Source: Laspinema palackyanum D2c
GTDB taxonomy: Bacteria > Cyanobacteriota > Cyanobacteriia > Cyanobacteriales > Laspinemataceae
DNA length: 51,430 bases
Assembly (NCBI RefSeq): GCF_025370875.1
Contig: NZ_JAMXFD010000001.1
Location: 438,784-490,213 of the forward strand
Direction of reading: 5' to 3'
Shown: piece after piece, positions 1-51,430 of the stretch
How positions within the stretch are numbered: position 1 is the stretch's first letter
Layout: the number at the start of each line of letters is the position of its first letter
Position numbers and translations under genes: made by a program
The notes under the pieces: model-generated
What the model was told of the DNA's origin: nothing
Database searches by the model: none
Seen by the model: the letters and a program-made list of their open reading frames with translations, nothing else

Positions 1-10
1 GTCATCGGGA

Positions 11-120
11 AGAAACGACTAAAGTCGTTACTACAAACAGGGGAAATTCAATTAATTAGTTCGTAGTGACGACTTCACGTCAATCCGGAAGAAACGACTG
101 AAGTCGTTACTACAAACAGG
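11..120. repeat. Three copies of palindromic repeat family A
   Basis: Two direct copies (about 11-39 and 91-119) and one inverted, degenerate copy (about 58-82) of a roughly 25-base unit with core AACGACTGAAGTCGTT followed by ACTACRAAC. The core is self-complementary. The same unit recurs at 7060, 26640, 26683, 37542, 37574, 37718 and 37754. It lies downstream of the minus-strand gene that ends at 168. Confidence 0.85.
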
Positions 121-167
121 GGAGAATTGCTTAAATTTTAGTCATGATTAGGCAGGGAATCACCGGA

Positions 168-1658
168 TTAGTCCCGACGAATCCAGCTTAATAGCCAAGA
201 AAATAGGGCAAAAACAATGGTACCTACGGCAATACTAATCAGGATCACCATGACAAATAATGCCACGGAGGGGGACCGATCGGGGAGATTGAGGGGGGTG
301 AGGGGTTGATCTAAACTGAGGTAAATGGAACTGGCAGCGACAACGGCAGCAGTTCCCACTCCAACCGCGATCGCTTCAAGTTTGGTTTCCAGATGTCGTT
401 CGCGATCGATGCGTTCGATTTCCACAATCCCCCGGATCGTGGCGATCGCGCGATCGACCAGTCCCTTGCCATGCACAAAATAATCTAAATCCGCTTTAAT
501 TCGTTCTTGAAAATAAGGCACTTCTTGGCGCGTAAAATTCTCAACAAAACTTAAATCAATCGGTTTTAAATAAAACACATCTAAATTTTGCTTGCGCTGA
601 ATTTCATCCAGGGATGCATCGTATTTTTTAGCATCAATGGCAATCGTATTCCGATTTCGTTCTAAAACCTGCTGGAGTCGGGAATACTCTAAGGCTAATC
701 CAGGCATAATTTTTAGTTTCTGCTTCAGGCTTTCTAAATATTTATACCCAAGCCTTTTATTCGGCACTAAATTACCTATTTGTTCATTAACATCCGAAAT
801 GATTGCCTCAATTTCCTCATATTTACGATAAGTTTCCTGGTATCCACTTCGAGTGAAATCAAAACAAGTTAATATTTTATTGCGATAATAAAACAACTCA
901 ATTAAATCCCAATAGGCCGATTCAAACTTTCGTTTGAGGGTATCATCTCGAAAAAATAGAACTAAAATATGACGATAATCGGACTGACTTTCTAAGGTCT
1001 CAATATCTCCAAATTCAAAAATAGGACTGCCAAACAACCGACCTTTGTTGCTATAAGAGGGCCGCTTTTTTGGGTCCTCAATCAATTCATCCACACATTG
1101 GCAAGCCAAGTTCTTTAACCCTTCGGGAGAAAACTGTTTTTGTTCATCAGTTAAATCCGCAGTGAGGAGGAGGGTTTGGCCTAAAGAACTTTGAAGAAAA
1201 TCGGGGAGTAACAGATTCGCATCGGTATTAAATTGTCCATAAATTGAAATAGGAACAGCATCGGTTTGGCGCTCATTTTCTTTTTCGGGCCGACGAATAT
1301 TCAAGGCTAAGGCATAACTATCATACACCCGACGCGGACAAGCAATTCCGGTGAAATTGACGGGATATTCATCCACTTGCAGAGTGCCTTTAAAGTCGAT
1401 CAGGCCGTTTTTGTGGAGATTGACGATATACCCAGGTCCTTCTTCTTTGGGGTCGTAAGCCTTGTCTCCTTTCGGTGCATAATAACCCAATAAATCCAAA
1501 GGAGTGTCATACCCATATTTGTTGAGAATTTGCCCGAGTTTTTTCCATAAATTTTCGGCCCCAGGGACGATTTGGGGTTCCGAACGAATGCTGCTTTCAT
1601 GGCGCAAATGAAAGGCAAACAAATGAATATTTGGGGCGTTTACTTTTGGAAGATTCAT
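168..1658 (-). CDS. Unknown protein with C-terminal two-helix membrane hairpin
   Basis: I do not recognise the family. The frame stays open upstream to a TTG at 1697, but I chose the ATG at 1658, which gives 496 residues starting MNLPKVNAPN. The first 350 or so residues are soluble, with a beta-rich N-terminal part and a predicted helical or coiled-coil middle rich in Glu, Lys and Arg. A charged helix then leads into two hydrophobic segments: one of Ala/Val-rich sequence around residues 430-452, and a longer one near the C-terminus (about 463-492) ending in a basic tail. Large soluble domain, long helix, then a terminal TM hairpin is a CorA-like topology. I see no GMN motif, so a magnesium transporter is not supported. 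Palindromic repeats follow the gene. Confidence 0.75.
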   Translation of the reverse strand: MNLPKVNAPNIHLFAFHLRHESSIRSEPQIVPGAENLWKKLGQILNKYGYDTPLDLLGYYAPKGDKAYDPKEEGPGYIVNLHKNGLIDFKGTLQVDEYPVNFTGIACPRRVYDSYALALNIRRPEKENERQTDAVPISIYGQFNTDANLLLPDFLQSSLGQTLLLTADLTDEQKQFSPEGLKNLACQCVDELIEDPKKRPSYSNKGRLFGSPIFEFGDIETLESQSDYRHILVLFFRDDTLKRKFESAYWDLIELFYYRNKILTCFDFTRSGYQETYRKYEEIEAIISDVNEQIGNLVPNKRLGYKYLESLKQKLKIMPGLALEYSRLQQVLERNRNTIAIDAKKYDASLDEIQRKQNLDVFYLKPIDLSFVENFTRQEVPYFQERIKADLDYFVHGKGLVDRAIATIRGIVEIERIDRERHLETKLEAIAVGVGTAAVVAASSIYLSLDQPLTPLNLPDRSPSVALFVMVILISIAVGTIVFALFSWLLSWIRRD

Positions 1659-2213
1659 CACTAATTTTCTATATTTCTTGATTAATGCTGTCGCCAATGA
1701 AAAGTGAAAATTGGGGGATTTACCAGCAGGGAGACTGGTTGTTTTGGTTTAAGTTCCCTCCTTTATATTCCCTTTCTTGAGCGGTTTCAAACCCTCATAT
1801 CTTAGCGGAAGGGTTTATTTCCGGCAATCCGTCGAGAGGGGGAAATTATCATGTTTTGCTGAGGGCTTCTCCCACTTGGCTACGCCTAAACCCAACCCCC
1901 GATCGCCTGACTGCTGAACTTTAATTTAGGTCATGAATTGTCCTGATAATTGTGATAAAATATTAGAGTCTTAAGTCAGAAGGTTTTATCCCTCGCCATA
2001 GGGATGGGAAAACTGCAAACTAAACTTTTGTATAAGATTTTATAAAACAGTAGAGAATCTCCAATCTATGAATAGGTAAACCGATGAATGGATCCTTGAA
2101 TATTTGTGCAGCCCCACGCCAGACCCGATTGCGATCGCTACCTGAATTGATTTTATCATCTTCTTGCCATCAGAGGGCTATTTTTAAACCCCGTTGACTC
2201 CCTTGAGAATCCT
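1659..2213. other. Intergenic region, no gene seen
   Basis: About 550 bases between two minus-strand genes. It must hold the promoter of the gene ending at 168. I see no ORF of convincing composition, no tRNA-like fold and no clear repeat, only scattered AT-rich tracts around 1940-2060. Confidence 0.5.
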
Positions 2214-3749
2214 TCAATATCCCTCAGCTTCAATTTGCCGAACTGCCGTGAGTGCGGAATAACTCACCCCAGCAGTTCCTTCCCCGGGATGGGTGGAATC
2301 TCCCACTAACCACAGATGCGGAATTGGAGTCCGAGTGGCTAGTCCAAAGGGTCCGAACGTTGCCACACGCTGACCCACGCCTCCGACAATCCCGCGATCG
2401 CGTCCGGTAAACCGGGCCCATGTGCGCGGCGTCGCCGATTCCTGATAAACAATCGTCTCTGGATTCAGGGCAAAATACCCTCCCAACCGGGCAATTGCCT
2501 CAGTTTCATACTGTTGCTTTAACTGGGAATAATCCTCACAATTGTCCCAAATTTGCGTATCTGTAAATGAGGAAGCGGTAATCGTTGCCCTACCTTCGGG
2601 CGATCGGCCATCTCCCACCCGACTCACGGACACAAATAAAGAATTATTCTCCCCAATTTCTCCGTCATAATCATACAAAAATTGTAAATGCGGCGGACAA
2701 TTCTCCGGAATCGCTTCCTGTTTCACTCCTAAATAAACCACAAATGCCCCGGATGCTGGAGGTAAATTTTCCACCCGACGCCGATACAACTGCTGAAATA
2801 GATTCTCTGAACCTTGGGGCATCTCCACCAGGTTAACAAGATTTTGCACCGGCACATTGGCCACAATTAAATCCGGTTGTTCGGTCCAAATTTCCCCGGT
2901 TTTTTGATTGAGAATCGTCACCGTGGATGCGCCTGTTTCTGTCACCTGAATCTGTTTGACCGTATGGCGCATGAACAGTTCGCCTCCATGTTTCTCTAAC
3001 CCTTCGACGAGGCGATCGCTCAACACCTGCATACTCCCTTTTAAATGCGATAACCCTTGGGGAGATTGGGACACCCCTAAAGCCGTTGCTGCATACAATA
3101 GCGCCGTTTCCTGGGCATTCACCTGGGAATATAATTTCAGTTGCAAATCCAGAAAGGTTTTCAGCCGCTTGTCTTGTTTTAATCCAAACCATTTCAAGGC
3201 ATCCCCTACCGTCATTAACGTAAAGGGAACCGTCACCATCGTATCGGGACGGAGGGCTTTAATTAACTGCCAAACATCCCAGAAATTCCTCGGAGGTAAC
3301 ACCGGATCTCGGCCTTGAAACTGCCAGGAAGCCTGAAATAAAGTAGCCATTAATTGCCAAAAAGGTTCGCTACCGGGAAACTGGCGCTGCCGTTCCCGTT
3401 GCCATTGTTGCGGGTCCCGCCAAATATTAATTGGGGTGGTTTCTCCAGGCAGAAACACCGCGCAGGCAGGGTCACAATCGGTTGCCTCGGGGAGATTGAT
3501 TCCTAATTCTGAAAAAATCCGGTGATGAATCCCCCCCGGTTCTAATCCAGCGACTTGTGTTGCCCCCACATCAAAGGTAAATCCCTGTCGTCGGAAGGTC
3601 GAAGCGCATCCCCCTGGAACGATCGCCAGGTCGAAAACCCGCACTGCATAGCCTCTTTTGGCTAACAATGCCCCGGCAGTTAACCCGCCAATTCCTGCCC
3701 CAATCACAATAACGCGCGGTTGGTTTTTACCCTGATGATGGCTTGACAT
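2214..3749 (-). CDS. crtD: Carotenoid C-3',4'-desaturase CrtD (FAD amine-oxidase fold)
   Basis: The 511-residue protein begins with a Rossmann FAD-binding motif (GAGIGG at residues 17-22, followed by an acidic residue about 20 further on). It belongs to the phytoene desaturase / carotene isomerase superfamily. The stretch GGCASTFRRQGFTFDVGATQ and the motif AGLEPGGIHHRIF match my recollection of cyanobacterial CrtD proteins, which desaturate the 3',4' position during myxoxanthophyll (myxol glycoside) synthesis at membranes. The C-terminal flavin motif GDSTHPGEGTAGVSYS lies near residues 484-499. Length fits the family. It is monocistronic in this view. The alternative, a CrtISO (CrtH)-type carotene isomerase, is less likely given the conserved N-terminal block. 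Confidence 0.83.
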   Translation of the reverse strand: MSSHHQGKNQPRVIVIGAGIGGLTAGALLAKRGYAVRVFDLAIVPGGCASTFRRQGFTFDVGATQVAGLEPGGIHHRIFSELGINLPEATDCDPACAVFLPGETTPINIWRDPQQWQRERQRQFPGSEPFWQLMATLFQASWQFQGRDPVLPPRNFWDVWQLIKALRPDTMVTVPFTLMTVGDALKWFGLKQDKRLKTFLDLQLKLYSQVNAQETALLYAATALGVSQSPQGLSHLKGSMQVLSDRLVEGLEKHGGELFMRHTVKQIQVTETGASTVTILNQKTGEIWTEQPDLIVANVPVQNLVNLVEMPQGSENLFQQLYRRRVENLPPASGAFVVYLGVKQEAIPENCPPHLQFLYDYDGEIGENNSLFVSVSRVGDGRSPEGRATITASSFTDTQIWDNCEDYSQLKQQYETEAIARLGGYFALNPETIVYQESATPRTWARFTGRDRGIVGGVGQRVATFGPFGLATRTPIPHLWLVGDSTHPGEGTAGVSYSALTAVRQIEAEGY

Positions 3750-4054
3750 TCGAGATCAGCTTTACATTTTTTAATATTTTTTTAATTGTAAAGGATTTTT
3801 CACAATTTGGGAACGGTGGGCGAGGGGCAAAAATCGACGAACTAAAAGATTCAGGGTCTGATGCCGACTGTCTCCTCCATCTGAGATTGGAGAATTTTAA
3901 CCCGAATTTAACCAGGGTTATTCTGTAATTTTAACAAAAATAGGGCAACGGTTAAGGGGCTCTCATGAGGGCGAATGGCTGTCACTCCTGAGTGTTAGAT
4001 AGAGTTGGCATAGTAGATGATTCCCTGATAGGGTGAAGGCGATCGCCTTGTGAA
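3750..4054. other. Intergenic region with a HIP1-centred palindrome
   Basis: A 305-base gap containing the upstream region of crtD. A perfect 14-base palindrome centred on GCGATCGC (4037-4050) lies just past the stop of the STAS gene and could fold as a short terminator hairpin. No gene seen. Confidence 0.4.
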
Positions 4055-4381
4055 TTAGACTTGGATGGTTGTGCCGACTCGAAGCATTTCATCCTCGGAC
4101 CCGGACTCTACAATATCGAGTTCACAGGCGAGGTCACTGATTTCCAAAATGTATTGAACGGAAGTATTTAAGTTGCACAAACTTAAGCGTTTGCCAGTTT
4201 TGCGAACTAGGCGATCGACCGCCAATAAGGTGCTAACCCCACAATGACCTAATGACTTGACCCCGGCCAAATCAATGAAATAATGGTTATAGTTTTCCGC
4301 CACTAAAGCTACAATTTTTTGCTGAAGCATCGCGGAGACTTTTACATCTAAATTGCCCTGGGGTTTAACAATGACGTTCAT
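4055..4381 (-). CDS. STAS-domain protein (anti-sigma factor antagonist-like)
   Basis: A 108-residue single STAS domain (MNVIVKPQGNLDVKVSAMLQ start, typical alternating beta-alpha pattern). STAS proteins act in partner-switching regulation with anti-sigma kinases. In canonical antagonists the loop reads like DSSG and its serine is phosphorylated; here the matching loop reads LGHCG, so that serine is absent. The start is set by a strong GGAGG ribosome site eight bases ahead of the ATG. No anti-sigma kinase or phosphatase is adjacent, so its partner is elsewhere. It could be a structural or lipid-linked STAS rather than a phospho-switch. Confidence 0.8.
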   Translation of the reverse strand: MNVIVKPQGNLDVKVSAMLQQKIVALVAENYNHYFIDLAGVKSLGHCGVSTLLAVDRLVRKTGKRLSLCNLNTSVQYILEISDLACELDIVESGSEDEMLRVGTTIQV

Positions 4382-4511
4382 GCTGGTTTTCCTCCAAAAC
4401 AGTCCATTGAATGGTTACCCTGATTCGCGATTCATCTGATGCCCCTGATAAAATAGGCCAACGGGTGTTGGTTTTTACGGGATGAGGGAAAAATCCTATC
4501 CGTTCCTATTA

Positions 4512-4575
4512 TATGGGGATGGGGGGGATGCAGGGGAAATTGGGGGATGGGGGAGATGGGGGAGAATTGGGGAAT
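4512..4575 (+). repeat. G-rich minisatellite-like tract (GGGGGAGATGG type)
   Basis: Seven or more runs of four to seven G separated by two to six bases, mostly AT, AGAT or AATT. Related tracts sit at about 37498-37540 and, inverted, at 37784-37812. The run spacing would allow an intramolecular G-quadruplex on the plus strand. It lies between the divergent STAS and M16 peptidase genes. Confidence 0.75.
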
Positions 4576-4751
4576 ATAACGGGTTAACAATTCAGTATAT
4601 TTGGAGATGCAATAGATCAAAAGGCTAGATATTTGGGGCGATCGCCTAGGGGTGAAGTAGCTTAATCAAGGAGAAATCTGTGATTGTCCCCTCCCCATTG
4701 CGTGAAGAATGATTAAGATAGAAGAAGAAATCTCAAATAAACGAGTATCTA

Positions 4752-6092
4752 ATGACTTCAACGCTTGTTAAGTTTTCCTCTCTCCCTCGTCTGAACTGCC
4801 CCAAAATCCATCGACTCCCCAATGGATTAACGATTATCGCAGAACAGATGCCAGTGGAGGCGGTGAACCTGAGCATTTGGGCAAATGTTGGTTCGGCGGT
4901 GGAATCCGATGAGATCAACGGGATGGCCCACTTTTTGGAGCACATGGTTTTTAAAGGAACCCAGCGCCTCGAAAGCGGGGAGTTTGAACGCCGCATTGAG
5001 GAACGAGGTGCGGTGACAAATGCTGCTACAAGTCAGGATTATACGCACTACTATATTACCACAGCCCCCCAGGATTTTGCTGAACTCGCTCCTTTACAAA
5101 TTGATGTGGTACTCAATCCGAGTATTCCTGATGATGGGTTTGAACGGGAAAGACTGGTGGTGTTAGAAGAAATTCGGCGATCGGAGGATAATCCCCGGCG
5201 TCGGATTTATTCTCGGGCAATGGAAACTGCCTTTGAACGATTGCCTTACCGTCGCCCGGTTTTGGGTCCGACGGAGACGATCGCCGGACTGAAGGCACAG
5301 CAGATGCGGGATTTCCACGGAACTTGGTATCAACCGCGATCGCTCACTGCCGTTGCCGTGGGCAATTTACCCGTGGAACAATTAATCGAGATTGTGGCAG
5401 AGGGGTTTGAAAAAAACGGACGACCCGCCTTCTCTCTCAATCCAAACTGGCAACTCGCCACCGATGACGAACAACTCATCCCCGAACCGAATCAAGTCAT
5501 TGGCGCAACCGGAGAACCCGCATTTCAGAACATCGTCCGTCGGGAATTCATCGATGAAAAACTGCAACAGGCTAGACTGGTGATGATGTGGCGTGTTCCG
5601 GGATTAACGGAATTAAATAAGACTTACGCCTTGGATGCCGTCGCCTCGATTTTGGGACGGGGACGGATGGGACGATTAGTCCAGGATTTGCGAGAAGAGA
5701 AAGGGTTAGTTTCGGGCATTTCCGTCAGTAATAGTTCCTTTCATCATCAGGGGATTTTCACGATTTCCGCTCACTTGCCCTCAGAAAATCTGGAGAAAGT
5801 AGAAGCGGCAATCCAGGAACATCTTCGCAGATTCCATCGAGAGGTGGTGCGTCAATCGGAAATCGATCGCATTGTCACTCAGGTAGTGAATCGGTTTATC
5901 TTTAGTAACGAGACCCCTAGCGATCGGGCCAACCTCTATGGATATTACCACTCCATGATCGGAGATTTAGAACCGGCATTCAATTATCCCACGCACTTAC
6001 AGTCTCTCACTCCCGAAGACATTCAGCAAGCAGCATTAGATTATCTGCCTGCGGATGCTTATGGGGTGGTGACGATTAAACCGGCTGTATAA
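4752..6092 (+). CDS. M16-family zinc peptidase
   Basis: A 446-residue pitrilysin/mitochondrial-processing-peptidase-like protein. The inverted zinc motif HxxEH is HFLEH at residues 60-64, and the third zinc ligand is probably Glu140 (or Glu139) in the LEEI stretch about 76 residues later, the usual spacing. The second half is the homologous inactive-type domain, with the GLVSGISV region near residues 317-324. Length fits one active subunit. Cyanobacteria usually have a pair of such genes in tandem, but here only one is present and a terminator follows, so any partner is elsewhere. There is no obvious signal peptide, so it is probably cytoplasmic. ATG at 4752 is the first in frame. Confidence 0.92.
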   Translation: MTSTLVKFSSLPRLNCPKIHRLPNGLTIIAEQMPVEAVNLSIWANVGSAVESDEINGMAHFLEHMVFKGTQRLESGEFERRIEERGAVTNAATSQDYTHYYITTAPQDFAELAPLQIDVVLNPSIPDDGFERERLVVLEEIRRSEDNPRRRIYSRAMETAFERLPYRRPVLGPTETIAGLKAQQMRDFHGTWYQPRSLTAVAVGNLPVEQLIEIVAEGFEKNGRPAFSLNPNWQLATDDEQLIPEPNQVIGATGEPAFQNIVRREFIDEKLQQARLVMMWRVPGLTELNKTYALDAVASILGRGRMGRLVQDLREEKGLVSGISVSNSSFHHQGIFTISAHLPSENLEKVEAAIQEHLRRFHREVVRQSEIDRIVTQVVNRFIFSNETPSDRANLYGYYHSMIGDLEPAFNYPTHLQSLTPEDIQQAALDYLPADAYGVVTIKPAV

Positions 6093-6114
6093 GAAATACC
6101 GCCTAAAGGTTAGG

Positions 6115-6138
6115 AAGACGCGAATTATCGCGTCTTTT
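6115..6138 (+). terminator. Intrinsic terminator of the M16 peptidase gene
   Basis: A nine-base perfect stem (AAGACGCGA / TCGCGTCTT) with a four-base loop runs into a T tract, 23 bases after the stop codon. Confidence 0.85.
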
Positions 6139-6284
6139 GTATTTTATGGAGATTTGCGATCGCCGGACCCTTTGACAAACCCGATGGGATATAATTGGGG
6201 GTGGTGCAACCCTAGAGAACCCTAGAGGGCGATCGCACCCTTGCTCCTTTCCTCGGCTATATCCCCCTACCCCGGAAATTGAAT

Positions 6285-7067
6285 ATGGATGCATCAAATT
6301 TAGCCCTCAAACAATTATGCAGACATTTGGCCGGTTATCAATGCGAATTGTCCGAAATCAATAACTCCTTACTGATTGGGTCAATCCAGAATGGATTACT
6401 TGAACTAGATTATTATGTCGATGTTGAGGATGAATTCTATGAAGAAATCCTCGAACTCCTCGCCTTTTCCGACTTTGCCCCCTTTCTAGGAGTCCTGCGC
6501 CTATCTGCCCCAGATAAAGGCATCAACGGAACGCGATCGTGGAAATTAGAACCCTTAACCCAAGGAGAAGGAACCTATCAAAATCTGAGACTTTTAGACA
6601 TCCAAGGCACCCAACCTCAACACCTCAATCGCACCATTCTAGGCAACTTTGACGAAGATGACATCGCCGCCCGACTCCTGGATAAAATGCCCAATTTAGA
6701 ACAACTCTCCATTCCCTCCGCCCCCAGTCCCGCCTTTTTTGATCGACCCCCCCACCCGTTAAAACATCTCACCCTCCAAACTGGCTACGATACGCAAAAT
6801 TTTATTTTAAACTTAGCCCAATCCACTTGCTTTAATCAACTAAAAACCCTAGATTTCACCGACTATTCCGAAACCTCTATCCCAGACTACCAACACCACA
6901 AAACCCCAATCTCCCATTATTTACAACTCTTTAATTCTAACGCACTCCCCCATTTAGAAAGCCTAACCATCAGACATTCCATTATAAACGAAAAAGATAC
7001 AAAAGAATTAAAGAAAACCCAATTGGGAACCCAACTAGACCTCCTAAAACTCCTCCCCTGTTCGTAG
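6285..7067 (+). CDS. STM4015-like leucine-rich-repeat-type protein, end set by a repeat
   Basis: A 260-residue protein starting at ATG 6285 (a TTG two codons earlier is less likely). It has irregular leucine-rich motifs of the form NLRLLDIQG, NLEQLSIPS, LKHLTLQT, LKTLDFTD and LESLTIRH, spaced about 30-40 residues, which suggest a solenoid as in STM4015-family proteins. I infer no enzymatic activity. The stop codon TAG (7065-7067) lies inside a copy of palindromic repeat A, and the last residues (CS) are encoded by the repeat. The natural C-terminus may therefore have been replaced when the repeat arrived. No operon partner is visible. Confidence 0.65.
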   Translation: MDASNLALKQLCRHLAGYQCELSEINNSLLIGSIQNGLLELDYYVDVEDEFYEEILELLAFSDFAPFLGVLRLSAPDKGINGTRSWKLEPLTQGEGTYQNLRLLDIQGTQPQHLNRTILGNFDEDDIAARLLDKMPNLEQLSIPSAPSPAFFDRPPHPLKHLTLQTGYDTQNFILNLAQSTCFNQLKTLDFTDYSETSIPDYQHHKTPISHYLQLFNSNALPHLESLTIRHSIINEKDTKELKKTQLGTQLDLLKLLPCS

Positions 7068-7086
7068 TAACGACTTCAGTCGTTAT
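7060..7086. repeat. Palindromic repeat A copy overlapping a stop codon
   Basis: The unit GTTCGTAGTAACGACTTCAG plus TCGTT begins inside the coding sequence of the preceding gene. Degenerate partial copies of the core (ACAACTTCAATCGTT-like) follow near 7104-7120 and 7141-7150. Confidence 0.85.
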
Positions 7087-7378
7087 CTTTCATAAGCTCA
7101 AAACAACAACTTCAATCGTTATTTTTCATAAATTCAAAGCAACAACTTCCACCAATAATTGCATCGCTCATGTTAAAATGTTGCTGTAATTTTCTATGAA
7201 AAATACGGGCAAAATATGCTATACAAGCCCGCTCAAATTATCAAAACAGTCAAGGGCGGCTGTTTATAAAAACCCATCTGACCTCTCTAATTTTAACCCC
7301 AGATTTCCAGCCAGATGATGGAACCCACCTCCTCACATTAAATATCCGAGGTTAATAACCTGTAATATTCAAAATTTA

Positions 7379-7407
7379 TTGACAAAACTTACTTTCTATG
7401 ATAATAG
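7379..7407 (+). promoter_or_regulatory. Candidate sigma-70 promoter of gcvH
   Basis: A perfect -35 box TTGACA (7379-7384) and a TAATAG -10-like box (7402-7407) with 17 bases between them, about 145 bases ahead of the gcvH start. I looked for a glycine riboswitch in the leader and did not see one. Confidence 0.45.
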
Positions 7408-7551
7408 AAATTTACCCTGCAAAAGGAAAATCACAGCCCACTTCCCCCGGAAAAAGGAGAGATTTGCAGAATTCGACAATTATGATTGCCTTGTCGAGGC
7501 GTCCTTTCTATGATGAGGGAAATCCCGTGCAGTTAGTGTGAGGAAATAATC

Positions 7552-7941
7552 GTGAACCTGGAATATCCTGAAGATCTCAAATACCTTGATAGCCATGAGT
7601 ATGTCCGCCTAGATGGGGAAATTGCTACCATAGGGATCAGTGCCTTTGCCCTGGATCAACTGGGGGACATCGTGTTTGTGGAACTGCCCGATATTAGTGA
7701 AGCCCTGGAAAAAGGCTCGACTTTTGGTACGATTGAGTCAGTTAAGGCAGTAGAAGACCTCTATGCCCCTATATCCGGAACGATTGTAGAACGGAATAAT
7801 GAAGTGATTGAAGCCCCAGAACTGATTGGAGACGACCCTTACGGTGAAGGTTGGTTGCTGAAGGTGCGTGTTAATGACCCGGATGAACTTGAGGAAGCGA
7901 TGTCCGCGAATGAATATCGCGCCCAAGTTGAAGGAGAATAG
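7552..7941 (+). CDS. gcvH: Glycine cleavage system H protein
   Basis: A 129-residue lipoyl carrier protein. It shuttles the aminomethyl group between the P, T and L proteins of the glycine cleavage complex, which is needed for photorespiratory glycine breakdown. The lipoylated lysine is Lys65 in the conserved [10 protein letters not shown] block, and the sequence is full length. The start is GTG at 7552, supported by AGGAA about seven bases upstream; the next ATG would remove the fold. gcvP follows 157 bases downstream in the same direction, with a hairpin between them. gcvT is not in this pair. Confidence 0.96.
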
Positions 7942-8040
7942 CTTTGGGTTTGCACCACTGCTGTCTGAATTGCTAATATCAGCCCCCCATCCGGAACCGA
8001 TATAAGAAATTTTCAGAATCATGATGCTTCCGGTGATGTT

Positions 8041-8066
8041 GTAGGGGCGCACCACGGTGCGCCCTC
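8041..8066. repeat. Short GC-rich hairpin between gcvH and gcvP
   Basis: GGGCGCAC / GTGCGCCC arms around a few bases form a stable hairpin. A related hairpin (GTAGGGGCGCAC...GTGCGCCCCTA) follows petF at 23394, so this is a dispersed element rather than a private one. It may lower gcvP transcription relative to gcvH. Confidence 0.6.
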
Positions 8067-8098
8067 CCTGTTAACCCCTCTCCCCAATTCCCCAACTC

Positions 8099-11035
8099 AT
8101 GCTAAATTTCGAGACAACCGTGAACGACACAGATTTAGTCAGACAGTCTCCCCCTACTCCCGAATCTCAACCCGTCATGACGCCGGATGCCTTTGTCCAC
8201 CGACACAATGGACCCTCCTCGGATGAAATTGAGCAAATGCTGCAAGAAGTCGGGTTTTCCAGTCTGGATTCCCTGATTGAGTCTACGATTCCCAGTCGGA
8301 TTCGCCGCAATATCCCCCTGAACCTGCCGCAACCCCTCAGCGAAACCGCCGCATTAACCAAACTCAAACAAATCGCCTCCCAGAATCAACTATTCCGGTC
8401 CTTCATTGGCATGGGATACCATGACTGCATCACGCCGCCGGTGATTCAGCGGAATATCCTGGAAAATCCTGGGTGGTACACGGCATATACGCCCTATCAG
8501 GCAGAAATCGCCCAAGGACGATTGGAGGCCCTGCTGAATTTCCAGACGATGATTGTGGATTTGACAGGATTGGAAATTGCCAATGCCTCTCTGTTGGATG
8601 AGGCGACGGCAGCAGCGGAAGCGATGACCCTGAGTTATGGGTTTTGCAAAACCAAGGCAACTGCTTATTTTGTCAGTGAGGATTGTCATCCGCAAACCAT
8701 TGAAGTGGTCCAAACTCGCGCTAGACCCCTAGGGATTGAGGTCATTGTCGGCAATTTTAGACAATTTAACTTCGATCGCCCGGTGTTTGGGGTGTTGTTA
8801 CAATATCCGGCAACCGATGGCGCGGTTTATGACTATCGGGAATTTGTAGAAAAAGCGCATACTGCTGGCGCGATCGCCACGGTGGCAGCAGATATTTTGA
8901 GTCTGGCATTACTCACCCCTCCCGGCGAATTTGGGGCGGATATTGCCTTGGGAAGTACCCAACGCTTTGGAGTCCCCTTGGGTTATGGGGGACCACACGC
9001 CGCTTATTTTGCCACCCGGGATGAATATAAACGGCAGATTCCGGGACGAATTGTGGGAGTCTCTAAAGATGTCAATGGCGATCGCGCCTTACGGTTGGCC
9101 CTGCAAACTCGCGAACAGCATATCCGTCGAGAAAAAGCAACCAGCAATATTTGCACCGCCCAAGTCTTGTTAGCGGTAATTGCCTCCATGTATGCCGTGT
9201 ATCACGGTCCCAGCGGAATTAAACGAATCGCCGAAACCGTCCATCATCTCACGGTAATTTTGGCCGCAGGATTAAACCGTCTGGGATACAACCTCGGTTC
9301 TGAACCCTTTTTCGATACCTTGCGGGTGGAGTTGGGGACAAAATCTCAGTCACAACTTCTTGCAGCAGCAGCGAATCACCAGATTAATCTCCGGGTTCTG
9401 GATAAAACAACCCTGTCCATTAGTTTAGATGAAACAACCACCCTGGAAGACTTACAGAATCTCTGGGCAATTTTCGCCAGTGGGGAACCGTTGCCGTTTA
9501 CGGTGGAACAATTGGCAACAGAGGTGAATAGTCGCTTTGACTCGACCTTTGCCCGGACTAGCAGCTATCTCACTCATCCGGTGTTTAATCGCTATCACTC
9601 GGAAACGGAACTGTTGCGCTATCTGCATCGCTTGGAATCCAAGGATTTATCTCTCACGACTTCGATGATTCCCTTGGGGTCTTGTACCATGAAGCTGAAT
9701 GCAACAGCAGAGATGATTCCCATCACTTGGCCAGAATTTGGGAAAATACACCCGTTTGCACCAGTCGCCCAAACCCAGGGATATCAACTATTATTCCAGC
9801 AGTTAGAGGCAGGGTTGGCGGAAATTACCGGATTTGCTGGGATTTCTTTACAACCGAATGCCGGTTCCCAGGGGGAATATGCGGGATTGTTGGTGATTCG
9901 TCAGTATCACGAACATCGCGGGGAATCTCATCGGAATGTCTGTTTGATTCCGACTTCCGCCCACGGAACAAATCCGGCAAGTGCGGTGATGTGCGGGATG
10001 AAGGTGGTTCCGATCGCCTGTGATGAGAATGGAAATATTAATGTTGAGGACCTGAAGGCGAAGGCGCAGAAGCATTCTCAGAACTTGGCGGCGTTGATGG
10101 TGACTTATCCTTCGACTCATGGGGTATTTGAGGTGGGGATTAAGGACTTGTGCCAGGTTATCCATGATTGTGGCGGTCAGGTGTATATGGATGGGGCGAA
10201 TATGAACGCCCAAGTGGGGTTATGCCGTCCGGGAGATTTTGGGGCGGATGTCTGTCACTTGAATTTACATAAAACCTTCTGTATTCCGCATGGGGGTGGC
10301 GGTCCAGGGATGGGTCCGATTGGGGTGATGCCCCATTTGGTGCCGTTTCTGCCCGGACATTCCGTGGTGAAGGTGGGGAGTGATGAGGCGATCGGGGCGG
10401 TTTCGGCGGCCCCTTGGGGAAGTGCGAGTATTCTGCCGATTTCCTGGATGTATATGGCAATGATGGGTTCGGCAGGATTGACCGCAGCGACTCAGGTGGC
10501 GATTTTGAATGCGAATTATATTGCCAAGCGGTTAGACCCTTATTATCCGGTGTTGTATAAGGGGAAAACGGGTTTGGTGGCCCATGAGTGTATTTTGGAT
10601 TTGCGATCGCTGAAAAAATCCGCCGGAATTGAGGTGGAGGATATTGCCAAACGGTTGATGGATTATGGATTCCATGCGCCTACGGTTTCTTGGCCGGTGG
10701 CGGGGACAATTATGGTGGAACCGACGGAAAGTGAGTCTAAGGAAGAATTAGACCGCTTCTGTGAGGCGATGATTGCGATTCGGGAGGAGATTCGGGCGAT
10801 CGAGATGGGGACGATGGATGGGGAGAATAATCCCTTGAAGAATGCGCCGCATACGGCAATGGTGGCGATCGCCTCGGATTGGAATCGTCCTTATAGTCGG
10901 GAACAGGCGGTATTTCCGGCCCCTTGGACGCGAGAACACAAGTTTTGGCCCTCGGTGGGACGGATTGATAATGCCTATGGCGATCGCAATTTAGTTTGTT
11001 CCTGTTTACCGATGGAGGCCTATTCCCAGGAGTAA
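8099..11035 (+). CDS. gcvP: Glycine dehydrogenase (decarboxylating), P protein
   Basis: A 978-residue pyridoxal-phosphate enzyme. It decarboxylates glycine and passes the aminomethyl group to lipoyl-GcvH. Both halves of the long homodimeric form are present. The PLP-binding lysine is Lys725 in HLNLHKTF, followed by the glycine-rich loop [11 protein letters not shown]. The N-terminal block with [12 protein letters not shown] and the block [14 protein letters not shown] are conserved family sequences. The start ATG at 8099 adds about 25 poorly conserved residues; a second ATG (MTPDAF) is 25 codons in. It works with the gcvH gene immediately upstream. Confidence 0.97.
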
Positions 11036-11059
11036 TTTCAGGGACGCGGAAATTTAGGG

Positions 11060-11089
11060 AAAAAAAGGGTGCGATCGTACCCTTTTTTT
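11060..11089 (+). terminator. Intrinsic terminator of gcvP
   Basis: Arms AAAAAAGGGT and ACCCTTTTTT enclose a loop containing the HIP1-like GCGATCGT. The T tract follows directly, 25 bases after the stop. Confidence 0.9.
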
Positions 11090-11095
11090 CTGGGG

Positions 11096-12710
11096 AATTT
11101 TCTCTGATGAGGATTTAAACTTTCTTGAAAAAGGGGAATTTTTTACCCGAAATTTTCTCTGATGGAGATTTAAACCTGGGTCAATTTGAGTGATTTTAAA
11201 GATTGGTGTTGAGAGAGAGGAAGTGGCGATCGCCTCGGGTTAACGATATCAAATAGGGGTAGGAAGCGAGTAACTACAACTTGGCCTACAATCCTTGCTA
11301 CAGCGATTATTTTTCTCAACGCTTAGACTGGGCGATTTTAGGGCAGTCGGGAATGGATGAAACCCTTTCTCCTTCGGAACTCCAACAGAAACCTTCCAAA
11401 TTTTTCCCCGGTACCCGGAAAATAGGGAACCCATCCCCCAAGGGAGACGTCTCAATTTCGGAAGTGACTAAAAATCCGATTTAAGCCATCCCTCTAGTTA
11501 TTGCACTTATTAAATGTAATTATTTCAAGTTAAAATCCAATCCCTGACTCCCAAGATGATTGATTTCTGCCCTAATCTGGAAAAAATCGCTTTTCACAAA
11601 CTTGTCACTTTATTATAGGGACTTAAGTGAACTTCACTTAGAAAGTATTTAAAGGAGTAAATGAGTAGGAGGTTGACAAAAATTAGACAGGACAAACCCG
11701 GGCAATTTCTTCTCCTTCCCCAATTTTATAGGCAGATTTTTTTTAAAGAATTACCCCATGATATCTCTTTCTTAATTTTAGTTCCCAATTTTATTTAATT
11801 TTTTTCTGTTTTAATTCTCTTTAAAAAAATATTTAACAATAACCGAGTTTTATTCAAATTGCTGCACCCCTTAATTAAAGGCAGTTTTCGGGATAAGAGA
11901 TTAATTTTCGCAGACCCTTGGCAGAATTTTTCCCCACCCCCCTCTCTTAAAGCAGGAGAATCGGTGGGGACTTATTCCTCAGGATGCAAGGGGTCTAAAT
12001 TCTTATGGATTATTAACCTTTAAGTGAACTCAATAATTCCCCTGATTATCACCTGTAACTCTCTGGCAGAGCTAATTTCAGACGAAAGAGGATGGGAGAT
12101 ATCCCGTTTTATTATTCAAATAATGTACTGACATTTTCAGGGATTTACTTAATGTTCATGGCCGGATTAAACTTAGAACAAAAAAATAAAAATCCGCAAA
12201 AATACGGAAGCCAACTGATTCTCATGTTGGGTAAGGTAAAACGTAGGTTCTACAAGTCCCTAAAGGTTCCGATATTTAAATTTAATCCGATGGCGCTTGC
12301 CCAGAAAATAAATTTAAACCCTCGGAAACATTCTCGGAACAATCAAGTCTAACCACTTAACCGGAACATCCGGGATTTGGCAAATGTCAAGGAAGGGAAC
12401 AAGAAAAATCAAAATCTGGTCTTTCCTTGATGTACCGCTTTATAAGCAGATAAGTCAAGATACAACCCGGGGTGTTTAAAAGTGGACATCACTATTAAAT
12501 TAGGAAATTCCCAAGTTCAAATTAAGGATGATGCTCAAGATGTCCTCAGACAATCTAAGCGAACGAATAAACATTGTAAATCAGGGAATCCCTACCTCTT
12601 ATAGGGAGCATCTATAGCGAAATCAGTCCCGGAAACGGGAAACCGGGCTTTCCGTTTCCACCGACGCAGTTCCTTGACTCTTATTGACTCTCAAACACTG
12701 GAGCTTTTTT
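11096..12710. other. Long AT-rich leader region ahead of the giant repeat-protein gene
   Basis: About 1.6 kb with no convincing gene. It holds a 25-base imperfect direct repeat (11096-11120 and 11151-11175); a perfect interrupted palindrome AAGTGAA-C-TTCACTT (11625-11639), with a related half-site TTAAGTGAACT at 12020-12030; long AT tracts at 11740-11870; and a hairpin GGAAACGG / CCGTTTCC (12631-12659) about 50 bases before the next start. Weak short frames exist at 12092-12352 (86 codons) and 12482-12604 (40 codons, GTG start); neither has supporting evidence. The palindrome and hairpin are plausible regulatory sites. Confidence 0.5.
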
Positions 12711-15700
12711 ATGTTGACCCAAGAAGAACAATTGCTTCCCCATATCAACGACACCACCACTGGGGTAGAAGCCACACAAACCGATGATGGAACCGTGATG
12801 GTAACCGCTACTGAAACCAGCGCAGAAACAGCAACAAAGGAACCAACCGTAGAGACAACGGATGCGACCCTTGAAAAACCTGTAACCGAAGAGTCTGCTA
12901 CCCCTGACGCCTCAATCCGAACGGTAGCAGTGGGGACAGACGACGCAACAACCACACAAGATGGCACCGCCACGACTTCTGTTGTGCAAGATGGCACCAC
13001 AGCCGATGCCACGGTCACGGATGATGACCTGATGACCACGACTGCTGTTGTGGAAGATGCCACCCCAGCCGATCCCACCGCAGAATCTGGCACCTTGCCC
13101 GAAGGTGACCCGATCGCAACCACAGCCATTCCAAACGAAGATAGCGAAGGTGAAGCCACCCCAGAAGATGACACCGACACCGCAGGGGAAGAGATGATGG
13201 AAACCACTGCCATGACGGAAGAAGAAATGGCAGAAGCCGAAGCGATCGCAGAAATAGAAGATTCCGGCATATTTGATCCAGACTACTATCTGGCCGCAAA
13301 TCAAGATGTCTTAGAAGCAGTGATGCGCGGAGAAACCACTGCAATTCGCCACTACGCCCAACACGGGATGAAAGAACTCCGCAGTTTCAACGCCTTTATC
13401 GACATCAAAGGCTACGTTGCAAATAACACAGACGTTGAAGAAGCCGTCGAAAAAGGCGAGTTCACTGCGTTCAGTCACTTTAAGCGCCACGGCCAGTTTG
13501 AGAAACGGTTCGCCCATGCCTTGTTCAAAGCGGAAGAATACGAAGCCTTCCATCCAGACGTTCAGCAAGCGGTTGCCGAGGGTAAAATCACGTCTTGGGG
13601 TCACTTCCAGAAGTTTGGCTGGAAAGAAAACCGCCAGTTTAGCTCATTCTTTAATGCTCAATATTATCTCCAGCAAAATGAAGATGTTGCACAAGCTGTA
13701 GCTGCCGGTGAAACTACTGCGATCAAACATGCGTTTGAATTTGGCCTGAAAGAGATGCGCAAGATCCACCCCTTGCTCAACCTCAAAGTGGTGGCCGAAG
13801 CCAACAGCGAGAAGATTAAGAGCTTTTTCAATGTGGGTGAACTATCCGCCGTCAGCGGATTTGATCTCATCTCTTATGCCATCAATGTAGCAATTCCCCA
13901 AGGATTGCCCACCTCTGAATCCTTCAGCTTGAGCAGCCTGGAATCTCTCTTTGGGTCTCAGTTGACAAGCATTTTCAAGGTCAGCAGCTTCTCCCAAATC
14001 AGCATCCAGCAACTGTTCGCCTTCTTCGGTAGCGCTGAAGGTCAAGAACTCTTAGCTAGTGCCGGTGGCGATGCCCTGAGTGATGGCAGCGGCAGCAACC
14101 TCAGTGGCAGCGGTGGCCTCAGCGGTGGTAGCGAAGACCTGGATGGAGAGGATGAGGGAGATGACGCCCAAGAGGGATCCGGTCCCCAAATCGTCTTTAA
14201 TATCCCCACTGCCGGTCCGAGTGTTCCCAGCACTAATAACAGCAGCGGCGAAACCCCTGATGACCCCACAGGCGAAACCCCTGCTAACCCAACCAGTCCA
14301 GCACCTGCTCCGACTGCGTTATTCAACGTTCAATACATTGTCAAGAACAACCTAGAGGCACTCCGCGCACAGTTTGCCAGCTTTGATTTCAACAATTTGA
14401 CGGCTGAACAGGCCGCGCAAATCCAACAATACGCTGCGGCACAAGGATTGAATCCTTCCCCCTTCGTCAACTTGAGCTACTTCCAGTCTGCGGTCAAGAC
14501 CCAAGTTGAGACCAAACTCCTAGAGCAAGGTATGACGGCAGAGCAAATCTCCAGCCTGAGCTTACAAGAGTTGCTGGAAAAATCCCTGGAACTCGGATTT
14601 AGCCCATCTCCCTTAATCGATTTGTCTTTCTTCAAATCGTCCAACAGCGTTGAACTGACGAAACTGGCGACTAAACTCGGAGTAGATATCTCCACCTTCA
14701 CCAACAAGGAACTGTTTGAGTTCATCGTGAAAGAAGGTATCGAAGCCGGTTTAAATCCGTCTCCGTTCTTCAGTGTTGGCTACATCAAGAAACTTTACAT
14801 CGAAAGCATTCGCGAGTTTTACAGCCGCGAGAGTATCTCGGAACTGGAAACCCCTGAAGTTTTGGATCATGTCTTCAGTAGCGGTAACTTCGTCCTAGAT
14901 CTGAACTTCTATCGCACCAAGTACACCGCAGAACTGGATGCCTACGCCAAAGAATTGTTAGGTGATGAGGCCGCTACCGGGGAAGACCTCAGCGACGATC
15001 AGGTGAAAGCTTATGCCTTTGGGGAAGGGAAGGATGCTGGTTTACAGACTTCTCCATTCGATATCGAAGGCTTCAGCGTAGAATTTGAGGCCCAACTGAA
15101 GGCTTTCTACACCGTAGAGTCGGTTGAAACCCTCAGCGAGCATCAAATTTACCGCTTCATGGTTACCGAGGCGATCGCCCAAGGACTCAATGTTAGCGAA
15201 TTTATTGATGTCTCCTACTATCAAAGCACCTTCGAGGCGGCCCTCGTTGCCACCTTTGAACTCACCGCGATTACTGAAATCACCGCAGAACAAGTGGTCA
15301 GTTTCATGTTCGGTGATGCTGCTCCCTTCGTAGATTCGGACTACTTTAAGCTGAAATACGGTGAACAAATCACCGCTGACGGCACCGCCGTTAAAGACCT
15401 CAGTGGCAAAGAACTCCAGTTCTACATCTTCAGCGAAGGCTGGGAAGCCGGATACACCAGTCTGTCTGCCTTCGACCTAGAAGCGATTACCGCTGACGCC
15501 ACGATTTCCAGCAAACTTCTGACCTTCTACGCTGCTGCCTCCATCGAAGAGGTTACTTCCTCCCAGATTATCAGCTACATGACTGAGGAAGCCTGGAAAA
15601 TCGGCATCGACCTGTCTGCGTTCGTTGCGGCAGAAGATATCGAACTCTATCGTGACCAAAATGCTGCTCTGCTGGCGGAATACTACGGCATTGAACTCAC

Positions 15701-17738
15701 GGCAGTGGAAACCCTTAACAGCGAACTGGTCCTCGACTTCCAGTTTGGCGGTGCCACTGAGGTTGCTGACATTGAGTACATCCGCGCTACCTTGGGTGAA
15801 GAAATCCTGACAGCGGTGAATACCGCAGGTGGTACCCTGACCGATGTGAGCCAACTGACTAAGCTGCAAATCGTCGAGTACCTGTATGCACAGGAAAGCT
15901 TAGAAACGGTCAAACTGTCTGCCTTTGATGTGGCCGGATATGTAGAAGCCAATGGTGAGGCGATCGCCGAAGCCTTGGGTATCGAAGTTGATGCTCTCAG
16001 CGAAATTGACAGCAAGCAAATCGAGAAGTTCATGCTTAAAGAAGGCGTGGCCCTCGGTCTAAGCTTAGAAGGATTCGTGGAAACGGCTTACCTCAAAGAG
16101 GCTTATGGTCTGGCGATCGCCGAATCCCTCAACATCACCCTAGAGGAAGTCGCCACTCTCGACAGTGCAGCAGTTCTCAACTGGGTCAGCAGCGAATTCT
16201 CCGGACTTGATGTGAACTTCCTCGCCTACCAGTTTGAGCAACTGACTCAGGAGCAACAAACTCAACTGTTGACTGGATTACAAATCACAGTCACCGAAGG
16301 CGCATCCTTGAGCGTCGAACAAGTCCTTCAAATTGCCTACAGCGAAGAATTCAAGGCTGTCTTAGCGGTTGAAGAACTCAAACTGAGTGCGATCGATATT
16401 AACGCCTATGTGACCGCCAATAGCGAGGCATTAGCAGCCTTCTACGGCGGTGAAAGCAGCCCCATCAAAGTCAAGAGCGGTTCCTTCAAGCTCGGTAAGA
16501 GCGGTTCATTCGGCTCATTGAAATCCATGAGTGGTTCCGCTAAGTTCAAGAGCGGTTCGATCAAGCTCAAGACTGGTTCTCTGAAACTCAGTGGAGCGCT
16601 CGACGAGGGGGGTGAGTTCGATGTCAACTCCCTCACCGATAAGCAAATCATCAAGTTTGCTCTCACGGAAGGCTTGAAACAAGGAATCGACCTCACCCAG
16701 TATGTGGATGTTGATTACCTCAAGCAAGAGTTCACCGTTGACCTGGCGCGTCACTACAATATTGAAGTGAGTACCGTGGTTGACCTCAAGCAAGAACTGG
16801 TTCTTGACTACCTCTATGGCGGTCTCTCTAGTGAGATTGACTTCGAGTTCGTCGGTACTCAGTATGCAGCGGAAATCGCAGGCCAGTTTGGAGTCACCGC
16901 TGACCAAATCACCGATGCTCAAATCCTGGAATTTGCTTACACCCAGGTTGCTTCGGGAGCAGACTTCTCCTTCACCCCGGTTGATATTGAAGGATTTGTG
17001 GCGGAATACGGGACTAAACTCCTGGAAATCGCTGGTGCTTCCTCTACCTCTGGCGTCTTCAGCAAGTCGGATATCGTCTCCTTCATGTTCAACCAAGCGT
17101 CTGAACTGGGAATTGATATCACCCAATTTGTCGAAATGGATTACTATACCGAGAAGTTCTCGGATAAGATCCTGGCGAACTACAGCCTCGAAAATGTCTT
17201 CAATCTCAGTGGTGAGCAAGTTTATAACTTCATGACGACTCAAGGGATTGGTGAAGGGTTAAATACCTCTGCTGTGATTGACTTAGAGTGGTATAAGACA
17301 GAATATGCCACGGTGCTGGAGGAAGACAAGGCACTAATCGACGTCGATGCCAACGGCGAAATCTCTAACGACGAACTCTTCGACTATGTAACGGGTGCCG
17401 GGTTAGAAAAGGGTCAAAATCCATCGGAGTTGGTTGACTTCGCGTCCTATCTGGCGGAAGGATCGGCCTCAGCGCAATCCCTACTCACTTGGGCTAATGC
17501 TTCTTCCCTCGAACAAGTCAGCTACTCACAAACCCTGGAGCATATGTTCAGTGCCGGATTAGAAGCAGGGTTCGCGCCCTCTGCTGGTCTGGATGTGAAT
17601 GCACTGAAAACTCAAAATGCTGAAGCCCTGACTCAGTTCTACAAAGCCAGCTCCCTTACCGAAGTGACGAACGTCCAAGCGTTCAACTTCGTCTACGGTT
17701 CCGGTTACCAACAACCCGAAGAACCCGCCGGGGTGTAA
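12711..17738 (+). CDS. Giant acidic tandem-repeat protein with one EF-hand
   Basis: A 1675-residue protein with no family I can name as a whole. I chose ATG 12711 over an earlier TTG because GGAG sits just ahead of it. Layout: residues 1-185 low-complexity Thr/Ala/Glu/Asp; about 188-355 four to five units of the surface-type repeat (FDPDYYLAANQDV...AIRHYAQHGMKE pattern); about 450-535 a Ser/Gly/Asp then Pro/Thr linker; from 536 about 21 diverged units of roughly 50-75 residues with a hD-x-x-Y/F start and an h-x-F-x-x-x-EG-x-x-x-G-hydrophobic end. A Lys/Ser/Gly-rich basic insert lies at 1249-1295. A canonical EF-hand loop, DVDANGEISNDE, lies at 1544-1555. There is no signal peptide or membrane segment. 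Codons favour C-ending forms, suggesting high expression. A role in scaffolding or export to the surface is inference. Confidence 0.85.
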   Translation: MLTQEEQLLPHINDTTTGVEATQTDDGTVMVTATETSAETATKEPTVETTDATLEKPVTEESATPDASIRTVAVGTDDATTTQDGTATTSVVQDGTTADATVTDDDLMTTTAVVEDATPADPTAESGTLPEGDPIATTAIPNEDSEGEATPEDDTDTAGEEMMETTAMTEEEMAEAEAIAEIEDSGIFDPDYYLAANQDVLEAVMRGETTAIRHYAQHGMKELRSFNAFIDIKGYVANNTDVEEAVEKGEFTAFSHFKRHGQFEKRFAHALFKAEEYEAFHPDVQQAVAEGKITSWGHFQKFGWKENRQFSSFFNAQYYLQQNEDVAQAVAAGETTAIKHAFEFGLKEMRKIHPLLNLKVVAEANSEKIKSFFNVGELSAVSGFDLISYAINVAIPQGLPTSESFSLSSLESLFGSQLTSIFKVSSFSQISIQQLFAFFGSAEGQELLASAGGDALSDGSGSNLSGSGGLSGGSEDLDGEDEGDDAQEGSGPQIVFNIPTAGPSVPSTNNSSGETPDDPTGETPANPTSPAPAPTALFNVQYIVKNNLEALRAQFASFDFNNLTAEQAAQIQQYAAAQGLNPSPFVNLSYFQSAVKTQVETKLLEQGMTAEQISSLSLQELLEKSLELGFSPSPLIDLSFFKSSNSVELTKLATKLGVDISTFTNKELFEFIVKEGIEAGLNPSPFFSVGYIKKLYIESIREFYSRESISELETPEVLDHVFSSGNFVLDLNFYRTKYTAELDAYAKELLGDEAATGEDLSDDQVKAYAFGEGKDAGLQTSPFDIEGFSVEFEAQLKAFYTVESVETLSEHQIYRFMVTEAIAQGLNVSEFIDVSYYQSTFEAALVATFELTAITEITAEQVVSFMFGDAAPFVDSDYFKLKYGEQITADGTAVKDLSGKELQFYIFSEGWEAGYTSLSAFDLEAITADATISSKLLTFYAAASIEEVTSSQIISYMTEEAWKIGIDLSAFVAAEDIELYRDQNAALLAEYYGIELTAVETLNSELVLDFQFGGATEVADIEYIRATLGEEILTAVNTAGGTLTDVSQLTKLQIVEYLYAQESLETVKLSAFDVAGYVEANGEAIAEALGIEVDALSEIDSKQIEKFMLKEGVALGLSLEGFVETAYLKEAYGLAIAESLNITLEEVATLDSAAVLNWVSSEFSGLDVNFLAYQFEQLTQEQQTQLLTGLQITVTEGASLSVEQVLQIAYSEEFKAVLAVEELKLSAIDINAYVTANSEALAAFYGGESSPIKVKSGSFKLGKSGSFGSLKSMSGSAKFKSGSIKLKTGSLKLSGALDEGGEFDVNSLTDKQIIKFALTEGLKQGIDLTQYVDVDYLKQEFTVDLARHYNIEVSTVVDLKQELVLDYLYGGLSSEIDFEFVGTQYAAEIAGQFGVTADQITDAQILEFAYTQVASGADFSFTPVDIEGFVAEYGTKLLEIAGASSTSGVFSKSDIVSFMFNQASELGIDITQFVEMDYYTEKFSDKILANYSLENVFNLSGEQVYNFMTTQGIGEGLNTSAVIDLEWYKTEYATVLEEDKALIDVDANGEISNDELFDYVTGAGLEKGQNPSELVDFASYLAEGSASAQSLLTWANASSLEQVSYSQTLEHMFSAGLEAGFAPSAGLDVNALKTQNAEALTQFYKASSLTEVTNVQAFNFVYGSGYQQPEEPAGV

Positions 17739-17757
17739 CAGGACTCACAAAGAGGGC

Positions 17758-17877
17758 GGAGGCGATCTCGCCTCCACCCCCCAAAGGACAACTTGGGCTA
17801 ATCTAAGCGATTTCAGCCCCGGTTGACAACTATAGGCCACCCACTCGCTCAACATTGCTAGGTGGGTGGCTATTTTT
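17758..17877 (+). terminator. Two hairpins ending the giant gene
   Basis: The first hairpin (17758-17775) is GGAGGCGA / TCGCCTCC with a two-base loop and no T tract. The second (17836-17870) has nine-base arms GCCACCCAC / GTGGGTGGC and runs into TATTTTT, so it is the better terminator. It lies 48 bases ahead of the kinase start, so some read-through into the kinase gene is possible. Confidence 0.65.
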
Positions 17878-17924
17878 ATGGCGGTACAAGTACAATATCG
17901 GATACTAATAAAGAGCAACAACTT

Positions 17925-19238
17925 ATGGCTTGGCAACCCGGAGAACAATTACTCAACGGTAAGTACACCATCGAATCCGAACTCGGCCAAGGCGGGTTTG
18001 GAATTACCTATCTCGCTCGGGACGATCGCGATCGCCCCTTTGCAATTAAAACCTTGGGGCGCAAAGCTCGCTTTACTCAGGAACTCGTTAAATATAAAGA
18101 AGAATTTCTCAAGGAAGCAGACTGTTTGTCTCGCTGCATTCATCCCAGTATTGTGCGACTTGAAGAGGTGATTGATACGGACTCCCTCTGCTGTATGGTG
18201 CTTGAATACATTGATGGCACGCCCCTCGCCCGCTTGGTTAAACAAAAAGGCCGTTTATCTGAACGGGAAGCCTTGTTTTATACCTATCAAATCGCGGATG
18301 CTCTGCGCCTGGTTCATCAACAAGGCTTCTTACACCGAGATGTTAAGCCGATGAATATTGTCTTACGTCAAGAACGGTCCGATGCGGTGTTGATTGATTT
18401 TGGATTAGCCCGGGAGTTTTCCCAAGATGGGGTAGATATTCATCCTAAACAAGGGTCTCGGGGATTTGCCCCCCTTGAACAGTACGATATGCGAGCAGTG
18501 CGGGGGGCTTATACCGATGTATATGGATTAGCGGCTACTTTATATTCTTTATTAACGGCTAAAGTCCCCCCATCGGCCAGTTCTCGCGATCGCAGTTGGG
18601 TGAAAACCCAAACCGACCCCTTACTTCCCCCCAAAACCCTCAATCAGTCGGTGAGCGATCGCGTTAATGCAGCGATTCTCAAGGGGTTGGCATTAGTCCC
18701 GGAAAATCGTCCCCAGTGCATCGATGCTTGGTTAGAATTACTCCAAGAGCCATCGGATTCCTCCCCCCAACCCACGGAGATGACACCGGCCATCCCGGAA
18801 ATCGCCAGTTCCATCTCAGCCGTCGGCATGGACTATACCACCCTAGAGACTCTATTAGCGGAGGGTCAATGGCAGGAAGCCGATCGCGAAACCGATGCAC
18901 TAATGCTTCGAGTTGCGGGTCGAGAAGCCGAAGGCCGACTCAACATAGAAGATGTTAAACATTTTCCCTGCCGAGATCTCCGCACCCTCGATCGCCTCTG
19001 GACCGAATACAGCAATGGACATTTCGGCTTGAGCATCCAAAGACAGATGTGGAGCAAAAGCGCAGAAGACTACGAACAATTAAGCGATCGCCTCGGATGG
19101 CGACGTGATCAGGAATGGGTCTCTTATGCCGACCTGACCTTTGATATCACCGCACCCGTCGGACATCTCCCGAGTTGGGGACGGCGCGGTCGGTTATGGT
19201 CATTTTTAGCCACACGACTGAAAAAATGTAGCCTATAA
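17925..19238 (+). CDS. Ser/Thr protein kinase fused to a GUN4 domain
   Basis: A 437-residue two-domain protein. Kinase residues 14-272: glycine-rich loop GQGGFG (21-26), catalytic Lys42 in FAIK, HRDVKPMN with Asp139 and Asn144, and DFG at 158-160, all intact, so it should be active. A Pro/Ser linker (276-292) leads to a GUN4 domain (about 303-428) with LLAEGQWQEADRET, FPCRDLRTLDRLW and the sequence GHFGLSIQ. GUN4 domains bind porphyrins and activate Mg-chelatase in chlorophyll synthesis; in kinase fusions the domain may act as a tetrapyrrole sensor (inference). I chose the ATG at 17925, since an upstream in-frame start would encode a run of unlikely residues. The GUN4 part is complete, and no membrane segment is visible. 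Confidence 0.93.
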   Translation: MAWQPGEQLLNGKYTIESELGQGGFGITYLARDDRDRPFAIKTLGRKARFTQELVKYKEEFLKEADCLSRCIHPSIVRLEEVIDTDSLCCMVLEYIDGTPLARLVKQKGRLSEREALFYTYQIADALRLVHQQGFLHRDVKPMNIVLRQERSDAVLIDFGLAREFSQDGVDIHPKQGSRGFAPLEQYDMRAVRGAYTDVYGLAATLYSLLTAKVPPSASSRDRSWVKTQTDPLLPPKTLNQSVSDRVNAAILKGLALVPENRPQCIDAWLELLQEPSDSSPQPTEMTPAIPEIASSISAVGMDYTTLETLLAEGQWQEADRETDALMLRVAGREAEGRLNIEDVKHFPCRDLRTLDRLWTEYSNGHFGLSIQRQMWSKSAEDYEQLSDRLGWRRDQEWVSYADLTFDITAPVGHLPSWGRRGRLWSFLATRLKKCSL

Positions 19239-19457
19239 GGGAAAATATCACCACAGGGTGCATCCTTCCCATCTCCCCTAATCCCTAGCAAATTGATCTC
19301 CGTAATTTCCACCGGGCGATCGCCGAGTCCCATCCATTCCCCCCTACTCCAAAAGGTCAACCCAGATCATGCCCAGGTTAGGTACAATTTTCTACAAAGC
19401 CCTTCTGGGCTATCCCAATCTTGCACGGCAGTAGCTTCCTCTGCTTTCTCAAAAACC

Positions 19458-20840
19458 ATGAACCCCGAGCCAACCCCTAACTCGTCCAACCCCAACCCTA
19501 GAGACAACTCCTCTTCAGTTAACCCTTCACAGAGAGGAAACAACCCGGGTACTCCAGAACGACCCCAGGGATCGATGGCGAATGCCACCCCTGAACTCCA
19601 GGCGAGCTCCAGTCATAACGGTGGCACCACAGAACAGCTAAGTCCATCGGACGCATTAGCTGAGTTGAATGAATACCAACAGAACCTGGGGAGGCAACAG
19701 CTTTCGATGATCAGCTTACCCCCCCTGGAGGACAACCCCAGATCTAGCCCTGGGGGAGTTCTAGTTTTAATCGCGATCGCCATCATGGTCTTCGGTTTGG
19801 CGATCGATAATATCTTACTCGGGTTCGCCGGTGCCGTCGCCACTTTTGCGATTTCCCTGCGAATCATCTGGCCCAACTGGAGTCGGATTTGGATCCAGTT
19901 AGTCCCTAACCCTTGGCGGGCCGTGGTGATTGCTTTTGTGGGATTGCTGACGGGGATCATCGGTCTGCTGATGCTCAGTGGCTCCAATCAGGAACCGGGA
20001 AGCCGGAATATCCAGATTAACTGGGAGGCGATCGGGGCGGTTGGGGAAATCGTCGGTGCCTTGGGTCAAATCTTGATTGCCATTATCGCCGTCTATGTGG
20101 CATGGCGACAGTATGTGATTTCCAAAGAACTGACCATTCAGCAAAACCGGATTACCCAACAGCAAACCATTGATACCTTCTTTCAAGGAGTATCTGACTT
20201 AGCCTTAAATGCAGAAGGATTACTAGAAGACTGGCCTCAAGAACGGGCGATCGCCGAAGGAAGGACTGCCGCGATTCTCGCTAGTGTCGATAGTGAAGGG
20301 AAAGCCAAAATTATCCGATTTCTCTCCCAGTCTAGGCTCTTGACCCCTTTAATGCGCGATCGCCATCTCGGTCGTCCCATCCTCGATGGGGACGGAGGCT
20401 ATGCAGAGGACCGGGTTGATGGGGTTCGCGTTATCGCCCTGGGCGTCATGTTAGCGGGTTCTGACCTCTCTAGCACCGATCTGCGTTGGACCGAATTAAG
20501 CGAAGCCAATCTCGTTCGCGCCGATCTCCAGAACTGTGATTTGGTCAAAGCCAATCTCTCCCGGGCTATTTTGTACGAAGCCAACCTTTCCGGTTCCGAC
20601 ATCAACGGGACCCGCTTCTTCTACGGACCTGTAGAAACCGCTTCCCCCCGTAGTCGGACCAAACGGCCTAATTATCAAACCGGGGAACATACCGGCACAG
20701 TCGTCGAGAATGCCAATTTCTCTAAAGTTGAGCGGATGTCTGAGAGTCAACGCTACTATATCTGTGCCTGGGGCGGTTCCAAAACCCGACAAACGGTGCC
20801 GGGGGGGTGCGAAGGCATTCCGAATCTCTTAGGTCGATAA
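19458..20840 (+). CDS. Membrane protein with pentapeptide repeats
   Basis: A 460-residue protein from ATG 19458; the frame is open 165 bases further upstream, but that part lacks a good start. Residues 1-98 are Ser/Pro/Asn/Gly-rich and probably disordered. Hydrophobic stretches at about 101-137 (one or two spans), 154-174 and 191-216 give three to four membrane spans. A charged helical part follows (218-330), then A(D/N)Lxx pentapeptide repeats at about 331-388 (SDLSSTDLRW, EANLVRADLQNCDLVKANLS), which should form a right-handed beta-helix. The C-terminal 70 residues carry two cysteines. Pentapeptide-repeat membrane proteins are common in cyanobacteria and mostly of unknown role. It follows the kinase-GUN4 gene by about 220 bases in the same direction. 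Confidence 0.85.
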   Translation: MNPEPTPNSSNPNPRDNSSSVNPSQRGNNPGTPERPQGSMANATPELQASSSHNGGTTEQLSPSDALAELNEYQQNLGRQQLSMISLPPLEDNPRSSPGGVLVLIAIAIMVFGLAIDNILLGFAGAVATFAISLRIIWPNWSRIWIQLVPNPWRAVVIAFVGLLTGIIGLLMLSGSNQEPGSRNIQINWEAIGAVGEIVGALGQILIAIIAVYVAWRQYVISKELTIQQNRITQQQTIDTFFQGVSDLALNAEGLLEDWPQERAIAEGRTAAILASVDSEGKAKIIRFLSQSRLLTPLMRDRHLGRPILDGDGGYAEDRVDGVRVIALGVMLAGSDLSSTDLRWTELSEANLVRADLQNCDLVKANLSRAILYEANLSGSDINGTRFFYGPVETASPRSRTKRPNYQTGEHTGTVVENANFSKVERMSESQRYYICAWGGSKTRQTVPGGCEGIPNLLGR

Positions 20841-20847
20841 CGGCTCA

Positions 20848-20950
20848 GCCCTCATCCCCCAACCCCTTCTCCCATCTTGGGAGAAGGAGAGCCGGATTCA
20901 AAGAGTCAAAGTCCCTCTCCCAAGATGGGAGAGGGATTTAGGGTGAGGGT
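20848..20950. repeat. Inverted-repeat element with CTCCCATCTTGGGAG arms
   Basis: A roughly 100-base element. Each arm contains CTCCCATCTTGGGAG, itself a palindrome, and the flanking CCTCAxCCC...AACCCCT sequence is repeated in inverted form at the other end. It lies between two convergent genes and could end transcription from both sides. I know the motif as widely dispersed in filamentous cyanobacteria. Confidence 0.8.
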
Positions 20951-20962
20951 CCCCAGATTCCT

Positions 20963-21526
20963 TCAAAAATAATCCGAGGGCAAAATCCCTCGTTTTTTCC
21001 GAGCTTGCATCGCTTTTTCTAATAAGTCTAATAGTCCTGGTGCTTCTTCCTGTAAGGTTAACAGCAGCCGTTCTCCAATATCTTCATCCCCCGGGTCTTT
21101 CCCGGTTTCCATGACGGTTTTCAGCCGAGGCATGGCAATATCATCGACAATTTGAATTAATCCACTCAAACACCGATTAAATTGTCTCTCGGTTAACAGT
21201 GAATCTTCTAAGGGAAATTCAATAATGGCTCGGATTTCTCCATCGGTTGGATCATATTCCCATTGGAGCATTTTCGTTTCCCAGGAAATGCATAACATGG
21301 TTTGGAGAATCGACTCTTTGTAAGGATGTTTGCTGATTCCCGATAATACTTTCGGGGCAAATAATTTGAAAAATTCTCCATCTTCATCCAGTTGAATCAC
21401 GATGGGGAAACTTTCTAGGTTTTCTGCTTGGACGCCAGTGATAATGCGATGATGTTCTGGATCAACTTCATATTGCCAAGCCCGTTTGTCAAGATAATCG
21501 GCGATTTGTTGGAGACTCGCGCCCAT
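20963..21526 (-). CDS. YbjN-like / secretion-chaperone-fold protein
   Basis: A 187-residue cytoplasmic protein. The N-terminal part (LQQIADYLDKRAWQYEV, then alternating strands and two helices) has the YbjN / type III secretion chaperone-like pattern that is common as a conserved hypothetical in cyanobacteria. The C-terminal 60 residues form an acidic helical tail. No enzyme motifs. The start is supported by GGGAG nine bases ahead of the ATG. Its position downstream of bvdR in the same direction (179-base gap) does not suggest a clear functional link. Confidence 0.65.
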   Translation of the reverse strand: MGASLQQIADYLDKRAWQYEVDPEHHRIITGVQAENLESFPIVIQLDEDGEFFKLFAPKVLSGISKHPYKESILQTMLCISWETKMLQWEYDPTDGEIRAIIEFPLEDSLLTERQFNRCLSGLIQIVDDIAMPRLKTVMETGKDPGDEDIGERLLLTLQEEAPGLLDLLEKAMQARKKRGILPSDYF

Positions 21527-21705
21527 ATTAATAACTCCCTTTGATTGCAGATTGGAACGGTGATGTTTCTATAGGATCTATTCTATTGGCATCAAGAAAG
21601 ACAAACCCGAGAGTGCCTCTTTTATCGTAGCCGGAACTGTCGGAGCATGAGCAGGCGATCGCTGACGGGCCCCGGGTGGCGGTTACTACTCCCTCAAAGA
21701 GAGGG

Positions 21706-22761
21706 TCAAACAGAGGGTTCCGACTCCCCCTCCAAGGCGATCGTCCTTCCGGTTTCCGAGGCAAGACGAGCAGCATCTGCAACTTTAAGGGTATAGAGAC
21801 TGGCCCTCGGGTCAATATATAAGGGGGTTCCCTGGGTTAAATGCTCCAGGACCATCTGGGTATCTTTGGCAAATAGCCCCCGTCGGCTCCCGATTTCCAG
21901 GGGGGTAATTTCACGCTCCCGGATCAGTTGACCCTGATCTCCCTCAAATATCAGGGTTCCCTGACTTCCATGCACTTCTAATTTTCGTTCGCTGGCCCAA
22001 AAGATTTCTCCTTTGCCATAGAGGACGGAAGCGATCGCACCGTTGGTAAACCTTAACTGAGCGCTACATAAACAAGCCCGAAAATACTCCGGTTCCGTTG
22101 GGACCTCCCAAAATCGGCTTTGACAGCTCACTGTGGCGACTTTGCCCAAGACATCCGTCAGGCGATGCAAACGAGAGAGGGCCGCAGTCAAGGGAAAGCC
22201 GAATAATTCTCGGTGATAGCTCCACTTGCGCCCGACAAACCTTTGGGGGTTGAGGGTACTGTAGCGGGCATAGGCAACATCCCCCAGTTCGGACCAGGAC
22301 TGTTTTAGGGCCTGATGAACTCCCCCCAACAGTTCAATATGTTCCACATGAAGTAGGCGTTGCCTTGCTGTTGCTAAGGCCAGCAGGGCCTCCGCTTCTG
22401 CCGGATCCAGACACAGGGGATATTCAACGACGACATGGCAATCGGCTAACAGGGCCGCCCGAATGATGGCACCGCGATCGCGATTGATATTGCAAATGAT
22501 CACCAGATCCAGGTCCCCCCTGGCGATTAAGTCTTGCCAGGAGTTCATGGCAGTGGTCCGATGGATTTGGGCAAATTCCTCGGTTTTTTCGGGAGTATGT
22601 CCCGCCACAGCCACTAAGCGCGATCGCTCATCCTCTTGTAAGGTTTGCCCTCGGAGTTTGGCCACAAAACCCGTACCCACCAGACCCACCCGAATCGGAA
22701 GGTGGGTGCTTGGGACCAAGGAGGGCGATCGGTTCTTACTGGGACTAGAGGATGTCGTCAC
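21706..22761 (-). CDS. bvdR: Biliverdin reductase BvdR (Gfo/Idh/MocA family)
   Basis: A 351-residue NAD(P)H-dependent oxidoreductase: Rossmann motif GLVGTGF at residues 26-32 and the GFO/IDH C-terminal domain. The block LHVEHIELLGGVHQ (137-150), then YARYST, GFPLTAALSR and FRACL, and near the end GSRRGLFAKDT with PLYIDPRASLYTLKVADAA, match my recollection of Synechocystis BvdR, which reduces biliverdin IX-alpha to bilirubin and influences phycobilisome function. The N-terminal 20 residues are an extension. It starts with GTG. It is transcribed divergently from the ferredoxin gene (294 bases apart). Confidence 0.88.
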   Translation of the reverse strand: MTTSSSPSKNRSPSLVPSTHLPIRVGLVGTGFVAKLRGQTLQEDERSRLVAVAGHTPEKTEEFAQIHRTTAMNSWQDLIARGDLDLVIICNINRDRGAIIRAALLADCHVVVEYPLCLDPAEAEALLALATARQRLLHVEHIELLGGVHQALKQSWSELGDVAYARYSTLNPQRFVGRKWSYHRELFGFPLTAALSRLHRLTDVLGKVATVSCQSRFWEVPTEPEYFRACLCSAQLRFTNGAIASVLYGKGEIFWASERKLEVHGSQGTLIFEGDQGQLIREREITPLEIGSRRGLFAKDTQMVLEHLTQGTPLYIDPRASLYTLKVADAARLASETGRTIALEGESEPSV

Positions 22762-23055
22762 GGTCTGAGTTTGCTTTCTTCTATAGAATCGATACTACTC
22801 TAACTTCTGCCCGGTGGATACCTGCGCTAACTTTGGGGTGGGTCCTTCTTTAGGTATAAGTAATCAGGATTAAATTAGAAATTTTTATAAGGGATTTTGT
22901 TGGTATAAAGGGGTCACAGGGTGTTGCAACCTTTGATTTTTCCCCTAATATCAGAGAAAGGCTGATCCTACCCGCAGACTGGCGCGTTAATCAAGGCGTG
23001 ACCTCTGCATTAGCAAAACTTATAAGCCTGTCGATTATCTGGAGAAGATCACTAA

Positions 23056-23355
<300 letters not shown>

Positions 23356-23395
23356 GAGAACTCCCCCCCTTAAAATTTTCCCATTTTAAAGAAGT

Positions 23396-23424
23396 AGGGG
23401 CGCACAACAAACGGTGCGCCCCTA
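23396..23424 (+). terminator. Hairpin terminator of petF (dispersed GGGGCGCAC type)
   Basis: Ten-base arms AGGGGCGCAC / GTGCGCCCCT with a short loop, followed by ATTGTTGTTCTT. The same hairpin type lies between gcvH and gcvP. Confidence 0.75.
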
Positions 23425-23436
23425 TTGTTGTTCTTA

Positions 23437-23573
23437 GGCAACAACCGGCGGGGGATTTATCCCCCGCCTAACAGAATCAAGTCGTCTAAAGACGACTGAA
23501 AGTCTTACCCAATGGTGTTTTTAGTCGGTTTCAACCGACTTTAGCTATTAGGCGGGGGATAAATCCCCCGCCG
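23437..23573. repeat. Repeat family B, copy 1 (multi-hairpin MITE-like element)
   Basis: An element of about 135 bases with four hairpins: outer arms GGCGGGGGATTTATCCCCCG (23447-23466) and its counterpart at 23551-23572, and inner hairpins at 23481-23496 and 23523-23540 (AGTCGGTTTCAACCGACT). A second copy lies at 34400-34547. The first and last hairpins are themselves inverted copies of one another. Confidence 0.85.
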
Positions 23574-23599
23574 GTCGGGCGCTTCGAGAAGCGCCCGAC
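23574..23599 (-). terminator. Hairpin after the SpoIID-like gene
   Basis: Eleven-base arms GTCGGGCGCTT / AAGCGCCCGAC with a four-base loop, 12 bases beyond the stop codon of the minus-strand gene. No T tract, so function as a terminator is inference. Confidence 0.5.
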
Positions 23600-23610
23600 A
23601 GACAGAGATC

Positions 23611-25281
23611 TCAACCCCTGTCCGGTGTTGCTAAGGGATCACGCCAAAAAATAATCTCTTCAGAAACGGGTTGAATTTCGGTCCCGGGATAATAGAACTT
23701 GAGAATGCGATCGCTGGTCCATCCTAATTTCGCGAGTCGGTGCGAACCGCTTTGGCTTAATCCCACCCCATGTCCAAATCCGCCTCCGACAAAGACATAT
23801 CCCTTAAAGCTTTTATCCTCTCCATACATCCGTTCTAGGTAAAAGAATGTACTTAACGGGGCCCAGAATGCTCGGAGGATTTCATCTTTAACCAGTTTGA
23901 CCGAACCCCGGTCTGTGGTCACATTGACGGCGATCGCTCGACCGGCATTGCTTCTTTCCACCACTTCCACCGCCTGAATCGTCTGGAAATTGGCCTGGGG
24001 ATGCTGCTTCTCTTGGAGATAATCCTTGAGGTTTGTGTTCATTTGCGCCAGACTGCTGACTTCGCGCCACCGAAATACATCCCATCCTTCTTCATTAAAC
24101 CCTTTATCCAGGGTAATAAACCGGCGGAAGTTCTGCTCGTTGGCTAAACTGTAGCGGGATAGGTCCCAGATATTGCCTACAGAGTCGAGGACCGCTGTCA
24201 AATACGGGCGATCGGCACCATCCCACATATCCTGGAAAGGGGCGGTGATCCCCCCGGTTGTCGAGGAATAGAGGGCGTCGATTAATTCGTTGTTGTAAGT
24301 CAGGACTTTCCCGGCAGTGGCGGCGATCGCGCGATCGGACCGATCCCAGGTTTCGCCAATTCCTTTATAAACCTGACACTCCGTACTGGCACAGAGCTCG
24401 TAGTTATCCACCGCAAATCGTCGCAGGTTCCGCAGAACATAAGTCCGAGCAATAATCGCCTGCGCTTCTACTGCGGGATAAGGCGCTTCTGCTCCAATTT
24501 CATGAGGGACGACTCCCCGTAAATACTCTTCGATGGGGACCTTATTTACCAGGGTAAAGCTGCCGTAGGCATTCGGCTGGACTCGCAATGTCCCGGGATA
24601 CAGGATGGGGTTACGGTCCTCTTTTTCTCGGCTAACCTGAATCCGATTGGTCCCTGCCCAAATCTCTAGGCGATCGCGATTATATCGGAACCCGTCAAAG
24701 ACCCAACTCGGTTGCGGAGTCTGCTGTAGAATCGCCGTATCCAAAAAGGCCGTTTCATGACCCTGAGCTTGCAAATTTTGCAGCAACAACCGTCGCAGTA
24801 AGGGGGTTCCGTAGACTTCGCGTTTGGCCCAAACTTGCCAACGTCCTGGATGAGCAAGTTCTACCTCAATCCCCTTTTTTCGCCATTCATCGGCACTCTG
24901 TTCCGCATTCTCGAAACTGCGATGGGTACTCAACACCAGCCGTTCTTCCAGGATGGGTTCAGCGAGGGGTTTCATGATGATTTCTAGCTGCATCTCGCTC
25001 ACTTCCTGGGTTTGAGGCGTCCCATCACCCCCCTCAAAGCGGACATAAAGGCGATCGCCTTCTACGGCTTTCAGAATCAGCTTATCCGTCGGTTTGCTGC
25101 CAAAGCGCTGCACCACTCCTATCTGTAGTTCTCGATTTTGGACTGAGTTTGCGCGAACGACTTCCCCAGGCAGGCCCCAGAAGCACAGGACCGTGAACAC
25201 TACGCCAGATATCCGTCCCAACCATTGGCCCCCTTGAGCATGGACCCCCGCCTTCCGTTCTTGATATGCTGTTGATTTCAC
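23611..25281 (-). CDS. SpoIID/LytB-domain protein, probable lytic transglycosylase
   Basis: A 556-residue protein with a hydrophobic segment at about 22-38, ending near a possible cleavage site (VRA-NS, about residue 44), so exported or membrane-anchored. The SpoIID domain spans about 195-530: LRGVVPHEIGAEAP with the probable catalytic Glu261, AQAIIARTYVLRN, YSSTTGG (337-344), and the C-terminal GGGFGHGVGLSQSG (508-521). SpoIID enzymes cleave denuded or amidase-trimmed peptidoglycan strands; in cyanobacteria an amidase partner usually acts in cell separation or hormogonium biology. None is adjacent here. GTG start with AAAGGGG upstream. Confidence 0.88.
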   Translation of the reverse strand: MKSTAYQERKAGVHAQGGQWLGRISGVVFTVLCFWGLPGEVVRANSVQNRELQIGVVQRFGSKPTDKLILKAVEGDRLYVRFEGGDGTPQTQEVSEMQLEIIMKPLAEPILEERLVLSTHRSFENAEQSADEWRKKGIEVELAHPGRWQVWAKREVYGTPLLRRLLLQNLQAQGHETAFLDTAILQQTPQPSWVFDGFRYNRDRLEIWAGTNRIQVSREKEDRNPILYPGTLRVQPNAYGSFTLVNKVPIEEYLRGVVPHEIGAEAPYPAVEAQAIIARTYVLRNLRRFAVDNYELCASTECQVYKGIGETWDRSDRAIAATAGKVLTYNNELIDALYSSTTGGITAPFQDMWDGADRPYLTAVLDSVGNIWDLSRYSLANEQNFRRFITLDKGFNEEGWDVFRWREVSSLAQMNTNLKDYLQEKQHPQANFQTIQAVEVVERSNAGRAIAVNVTTDRGSVKLVKDEILRAFWAPLSTFFYLERMYGEDKSFKGYVFVGGGFGHGVGLSQSGSHRLAKLGWTSDRILKFYYPGTEIQPVSEEIIFWRDPLATPDRG

Positions 25282-25553
25282 CGTTGGATCCCCTTTTGTT
25301 TCGTTGAAATATCCCGTCTAAACTCTCGACAATGGCCTAATTTTTCCCCCTCAGCAAGCATTTCACGCCCTGAACCTCGAAGTGGGCGATCGCCCTCCAA
25401 GGCCATCATTAAATTTTATCCCCTCATATTCTGCTCAAAATTCCCCCCAACTTTCAACCTTTCTTCCCCCCATCCACCCCATCCCCTAGTTGCAACTCAT
25501 ACTCATTCCGACTATGATATAAGAAAGCCAGCTAAAACCCAGAAATCACCAGT

Positions 25554-25814
25554 ATGAGAGTCGAAGAAATCCCGATCGCCAAGATTCGGCGTCCATTACC
25601 GCGCCAGAATAACCTCCAAAAAGTCGAGACACTGATGGCGTCCATCCAAGAAATTGGATTATTAGAACCAATTGACGTGCTAGAAGTAGAAGGGGAATAT
25701 TACGGCTTTTCCGGTTGTCATCGCTATGAAGCTTGTCAACGCCTAGGCCATAAAACCATTCGCTGTAACGTCCGTCGTGCTCCGCGCTCTGTGCTAAAAA
25801 TGCACCTAGCCTAA
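25554..25814 (+). CDS. srx: Sulfiredoxin
   Basis: An 86-residue enzyme that reduces over-oxidised 2-Cys peroxiredoxins (Cys-SO2H) using ATP. The signature FSGCHRYEAC with catalytic Cys55 is intact. The protein resembles the ParB-like nuclease fold, of which sulfiredoxin is a member, but it is full length for sulfiredoxin and carries no ParB extension. It lies 180 bases ahead of dps and forms an oxidative-stress pair with it. Confidence 0.93.
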   Translation: MRVEEIPIAKIRRPLPRQNNLQKVETLMASIQEIGLLEPIDVLEVEGEYYGFSGCHRYEACQRLGHKTIRCNVRRAPRSVLKMHLA

Positions 25815-25836
25815 GTCGATGCGTCCTAGAAACCCA

Positions 25837-25941
25837 GTACAGGATTCAATAAATGGAACAGTGACCGGGTTTCTAGAGCTTTGTTTGTTCCAGCGGAACC
25901 AGTATGTTTTCCAGAAACCCGCTTGCTCACCCATCCTGTAC
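25837..25941. repeat. Triple nested hairpin between sulfiredoxin and dps
   Basis: Outer arms GTACAGGAT / ATCCTGTAC (25837-25845, 25933-25941), middle arms CGGGTTTCT / AGAAACCCG (25866-25874, 25913-25921), and an inner GTTCC-agc-GGAAC hairpin at 25887-25899. It could fold as one branched structure in the leader of dps. Confidence 0.75.
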
Positions 25942-25994
25942 CGATACGCTAGTAATCCCGTTAACAATATACTCGTTCTAAAGGAGACCGAATC

Positions 25995-26570
25995 ATGGGA
26001 AAAGATAAAGACAAAGATAAAGACAAAGACAAAGATAAAGACAAAGCCTCAAAAATCAATACTGGCATTGATGTACAAGACCGGCAAGAAATCGCTGGCT
26101 CAAAAATCAATACTGGCATTAATGCACAAGACCGGCAAGAAATCGCTAACGGATTATCGCGACTCCTCGCTGATACTTACACCCTCTACCTAAAAACCCA
26201 TAATTTCCATTGGAACGTCACCGGGCCAATGTTCCAGACCTTGCACTTGATGTTTGAGCAGCAATACACCGAATTGGCTTTAGCAGTTGATCTAATCGCC
26301 GAGCGGATTCGGGCCTTGGGATATCCCGCACCCGCAACTTACAGCGAGTTTAGTCAGTTAAGCTCCATTCAAGAAACCCTCGGAGTTCCGAAGGCGAAAG
26401 AGATGATTCAATTGTTAGTGGAAGGACAAGAAGCCGTAGTGCGGACTGCTCGTTCTGTCTTCCCCACAGTGGATGCCGCCAACGATGAACCAACGGCTGA
26501 TTTATTAACCCAACGGATGCACATTCATGAAAAAACCGCTTGGATGTTAAGAAGTCTGCTCGAAGAATAA
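25995..26570 (+). CDS. dps: Dps mini-ferritin with KD-repeat extension
   Basis: A 191-residue Dps protein. The ferritin-like core (residues 52-191) has the inter-subunit ferroxidase set His72, His84, Glu88, Asp99 and Glu103, at the spacing of E. coli Dps (H51, H63, D67, D78, E82), though with Glu for Asp at the third position. The family oxidises and stores iron, protecting DNA from peroxide. The N-terminus is unusual: eight Lys-Asp dipeptides (residues 3-18), then a 17-residue duplicated segment (SKINTGI...DRQEIA, 19-35 and 36-52). A good AGGAGA ribosome site precedes ATG 25995. Confidence 0.93.
26001..26150 (+). repeat. Microsatellite and 51-base tandem duplication inside dps
   Basis: GATAAAGACAAA-type six-base units (26001-26043) encode the KD run. 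A 51-base unit (26049-26099) is repeated directly at 26100-26150 with only a few substitutions, adding 17 residues. Both are in frame. Confidence 0.9.
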
Positions 26571-26590
26571 ACCATCAGTTAAATCTGGCC

Positions 26591-26621
26591 CACCCAAATA
26601 CAAAAATCCGGTTTTTGGGTG
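26591..26621 (+). terminator. Hairpin after dps
   Basis: CACCCAAA arms pair with TTTGGGTG (with AAAAA / TTTTT as an alternative inner pairing), about 20 bases after the stop. No strong T tract beyond the stem. Confidence 0.6.
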
Positions 26622-26638
26622 AGTGATAACCAACAAGA

Positions 26639-26704
26639 TAACGACTGAAGTCGTTACTACAAACGGGAAAAATCCCCTGTTCGTAGTAACGACTTCAGTC
26701 GTTT
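26639..26704. repeat. Inverted pair of family A repeats
   Basis: One unit (AACGACTGAAGTCGTTACTA plus CAAAC) and its inverse 20 bases later form a hairpin of about 60 bases, just ahead of the HTH gene. Confidence 0.85.
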
Positions 26705-26760
26705 CTTCCCAGTTTGTAATATGATATCCAAGATTCCATTAGATTGCTCAACTCGAACTT

Positions 26761-27402
26761 ATGAGTGATACTTCAGACGCCAGCCAACAATTACAAGCAT
26801 TAATGCAACAGGTGGGAGTCCCCAGTTTTCGCGCCCTCGCTCGTCAAGCCGGGGTGTCTCACTGGCAAGTGAGGCAACTGCGCCAGGGAAAGGCGTTGCA
26901 GATGCGTGTAGAACCCTTGCTCGTCCTGGCTAATGTGCTACAAGTCACCCTATCGGAGTTATTAGTGAGATGCGCTGGAGTTGAGGCGGGGGAAACAGTG
27001 CCGGAAAATTCGACTATGCAAGCGGAATACGATCGCCTCCAAATTCAGATACAGCAGCAACGGGAGACGCTGTTGCAGGAATTCCAACTGAGTAGTTTAG
27101 ATATTTTAGAGTCCTGGTTAAGAAATTGGCCCACTGCTGCTTATGCCGCTACCCAAAATCCGGAGTTGCCTGCGGTGCGTTTGCTGCCGTTGCTGCATCC
27201 GGTGGAACGGTTGTTGCAAGAGTGGGGAGTGGAGGCGATCGCCTCCGTGGGTTCGGACATTCCCTACAATCCCCAGCAGCATCAATTACGGGAGGGAATG
27301 GCTGAACCCGGGGAACTCGTGAGAGTCCGCAGTACGGGATATCGCCAAGGGGATAAGCTGCTATATCGAGCAGAGGTCAGTCCCATCCCAAATCAGGGAT
27401 AA
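26761..27402 (+). CDS. HTH protein with GrpE-like C-terminal domain
   Basis: A 213-residue protein with two parts. Residues 22-68 form a helix-turn-helix of Cro/XRE type (FRALARQAGVSHWQVRQLRQ, then a recognition-like helix and LQVTLSELL). A Gln/Glu/Leu-rich helix or short coiled coil follows at about 87-110. The C-terminal 65 residues (from VEAIASVGSDIPYNPQQHQL to GTGY-like RSTGYRQGDKLLYRAEVSP) align by eye with the beta-domain of GrpE, the DnaK nucleotide-exchange factor that contacts the chaperone. I infer a regulator that may couple DNA binding to DnaK or stress state. No heat-shock genes are adjacent. The start is the ATG at 26761. Confidence 0.72.
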   Translation: MSDTSDASQQLQALMQQVGVPSFRALARQAGVSHWQVRQLRQGKALQMRVEPLLVLANVLQVTLSELLVRCAGVEAGETVPENSTMQAEYDRLQIQIQQQRETLLQEFQLSSLDILESWLRNWPTAAYAATQNPELPAVRLLPLLHPVERLLQEWGVEAIASVGSDIPYNPQQHQLREGMAEPGELVRVRSTGYRQGDKLLYRAEVSPIPNQG

Positions 27403-27410
27403 GAAAGAGA

Positions 27411-28223
27411 TTAGTTTAAAGGTCTGATAGATGGGATAGGATTGAGCCAGCGCAGGATTTCATCTTTGAGGCGAACGGGTTCGCGATACATTTCTAGGCG
27501 AACCCACTGGGCGATCGCATCCAAAGGAGAGAATTCCGTCCCCGACTTCCACCCCGGGTCTTGACTTAAAGGAGTGAGATGGTTTCCCGGCAAAGTGAGC
27601 ATAGATACCATATCCGGAAAGCGGTCTTGAACCACCGGAAACAACAGCAGAGTTTGGTCCAGAGTATCGTCTTTAAATTTAACTATCAAATTTCGCTTAA
27701 TTTGATAGTCTTGGGCAATTATTTGGTTCGTTTCTTCGGGAGAAGGGGTAAATTCCACCGAGAAAGCCGTCGGTAATTTAGCCCCCCAAGTTGTGGGTAA
27801 TTGTTCCACTAATTCTAAGAAAGGAATGGAACGACGGGCGGGGTAATTATTATAGGAAATCAGGATATTCCCAGCGCGTTCGACTTCAAATAAACTGCCA
27901 ATCAGCAAGTGGAGTTTACAACCCATGCTATGCCCGATTCCATAGATGGGAAGATAGCGTTGAGGCAATTTCCCGGACAGGTGCAATTGTTCAACACACC
28001 ACTCGAACCGTTCTACGATATCAGCGGCGATCGCACCGTGGTCAAAGTTACTGACAAACGGCGTAGCGATCACGGCATATCCTTGGAGACTCAGTTGTTC
28101 GAGTAACCATCGATAGGTCACTTGAGGCGCTGCCGCCAGGAATGCGCCCCCCAAAAAATGAACAATGCCCCGAGTACGGGGAGGAATATGGACCCAATTA
28201 CCGGATATTTCTTGCCAATTCAT
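27411..28223 (-). CDS. DUF1350 alpha/beta-hydrolase-like protein
   Basis: A 270-residue protein (from ATG 28223; a TTG four codons earlier is weaker). The start WQEISGNWVHIPP and FLGGAFLAAAPQVTYRWLLE match the DUF1350 family of cyanobacteria and plastids. The nucleophile elbow GHSMG puts a serine at residue 99, and a late His (GNHLTPL, near residue 217) could complete the triad. The substrate is unknown. It is convergent with the HTH gene (8-base gap between stops). Confidence 0.8.
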   Translation of the reverse strand: MNWQEISGNWVHIPPRTRGIVHFLGGAFLAAAPQVTYRWLLEQLSLQGYAVIATPFVSNFDHGAIAADIVERFEWCVEQLHLSGKLPQRYLPIYGIGHSMGCKLHLLIGSLFEVERAGNILISYNNYPARRSIPFLELVEQLPTTWGAKLPTAFSVEFTPSPEETNQIIAQDYQIKRNLIVKFKDDTLDQTLLLFPVVQDRFPDMVSMLTLPGNHLTPLSQDPGWKSGTEFSPLDAIAQWVRLEMYREPVRLKDEILRWLNPIPSIRPLN

Positions 28224-28387
28224 GCCCAAACTCAATAAAAGTGCAGTTGTTCCCCAATTTTAGTCCATCGCCCGGGTAAGTACCCACTGGGAAACGAGGA
28301 AACTTGGCTATACTGGGGACGAGAATCTGGATAGGCGATCGGTCCATTCAGTTTAATACCAAATTCCCTTGTAAAACCTCCCTTTTC

Positions 28388-28446
28388 GCTATTAGCCCGC
28401 GCAGGCGGGCTTCGTCCGTATAGCCCCAGGCTTCAGCCTGTGGGTT
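28388..28446. repeat. Two-hairpin repeat element (GCCCGC / AGGCTTCAGCCT type)
   Basis: Hairpins AGCCCGC-gca-GGCGGGCT and CCCAGGCTTCAGCCTGTGGG are separated by TCGTCCGTATAG. I know near-identical elements from other filamentous cyanobacteria. It lies 30 bases ahead of the first Uma2 gene. Confidence 0.7.
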
Positions 28447-28476
28447 GTTGTTTACCCTGTTTAGGAGAAAACCATT

Positions 28477-29046
28477 ATGACACCCTCAATTGAATCCCCC
28501 ACTGAGATTACCCTAGAAGAATTTTTGCAGTTACCCCAAACCAAACCCGCCAGTGAATATATCAATGGAGTAATTTATCAAAAACCCATGCCACAAGCCG
28601 AACATAGCTGGATCAGAACGAATCTGGGTACTGCTATCAATGAAGTGGGTAAATTCGATAAAATAGTATTTGCCTTTCCCGAGTTGACTTGTAACTTTGG
28701 TGGGTCTTCCATTGTGCCAGATTTAGCAGTATTTGAATGGCACAGGATTCCCCGCAAACCGGATGGCAGACTGGAAAATCGCGTGACCATTGCACCGGAT
28801 TGGACCATTGAAATTTGGTCTCCTGACCAAATTGTGAATCAGATGATGAGAAGAATTATCTTTTGCCTCAATCACGGAACCCAGCTAGTATGGTTAGTCG
28901 ATCCAGAGGATGAATCGGTGATAATTTTCAAACCCAATCAAACCCCCGAGGTAAAAACTGGGGATGATGCGTTACCCGCTTTACCTGTATTAACTGATTG
29001 GCAACTATCCGTCCGAGATATAATTGGATGGCTGTATTTTGATTAA
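28477..29046 (+). CDS. Uma2 family (DUF820) endonuclease-like protein
   Basis: A 189-residue protein of the restriction-endonuclease-like Uma2 fold. The conserved ingredients are present: EFLQLPQTKPASEYINGVIY, PELTCNFGGSSIVPDLAVFE with the expected catalytic Asp, and APDWTIEIWS with a Glu. The helical IFCLNHGTQLVWLVDPEDES follows. Uma2 proteins are highly multiplied in cyanobacteria and mostly uncharacterised. A ribosome site AGGAG precedes the ATG. It forms a probable two-gene operon with the next gene (18 bases apart). Confidence 0.88.
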   Translation: MTPSIESPTEITLEEFLQLPQTKPASEYINGVIYQKPMPQAEHSWIRTNLGTAINEVGKFDKIVFAFPELTCNFGGSSIVPDLAVFEWHRIPRKPDGRLENRVTIAPDWTIEIWSPDQIVNQMMRRIIFCLNHGTQLVWLVDPEDESVIIFKPNQTPEVKTGDDALPALPVLTDWQLSVRDIIGWLYFD

Positions 29047-29064
29047 AACTAGGAGGACAGAGGG

Positions 29065-29631
29065 ATGATGATTTTAACAGAATCTCCAATAATCAAGTCT
29101 CTGGATGATTTTTTAGAACTACCCGAAACTGAACCTGCCTGCGAGTATATTGACGGCAAAATCTATCAGAAACATATCCCCCACGGGAAACATAGCAAAC
29201 TGCAATCTGAGTTAGTATCGACCATTAATAACCAGGGAAAACCTTCAAAGTTAGCCTATGCCTTTCCAGAATTAAGGGTAACATTTGGGGGGCGTTCTTT
29301 GGTGCCAGATATTTCTGTGTTTGAGTGGTCCCGCATTCCCTTGGATGAAAGGGGAGAAGTTGAGAATCAGATTAAAATTGCCCCGGATTGGGTGATTGAA
29401 ATCTGGGTTCCTGGACAAAATCAGACCCGGGTGATGGATAAAATTATTTTTTGCATGAAGCAGGGGACGGAACTGGGTTGGTTTATCGATCCGCAAGACC
29501 GATTAATGATGGTATTTAGCGGCGATCGGCTACCCAGCGTTAAAGCAGAATCGGATATTCTGCCTGTTTTAAGCAGTTTGACCGATTGGGAATTATCGGT
29601 GAATCAAGTTTTTGATTTATTAAGTTTTTAA
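29065..29631 (+). CDS. Second Uma2 family (DUF820) endonuclease-like protein
   Basis: A 188-residue paralog of the preceding protein, sharing the order and wording of the conserved blocks (LPETEPACEYIDGKIYQK, PELRVTFGGRSLVPDISVFE, APDWVIEIW, IFCMKQGTELGWFIDPQD). The catalytic-type Asp and Glu are retained. It arose by tandem duplication with considerable divergence. It begins at ATG 29065 with a strong AGGAGG site. It is convergent with the large STAND gene, whose end is 80 bases away. Confidence 0.88.
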   Translation: MMILTESPIIKSLDDFLELPETEPACEYIDGKIYQKHIPHGKHSKLQSELVSTINNQGKPSKLAYAFPELRVTFGGRSLVPDISVFEWSRIPLDERGEVENQIKIAPDWVIEIWVPGQNQTRVMDKIIFCMKQGTELGWFIDPQDRLMMVFSGDRLPSVKAESDILPVLSSLTDWELSVNQVFDLLSF

Positions 29632-29710
29632 AGCTATAAAATCATCTTCAAAAGAGGGAGATTTCTGAAATAATGACTATCACAATATCACGCCAGCTAC
29701 TAATTTGGAA

Positions 29711-32700
29711 TTAGCGAGAGTTGAATCGCTGACGGATGAGACGATAGAGGATTACCAAAACAACCCAAATCACGGGAAAGGGAAAGGCGACAATGCCCCC
29801 CATAAAACACAGAATTAGATTAAATTTACTGCGTTGGGCAAATTTAGCAATTTTTTTCATCCAATTTGGAATCGGGTAAGCGTCAACAGGGAAATCTAGT
29901 TCTTGATAAATTAATTGTACTTGCTGTAAGGCTGCAAAACCTTCTTTGATTCTGCCTGCTTTTTGATACAAACGACCTAGGGCCAAGAGTGTTTTGGCTT
30001 CCTCCCGTCTGTCGCAGATTTCCCGATCAATTTCCAGAGATTGTTCGTAAAAGGCGATCGCTTTGCTGTAGCGTCTCAGGGAAAGGTAAACGTTACCTAA
30101 ACCCCTTAAAAAATACCCTTCCCTCCCTCTGTCGCCAATTTCCCGCTCAATTTCCAGAGATTGTTCGAGAAAGGCGATCGCTTCACTGTAGCGTCCCAGT
30201 GAATTGTAAGCGATACCTAAATTGCCTAAAGAAAGGGCTTCCCCCCCTCTGTCGCCGATTTCCCGTTTGATTGCCAGAGATTGTTCGAGAAAGGCGATCG
30301 CTTCACTGTAGCGTCCCAGGGACTGGTAAACCTTAGCTAAATTGTTGAAGGAAGAGGCTTCCCCCCCTCTGTGGCCGATTTCCCGTCTGATTGCCAGAGA
30401 TTGTTCGTGAAAGGTGATCGCTTCACTGTAGCGTCCCAGGGAATAGTAAGCGATACCTAAATTGCCTAAAGAAGAGGCTTCCCCCCAACTGTCGCCGATT
30501 TCCCGTCTGATTGCCAGAGATTGTTCGTGAAAGGTGATCGCTTCACTGTAGCGTCCCAGGAAATTGTAAGTACCACCTAAATTGCTTAAAGAAGTAGCTT
30601 CCCCCCATCTGTGGCCGATTTCCCGTCTGATTGCCAGAGATTGTTCGATAAAGGGGATCGCTTCACTGTAGCGTCCGAGGGACTGGTAAGTGCTGCCTAA
30701 ATTGTTTAAAGAAGTAGCTTCCCCCCATCTGTCAACGATTTTTCGTGAGATTGCCAGAGATTGTTCGTCCAAGGCGATCGCTTCGCTGTAGCGTCCCAGG
30801 GAATCGTAAGCGTTACCTAACGACCTCAAAGAGGCAGAATATCGCCAATCTTCCCGATTCGGGAGATTGTTGATTAATTGCTGATAGAGTTCTGCACGGA
30901 GTTGGTTGTTACCCCGTAACTCAAGGAAATCATTGACATTATCACCCTCCCGAATCACATCAAACGCCACCTCATACTCCCCCAACTCACACCTATGATA
31001 AAACACCTCCAAATATTCCCGCACATCCTCGACCGTCTGCCACTCCTGGCGGGACTTAAACCGACTCTGATAAAACTCGATCGCCCGTAAATGCGCCGCC
31101 CGCAAGTCCCCCAGCCTAAACTTGAGATAGTCCACAATAAACGGCTGGAACGTATAACCCCCCGCCTCCGCCACCCAAAATCCCCGTTTCCCCAACTCCC
31201 GCAATTCCTTCTCCGTCACTGCCTCCCCAGTCATGGCACTCGCCACCACCGCATCAAATCCTTGACGCAACACCACCAGAGACAGCAACACCCGCTGCCA
31301 CTTCTCGGACAACCGCTTAAAACTGGCATCCAACACCGCCACCAACTGCACCACCTCCCGACGGTGGTATCCCTCCAACCGGGATATCAACGCCCCCACA
31401 TCGGGGATTCCCAACTTTGCCAAATCTCCAATGGTTGCCCCCTCGCCTAACTCCCCATTCAACAACCCCGCCACCAGTTTTAGGGTCAAAGGATGTCCAT
31501 TCACCTGGGTGACAAATTCCGCCAATGCTTCCTCCGTCCCCTCAACCCCCAACTCCCGCAACAGTTGCGCCCCCTCCGCTGCCGACAGTCCCGACAGGGC
31601 TAATTCCGTGGGTTTCTCCTGCACCAAATTGGGCGGAATTTGAGTCGTGACCAGAATTTCCGTGTGGTGACAGTCCCCCACCCACCGCTGCAAAACCTCT
31701 CGATATCCCTCATCCTGCAACACCGACTCCAAGTTATCCAACACCAGCAAAAACCGCCGCCGTTGCAGACAGTGAACCAACACCTCGGTTAGGCGACTTT
31801 CTTCGATTTGTTCCAACTCCTGGGGTGAAAGTTTTCCCAACTGCTGCAATATTCCCCTCGCCACAATGGAATAAAGCGGACGCCGCCCCAAGTCCAGCCA
31901 CAATTTATCCTCGAAATCCGTCCGTTCCCAATACACCTTCGCCGCCAGGGTGGATTTCCCCATTCCCGGCATCCCCACGATGACACCGAGTTTGGTATTC
32001 TCATCATCCAGCCAACGGTTAACGGTGGTCAATTCCGCCTCCCGTCCCTGCCAGTTGGTCACCTTGGGGGGGTTGGTATCCAAACTGAAGGAAATCGCTT
32101 GAATGTCCGGTTTTTCTCGGTCTAAAAACGCGATAACCGTCTCGAAACCTGTTTCAACGGTTTGTTGTAATTGTTGATTCTGTTGACTGACCGTTTCCAA
32201 TCCTTCTCTGACGGTTTGTTCCAGACTCCGTAATTCCTGCTGCAACCAACCCCGCATCTCGGTAATTGCTGCCCGAGTGATACCCAACTCCTGCAACACC
32301 GCCTCAAACCCGGACTCAATTTGTCCCCCCAACACCTGAAACCGTTGGGAATTTCCCTCCAACTCCTGCCGCAGTTGCGTCACCGCCGCCAATTGTGCTG
32401 TTAAGTCTTCTCGCTGTGTCTGGGAACTTCCCTCCACCAACTCCTGCAAAATGCCGCGCATTTCCCCCAGCAGGGAGAGAGTCAACCCGGCGAAAGCTTT
32501 CCCTCCCTCTTCAAAATCCGCTTTCAACACTTCCCGCAAGGCGAAAGCAAATTTATCCCGCAACTGGGTCGCCACTTCTTGCAAGACATTATCGGGAAAT
32601 TCCAAGTTGGCCCCAGGACAAAGCCAACTGTTTAACAAGTCGTGCCAATCTTCTTGCATCAAGACGGTTTGACCCACATAATCCGTGCTTCCCCCTCGAA

Positions 32701-33100
32701 ATAGGGTACTTAGGTGGGCTTCTTGGATGGGGTTAAATTGGGTCTCTTCTACCTGTTTCAGGTTGTAGGCGACTCCCTGCCATGCTTTGACGGTATATTT
32801 GGCGAGGTCTTCCAATTTTTTGGTGGAGTTTGGATAGGTCCCCGCTTCGGCAATACTTTTGATAATTAGGGCAATGGCGAACCCTGTCGCTGCGGTTAAG
32901 TCATGATTTTTTAACTTTTCCTGACTGCCACGCAAGCGGACGGCAACATCGCTAAGATGTAGGGGAACCATGTCGTTGGCGGTGATACCCGCAGCAACTG
33001 AGGCGGCGATCGCACCTAAAGGCCCCCCGCACAAGGTCCCGCCAACCACTAAAGCACTGGCAGTTAACAATCTGGTTGGACGTTCTGTGAGAATATCCAT
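29711..33100 (-). CDS. STAND (NB-ARC-type) NTPase with TPR repeats and membrane tail
   Basis: A 1129-residue protein. Residues 1-45 contain an Ala/Gly-rich hydrophobic stretch; about 46-220 are helical and of unknown type; 225-335 form Gln/Glu-rich coiled coil. The NTPase module starts near 350 (TNWQGREAELTTVNRWL): Walker A GMPGMGKST at 376-384, Walker B FLLVLD at 450-455, and a GLPL-like NGHPLTLKLVAG at 534-545. The winged-helix region precedes tetratricopeptide units of 40 residues (about 765-1065). A hydrophobic C-terminal segment (about 1092-1121) can span the membrane. STAND proteins sense a ligand with the repeats and oligomerise to trigger an effector, and many act in conflict or programmed death. 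The effector here could be the N-terminal or C-terminal hydrophobic part (inference). Confidence 0.88.
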   Translation of the reverse strand: MDILTERPTRLLTASALVVGGTLCGGPLGAIAASVAAGITANDMVPLHLSDVAVRLRGSQEKLKNHDLTAATGFAIALIIKSIAEAGTYPNSTKKLEDLAKYTVKAWQGVAYNLKQVEETQFNPIQEAHLSTLFRGGSTDYVGQTVLMQEDWHDLLNSWLCPGANLEFPDNVLQEVATQLRDKFAFALREVLKADFEEGGKAFAGLTLSLLGEMRGILQELVEGSSQTQREDLTAQLAAVTQLRQELEGNSQRFQVLGGQIESGFEAVLQELGITRAAITEMRGWLQQELRSLEQTVREGLETVSQQNQQLQQTVETGFETVIAFLDREKPDIQAISFSLDTNPPKVTNWQGREAELTTVNRWLDDENTKLGVIVGMPGMGKSTLAAKVYWERTDFEDKLWLDLGRRPLYSIVARGILQQLGKLSPQELEQIEESRLTEVLVHCLQRRRFLLVLDNLESVLQDEGYREVLQRWVGDCHHTEILVTTQIPPNLVQEKPTELALSGLSAAEGAQLLRELGVEGTEEALAEFVTQVNGHPLTLKLVAGLLNGELGEGATIGDLAKLGIPDVGALISRLEGYHRREVVQLVAVLDASFKRLSEKWQRVLLSLVVLRQGFDAVVASAMTGEAVTEKELRELGKRGFWVAEAGGYTFQPFIVDYLKFRLGDLRAAHLRAIEFYQSRFKSRQEWQTVEDVREYLEVFYHRCELGEYEVAFDVIREGDNVNDFLELRGNNQLRAELYQQLINNLPNREDWRYSASLRSLGNAYDSLGRYSEAIALDEQSLAISRKIVDRWGEATSLNNLGSTYQSLGRYSEAIPFIEQSLAIRREIGHRWGEATSLSNLGGTYNFLGRYSEAITFHEQSLAIRREIGDSWGEASSLGNLGIAYYSLGRYSEAITFHEQSLAIRREIGHRGGEASSFNNLAKVYQSLGRYSEAIAFLEQSLAIKREIGDRGGEALSLGNLGIAYNSLGRYSEAIAFLEQSLEIEREIGDRGREGYFLRGLGNVYLSLRRYSKAIAFYEQSLEIDREICDRREEAKTLLALGRLYQKAGRIKEGFAALQQVQLIYQELDFPVDAYPIPNWMKKIAKFAQRSKFNLILCFMGGIVAFPFPVIWVVLVILYRLIRQRFNSR
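30001..30840 (-). repeat. Seven 120-base tandem units encoding the TPR array
   Basis: Copies begin at 30001, 30121, 30241, 30361, 30481, 30601 and 30721, each exactly 120 bases, sharing blocks such as TTGCCAGAGATTGTTCG and CACTGTAGCGTCCCAG. Several neighbouring units differ by only a few bases, indicating recent amplification or gene conversion. Confidence 0.93.
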
Positions 33101-33218
33101 CGCCGTCCCCCGGGCAACAATTAGAAAGTTTCAGTCTTATTATAAATGGCGATAGTGTTCCTAGGGCAGAGTTAGCTTATCTAAATTCTGCTTGACGAAG
33201 GAACGCCTCAGCCAACCA

Positions 33219-34355
33219 CTAACTCCTACCAACTGCCTCACCAATATTTCCTAACCCATTCTCCTCTAATTTCTGCACCAATCCTTCTAAAATGCGCCGC
33301 ACCATCCAGGGTCCTTCGTAAATTAATCCGGTGTAAATTTCTAACAAACAAGCCCCGGCGGTTATCTTTTCCCAGGCATCTTCAGCTGTGAAAATTCCGC
33401 CGGTTCCAATGATTGGCATTTGTCCTTGGGTTTGTTGATGAATATAGCGGATAATTTCAGTCGATCGCCCTCTTAATGGTGCACCACTCAATCCTCCCGC
33501 TTCTTCCGTAACCGGATTTCCCGTTAAATTAATCGTTTGGGTTTTTAATCCATCCCGGCGAATGGTCGTATTCGTGGCAATCATCCCCGCCAGTTGATAG
33601 GTTTGAGCCACGGTTATCGCTTCAGAAATCGCTTCCCATTCCAAATCTGGGGCAATTTTGACTAATATCGGTTTAACCCCTTGATTCTCCTGTTGCAAGG
33701 CATCTAAAATCTCGGCGAGTTGCTTTCCTTCTTGCAGCGATCGCAATCCCGGAGTATTCGGCGAAGACACATTCACCACAAAATAATCCCCCAACTCTTT
33801 CAACAGCCGAAAACTGCCTAAATAATCCCCCGGTGCTTCTTCTAACGGAGTAATTTTCGACTTCCCTAAATTAATTCCAATAATCGGTTTTACTGAAGTA
33901 ACTTGTCCTTTATTTTTATCCTCAATCAGGCGTTTTGCTAATGCTTCTGCACCGCCATTATTAAACCCCATGCGATTGATTGCCGCTAAATCCTGCGGTA
34001 ACCGAAACATCCGGGGACGAGGATTACCCGGTTGTGCATGAAACGTCACCGTCCCCAGTTCCGCAAACCCAAACCCTAAATTAGACCAACTTCCACCTAC
34101 AGTTCCATTCTTATCAAATCCCGCAGCTAACCCAATGGGATTGGGGAAATTAATATCCCACAGGGTTTGTTCTAACCGGGTATCAACCACTGTAGAAGTG
34201 TGATTTAATTGGGACAAAATTGTGCTAATGGTGGCGCGATCGCGATTCCGATGCAACCACTCCATCGCCACCATCGTTTGATGATGCCACCACTCCGGAT
34301 CCGGTTGCACCCCAGAGAAAATAATCGGACGTAGTAGAGTTTTATAAATATCCAA
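33219..34355 (-). CDS. pyrD: Quinone-dependent dihydroorotate dehydrogenase (class 2)
   Basis: A 378-residue membrane-associated flavoprotein that oxidises dihydroorotate to orotate in pyrimidine synthesis and passes electrons to quinone. The N-terminal extension DIYKTLLRPIIFSGVQPDPEW (first 20 shown by position 2-21) and AAGFDKNGTVGG with FGFAELGTVT are class 2 signatures. NVSSPNTPGLRSL carries the catalytic serine of the class, and IIGTGGIF is a phosphate-binding block near the end. It starts with TTG; the sequence begins at the family's usual start. pyrR is at the far end of this window. Confidence 0.95.
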   Translation of the reverse strand: MDIYKTLLRPIIFSGVQPDPEWWHHQTMVAMEWLHRNRDRATISTILSQLNHTSTVVDTRLEQTLWDINFPNPIGLAAGFDKNGTVGGSWSNLGFGFAELGTVTFHAQPGNPRPRMFRLPQDLAAINRMGFNNGGAEALAKRLIEDKNKGQVTSVKPIIGINLGKSKITPLEEAPGDYLGSFRLLKELGDYFVVNVSSPNTPGLRSLQEGKQLAEILDALQQENQGVKPILVKIAPDLEWEAISEAITVAQTYQLAGMIATNTTIRRDGLKTQTINLTGNPVTEEAGGLSGAPLRGRSTEIIRYIHQQTQGQMPIIGTGGIFTAEDAWEKITAGACLLEIYTGLIYEGPWMVRRILEGLVQKLEENGLGNIGEAVGRS

Positions 34356-34399
34356 GGTTACAGATGCAGGTTAGGTAATTTTAAAAGTTTGAACCCAAG

Positions 34400-34547
34400 T
34401 TGCCACAACCGGCGGGGGATAAATCCCCCGCCTAACAGCTAAAGTCGGATAAATCCGACTAACAACATCTGCCGAGTCTGGTTTTAGTCGGTTTCAACCG
34501 ACTTTAGCTATTAGACGGGGGTTTTAACCCCCGGCGGTTTGTGGCAA
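34400..34547. repeat. Repeat family B, copy 2 with terminal inverted repeats
   Basis: The ends TTGCCACAACCGG and CGGTTTGTGGCAA are inverted copies with a single difference, enclosing the same GGCGGGGGAT / ATCCCCCGCC and AGTCGGTTTCAACCGACT hairpins as copy 1 at 23437. It fills the pyrD-secA gap and touches the secA stop. I see no clear target-site duplication. Confidence 0.85.
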
Positions 34548-34550
34548 CTA

Positions 34551-37367
34551 CTACCGTTCCGCCACAGCAGCTTGCGCCTGTTGCATTTGCGGTTGGAATT
34601 GGAACAGCGAATACACCACATTCCGACGAATCGCCGTCATCATGTCCAGGAACAACTCATACCCCTCACTCTTATACTCCAACAACGGATCTTTTTGACC
34701 ATAACTCCGCAACCCAACGGATTCCCGTAAAGCATCCATTTGTTGCAGATGTTCCCGCCACAGAGTATCAATTTGTTGCAGAATAAAGAACCGTTCAGCT
34801 TGGCGCATCAGTCCCGGTTGAATGCGATCGACTTGCGCTTCTTTCAAATCGTAAGCAATCCGGATTTGTTCATGGAGAAAGGTTTTAATTTCATCAATGG
34901 ATAAGTCTTCCAATTGAGACGGTTCCAAATCCGCTAACAGGTAGACAAACTCCTTAACCTTATCCACCATTTGATCCAGTTGCCATTCTTCCGAGGGTAA
35001 ATCGGGGTTGACGTAGGCTTCCACGATATCATCCATCGTTTGTTCTGCGTACTTAATCACCTGTTCTTTTAGGTCTAATCCTTCCAAAACTCGGCGGCGT
35101 TCGGCATAGATGGCGCGGCGTTGGTTGTTCATCACCTCGTCATACTCAAACACCTGTTTCCGGATGTCGTAGTAATAGGTTTCCACCTTTTTCTGTGCGC
35201 CTTCTAGGGAACGAGTCAGCATTTTCGACTCGATCGGCATATCTTCTTCTACCCGGAACATATTCATCATGGACTCGACGCGCTGACCGCCGAAAATCCG
35301 CAATAAGTTATCCTGTAAACTGAGGAAGAATTTGGTGGAACCGGGGTCCCCTTGCCGTCCGGCGCGTCCCCGTAATTGGTTATCAATCCGGCGGGATTCG
35401 TGCCGTTCCGTCCCGATGACGTGCAGTCCACCGAGTTGAATCACTTCTTGATGTTCACTGCTGGTAAACGCTTCGTATTCTTCGCGAATTCGGTTGTAGA
35501 TATCCCGGAGTTTTTGAATGGCCGGGTCGTCGGTGGGGGCTTTTTCTGAGGCGACGGCGACTTTATCTTCTGCCTCTAATTCCGCCAGCTTTCGTTCCCC
35601 ATATTGCTGGACGGCAAATTCTACCGCTTCCTTGAGTTGCTGTTCCGTTTCCCGGGAAAGTTGGGTGGGGAAAATTTGCGGGGAAACTTTCCAAGTTTTT
35701 ACTTTTTTATCAGAAGTTGCTGCAAACCCTTCGGGTTTATTATTGCGGGAATCGGTTCCGGCAATTTTCATCGGGTTGACATCTCCTTCTTCTTCGGGTC
35801 GCACAATGCGAGGTAACAGGTATTCCCGCACTTTCAGGCGGGCCATATATTCGGCATTACCCCCGAGAATGATATCGGTTCCGCGACCCGCCATATTCGT
35901 GGCGATCGTCACCGCACCTTTACGACCCGCTTGGGCAACAATTTCTGACTCCCGTTCGACGTTTTCGGGTTTAGCATTGAGCAGGTTGTGAGGAATCTCC
36001 AGTTGATTCAGCAGTCTGCTGAGGACTTCGGATTTTTCCACACTGGTTGTACCCACCAACACCGGGCGTCCTTCTCGGTGCATTTCCGCACATTCTTCGG
36101 CGATGGATTTCCATTTTCCTTCTTCGCTTTTATACACCACGTCAGACATATCCCGACGTTGGAGGGAGCGATTTGTGGGAATTACGGTCACTTGGAGGTT
36201 ATAAATCCGCTCAAATTCTGCTTCTTCTGTTTTGGCAGTTCCGGTCATCCCCGCTAACTTCGGATACAACAGGAAAAAGTTTTGATAGGTAATGGTGGCC
36301 AAGGTTTGAGTTTCTGGTTGGATTTCCACTCGTTCCTTTGCCTCGATCGCCTGGTGCAATCCATCACTCCAGCGCCGTCCAGGCATGACCCGTCCGGTAA
36401 ACTCATCCACAATCACGACTTCATCCTGCCGGACGATATAGTTTACATCCTTGATAAACAGTTCCTTCGCTTTAATCGCATTAAAAATATAATGCGCCCA
36501 AGGATCTGCCGGATCATAGAGGTCCGTCACCCCCAGCAATTCCTCTGCTTGGGCAAACCCTTCATCGGTCAGCAGAATATTTCGGGCTTTTTCATCTACC
36601 TCGTAATGCTCCTCGGTATTCAGCGCCATCGCAATCTCCGTGGCGCGGGTGTATTTCTCGGTGGGACGTTCAATTTGCCCAGAAATAATCAACGGGGTCC
36701 GCGCTTCGTCAACGAGAACCGAATCCACTTCATCGATGATGCAGTAATTGAAGGGACGTTGCACCACCTCTGCCATCGAGGTTGCCATGTTATCCCGTAG
36801 GTAATCAAACCCCAGTTCGGAGTTGGTGCAGTAGGTGATATCGCAGGCGTAGTTTTTCTTGCGTTCCGTGGGGGACATTCCCTGCTGAATCAGTCCCACG
36901 CTTAACCCGAGGAACCGATGCACTTGTCCCATCCATTCCGCATCTCGTCGGGCGAGATAGTCGTTCACGGTAACCGCATGGACGCCTTTGCCATTTAATG
37001 CGTTTAAGTAGGCGGGTAAGGTGGAAACGAGGGTTTTTCCTTCCCCGGTTTTCATTTCGGCAATCTGTCCCTCGTGCAGGATAGTCCCCCCTAGCAACTG
37101 CACATCAAAGTGTCTCATGCCCAAAACCCGCCTAGCGGCTTCTCGCACCACGGCAAATGCTTCGGGGAGGATGTCGTCTAAAATCTCTTTTTCCTGGGCG
37201 ATGGTTTTGGCTTTGGAGAGCATTTCTTTGAATTCTGCTGTCTTAGCCGTTAGTTGTTCATCGTCGAGGGCCTGGATTTCTTCTTCAAGGAGATTGATAT
37301 CAACGACGGTGGGTTGATATTTTTTTAACTTGCGTGCGTTGGGGTCGCCTAGCAGATTTTTAAGCAT
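34551..37367 (-). CDS. secA: Preprotein translocase ATPase SecA
   Basis: A 938-residue motor of the Sec export system, which acts at the SecYEG channel in plasma and thylakoid membranes. Walker A GEGKT is at residues 108-112, with the neighbouring [10 protein letters not shown] motif; [15 protein letters not shown] marks the DEAD-like Walker [11 protein letters not shown] and [11 protein letters not shown] are helicase motor 2 motifs. The C-terminus ends in a Gln/Ala-rich stretch without the Cys-rich zinc tail of proteobacterial SecA, as is usual in cyanobacteria. The ATG at 37367 begins the normal [19 protein letters not shown] sequence. It is the only large Sec gene here. Confidence 0.98.
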
Positions 37368-37489
37368 ATCAGGACAGTAGCACTACTTTTAAGAGGGTTT
37401 GATTCAGCCAGTTTTATGTCCCGTATTTTACACAGATTGGCTGACGGGAGTTGGAACTGATATGAATTTTATCATTTCTACCGAACGGA

Positions 37490-37812
37490 TGAGTGAAGGA
37501 TGGGGAGATGGGGGTATGGGGGATTGGGGGAGATGGGGGAAGTTCGTAGTAACGACTTCAGTCGTTCTCTTTTGTTCGTAGTAACGACTTGAGTCGTTAC
37601 CGCGTTACTTGGCTGATGCCAAGTAACGCCCATGTCAGGCCCTGCATCCAGTTTCCAACCAGGCAAGCGGTAGATCCTGAGATTGCTCCTGTTATGGCGA
37701 TCGCCATAACAGGAGAGCAACGACTGAAGTCGTTACTACGAACAAGAAAAAGAGCAACGACTGAAGTCGTTACTACGAACATCGCCCCCATCCTCCCCAT
37801 CTCCCCCATCCC
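37490..37812. repeat. Nested inverted repeat upstream of secA
   Basis: A layered, near-symmetrical structure. Outside: G-rich tract (37498-37540) versus C-rich tract (37784-37812). Inside: two family A copies (37542-37566, 37574-37600) facing two inverted copies (37718-37744, 37754-37780). Centre: a 12-base perfect stem with four-base loop (37602-37629, GCGTTACTTGGC arm) and a perfect 30-base palindrome (37686-37715) around GCGATCGC. Confidence 0.85.
37597..37707 (-). CDS. Possible 36-residue hydrophobic peptide inside the nested repeat
   Basis: ATG at 37705-37707 lies within the perfect 30-base palindrome, and the stop TAA lies in a family A copy. The translation (MAIAITGAISGSTACLVGNW, then a second hydrophobic stretch and QVTR) looks like one or two short membrane helices. 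There is no ribosome site, and no known family is recognised. It may simply be chance. Confidence 0.15.
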   Translation of the reverse strand: MAIAITGAISGSTACLVGNWMQGLTWALLGISQVTR

Positions 37813-37816
37813 AAAA

Positions 37817-38362
37817 TCATTCAGCATTCTCCCACTCTGGGGTTAAGCTGCGGAAATTGTATTGTTCTGCACCAGGATGGCATTGGATGCAGGTTTTGAG
37901 GGTTAGGGACTCGGGGAGTTCGACTCTCGGATGGATGGCTTTGAAATAGTTGGAGTCGCGGATGCGGTAGGGGATGGGGGTGTCGGGAGTTTGGAGGCGG
38001 GAGAAAAGTCTCAGGTAATTCCAGAGGACAAGGCGGCCCGGATCGACTATGGGTGGGATTTGGATGCCGTAGTGGTTGGTGTCTTGGATGATGTCCCGCC
38101 AGGTTTCGGTGGGGAAGATGGCTGGAGGGGGGGCGATATGGCAAGTGGCGCAGGTATTGAGGTAGAGTTCTTGTCCAAGTTGCAAGCTTTCGGGGACGGG
38201 GTCTACGGTGGTGATGGGGGGAGGTTCGATCGCCTCGGCGAGTTGCCAGGAGATGACGACACTCCAAAACAGCAGCAATAGAAACAGGACGAAGGGCGAT
38301 CGCACCCCCTGTCGTCGGAAGATTTTTGTTCTTATAAACCTTAATATCATGTTCATCATCAT
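37817..38362 (-). CDS. Diheme cytochrome c (exported)
   Basis: A protein of about 181 residues starting at the first of several clustered ATGs (38362; an earlier TTG at 38371 is possible). A basic N-terminus and hydrophobic stretch (about residues 22-43) ending LAEA form a signal peptide or anchor. Two heme attachment sites follow: CATCH, preceded by the sequence GQELYLNT, and CIQCH, followed by PGAEQYNFRSL. This matches a conserved cyanobacterial diheme cytochrome c family whose role I do not know. Lumenal or periplasmic. It lies 96 bases downstream of moxR in the same direction. Confidence 0.88.
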   Translation of the reverse strand: MMMNMILRFIRTKIFRRQGVRSPFVLFLLLLFWSVVISWQLAEAIEPPPITTVDPVPESLQLGQELYLNTCATCHIAPPPAIFPTETWRDIIQDTNHYGIQIPPIVDPGRLVLWNYLRLFSRLQTPDTPIPYRIRDSNYFKAIHPRVELPESLTLKTCIQCHPGAEQYNFRSLTPEWENAE

Positions 38363-38457
38363 GGAGCGCAAATTGATATCTCAAGCTAGAGGGATGGATG
38401 CTGAAAGCTAACTCAATAGCTTCTGGTACTCAATACTCCATCCCTCCCCTGTACCCG

Positions 38458-39369
38458 TTAAGGAATGGAAACCGATCGCAAGAGTTGCTCCACAATGGTT
38501 TTAGCACGACGTCCTCCCGAAGGAATCAGGCGGTGGCAGAGGACATGAGGCGTTAAAAATTTGACATCATCGGGAACCGCATAATCTCGACCCTCCAGAA
38601 AAGCCAGCGCTTGGGTGGCGCGTTGCAAGGCGACTGCACCCCGGGGACTGACACCGAGGGTAATATCCTCAGACTCTCGGGTAGCGCGAACTAGATTGAC
38701 AATGTATTGCTGCAAGGAGCGATCGACCCGCACCTGAGAACAAAGACGTTGCAGTTCCAGGATTTCATCCAGTTCCAGGCAGGGTTGCAACTCCCGGAAG
38801 TTGGACCCTTTATGTTCCAGGCGCTGCAACATTTGCAGTTCTTCCCCTTCGCTAGGATACCCAATGGAAAAGGACAGGGTAAAGCGGTCCATTTGAGCTT
38901 CCGGTAAGGGAAAGGTTCCTTGATACTCAATGGGGTTCTGAGTCGCAATCACAAAAAAGGGATGGGAAACAGTCCTCGCAACGCCATCGACGGTGACTTG
39001 TTGTTCTTCCATCACCTCTAACAAGGCAGACTGGGTGCGGGGAGTGGCCCGGTTTATTTCATCTGCCAGCAGAATATTGGTAAAGACGGGCCCGGGGAGA
39101 AATTGAAACTCGCCGCTATTGGGATTCCAGATATTAGTCCCGGTGATATCGGTAGGTAAGAGGTCCGGGGTACATTGGATCCGTTTAAAGTCTCCGGCGA
39201 TGGAACGCGCCAGAGATTTGGCAATCAGGGTTTTACCGACGCCGGGGACATCTTCGAGCAAGGCATGGCCCCCGCTGAAGAGGGCCACGAGCACCAGGCG
39301 AATAGCATCGGTTTTGCCGACAATGGTCTGGCTTAGGTTATGGGTTAGTTTTTCTACACGCTCTCTCAT
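38458..39369 (-). CDS. MoxR-type AAA+ ATPase
   Basis: A 303-residue ATPase (chosen start ATG 39369; a TTG 12 codons earlier is less likely). Walker A GVGKT is at residues 43-47 and Walker B LLADEI at 100-105, with sensor-like TQNPIEYQGTFPLPEAQMDRF and the C-terminal lid SPRGAVALQRATQA. MoxR proteins act as chaperones, often with von Willebrand A-domain partners, but no VWA gene is adjacent. Its neighbours are a diheme cytochrome and ribF. The link to the cytochrome is position only. Confidence 0.93.
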   Translation of the reverse strand: MRERVEKLTHNLSQTIVGKTDAIRLVLVALFSGGHALLEDVPGVGKTLIAKSLARSIAGDFKRIQCTPDLLPTDITGTNIWNPNSGEFQFLPGPVFTNILLADEINRATPRTQSALLEVMEEQQVTVDGVARTVSHPFFVIATQNPIEYQGTFPLPEAQMDRFTLSFSIGYPSEGEELQMLQRLEHKGSNFRELQPCLELDEILELQRLCSQVRVDRSLQQYIVNLVRATRESEDITLGVSPRGAVALQRATQALAFLEGRDYAVPDDVKFLTPHVLCHRLIPSGGRRAKTIVEQLLRSVSIP

Positions 39370-39487
39370 AATTCGCTCAATATCACCCAGAGTTAATCTT
39401 GGCAAGCGGGATTGATTTCAGACTCGATGATCGCGCCTTTGAGAACAGATCCCTGTTACCAGCTTACGGTTAAATTGGGTGATACGG

Positions 39488-39515
39488 AATCCGGTACTTG
39501 TATGAGTACCGGATT
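39488..39515. other. Intergenic hairpin between moxR and ribF
   Basis: Eleven-base perfect arms AATCCGGTACT / AGTACCGGATT with a six-base loop. It lies just past the ribF stop, without a T tract. Confidence 0.6.
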
Positions 39516-39530
39516 TGGTATGAAACGGGA

Positions 39531-40568
39531 TTACTCTTGGGGGCTTAACAGGGTTCGGGCGGTGTCGCAGTCGGTTTGGATTTGCGCTTTGAGTTGGTCT
39601 AGGGAGTCAAATTTTTGTTGGGGACGCAAAAAATGCTCTAGGTGCAATGTCAAGGTTTGTCCATATAAATCCCCGGACCAGTCTAAGAGATGGACTTCGA
39701 CAGTGGGGGTGGCGATCGCATCGACGGTGGGACGAGTCCCAATATTCAGGGCCCCCATCGCCGCCTTTTCTTCCCCGAGGCTGGATACACCATAAACCCG
39801 CACGGCATAGACCCCGTGGCGGGGGAGAAATTTTTCTGGGGGAAGTTGGAGGTTAGCGGTGGGAAATCCAATGGTGCGGCCAATCTGCTTGCCTTGCACC
39901 ACCTCTCCAATCAGGCTGTAGGGTCGTCCCAGAATGGAGTTGGCTTGTCTGAGGTTGCCTTGGAGGAGGGCTTCGCGAATGGCCGAACTACTAATCCGAT
40001 CGCCGTTGGCCGTTTTTAAGGGAACGAGGTGAACTTTGACCCCGTAACGAGCGGCGATCGCCTTGAGTTCAGTCACCGTGCCTGAGCGTTGCCGCCCAAA
40101 ACAAAAATCTTGCCCCACACTAATCTGTTGAGCGTTGAGCTGTCCTACCAGAATCTCTTCCACGAAGGCTTCTGGGGTCATATTGGCTAAATCCTGGTCA
40201 AAGGGCAGCAAAACGAGTTGTTGAACCCCGATCGCTTCTAAATATTTAACCTTTTCACTCAGGGGGGTTAACAGAGTCCTCCGTTGCCCGGAAAAAAATT
40301 CCTGGGGATGGGGATTAAAGGTAACGAGGGTGGGGTACGGTTCTAAACTTGTTTCCGAGGCATCATCGAGGGATGCCTTGGGATTGGGGGGAGAATTTTC
40401 CCCATAGCTTTCTGCCGTCAGAGGAGGGACAGAAAGCGGCTGACGGCGCAAGGACGGACTTAAAATAGGCTGCATGACCTGTCTGTGTCCCTGATGAATG
40501 CCATCAAAATTTCCCAGGGCAACAGAGGCGGGAGTCAGAGCCGTTGTTAGAGAAGAGGTAATCCACAC
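39531..40568 (-). CDS. ribF: Bifunctional riboflavin kinase / FAD synthetase
   Basis: A 345-residue enzyme that phosphorylates riboflavin to FMN and adenylates FMN to FAD. N-terminal nucleotidyltransferase: GNFDGIHQGH at residues 19-28, then TLVTFNPHPQEFF and SSAIREALLQG. C-terminal flavokinase: GRTIGFPTANLQLP. A 50-residue Pro/Ser-rich insert sits between the first two blocks; my recollection is that cyanobacterial RibF proteins have such an insert. GTG start at 40568. The protein is complete. Confidence 0.95.
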   Translation of the reverse strand: MWITSSLTTALTPASVALGNFDGIHQGHRQVMQPILSPSLRRQPLSVPPLTAESYGENSPPNPKASLDDASETSLEPYPTLVTFNPHPQEFFSGQRRTLLTPLSEKVKYLEAIGVQQLVLLPFDQDLANMTPEAFVEEILVGQLNAQQISVGQDFCFGRQRSGTVTELKAIAARYGVKVHLVPLKTANGDRISSSAIREALLQGNLRQANSILGRPYSLIGEVVQGKQIGRTIGFPTANLQLPPEKFLPRHGVYAVRVYGVSSLGEEKAAMGALNIGTRPTVDAIATPTVEVHLLDWSGDLYGQTLTLHLEHFLRPQQKFDSLDQLKAQIQTDCDTARTLLSPQE

Positions 40569-40768
40569 AGTTTACATTTTGACACATAAATGGAAACTCC
40601 CCAAACTGTACCCAAAATTTCTCCCGTGAAAAGGGTGCGGATTTTGAAAATTCTGTGGGGCGATCGCCCGTAAAATCGGGTGATGCTTCAGCAGCGACTG
40701 GACCATTCCATCTCTACCTCAGTGATGTTGAAGCCTCACCCGTTTGAGTTTAGACTGACCTGTGTAGA

Positions 40769-41671
40769 TTAGACCGAGGCTTTGGCCTGTTGCGGTTCAT
40801 GAACCGCTGGTTCTTCCCCGGGGGTAATTAACTGGACTGAGAGTCCCTCCCTTGCCATCAGGGAATTCGGAAACTGTTGAGCCGCTTGCTCACCGATCCG
40901 ATCTAGGAAATCATCATTATGCAGGGGGTCATGATGGAAAATCACCAGTCTTTTCACGTTGGCTGCCTTAGCAACTTTGACCGCTTCCTGCCAGGTGGAA
41001 TGTCCCCAACCGACTTTACTGGAGGTGGGGGAGTTGTACTCATCATCGGTATAGGTCGCATCGTAAATCATCACATCAGCATCGCGAGCTAACCAGAGGA
41101 CATTTTCATCGAGGCGATCGGGAAAATGTTCTGTATCCGTAATGTAAGCCGCGACATACCCGCGCCAACTTACCCGATAGCCGACTGCCTCTCCGGGATG
41201 ATTCAGGAGGGCATTTTCAACCTTGACCTCTCCAATTTGCACGACTTGGCCGATTTGGATATCGTGAAATTCTAGTTGAGCACCCATAATCTGCAACGGC
41301 ACCGGAAAATTTGGGTGCAACATTTGATCGTTGAGGCGTTGCTCGATGGTGGCTCCATTAGGCGCGACTGCTCCATGAATACGGAACCGATTGTTTTTAA
41401 TAAAAGCGGGTACAAAAAAAGGAAACCCCTGGATATGATCCCAGTGGGAGTGCGTGAAGAACATTGAAGCTTTGACCGGCATCTGTGATAGCAGGGATAG
41501 TCCTAGAACCCTTAAGCCCGTCCCTCCATCAAAAATTAGGCGCTCACCACCCACTCGCATCTCAATGCAGGGTGTATTACCACCGTACCGAACGGTTTCG
41601 GACCCGGGACAGGCTATGCTCCCTCGCACGCCCCAGAAGTGAACTGTGAATTGGTTTTGCATCTCTTGCAT
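40769..41671 (-). CDS. MBL-fold metallo-hydrolase, phosphodiesterase-like
   Basis: A 300-residue metallo-beta-lactamase-fold protein. The metal motif is HSHWDH at 74-79, with the further ligands ALLNHPG, ITDTEH and a late FHHDP (PhnP / RNase Z-like arrangement). FWGVRGSIACPGSETVRYGG at the start is characteristic of a bacterial MBL subgroup annotated as cyclic phosphodiesterase-like. The substrate is uncertain. It ends in an Ala/Gln-rich tail. Monocistronic in appearance. Confidence 0.88.
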   Translation of the reverse strand: MQEMQNQFTVHFWGVRGSIACPGSETVRYGGNTPCIEMRVGGERLIFDGGTGLRVLGLSLLSQMPVKASMFFTHSHWDHIQGFPFFVPAFIKNNRFRIHGAVAPNGATIEQRLNDQMLHPNFPVPLQIMGAQLEFHDIQIGQVVQIGEVKVENALLNHPGEAVGYRVSWRGYVAAYITDTEHFPDRLDENVLWLARDADVMIYDATYTDDEYNSPTSSKVGWGHSTWQEAVKVAKAANVKRLVIFHHDPLHNDDFLDRIGEQAAQQFPNSLMAREGLSVQLITPGEEPAVHEPQQAKASV

Positions 41672-43558
41672 GGGTGTATTTCGGTTGTAGTCGCAATGGG
41701 GTCTATCAGTCAGGTTGTACGTTTGACGCTAAATCTCTAAGAAGGAGAAAATAGAGATAACTATATTCAAAGTTAACCAGGTTTTAGAAACTTATGGCAG
41801 CATTCTCCTGTTATACCCGAAAAAGCGGAAATTCGGATGAAGGTCACAAACTTATTTAACAATTTCAAACTCCTTGGGTTCTAAGGATTGACTGGGGTGG
41901 GGTTCTCTGGCTTCTGTGAGTGAGTTTTCACTCCGTAGAAACCCGGATTGGGGTAGCTCATGCGATCGCAATTTGCCTTCGGTGGAAGGGTCTTGCTGTT
42001 GCAGTCTTTGAATCGGTGGGCGATTGACTGTCGGGGTGATAAGTTCAATCCCTGATCACGCCTGGTGCTTCACCAACGACAGAGGACGGAGCATTTTGAG
42101 GTCTGATTTCCCACTCACCCTATTTACCCTGAAAGGATTGAATGTTCACAGTTACGCCGGATTTCGGTTTGGGGCGGCGATCGCCATCTTTCTTTGAGGC
42201 CCTAGGGGAGATTTCACCTCACCTGGGCTGACCCCAAAGGGTTCTGAACCCTCCCCCTGCGCTGATACTGCCCTCCCTATTCCTGACAAGGGTCCCAGGA
42301 GGCCAGGATTCTGCTCTAGCTGGGGTCAAACCGGGCCCATTTGAGCAACCCCCTATCCCCTGGGGTAGCTCACTCCCGGTGGGAACGGGTAAATCGCCCC
42401 CTGTTCCTGATGAGAATTGAGTCCTAGGGTGGGGACCTGATGCCCGAGGGCGTCTAAGGCTATCCCTGTGCCTTGCTTTCCCTTATTTCTACTCTCATTC
42501 TACTCTAACAAGATTGATAAACAAAGACTTAGATTAATTGTAAATATTTTGTGTTTTGAATCGGTGTCCCCTTGAGTTGCTCGACTTAAACCCCTTTTGC
42601 TGTTTGAGATTTTTTAGGTCAGTAAGTGGTGGCACTTGTTAATAAAAATTGGCCAGGGAGCTTTGAATCCATCCTGCTGTGCCTTGTTTAATCCGGGTTT
42701 GATTCCTGGGTGCCTTGAGCTTACCCTGTGATGATCCCATCTGGCCCCGACATTCATTCTATCAAATGACTGGCCTGAGTCCGGTCTCCCGGCCCTGATC
42801 GTTGAATCGCATTGTCTTTGAACTTTATTATAGAGCAGGTTGAACTCAGACTGGGGTCGAGGGTGAAGTTTAATTAACGAAGGAACCCGAACTCAATTGG
42901 GGGGAGATTGTCCGGATTTTTCTAAAATTTAACGATTAAATTAGCTTGAAAATAAGCTATTATAAAAATAGCCCGCCTGATTTCTTCCTTTCTACCTTCG
43001 GTGAGTGGCGATGAACGAAATTGCAGAATCGATGAAAGCTCAAACCGTCATAACCGACTGCGATCGCCCCGAAGGACTGGGGAATCCGTCCCCATCCCTA
43101 GAATTCCCTCAGAATCCAGCCTAGCTAGAACGCTCAGCCCGGATTGGGGGAAAGCGGTGGCAATCTGACCCGATCTGGCTGAATTCAACAAAAACTCCCC
43201 CCTTAATCTTCAGCGAACTTTTAACGGAAACGCCAACAGAATCGGGACGCCGGGATACTGCCGTTTTTGCACGTTACCCAACCCGTCCTCATCCCCAGAG
43301 GACTTATCCATTTGGGGAGAGCAAACCCTGAATGTAGAGGCGATTCCTTTGCTCGCCTCTACATTTAGCTTGAATTTTCAAAATCTGCGTAAGTCCTGCC
43401 CAGACATCGCCCCTACCTTTCAGGTGGATGGGGAAAATATCCCGCAATCCTGCCATTGTTCCAAAAAACCCCAGTCAAAAGCGTTCCAGGGTCTTGGGAA
43501 AATGAGAAAATAGTAACAAAAGTTAAAATTTCCGACATTTTCACCGCATCGTGATTCC
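41672..43558. other. Long gene-poor region ahead of the ClC gene
   Basis: Almost 1.9 kb without a convincing gene. The longest reasonable short frame is 43011-43124 (37 codons, starting MNEIAESMKA), which has no support. No tRNA-like fold was recognised. There are AT-rich segments at 42510-42560 and 42920-42970, and a hairpin element at 43331 (listed separately). It may contain decayed genes or untranslated RNA. The promoter of the MBL gene lies at the left end. Confidence 0.4.
43331..43397. repeat. Hairpin-plus-tail element, copy 1 (ahead of ClC)
   Basis: A 13-base perfect stem AATGTAGAGGCGA / TCGCCTCTACATT with a nine-base loop, then the tail GATTTTCAAAATYTGCGTMA-type sequence. A similar element lies at 45541. 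Compared with copy 2 the stem arms differ in step. Confidence 0.8.
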
Positions 43559-45484
43559 ATGACAGCCCTCCCTCCCCCCGACCTGTTACTTCCTGGGCAA
43601 GCCCCTCCTGCCCCTTCCAAGTCCTCCCTAACGAGTTTTCTGAACCGATTGCAGCCCACCCCAGAAACGGTTGTGCTTCTGCTGGCTGTCTTCATTGGCA
43701 GTAGCACCGGGATGGGAATCGTCACCTTTCATTACCTAATTCACCTCATCCATACCCTGATGCTGGAGGATGTCATGGGCATCATTTCCCCAGGCGGACC
43801 TTGGACCTTGGCTTGTATTCCGGCCCTGGGGGGAGCCGTGGTGGGGTTGATGCGCTGGCATCGGCCCGATTTTGGTCCAGGCATTTCGGCATTAATTGCG
43901 GCAACTCAGGGCCTGCGGGAACTGCTGCCCCTGAGACCTGTTACGAAAATGGTAGCAGCGTCGGTTTCTTTGGGGACTGGGGCTTCTTTAGGGCCGGAAG
44001 GTCCCAGCGTGGAAATTGGGGCGAATTTTGGGATGCTGTTGGGGGAAGTGCTGCAAGTCTCGCGAGAACGCCAGCGTTTACTCTTGGGTGCCGGTGCCGC
44101 AGCTGGGTTGGCAGCGGGATTTAATGCCCCGATCGCCGGAGTGTTTTTTGCCTTGGAGGTGGTCCTGGGAACCACGTTTGCCACTTCGGCAGTGAGTGTC
44201 GTCTTGCTGGCGGCAGTGGTAGCAGCGTTAATTGCTCAAATTGGCTTGGGTTCTCAACCGGCTTTTACCCTGCCGATGTATGACGTGCGCTCTCCCTTGG
44301 AACTCCCTCTGTATTTAGGCTTGGGTTTATTGGCCGCAGGAGTCTCGATCGCCTTTACAGAAACCATTCAATTCGCCCGTCACTGCTTTCGAGGAGAGGT
44401 GCCGCTAGTGAGATGGCTGGGTCGAATTCCCCGCCCGATTCATCCGGCGATCGGTGGAGTTGCGGTGGGGTTGGTGGCGCTGCAATGGCCCCAAATCTTG
44501 GGCATTGGCTATGAAACGGTAGAGGCAATGCTTCAGGATGTGGAGTTTTCCCTGCCGTTGTTAATCGCCCTGCTGGTGGTCAAGTTGGGGATAACAGCGT
44601 TCTGTCAAGGGAGTGGGTTGGTGGGTGGGGTATTTGCTCCCGCGATGTTCCTGGGGGCTTCCTTGGGTTCAGCTTATGGGAAAGTTTTAGCCGCCAATTT
44701 ACCGGCGATCGCCCCTCATATAGCCGCCCCTCCTGCCTATGCAATGGTGGGAATGGCTGCGGTATTGGCGGGAACGGCTAAAGCACCCCTGACGGCTATT
44801 TTATTGCTGTTTGAACTCACAAGGGATTATCGGATTGTGCTGCCTTTGATGGCGGCAGTGGGTTTGGCCGCTTGGTTAGTGGAAGGGTCAAAGGTTCGCA
44901 ATGATTCGGAGTTGAATCCAGAACAGATGGGGTTTAATGTTGCGCCCGATCGCAATCTGGAGATTTTACAGCAAATGTCTGTGGCGAAGGCGATGCATGA
45001 GTCTTGGGTGATGTTGAAGGATACTCAGTCGGTGTTGGAGGCGGGGTTAGCTTTGACTCAGGGGAGGTCTTACAGTGCTTTGGTGTTTGATTCGAGCGAT
45101 CGCCTGATAGGAATTGTTAGTTTACAGGATATTGAACGGGCGATCGCCTTGGGAGAACGACCGGGAAGTACCCGGGTAGAATCGGACTCAGGGGCGGTGC
45201 CTTGGACTGAACAGGCGATCGCCGAGATTTGTACCCTAGAAGTTTTGTATGCCTATCCCGATGAGTTGCTGAGTGAAGCGTTAGACCGCATGGCGGCCCG
45301 AGGATTGCGGCAATTACCTGTGGTAGACCCGGATGATCCGCATCGGGTTTTAGGGTTGCTCGATCGCGAGGGGATTTCTTTAGCTTGCAATGTTGCCACG
45401 GTTTCTGTGGCGTTGGCACCTTATGTCCTGTTGGCCAATGCTGCACCCTCTCTGGAGTTAGCCGAAGGCGATCGGGCGGCTTAG
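43559..45484 (+). CDS. ClC-type chloride channel / transporter with CBS pair
   Basis: A 641-residue membrane protein. The ClC core (about residues 40-440) has the filter motif SLGPEGPSVEIG with the gating-type Glu147, the FGPGIS loop (GSGIP-like) near residue 104, and the second selectivity block GVFAPAMFLGASLG. It has the usual roughly ten or more hydrophobic helices. A cytosolic tail carries two CBS domains at about 473-530 and 556-606, which commonly sense adenine nucleotides. Gating glutamate present means it could be channel or H+/Cl- exchanger; the sequence alone does not settle which. It is flanked on both sides by the hairpin-tail element. Confidence 0.95.
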   Translation: MTALPPPDLLLPGQAPPAPSKSSLTSFLNRLQPTPETVVLLLAVFIGSSTGMGIVTFHYLIHLIHTLMLEDVMGIISPGGPWTLACIPALGGAVVGLMRWHRPDFGPGISALIAATQGLRELLPLRPVTKMVAASVSLGTGASLGPEGPSVEIGANFGMLLGEVLQVSRERQRLLLGAGAAAGLAAGFNAPIAGVFFALEVVLGTTFATSAVSVVLLAAVVAALIAQIGLGSQPAFTLPMYDVRSPLELPLYLGLGLLAAGVSIAFTETIQFARHCFRGEVPLVRWLGRIPRPIHPAIGGVAVGLVALQWPQILGIGYETVEAMLQDVEFSLPLLIALLVVKLGITAFCQGSGLVGGVFAPAMFLGASLGSAYGKVLAANLPAIAPHIAAPPAYAMVGMAAVLAGTAKAPLTAILLLFELTRDYRIVLPLMAAVGLAAWLVEGSKVRNDSELNPEQMGFNVAPDRNLEILQQMSVAKAMHESWVMLKDTQSVLEAGLALTQGRSYSALVFDSSDRLIGIVSLQDIERAIALGERPGSTRVESDSGAVPWTEQAIAEICTLEVLYAYPDELLSEALDRMAARGLRQLPVVDPDDPHRVLGLLDREGISLACNVATVSVALAPYVLLANAAPSLELAEGDRAA

Positions 45485-45540
45485 AGAATTCCACCTCATC
45501 CAATTTTCCATAGGACTGATGCAATCTTTAAAGTTAACCC

Positions 45541-45617
45541 CTAAATGCGGTAAAGGCGATTCGCTTTCTCGCCTCTACCGCATTTAGCGTCGATTTTCAA
45601 AATTTGCGTCAGTCATG
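45541..45617. repeat. Hairpin-plus-tail element, copy 2 (after ClC)
   Basis: Arms CTAAATGCGGTAAAGGCGA and TCGCCTCTACCGCATTTAG form a 19-base stem with a single mismatch, then the tail ATTTTCAAAATTTGCGTCAG. Same orientation as copy 1 and about 57 bases past the ClC stop, so it may also serve as its terminator. Confidence 0.8.
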
Positions 45618-46753
45618 AACGTGCGATCATCCCCTGGGATTTGCCTTGTTTGGGGTTGGGTTATTGATTTCTAATCGCGGTTGTAGGGGGATTAACGGTT
45701 TTTAAATTTGGGTTAGAGTTGCGGTTGATGTGGCGCTGGCGAGGAAAGATTGTTGGGGGTTGTGACCCATCAGGAGAGTCTTGCAATGGTCCTGAACCTG
45801 CGATCGGTGTGGATCATCAATTTTTCTCAACCCTTTTGTTGAAGGCGCTCTATATATGTCAGGTAGCGATCGCGACCATTGCTCAGATTAGTAGCCTGAA
45901 TGGAGAGGGAGAGGGGTTGGTGAATCCTCAAGAAATCCCCCTATAGGGGAATAGACGGTCAGGGTGGGAAGGGTAATATTTATGTTGCGGGATCCCCCCG
46001 ATGCGGGAGAGTACAGGGGAGGGAATCGGCTGATGCAATCCGATTATTCGCGATCGCCTGATTTGAATTAACTGACAAAAGAGAATGGTAATTCCGTCCT
46101 TATCCTTGTTTGGCAATGGAACTCCAGGGATTTTTTCAGAAACCCCAATAGTTTTTGAGGGATTTATGGGGGTTTCCTCGGATCCTTTGCTTGCGATTGG
46201 AGGATAGACTGAGGGAACGAAGCGGGTTAAAAATTGATGAATAGATTTACGGGGTGGTCCGGGTCAGGATGAGATGAGATCGCCGAACAAGGGATTTTTT
46301 GCAGTGGCGATCGGCAAGCCGACCTGTTCATCTCCAGGTCAATGGATGACCCGGGAACTGATAGATTCACCTCCAATCCAACACCCACCCCAACGATTCT
46401 TCCCTTGGGGGTGATCAGATTGAAAGCCAGGGTCCGGTTATGACAGGACGGAAAGCCAAATTAGAACCGTGAATCCACTGAGATTGCTGGTGACAGCACT
46501 GAGGGTATTGAATTAGTTTGCTCTGGACTTCAGGAGGCATTAACCACTCACGGCTGAACTCTTCAGAACTAGATGCGGCAAGGATTTTGGCACTTGCCGC
46601 CGCTCCAAACCAAGCGTCAGAATTACTCAAAAGACTAGGTAAGGGTTGGGATACAACCCTCTTTGTCCTCTACCCGATGAGTCGGCTTTCTGTCGCTGGT
46701 TTAACTGCGGCGACCTGATTGGCAGTAGCCGTTACAGAATCGCCGTCTGGAAC
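45618..46753. other. Gene-poor region, one weak minus-strand frame
   Basis: About 1.1 kb. A frame on the minus strand, 46415-46630 (71 codons, TTG start; SNSDAWFGAAASAKILAASS as the opening), has reasonably natural composition but no family that I recognise and no clear start or ribosome site. It could be a remnant or a small gene downstream of cyAbrB. Nothing else convincing, and no tRNA was recognised. Confidence 0.4.
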
Positions 46754-47143
46754 TCATTCGTCGTCAGAATCTTTATCGATTTGGCGCAGGTGAATGTGTT
46801 TGCGTCCTAGGGAAATTTCAAATTCATCACCGGGATTGAGATCCATTTGCTTGGTGTAAGCCGATCCGATCAGTAAGTTGCCATTTGACTGGACGCTAAT
46901 CCGATAGCTGGCGCTACGTCCGCCACGACCTTGACCATTTTGCTTGCCATCGAGTTCAATACCCTCAGCATCAATCAGGGCATTGAGGAATTTCATCATA
47001 TTGACGCGCTCTACCCCATTTTTTGTAACGGTGTAGTAGCCGCACTCTCTGGCTTTTTCTTCTTTGCTGAGGTTCTCTAGATCTTTGACTTTCTGGAGAA
47101 GATCTTCACCAACTAGGGGTTCCATCTTTTTCTTTTTACTCAT
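46754..47143 (-). CDS. cyAbrB-type transcriptional regulator (cyAbrB2-like)
   Basis: A 129-residue cyanobacteria-specific AbrB-family DNA-binding protein. The core is GYYTVTKNGVERVNMMKFLN, then GRGGRSASYRISVQSNGN, LLIGSAYTKQMDL and a C-terminal AbrB-type GDEFEISLGRKHIHLRQID. The KNGVERVN and YRISVQSNGNLLIG forms resemble cyAbrB2 (Sll0822 group) more than cyAbrB1, by recollection. Members regulate carbon and nitrogen balance genes. The start is the first ATG, giving a Lys-rich N-terminus. It has no close operon partner. Confidence 0.9.
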   Translation of the reverse strand: MSKKKKMEPLVGEDLLQKVKDLENLSKEEKARECGYYTVTKNGVERVNMMKFLNALIDAEGIELDGKQNGQGRGGRSASYRISVQSNGNLLIGSAYTKQMDLNPGDEFEISLGRKHIHLRQIDKDSDDE

Positions 47144-48197
47144 TGACTTACAACGACCGCCATGAACAATAGGTCTAACGAGTTCTATTTTAGCCGAGTG
47201 TTGCTAAAAATTAGAACTTTTTTTTCGGGCAGTCAGATTATTAAACTATATTACACGAATCTGATTGGATAGTCACTGGATTTTCACCCTATCTGTGGCA
47301 TCAGGAATGGTGAAGGCTTCACGGGAATCGGCAAACGTGAGTGATAGCTAGGGGTGGACTGATAAGAGGTACTGCCCGGTCCAAGTCGAATTGACCCTAA
47401 CCTATCTGAGGATAGAAAGGGAACAGGGGTGAATGGTGGTCTAAAGATGGGGAGGATAAACGAGCGGATCTCCGGTTAAGGAAGGTAATGGTCTCGAATC
47501 GAGTTGTTCAACGGCAGATGAAAGAAGCGCCATTGATTGAAGAAGGGGTTAACATCGGTCAGTTATCCCGGAAATAGCCACTGTGCTAATTGAGTTGGGA
47601 CTTGAAGCGCTCAGGAAGAGAATGGGTAGGAACACAGAGAGTTAGAGGGACATGATGAGGCGTTAAAGGGTTACGTTTAAAAGCTTGAGTCGGGTTGCAC
47701 TCCTGTTGACAAGGGGGGGTTTGTAATGGGGCTGATGTCATCTTATGCCAATCAGAATCAATTGAGAAAGGGTTGGGTTAACCCGAGGCGGATTTTGTTT
47801 GTAAAGGTTGCTTCTAGTGAAGAGAAAACAAGTCAGTATCCTTCATCGGAGTCTTGACGGTATCGCTTTGTTACTATATAGACGAAATAGAAGGCAAGGG
47901 CTATAAATCCCGGAGGGACAGGGGTCCCCGGATGAGGGGAATGGATAAATTGGGTGGGTTCCGTCCCATAAAATGAGGGATAAAGCACAGGTATCTGCTT
48001 CAGGGAGAGAACATTCAAGGCAAGCAAGGGTGGATACTCTATCAAAGATGAGATCGCATTGCGGCTTGGAAAATTTGAGGGGTATGAGGAAGGAAAGCAT
48101 CCAACGAAGGGAGCAGAATATTTTCAATATAAATCCCTCTTCCGGTTGAAAAGGGTTATAACCAAGTTTTGATGCAGTATCAGATTCTATTTAAGGG
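47144..48197. other. Gene-poor region ahead of the Rrf2 gene
   Basis: About 1.05 kb. One short plus-strand frame, 47726-47857 (43 codons, MGLMSSYANQ), has no support. Weak B12-riboswitch-like fragments near 47570-47620 do not hold up (see rejected items). No clear repeat or RNA gene was seen. It must contain the promoters of cyAbrB2 and of the Rrf2 regulator. Confidence 0.4.
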
Positions 48198-48641
48198 ATG
48201 AAGCTAACAACCCGAGGACACTATAGCGTTAAGGCGCTGCTGGATTTGAGTTTACAGCCAGAGTTTGGCCCAACTTCTGTAAAAGCGATCGCCGATCGCC
48301 AGGATTTACCTGCCCCTTATTTGGAAAAATTATTGATGGAAATGCGCCGCGCGGGTTTAGTCAAATCCCTGCGCGGTGCCACGGGCGGTTATCAACTTGC
48401 CCGACATCCGGCACAAATCTCTCTGGGTCAAATTTTAGAAGCGGTGGGTGAAACAATTGATCCATTCCCAAGAACCTCCCCGGGTAGCGAACAAGCAGAG
48501 GATTGGGTAACCGATCGCCTCTGGCATCAATTGCACCAAAAGTTGAAGGAATCTCTCTATACCATTTCCCTCGAAGATTTGTACTTTGATGCCCGAAGTT
48601 GGCAAGCATCCCAAGGAGAAGAAACCAATTTTGTGGTATAA
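48198..48641 (+). CDS. Rrf2 family transcriptional regulator without cysteines
   Basis: A 147-residue winged-helix regulator. The block MKLTTRGHYSVKALLDL, then SVKAIADRQDLPAPYLEKLL and GLVKSLRGATGGYQLAR, is the classical Rrf2 DNA-binding domain. The 2Fe-2S ligands of IscR-type members (three cysteines after the wing) are absent: the whole protein contains no cysteine, so it cannot hold such a cluster by Cys ligation. Target and signal unknown. cobD follows at 97 bases in the same direction and may be co-transcribed or a target. Confidence 0.92.
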   Translation: MKLTTRGHYSVKALLDLSLQPEFGPTSVKAIADRQDLPAPYLEKLLMEMRRAGLVKSLRGATGGYQLARHPAQISLGQILEAVGETIDPFPRTSPGSEQAEDWVTDRLWHQLHQKLKESLYTISLEDLYFDARSWQASQGEETNFVV

Positions 48642-48738
48642 CCCCTGGCGGTTTGATTCCTCTGTTCCCCAAGTAAAATGAGTGTTTAGACTCAGATTGA
48701 AGCCAAAAGCACCGATCGCTAATAATATAGATGAGTTA

Positions 48739-49758
48739 ATGTCCTCACCGATAAGGTTAGCTGTATCAATCGTGCAACCCACAGAATTTGCACTGGGCGT
48801 TTTGGCGATCGCCGCTTATCTGGATTTTTTGATTGGCGACCCTTGGGGTTGGCCCCATCCAGTTCAAGGGATGGGTTGGGTAATTTCTCACTATAGCCAA
48901 TGGGTTTTAAACCGCTGGAAACACCCGGTTATTCGCCGAATTGCAGGGATTATTCTGGCGACTGGGACAGTCGCCTCCACCGGATTAATCGGATGGGGAA
49001 TTATTCAGGGGTCCTATTATTTGCATCCTTTATTGGGAATTGCGATCGAAAGTATCCTCCTTGCCAGTTGTTTCGCGGGTCGCAGTTTAAGAACCGCAGC
49101 AGAAACCGTCTTAGCACCCCTAACCGACTGCGATTTAGAAACAGCGCGGCAAAAATTAAGTCTATATGTAGGTAGAGATACAGACAATCTCAGCCAATCT
49201 GAAGTGATGCGCGCCGTCTTAGAAACCGTTACCGAAAATGCCGTGGATGGCGTCATGGCCCCCTTATTTTATGCGATCGCCGGGGTGATGATTTTTCATG
49301 TTGGGGCCTTACCCTTAGCTTTCGCCTATAAAGCGGCCAGTACCCTCGATTCTATGGTCGGGTATCGGGATGAACCCTATACCGATTTAGGATGGTGTAG
49401 CGCCAAACTCGAAGACCTTCTCACCTGGTTTCCCTGTCGCTTAACGGTAATTACTTTAGGACTTTTAAGCAACTGCCTCCCAGAGATTTGGCGCATCTGT
49501 CAACGGGATGCCACCCAAGACCCCAGTCCCAATTCCGGTTGGAGTGAATGCACCTACGCCGTCATTCTCGGTGTTCAACTCGGTGGCATCAATTACTATC
49601 GCGGCATCCCTAAACCCAAACCCTTCTTAAATACCCCCCTCAATCCCATCACTCCAGAACGCATTCACCAAGGAATGTTACTCACCCGATGGTGCTTTTT
49701 AACTTGGTTGAGTATCACTTTGAGTTGCGGATTCCTCTTCATCCAGTTTGGAGGTTAA
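48739..49758 (+). CDS. cobD: Adenosylcobinamide-phosphate synthase (CobD/CbiB)
   Basis: A 339-residue membrane protein of cobalamin synthesis, which attaches the aminopropanol (phosphate) arm to cobyric acid. The motif YLDFLIGDPWGWPHPVQGMG is the family start; TENAVDGVMAPLFY (about residue 160) and AYKAASTLDSMVGYRDEPY carry the conserved core. Four to five membrane spans are visible. I chose ATG 48739; a GTG at 48682 would add 19 residues. The gene's final codons contain the GGAGG that should serve the next gene. Confidence 0.95.
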   Translation: MSSPIRLAVSIVQPTEFALGVLAIAAYLDFLIGDPWGWPHPVQGMGWVISHYSQWVLNRWKHPVIRRIAGIILATGTVASTGLIGWGIIQGSYYLHPLLGIAIESILLASCFAGRSLRTAAETVLAPLTDCDLETARQKLSLYVGRDTDNLSQSEVMRAVLETVTENAVDGVMAPLFYAIAGVMIFHVGALPLAFAYKAASTLDSMVGYRDEPYTDLGWCSAKLEDLLTWFPCRLTVITLGLLSNCLPEIWRICQRDATQDPSPNSGWSECTYAVILGVQLGGINYYRGIPKPKPFLNTPLNPITPERIHQGMLLTRWCFLTWLSITLSCGFLFIQFGG

Positions 49759-49765
49759 CACACCG

Positions 49766-50776
49766 ATGAATAGTGTTGCATTTGATGAAAACTTTTACCG
49801 AACTGCCTATCCGGATGTCCAATCTGCTATAAATTCGGGAAATTTGCGATCGGGACTCGAACACTTCCAAATGTTTGGCCGCCAGGAAGGTCGAACCCAA
49901 ATCTCTCCCTTCTATAACGAGCAATTTTATCTGAATCGTTATCCCGATGTTGCCAATGCTGTCATTAATCGGGCGTTTATTTCCGGGATAGACCATTTTC
50001 TCCAATTTGGATTGGCAGAAAAACGGGCCGGATCGCTCTTGTTTGACGAAAATTGGTATCCTCAGCGATATCCTGATGTCGCTAATGCCGTGACTGCGGG
50101 ACTGTTTCAATCGGGATTAGAACATTATCGATTATTTGGACAAACCGAAGGACGTTCTGGCACTTCCTTCAATGAATTTGGCTATAAACAGAAGAATCCA
50201 GATGTTAATGCGGCGGTGGAAGCGGGGAGTTTTAATTCAGGATTAGAACATTACATTGCCTTTGGACAATTTGAAGAACGCCTCGGGATTTTTACCGGGA
50301 CTGCTGGGGATGATACCATCACCGGGTTCGGGTCTGTGAGTGAATTATATGGCGTGGATGTCGTTCCGGGTCCCTGTTTCATTGGAGGTTCCCTGACTGG
50401 GGGGGAATGTTTAACGTTTCAAAGTCTTGGGGTGAATGAGGTTGATGTCTTAATTGGAGGTCCGAGTCAAGATACCTTCATGTTAGGACGACTACAAGTG
50501 ACCCGCAGTCTTGTCCTAACGGTTCCTTTTTATGTGGGGAGTGGGAATCAGGATTTTGCCCGAATTCAAAATTTTGAAGTGGGTCAGGATACAATCCAAC
50601 TCGCCGGTGCACCGAGTGACTATTTATTGGAGTCAATTGAGGGAAATGTGCATATTCTGCGGAATAATGTGGGATTATCGGCATCCTTACCCGCTCCCGA
50701 TTTAGTGGCGATCGTTGAAGCGGTCCCCAGTTTGGGTGAGGAGAGTTTAACCTTTGTGAAAGGGACTTTGGGATGA
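49766..50776 (+). CDS. Surface-type repeat protein with RTX-like C-terminal part
   Basis: A 336-residue protein starting at ATG 49766, with GGAGG (49750-49754) overlapping the end of cobD. Residues 5-165 hold four repeats of about 40 residues: FDENFYRTAYPDVQSAINSG, then FYNEQFYLNRYPDVANAV, FDENWYPQRYPDVANAV and FNEFGYKQKNPDVNAAV, each ending in an H-F/Y-x-x-FG-x-x-E-x-R motif. The C-terminal half begins GTAGDDTITGFG, a calcium-binding RTX-like turn, followed by beta-rich sequence. There is no signal peptide. Such repeats occur in cyanobacterial putative secreted proteins; export, possibly by type I secretion, is inference. The same repeat occurs in the N-terminal part of the giant protein at 12711. 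Confidence 0.8.
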   Translation: MNSVAFDENFYRTAYPDVQSAINSGNLRSGLEHFQMFGRQEGRTQISPFYNEQFYLNRYPDVANAVINRAFISGIDHFLQFGLAEKRAGSLLFDENWYPQRYPDVANAVTAGLFQSGLEHYRLFGQTEGRSGTSFNEFGYKQKNPDVNAAVEAGSFNSGLEHYIAFGQFEERLGIFTGTAGDDTITGFGSVSELYGVDVVPGPCFIGGSLTGGECLTFQSLGVNEVDVLIGGPSQDTFMLGRLQVTRSLVLTVPFYVGSGNQDFARIQNFEVGQDTIQLAGAPSDYLLESIEGNVHILRNNVGLSASLPAPDLVAIVEAVPSLGEESLTFVKGTLG

Positions 50777-50875
50777 GGGAGATATGCACAGTCACGACTT
50801 GAGGGGTTTCTTACTCCCCTAACCAAATCTCTCATTTTGCGCTATGACTAATAAATTCTCCAATCCAGACTTGAC

Positions 50876-51415
50876 ATGAATGCTAACGTGATTGAAATCC
50901 TCTCCGCAGAAGAACTGCGCCGGACTGTGACCCGTCTGGCGTCCCAGATTGTGGAACGGTCGAATGATTTGTCAGAATTGGTGCTGATTGGCATTTACAC
51001 CCGGGGGGTTCCCTTCGCGCAGATATTGGCAAGTCAGATTGAACTCCTCGAACAGATTCAGGTGCCGGTGGGTGCTTTAGATATTACGTTTTATCGCGAT
51101 GATTTGGATAATATTGGGATGCGAACTCCGGCAAAAACGGAGATGCCGTTTGATTTGACAGGGAAGGAGGTGATGTTGGTGGATGATGTGATTTTCAAGG
51201 GTCGCACGATTCGCGCGGCGTTGGATGCGATCGCGGATTATGGCAGACCCTCTCTGATTCGGTTGGCGGTCCTGGTCGATCGCGGTCATCGCGAGGTTCC
51301 CATTCATCCGGATTTCATCGGCAAAACTCTCCCGACGGCAAAGGAAGAACAGGTTAAGGTCTTTTTCAATCAGGTAGACGATCGCGATGGGGTTGAATTG
51401 ATTAAGGTGATGTGA
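50876..51415 (+). CDS. pyrR: PyrR: pyr regulator / uracil phosphoribosyltransferase
   Basis: A 179-residue phosphoribosyltransferase-fold protein. The PRPP-binding loop [13 protein letters not shown] (99-111) and the upstream [10 protein letters not shown] block match PyrR, as does the DITFYRDDL segment. PyrR in Firmicutes attenuates pyr transcription by binding RNA in response to UMP and has weak UPRT activity; in cyanobacteria the regulatory role is not established. The gene is complete and ends 15 bases before the window does. ATG 50876 is the family start. Confidence 0.94.
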
Positions 51416-51430
51416 AGTGAAGTGGCAACA

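Follow-up and report, generated by a model that had tools for sequence, protein, structure and literature searches.

A giant repeat protein of Laspinema and its relatives with short and long units and a single EF-hand-type loop

What is the 1675-residue product of the reading frame at 12711-17738 of this window (the whole 51,430-nucleotide stretch of Laspinema palackyanum D2c DNA analysed here), and where in or on the cell would it work? The surrounding genome comprises 7.03 Mb in 81 contigs; Laspinema sp. D2d, Laspinema palackyanum D2a and Oscillatoria sp. HE19RPO 54 are three of its near relatives. We consider it somewhat better than an even bet (about 0.55) that the giant protein is a secreted structural component of the trichome surface or sheath, forming a fibre or stalk with a C-terminal cap stabilised by Ca2+.

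Layout of the gene and its protein

The gene begins with ATG on the forward strand, preceded by GGAG at 12700, and encodes an acidic protein of 181 kDa (pI 4.1) in which no signal peptide was seen by eye. Cysteine is absent from its 1675 residues, whereas 24 other ORFs of the window contain 94 in 10,479 residues. The protein consists of a Thr-rich tail, four short units and about 24 long units of some 49 residues each, together with a linker, a Lys/Ser/Gly insert and one EF-hand loop. Unit borders were first drawn by eye and then profiled, and the long units are numbered L00 to L23 (residues 353-1675). The first-pass annotation had described about 21 long units following four to five short ones; that plan of the array stands, and the counts become 24 long units, slightly more than proposed, and four short. 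The features of the locus are as follows.

8099-11035, +: gcvP (glycine cleavage P-protein), the gene before the giant gene, from neighbour comparison; no functional tie is proposed
12311-12710, +: upstream leader with a strong predicted hairpin at about 12630-12660 and GGAG at 12700; 12311-12686 is conserved in five Laspinema-type genomes
12711-13259, +: N-terminal acidic Thr/Glu/Asp-rich tail, residues 1-183 (44 Thr, 47 Asp+Glu, 3 Lys+Arg)
13260-13763, +: array of four short units of about 42 residues, residues 184-351 (units 186-351), from profile, alignment and model
13767-14072, +: long units L00 and L01, residues 353-454; L00 was profiled, L01 defined by eye and model only
14073-14309, +: Gly/Ser/Asp/Pro linker, residues 455-533, predicted to be disordered (pLDDT 25-34, model residues 281-350)
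14310-16454, +: long units L02 to the first part of L16, residues 534-1248, from unit profiles and models
16455-16595, +: basic Lys/Ser/Gly insert in the helix B-C connection of L16, residues 1249-1295, from composition and model
16596-17273, +: end of L16 and L17-L20, residues 1296-1521, from unit profiles and model
17274-17429, +: unit L21, carrying the EF-hand loop, residues 1522-1573 (55% mean identity, six distant orthologues)
17340-17375, +: EF-hand loop DVDANGEISNDE in the helix B-C connection of L21, residues 1544-1555, from pattern, profile and model
17430-17735, +: last units L22 and L23, residues 1574-1675, from unit profiles and model
17862-19238, +: the next gene, a Ser/Thr protein kinase with a C-terminal GUN4 domain (Pfam Pkinase and GUN4)

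Measured as mean identity to six distant orthologues, the most conserved part is L21, followed by L22 (49%) and L09 (48%), and the least conserved parts are the tail (13%) and the linker (19%). The linkers of two relatives, G032 and G058, carry GGxGND-type repeats, with a Pfam RTX match in G032 (two stretches) and none in G058.

No named family had been recognised for the long unit, and this judgement holds for both kinds of unit in Pfam, NCBIfam and the PDB. With the giant protein as query and matches taken up to E 10, Pfam returned only three weak, unrelated models (best 0.038), none of them from the HEAT, ARM, TPR or PPR families, and NCBIfam a single weak match (0.071); no SLH, LPXTG or PEP-CTERM anchor was among these matches, and Pfam found no RTX repeat (PF00353). 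Searches of PDB sequences with the whole protein, and with a profile of residues 176-1070, gave no match up to E 1. The short units gave four weak matches to PDB sequences, best E 0.015, two of them to designed and two to unrelated proteins. The family was likewise not found in the literature searched, most subscription papers lying outside that search.

The AlphaFold models are all-helical (mean pLDDT 80.6 and 78.8; pTM 0.59 and 0.44); because the pTM values are low, we assign no overall shape to the array. Foldseek found nothing in the PDB at E≤0.001 with either model; the best weak matches were to a designed toroid and to designed PPR proteins. The predicted helical units may stack into a solenoid, and the linker and insert are predicted to be disordered. 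With such stacking the giant protein would resemble alpha-solenoids such as HEAT, ARM, TPR and PPR proteins; it differs from them in matching no Pfam repeat and in having three to four helices per modelled unit. Alpha-solenoids are described as abundant in cyanobacteria, many with HEAT_PBS repeats (PMC3837014).

Relationship of the short and long units

Twenty-seven unit profiles (the four short and 23 long units, all but L01), each built from at most 15 orthologues, were compared all against all with hhalign. Judged by these profiles, the long units resemble one another beyond chance, but unevenly: among the 253 pairs of the 23 long units the probability is at least 80 in 143, at least 90 in 119 and below 20 in 44. 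At the threshold of 80, L15 is linked to one other unit and L02 to three. The array also has a period of three. The mean score between units is 43.4 at a distance of 3, 41.2 at 6, 39.3 at 12 and 32.9 at 9, and 24.6-31.2 otherwise; none of 2000 permutations of the unit order reached the observed difference of 9.4, the maximum being 7.8. In seven relatives from family f2, in which unit calling left gaps, the period is weak, with 29 of 1000 permutations reaching the value. By eye, a G-LNPSP-like tail is absent from L05, L08, L11, L14 and L17.

The four N-terminal units belong to a short unit of exoproteins that is without a name (Y-x3-NPDV ... H-F-x3-G-x2-EGR): all four are of about 42 residues, and their Y, NPDV, H, G and EGR positions align, with Asn-Pro and EGR altered in some of them. 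Short NPDV-type units are widespread in bacteria. The long unit differs in its own profile and in an added one-turn helix.

A paralogue on contig 48 of the same genome (L055 6966-11135) has four short units and 11 very regular long units of 49 residues, accompanied by VWA and SdrD_B domains, and is the cleanest example of the long unit.

The earlier proposal that each long unit is an enlarged form of the short unit stands, most clearly by way of the paralogue. Single-unit profiles of the two kinds reach a probability of 40 at most. Pooled clean short units compared with the long units of the giant family score 16.6 (probability 31, E 5e-4), as against a maximum of 13.4 over 200 column shuffles and 7.2 for the reversed control, so that the direct relationship is suggestive. 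The long units of the contig-48 type (from contig 48 and a relative in G001) match the clean short units with a probability of 94 (E 1.5e-7) and a score of 31.8, above all of 200 shuffles (maximum 15.7), and match the long units of the giant family with a probability of 99 (E 2e-20). Through the paralogue, the relationship is clear at the level of profiles. At i-E<1 the original model of S1-S4 fails to match any long unit of contig 48, and the clean short model matches seven (best 7e-4). A first pooled comparison of short with long units (P 1.4e-5) and 18 matches to both models were discarded as evidence because the iterated short model had absorbed some long units, with six matches in each of L055 and L056 and two in L074.

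Structure prediction gave the same helix order, A, B, C, in short and long units. The predicted secondary structure of short unit S2 is -E--E-HHHHHHH-HHHHHHHH-----HHHHHHHHH------ and that of long unit L07 is E-HHHHHHH-HHHHHHHH----HHH--HHHHHHHHHHHHHH----HHH; the long unit gains a one-turn helix in the connection from B to C, and helix C is longer in several of the units. The two look like one fold in two sizes.

The short unit extends well beyond this gene. In the stretches fetched from the same genome we found 20 ORFs with short units, of which 15 have four to five units and several are cut by the end of the stretch; they lie on contigs 2, 5, 7, 8, 10, 11, 12, 13, 16, 23, 32 and 36. Sixteen of the 19 scanned carry domains usual in exported proteins (Pfam E≤0.001, sorted by our own judgement), namely RTX, GDSL lipase, S8 subtilase, PPC, PhoD, SBBP, DUF4114, DUF4394 and SBP_bac_3. 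The other three have no such domain (L100, with DUF5338 only; L101 and L092:14955, with none) and are counted against a reading of export. These partner domains bear out the label 'surface-type' that had been given to the short units, and across this genome the short array seems to serve as a general module for sorting or anchoring. Within the window itself, a 342-residue ORF at 49748-50776 (+) has four N-terminal short units followed by an RTX-like GTAGDDTITG stretch, with no Pfam match at E≤0.001.

It is a real, if lesser, possibility, overlapping with the surface-fibre reading, that the giant protein is an adhesin or a crosslinker of the sheath matrix, in which the short array binds polysaccharide and the long array serves only for reach. 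Short arrays are common to proteins of exoenzyme type, as expected for a matrix-binding module, and the VWA and SdrD_B domains of the paralogue point the same way; such domains are common in adhesins. Set against this, no ligand-binding domain was seen in the giant protein with Pfam or NCBIfam, and conservation along it is highest in the C-terminal EF unit rather than in the short array.

The helix B-C connection and the EF-hand loop

The insert and the EF loop occupy, in the predicted structure, the same helix B-C connection, in L16 and L21 respectively, at which an ordinary long unit has its one-turn helix. The 47-residue insert (1249-1295) reported earlier was found again; it contains 10 Lys, 14 Ser and 8 Gly, lacks both Asp and Glu, and has a pI of 11.0; pLDDT across it, by tens, is 61, 36, 24, 29 and 54. 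A Lys/Ser/Gly insert is shared by the genus, G009 and genus g5 (the first copy of G011, G012 and G013). The same site holds Gly/Ser/Thr in G008, Thr/Pro/Gly/Asp/Glu in the second copy of G011 and an Asp-rich segment in G058, and G032 has no insert. A conserved basic motif was rejected since the place is kept and the residues differ among relatives; a spacer or hinge fits the data better than a binding motif. The giant protein of G010 (L050 6215-12865) has 77 tandem GKDT tetrapeptides at this site.

These observations also bear on an intracellular scaffold, in which the basic insert would bind to a membrane or to nucleic acid and the giant protein would be a substrate of the kinase encoded next to it. 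The lack of a signal peptide visible by eye, the high pI and many Ser of the insert, and the kinase-GUN4 gene adjoining the giant gene in a number of genomes would all suit such a protein, but the insert is not conserved in kind and short units are joined to domains typical of exported proteins; we regard the scaffold as quite improbable.

The single EF-hand loop noted in the first-pass annotation is confirmed as the sole match of its pattern in the giant protein, with Asp at position 1, Asp/Asn at 3, Asx at 5, a hydrophobic residue at 8 and Glu at 12; the model places it as helix-E-----E-helix. We surveyed 33 long-array proteins from 31 genomes, comprising the 15 A1 sequences and 18 further relatives; these are strong long-array matches with an assembled C-terminus rather than a random sample. 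All 33 carry the relaxed pattern D-x-[DNS]-x-[DNS]-x-x-[ILVMT]-x-x-x-E at a distance of 120-165 residues from the C-terminus, and 23 of them also fit the strict pattern with Gly6. As background, there are two further matches of the relaxed pattern in 66,121 residues, and seven in 660 shuffled C-terminal segments. The loop is also present in all four further C-terminal pieces (loci L019, L029, L087 and L088, of G001, the second copy of G012, G293 and G368). With these pieces the survey covers the 37 strong genomes other than G204, G213 and G222. The proteins of contig-48 type (L055 and L056) have long units and lack the loop, which argues that it is dispensable for the array.

Profile A1 (residues 1018-1675) gave 12 PDB matches up to E 1, best E 9e-4, all at the EF loop and all to proteins named calcium-binding protein, polcalcin or calmodulin; one of them, 1jfj, we take to be EhCaBP1. 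Pfam detects the loop weakly in the orthologue of G012 (EF-hand_5, E 2e-4, below the cut-off). The giant protein shares with EF-hand proteins, including 1jfj, polcalcins and calmodulin, a 12-residue loop between two helices, and differs in that its family has mostly one loop per protein, inside a repeat unit. A standard EF-hand pair was rejected on this ground. Three proteins of genus g5 (G011, G012 and G013; L047, L048 and L049) have two EF-type loops, 17-19 residues apart, in the EF unit. By sequence pattern and model, the EF loop is a candidate Ca2+-binding site.

Beyond the first-pass annotation, the present analysis adds the period of three, the B-C site common to insert and loop, the constant place of the EF unit, and the family with its distribution.

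Distribution, expression and a possible role

The long array was matched in 16 of 59 genomes, its own included, with G044 matching weakly (8e-6); G006, of the same genus and 87% complete, gave no match. Profile A1 matches 52 of 388 genomes in a sample of the order at E≤0.001. Strong matches (1e-60) occur in 37 of these 388, its own included, all in families f1, f2, f9 and f20. Eight of 386 genomes in a sample of the phylum match, its own included, five of them strongly; beyond the order there is a single match, G539 at 2.5e-4, and it spans the EF region. The longest relatives reach 3662 residues and 61 long-unit matches, and some members contain up to 10 cysteines, which we count against export.

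The gene lies downstream of gcvP in the window, in G002, G003, G004, G005, G007, G008 and G009, and in G032, G142, G128, G096 and G079 of family f20, with a kinase-GUN4 gene (47-99% identical over most of its length) downstream in every one of these loci except G003, where the contig ends. Such a gene also lies downstream in G121, in G010 at a distance of 4 kb, and on contig 38 of G112. Weaker kinase matches (27-32% over half the length) are found nearby in G011, G012, G013 and G085, and none near the giant gene in G058, G071, the other copy of G112 and the remaining f2 relatives fetched. In the ten f2 relatives fetched, neither gcvP nor a close GUN4 kinase is among the neighbours. The pairing across families is worth noting; a neighbour that encodes a cytoplasmic-type kinase counts against a role at the surface.

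High expression had been proposed from biased, C-ending codon use. The bias is real, and it points fairly, though indirectly, to high expression. Over seven amino acids, C/(C+T) is 0.61 for the giant gene, the highest of 25 hand-picked ORFs of the window (next 0.55). Among 11 phycobilisome-family matches of the same genome, the six strongest have values of 0.49, 0.76, 0.75, 0.70, 0.21 and 0.68, and the other five 0.08-0.67; the giant gene is close to four of the six. By its effective number of codons (46.8) the gene does not stand out, since five of the 24 other window ORFs are lower. This codon use would fit an abundant product. The conserved leader, some 375 bases long, suggests that the message is regulated: its 75-base windows are 0.80-0.91 identical in all five genomes, as against 0.27-0.71 in the first 600 coding bases. 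It matches no Rfam family, and among the loci searched it has no match outside the genus. Promoter and terminator scans upstream scored no better than shuffles, and downstream each kind was represented by a single weak site, on the minus strand.

Returning to the fibre or stalk of the trichome surface or sheath, we infer export from several indirect signs. The absence of both cysteine and a signal peptide (by eye) may point to export by a route that uses no Sec signal peptide, most simply type I export, and the acidic composition and the RTX domains among short-unit partners are further hints of type I secretion. The RTX repeats in the linker of G032, and the VWA and SdrD_B domains joined to both kinds of unit in the contig-48 paralogue, also favour an extracellular place. 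The short-unit array would then sort or anchor the protein at the cell surface, the long array would act as a spacer or fibre, and the linker and insert as hinges. External Ca2+ would fill the EF loop and lock the three units at the C-terminus together as a cap, which may pack against a partner or a second copy of the protein; loss of Ca2+ would loosen this cap.

As a special case of this surface fibre, parallel copies could form the helical fibrils of a gliding trichome and do the job of oscillin, a suggestion we think unlikely. Strong matches are confined, among the genomes sampled, to four families of the order; three named hosts, the Laspinema strains D2d and D2a and Oscillatoria sp. HE19RPO 54, are presumably filamentous gliders, and the protein has a repeat array, a Ca2+-type loop and perhaps high abundance. 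Like the cyanobacterial RTX motility proteins oscillin and SwmA, it is a large repeat protein with calcium-type features. Oscillin is described as a rod-shaped RTX protein of 646 residues and 46 repeats that makes the surface fibrils of Phormidium uncinatum (PMC3034196). The giant protein is not oscillin, since it lacks RTX repeats (Pfam), and its model, set against oscillin as described, is all-helical. Against the suggestion, another paper favours type IV pili and states that direct evidence of fibril contraction waves is lacking (PMC13104615).

A wider joint reading, which we hold as doubtful, is that cyanobacteria, with Laspinema and Oscillatoria as the named hosts, have a novel solenoid family whose B-C connection is the site of invention: the short units leave it empty, the long units place a one-turn helix there, one unit uses it for a flexible spacer and another for a calcium switch. 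The giant fibres would be fibrils of the trichome surface or sheath whose C-terminal cap assembles on external Ca2+.

The family defines a repeat unit found in neither Pfam, NCBIfam nor the PDB, the short form of which marks about twenty other proteins of the genome. Because a single conserved Ca2+-type loop lies at a fixed place, a sharp experiment is possible, and the giant protein, defined by its sequence and open to test, may be considered a candidate major surface protein of filamentous cyanobacteria.
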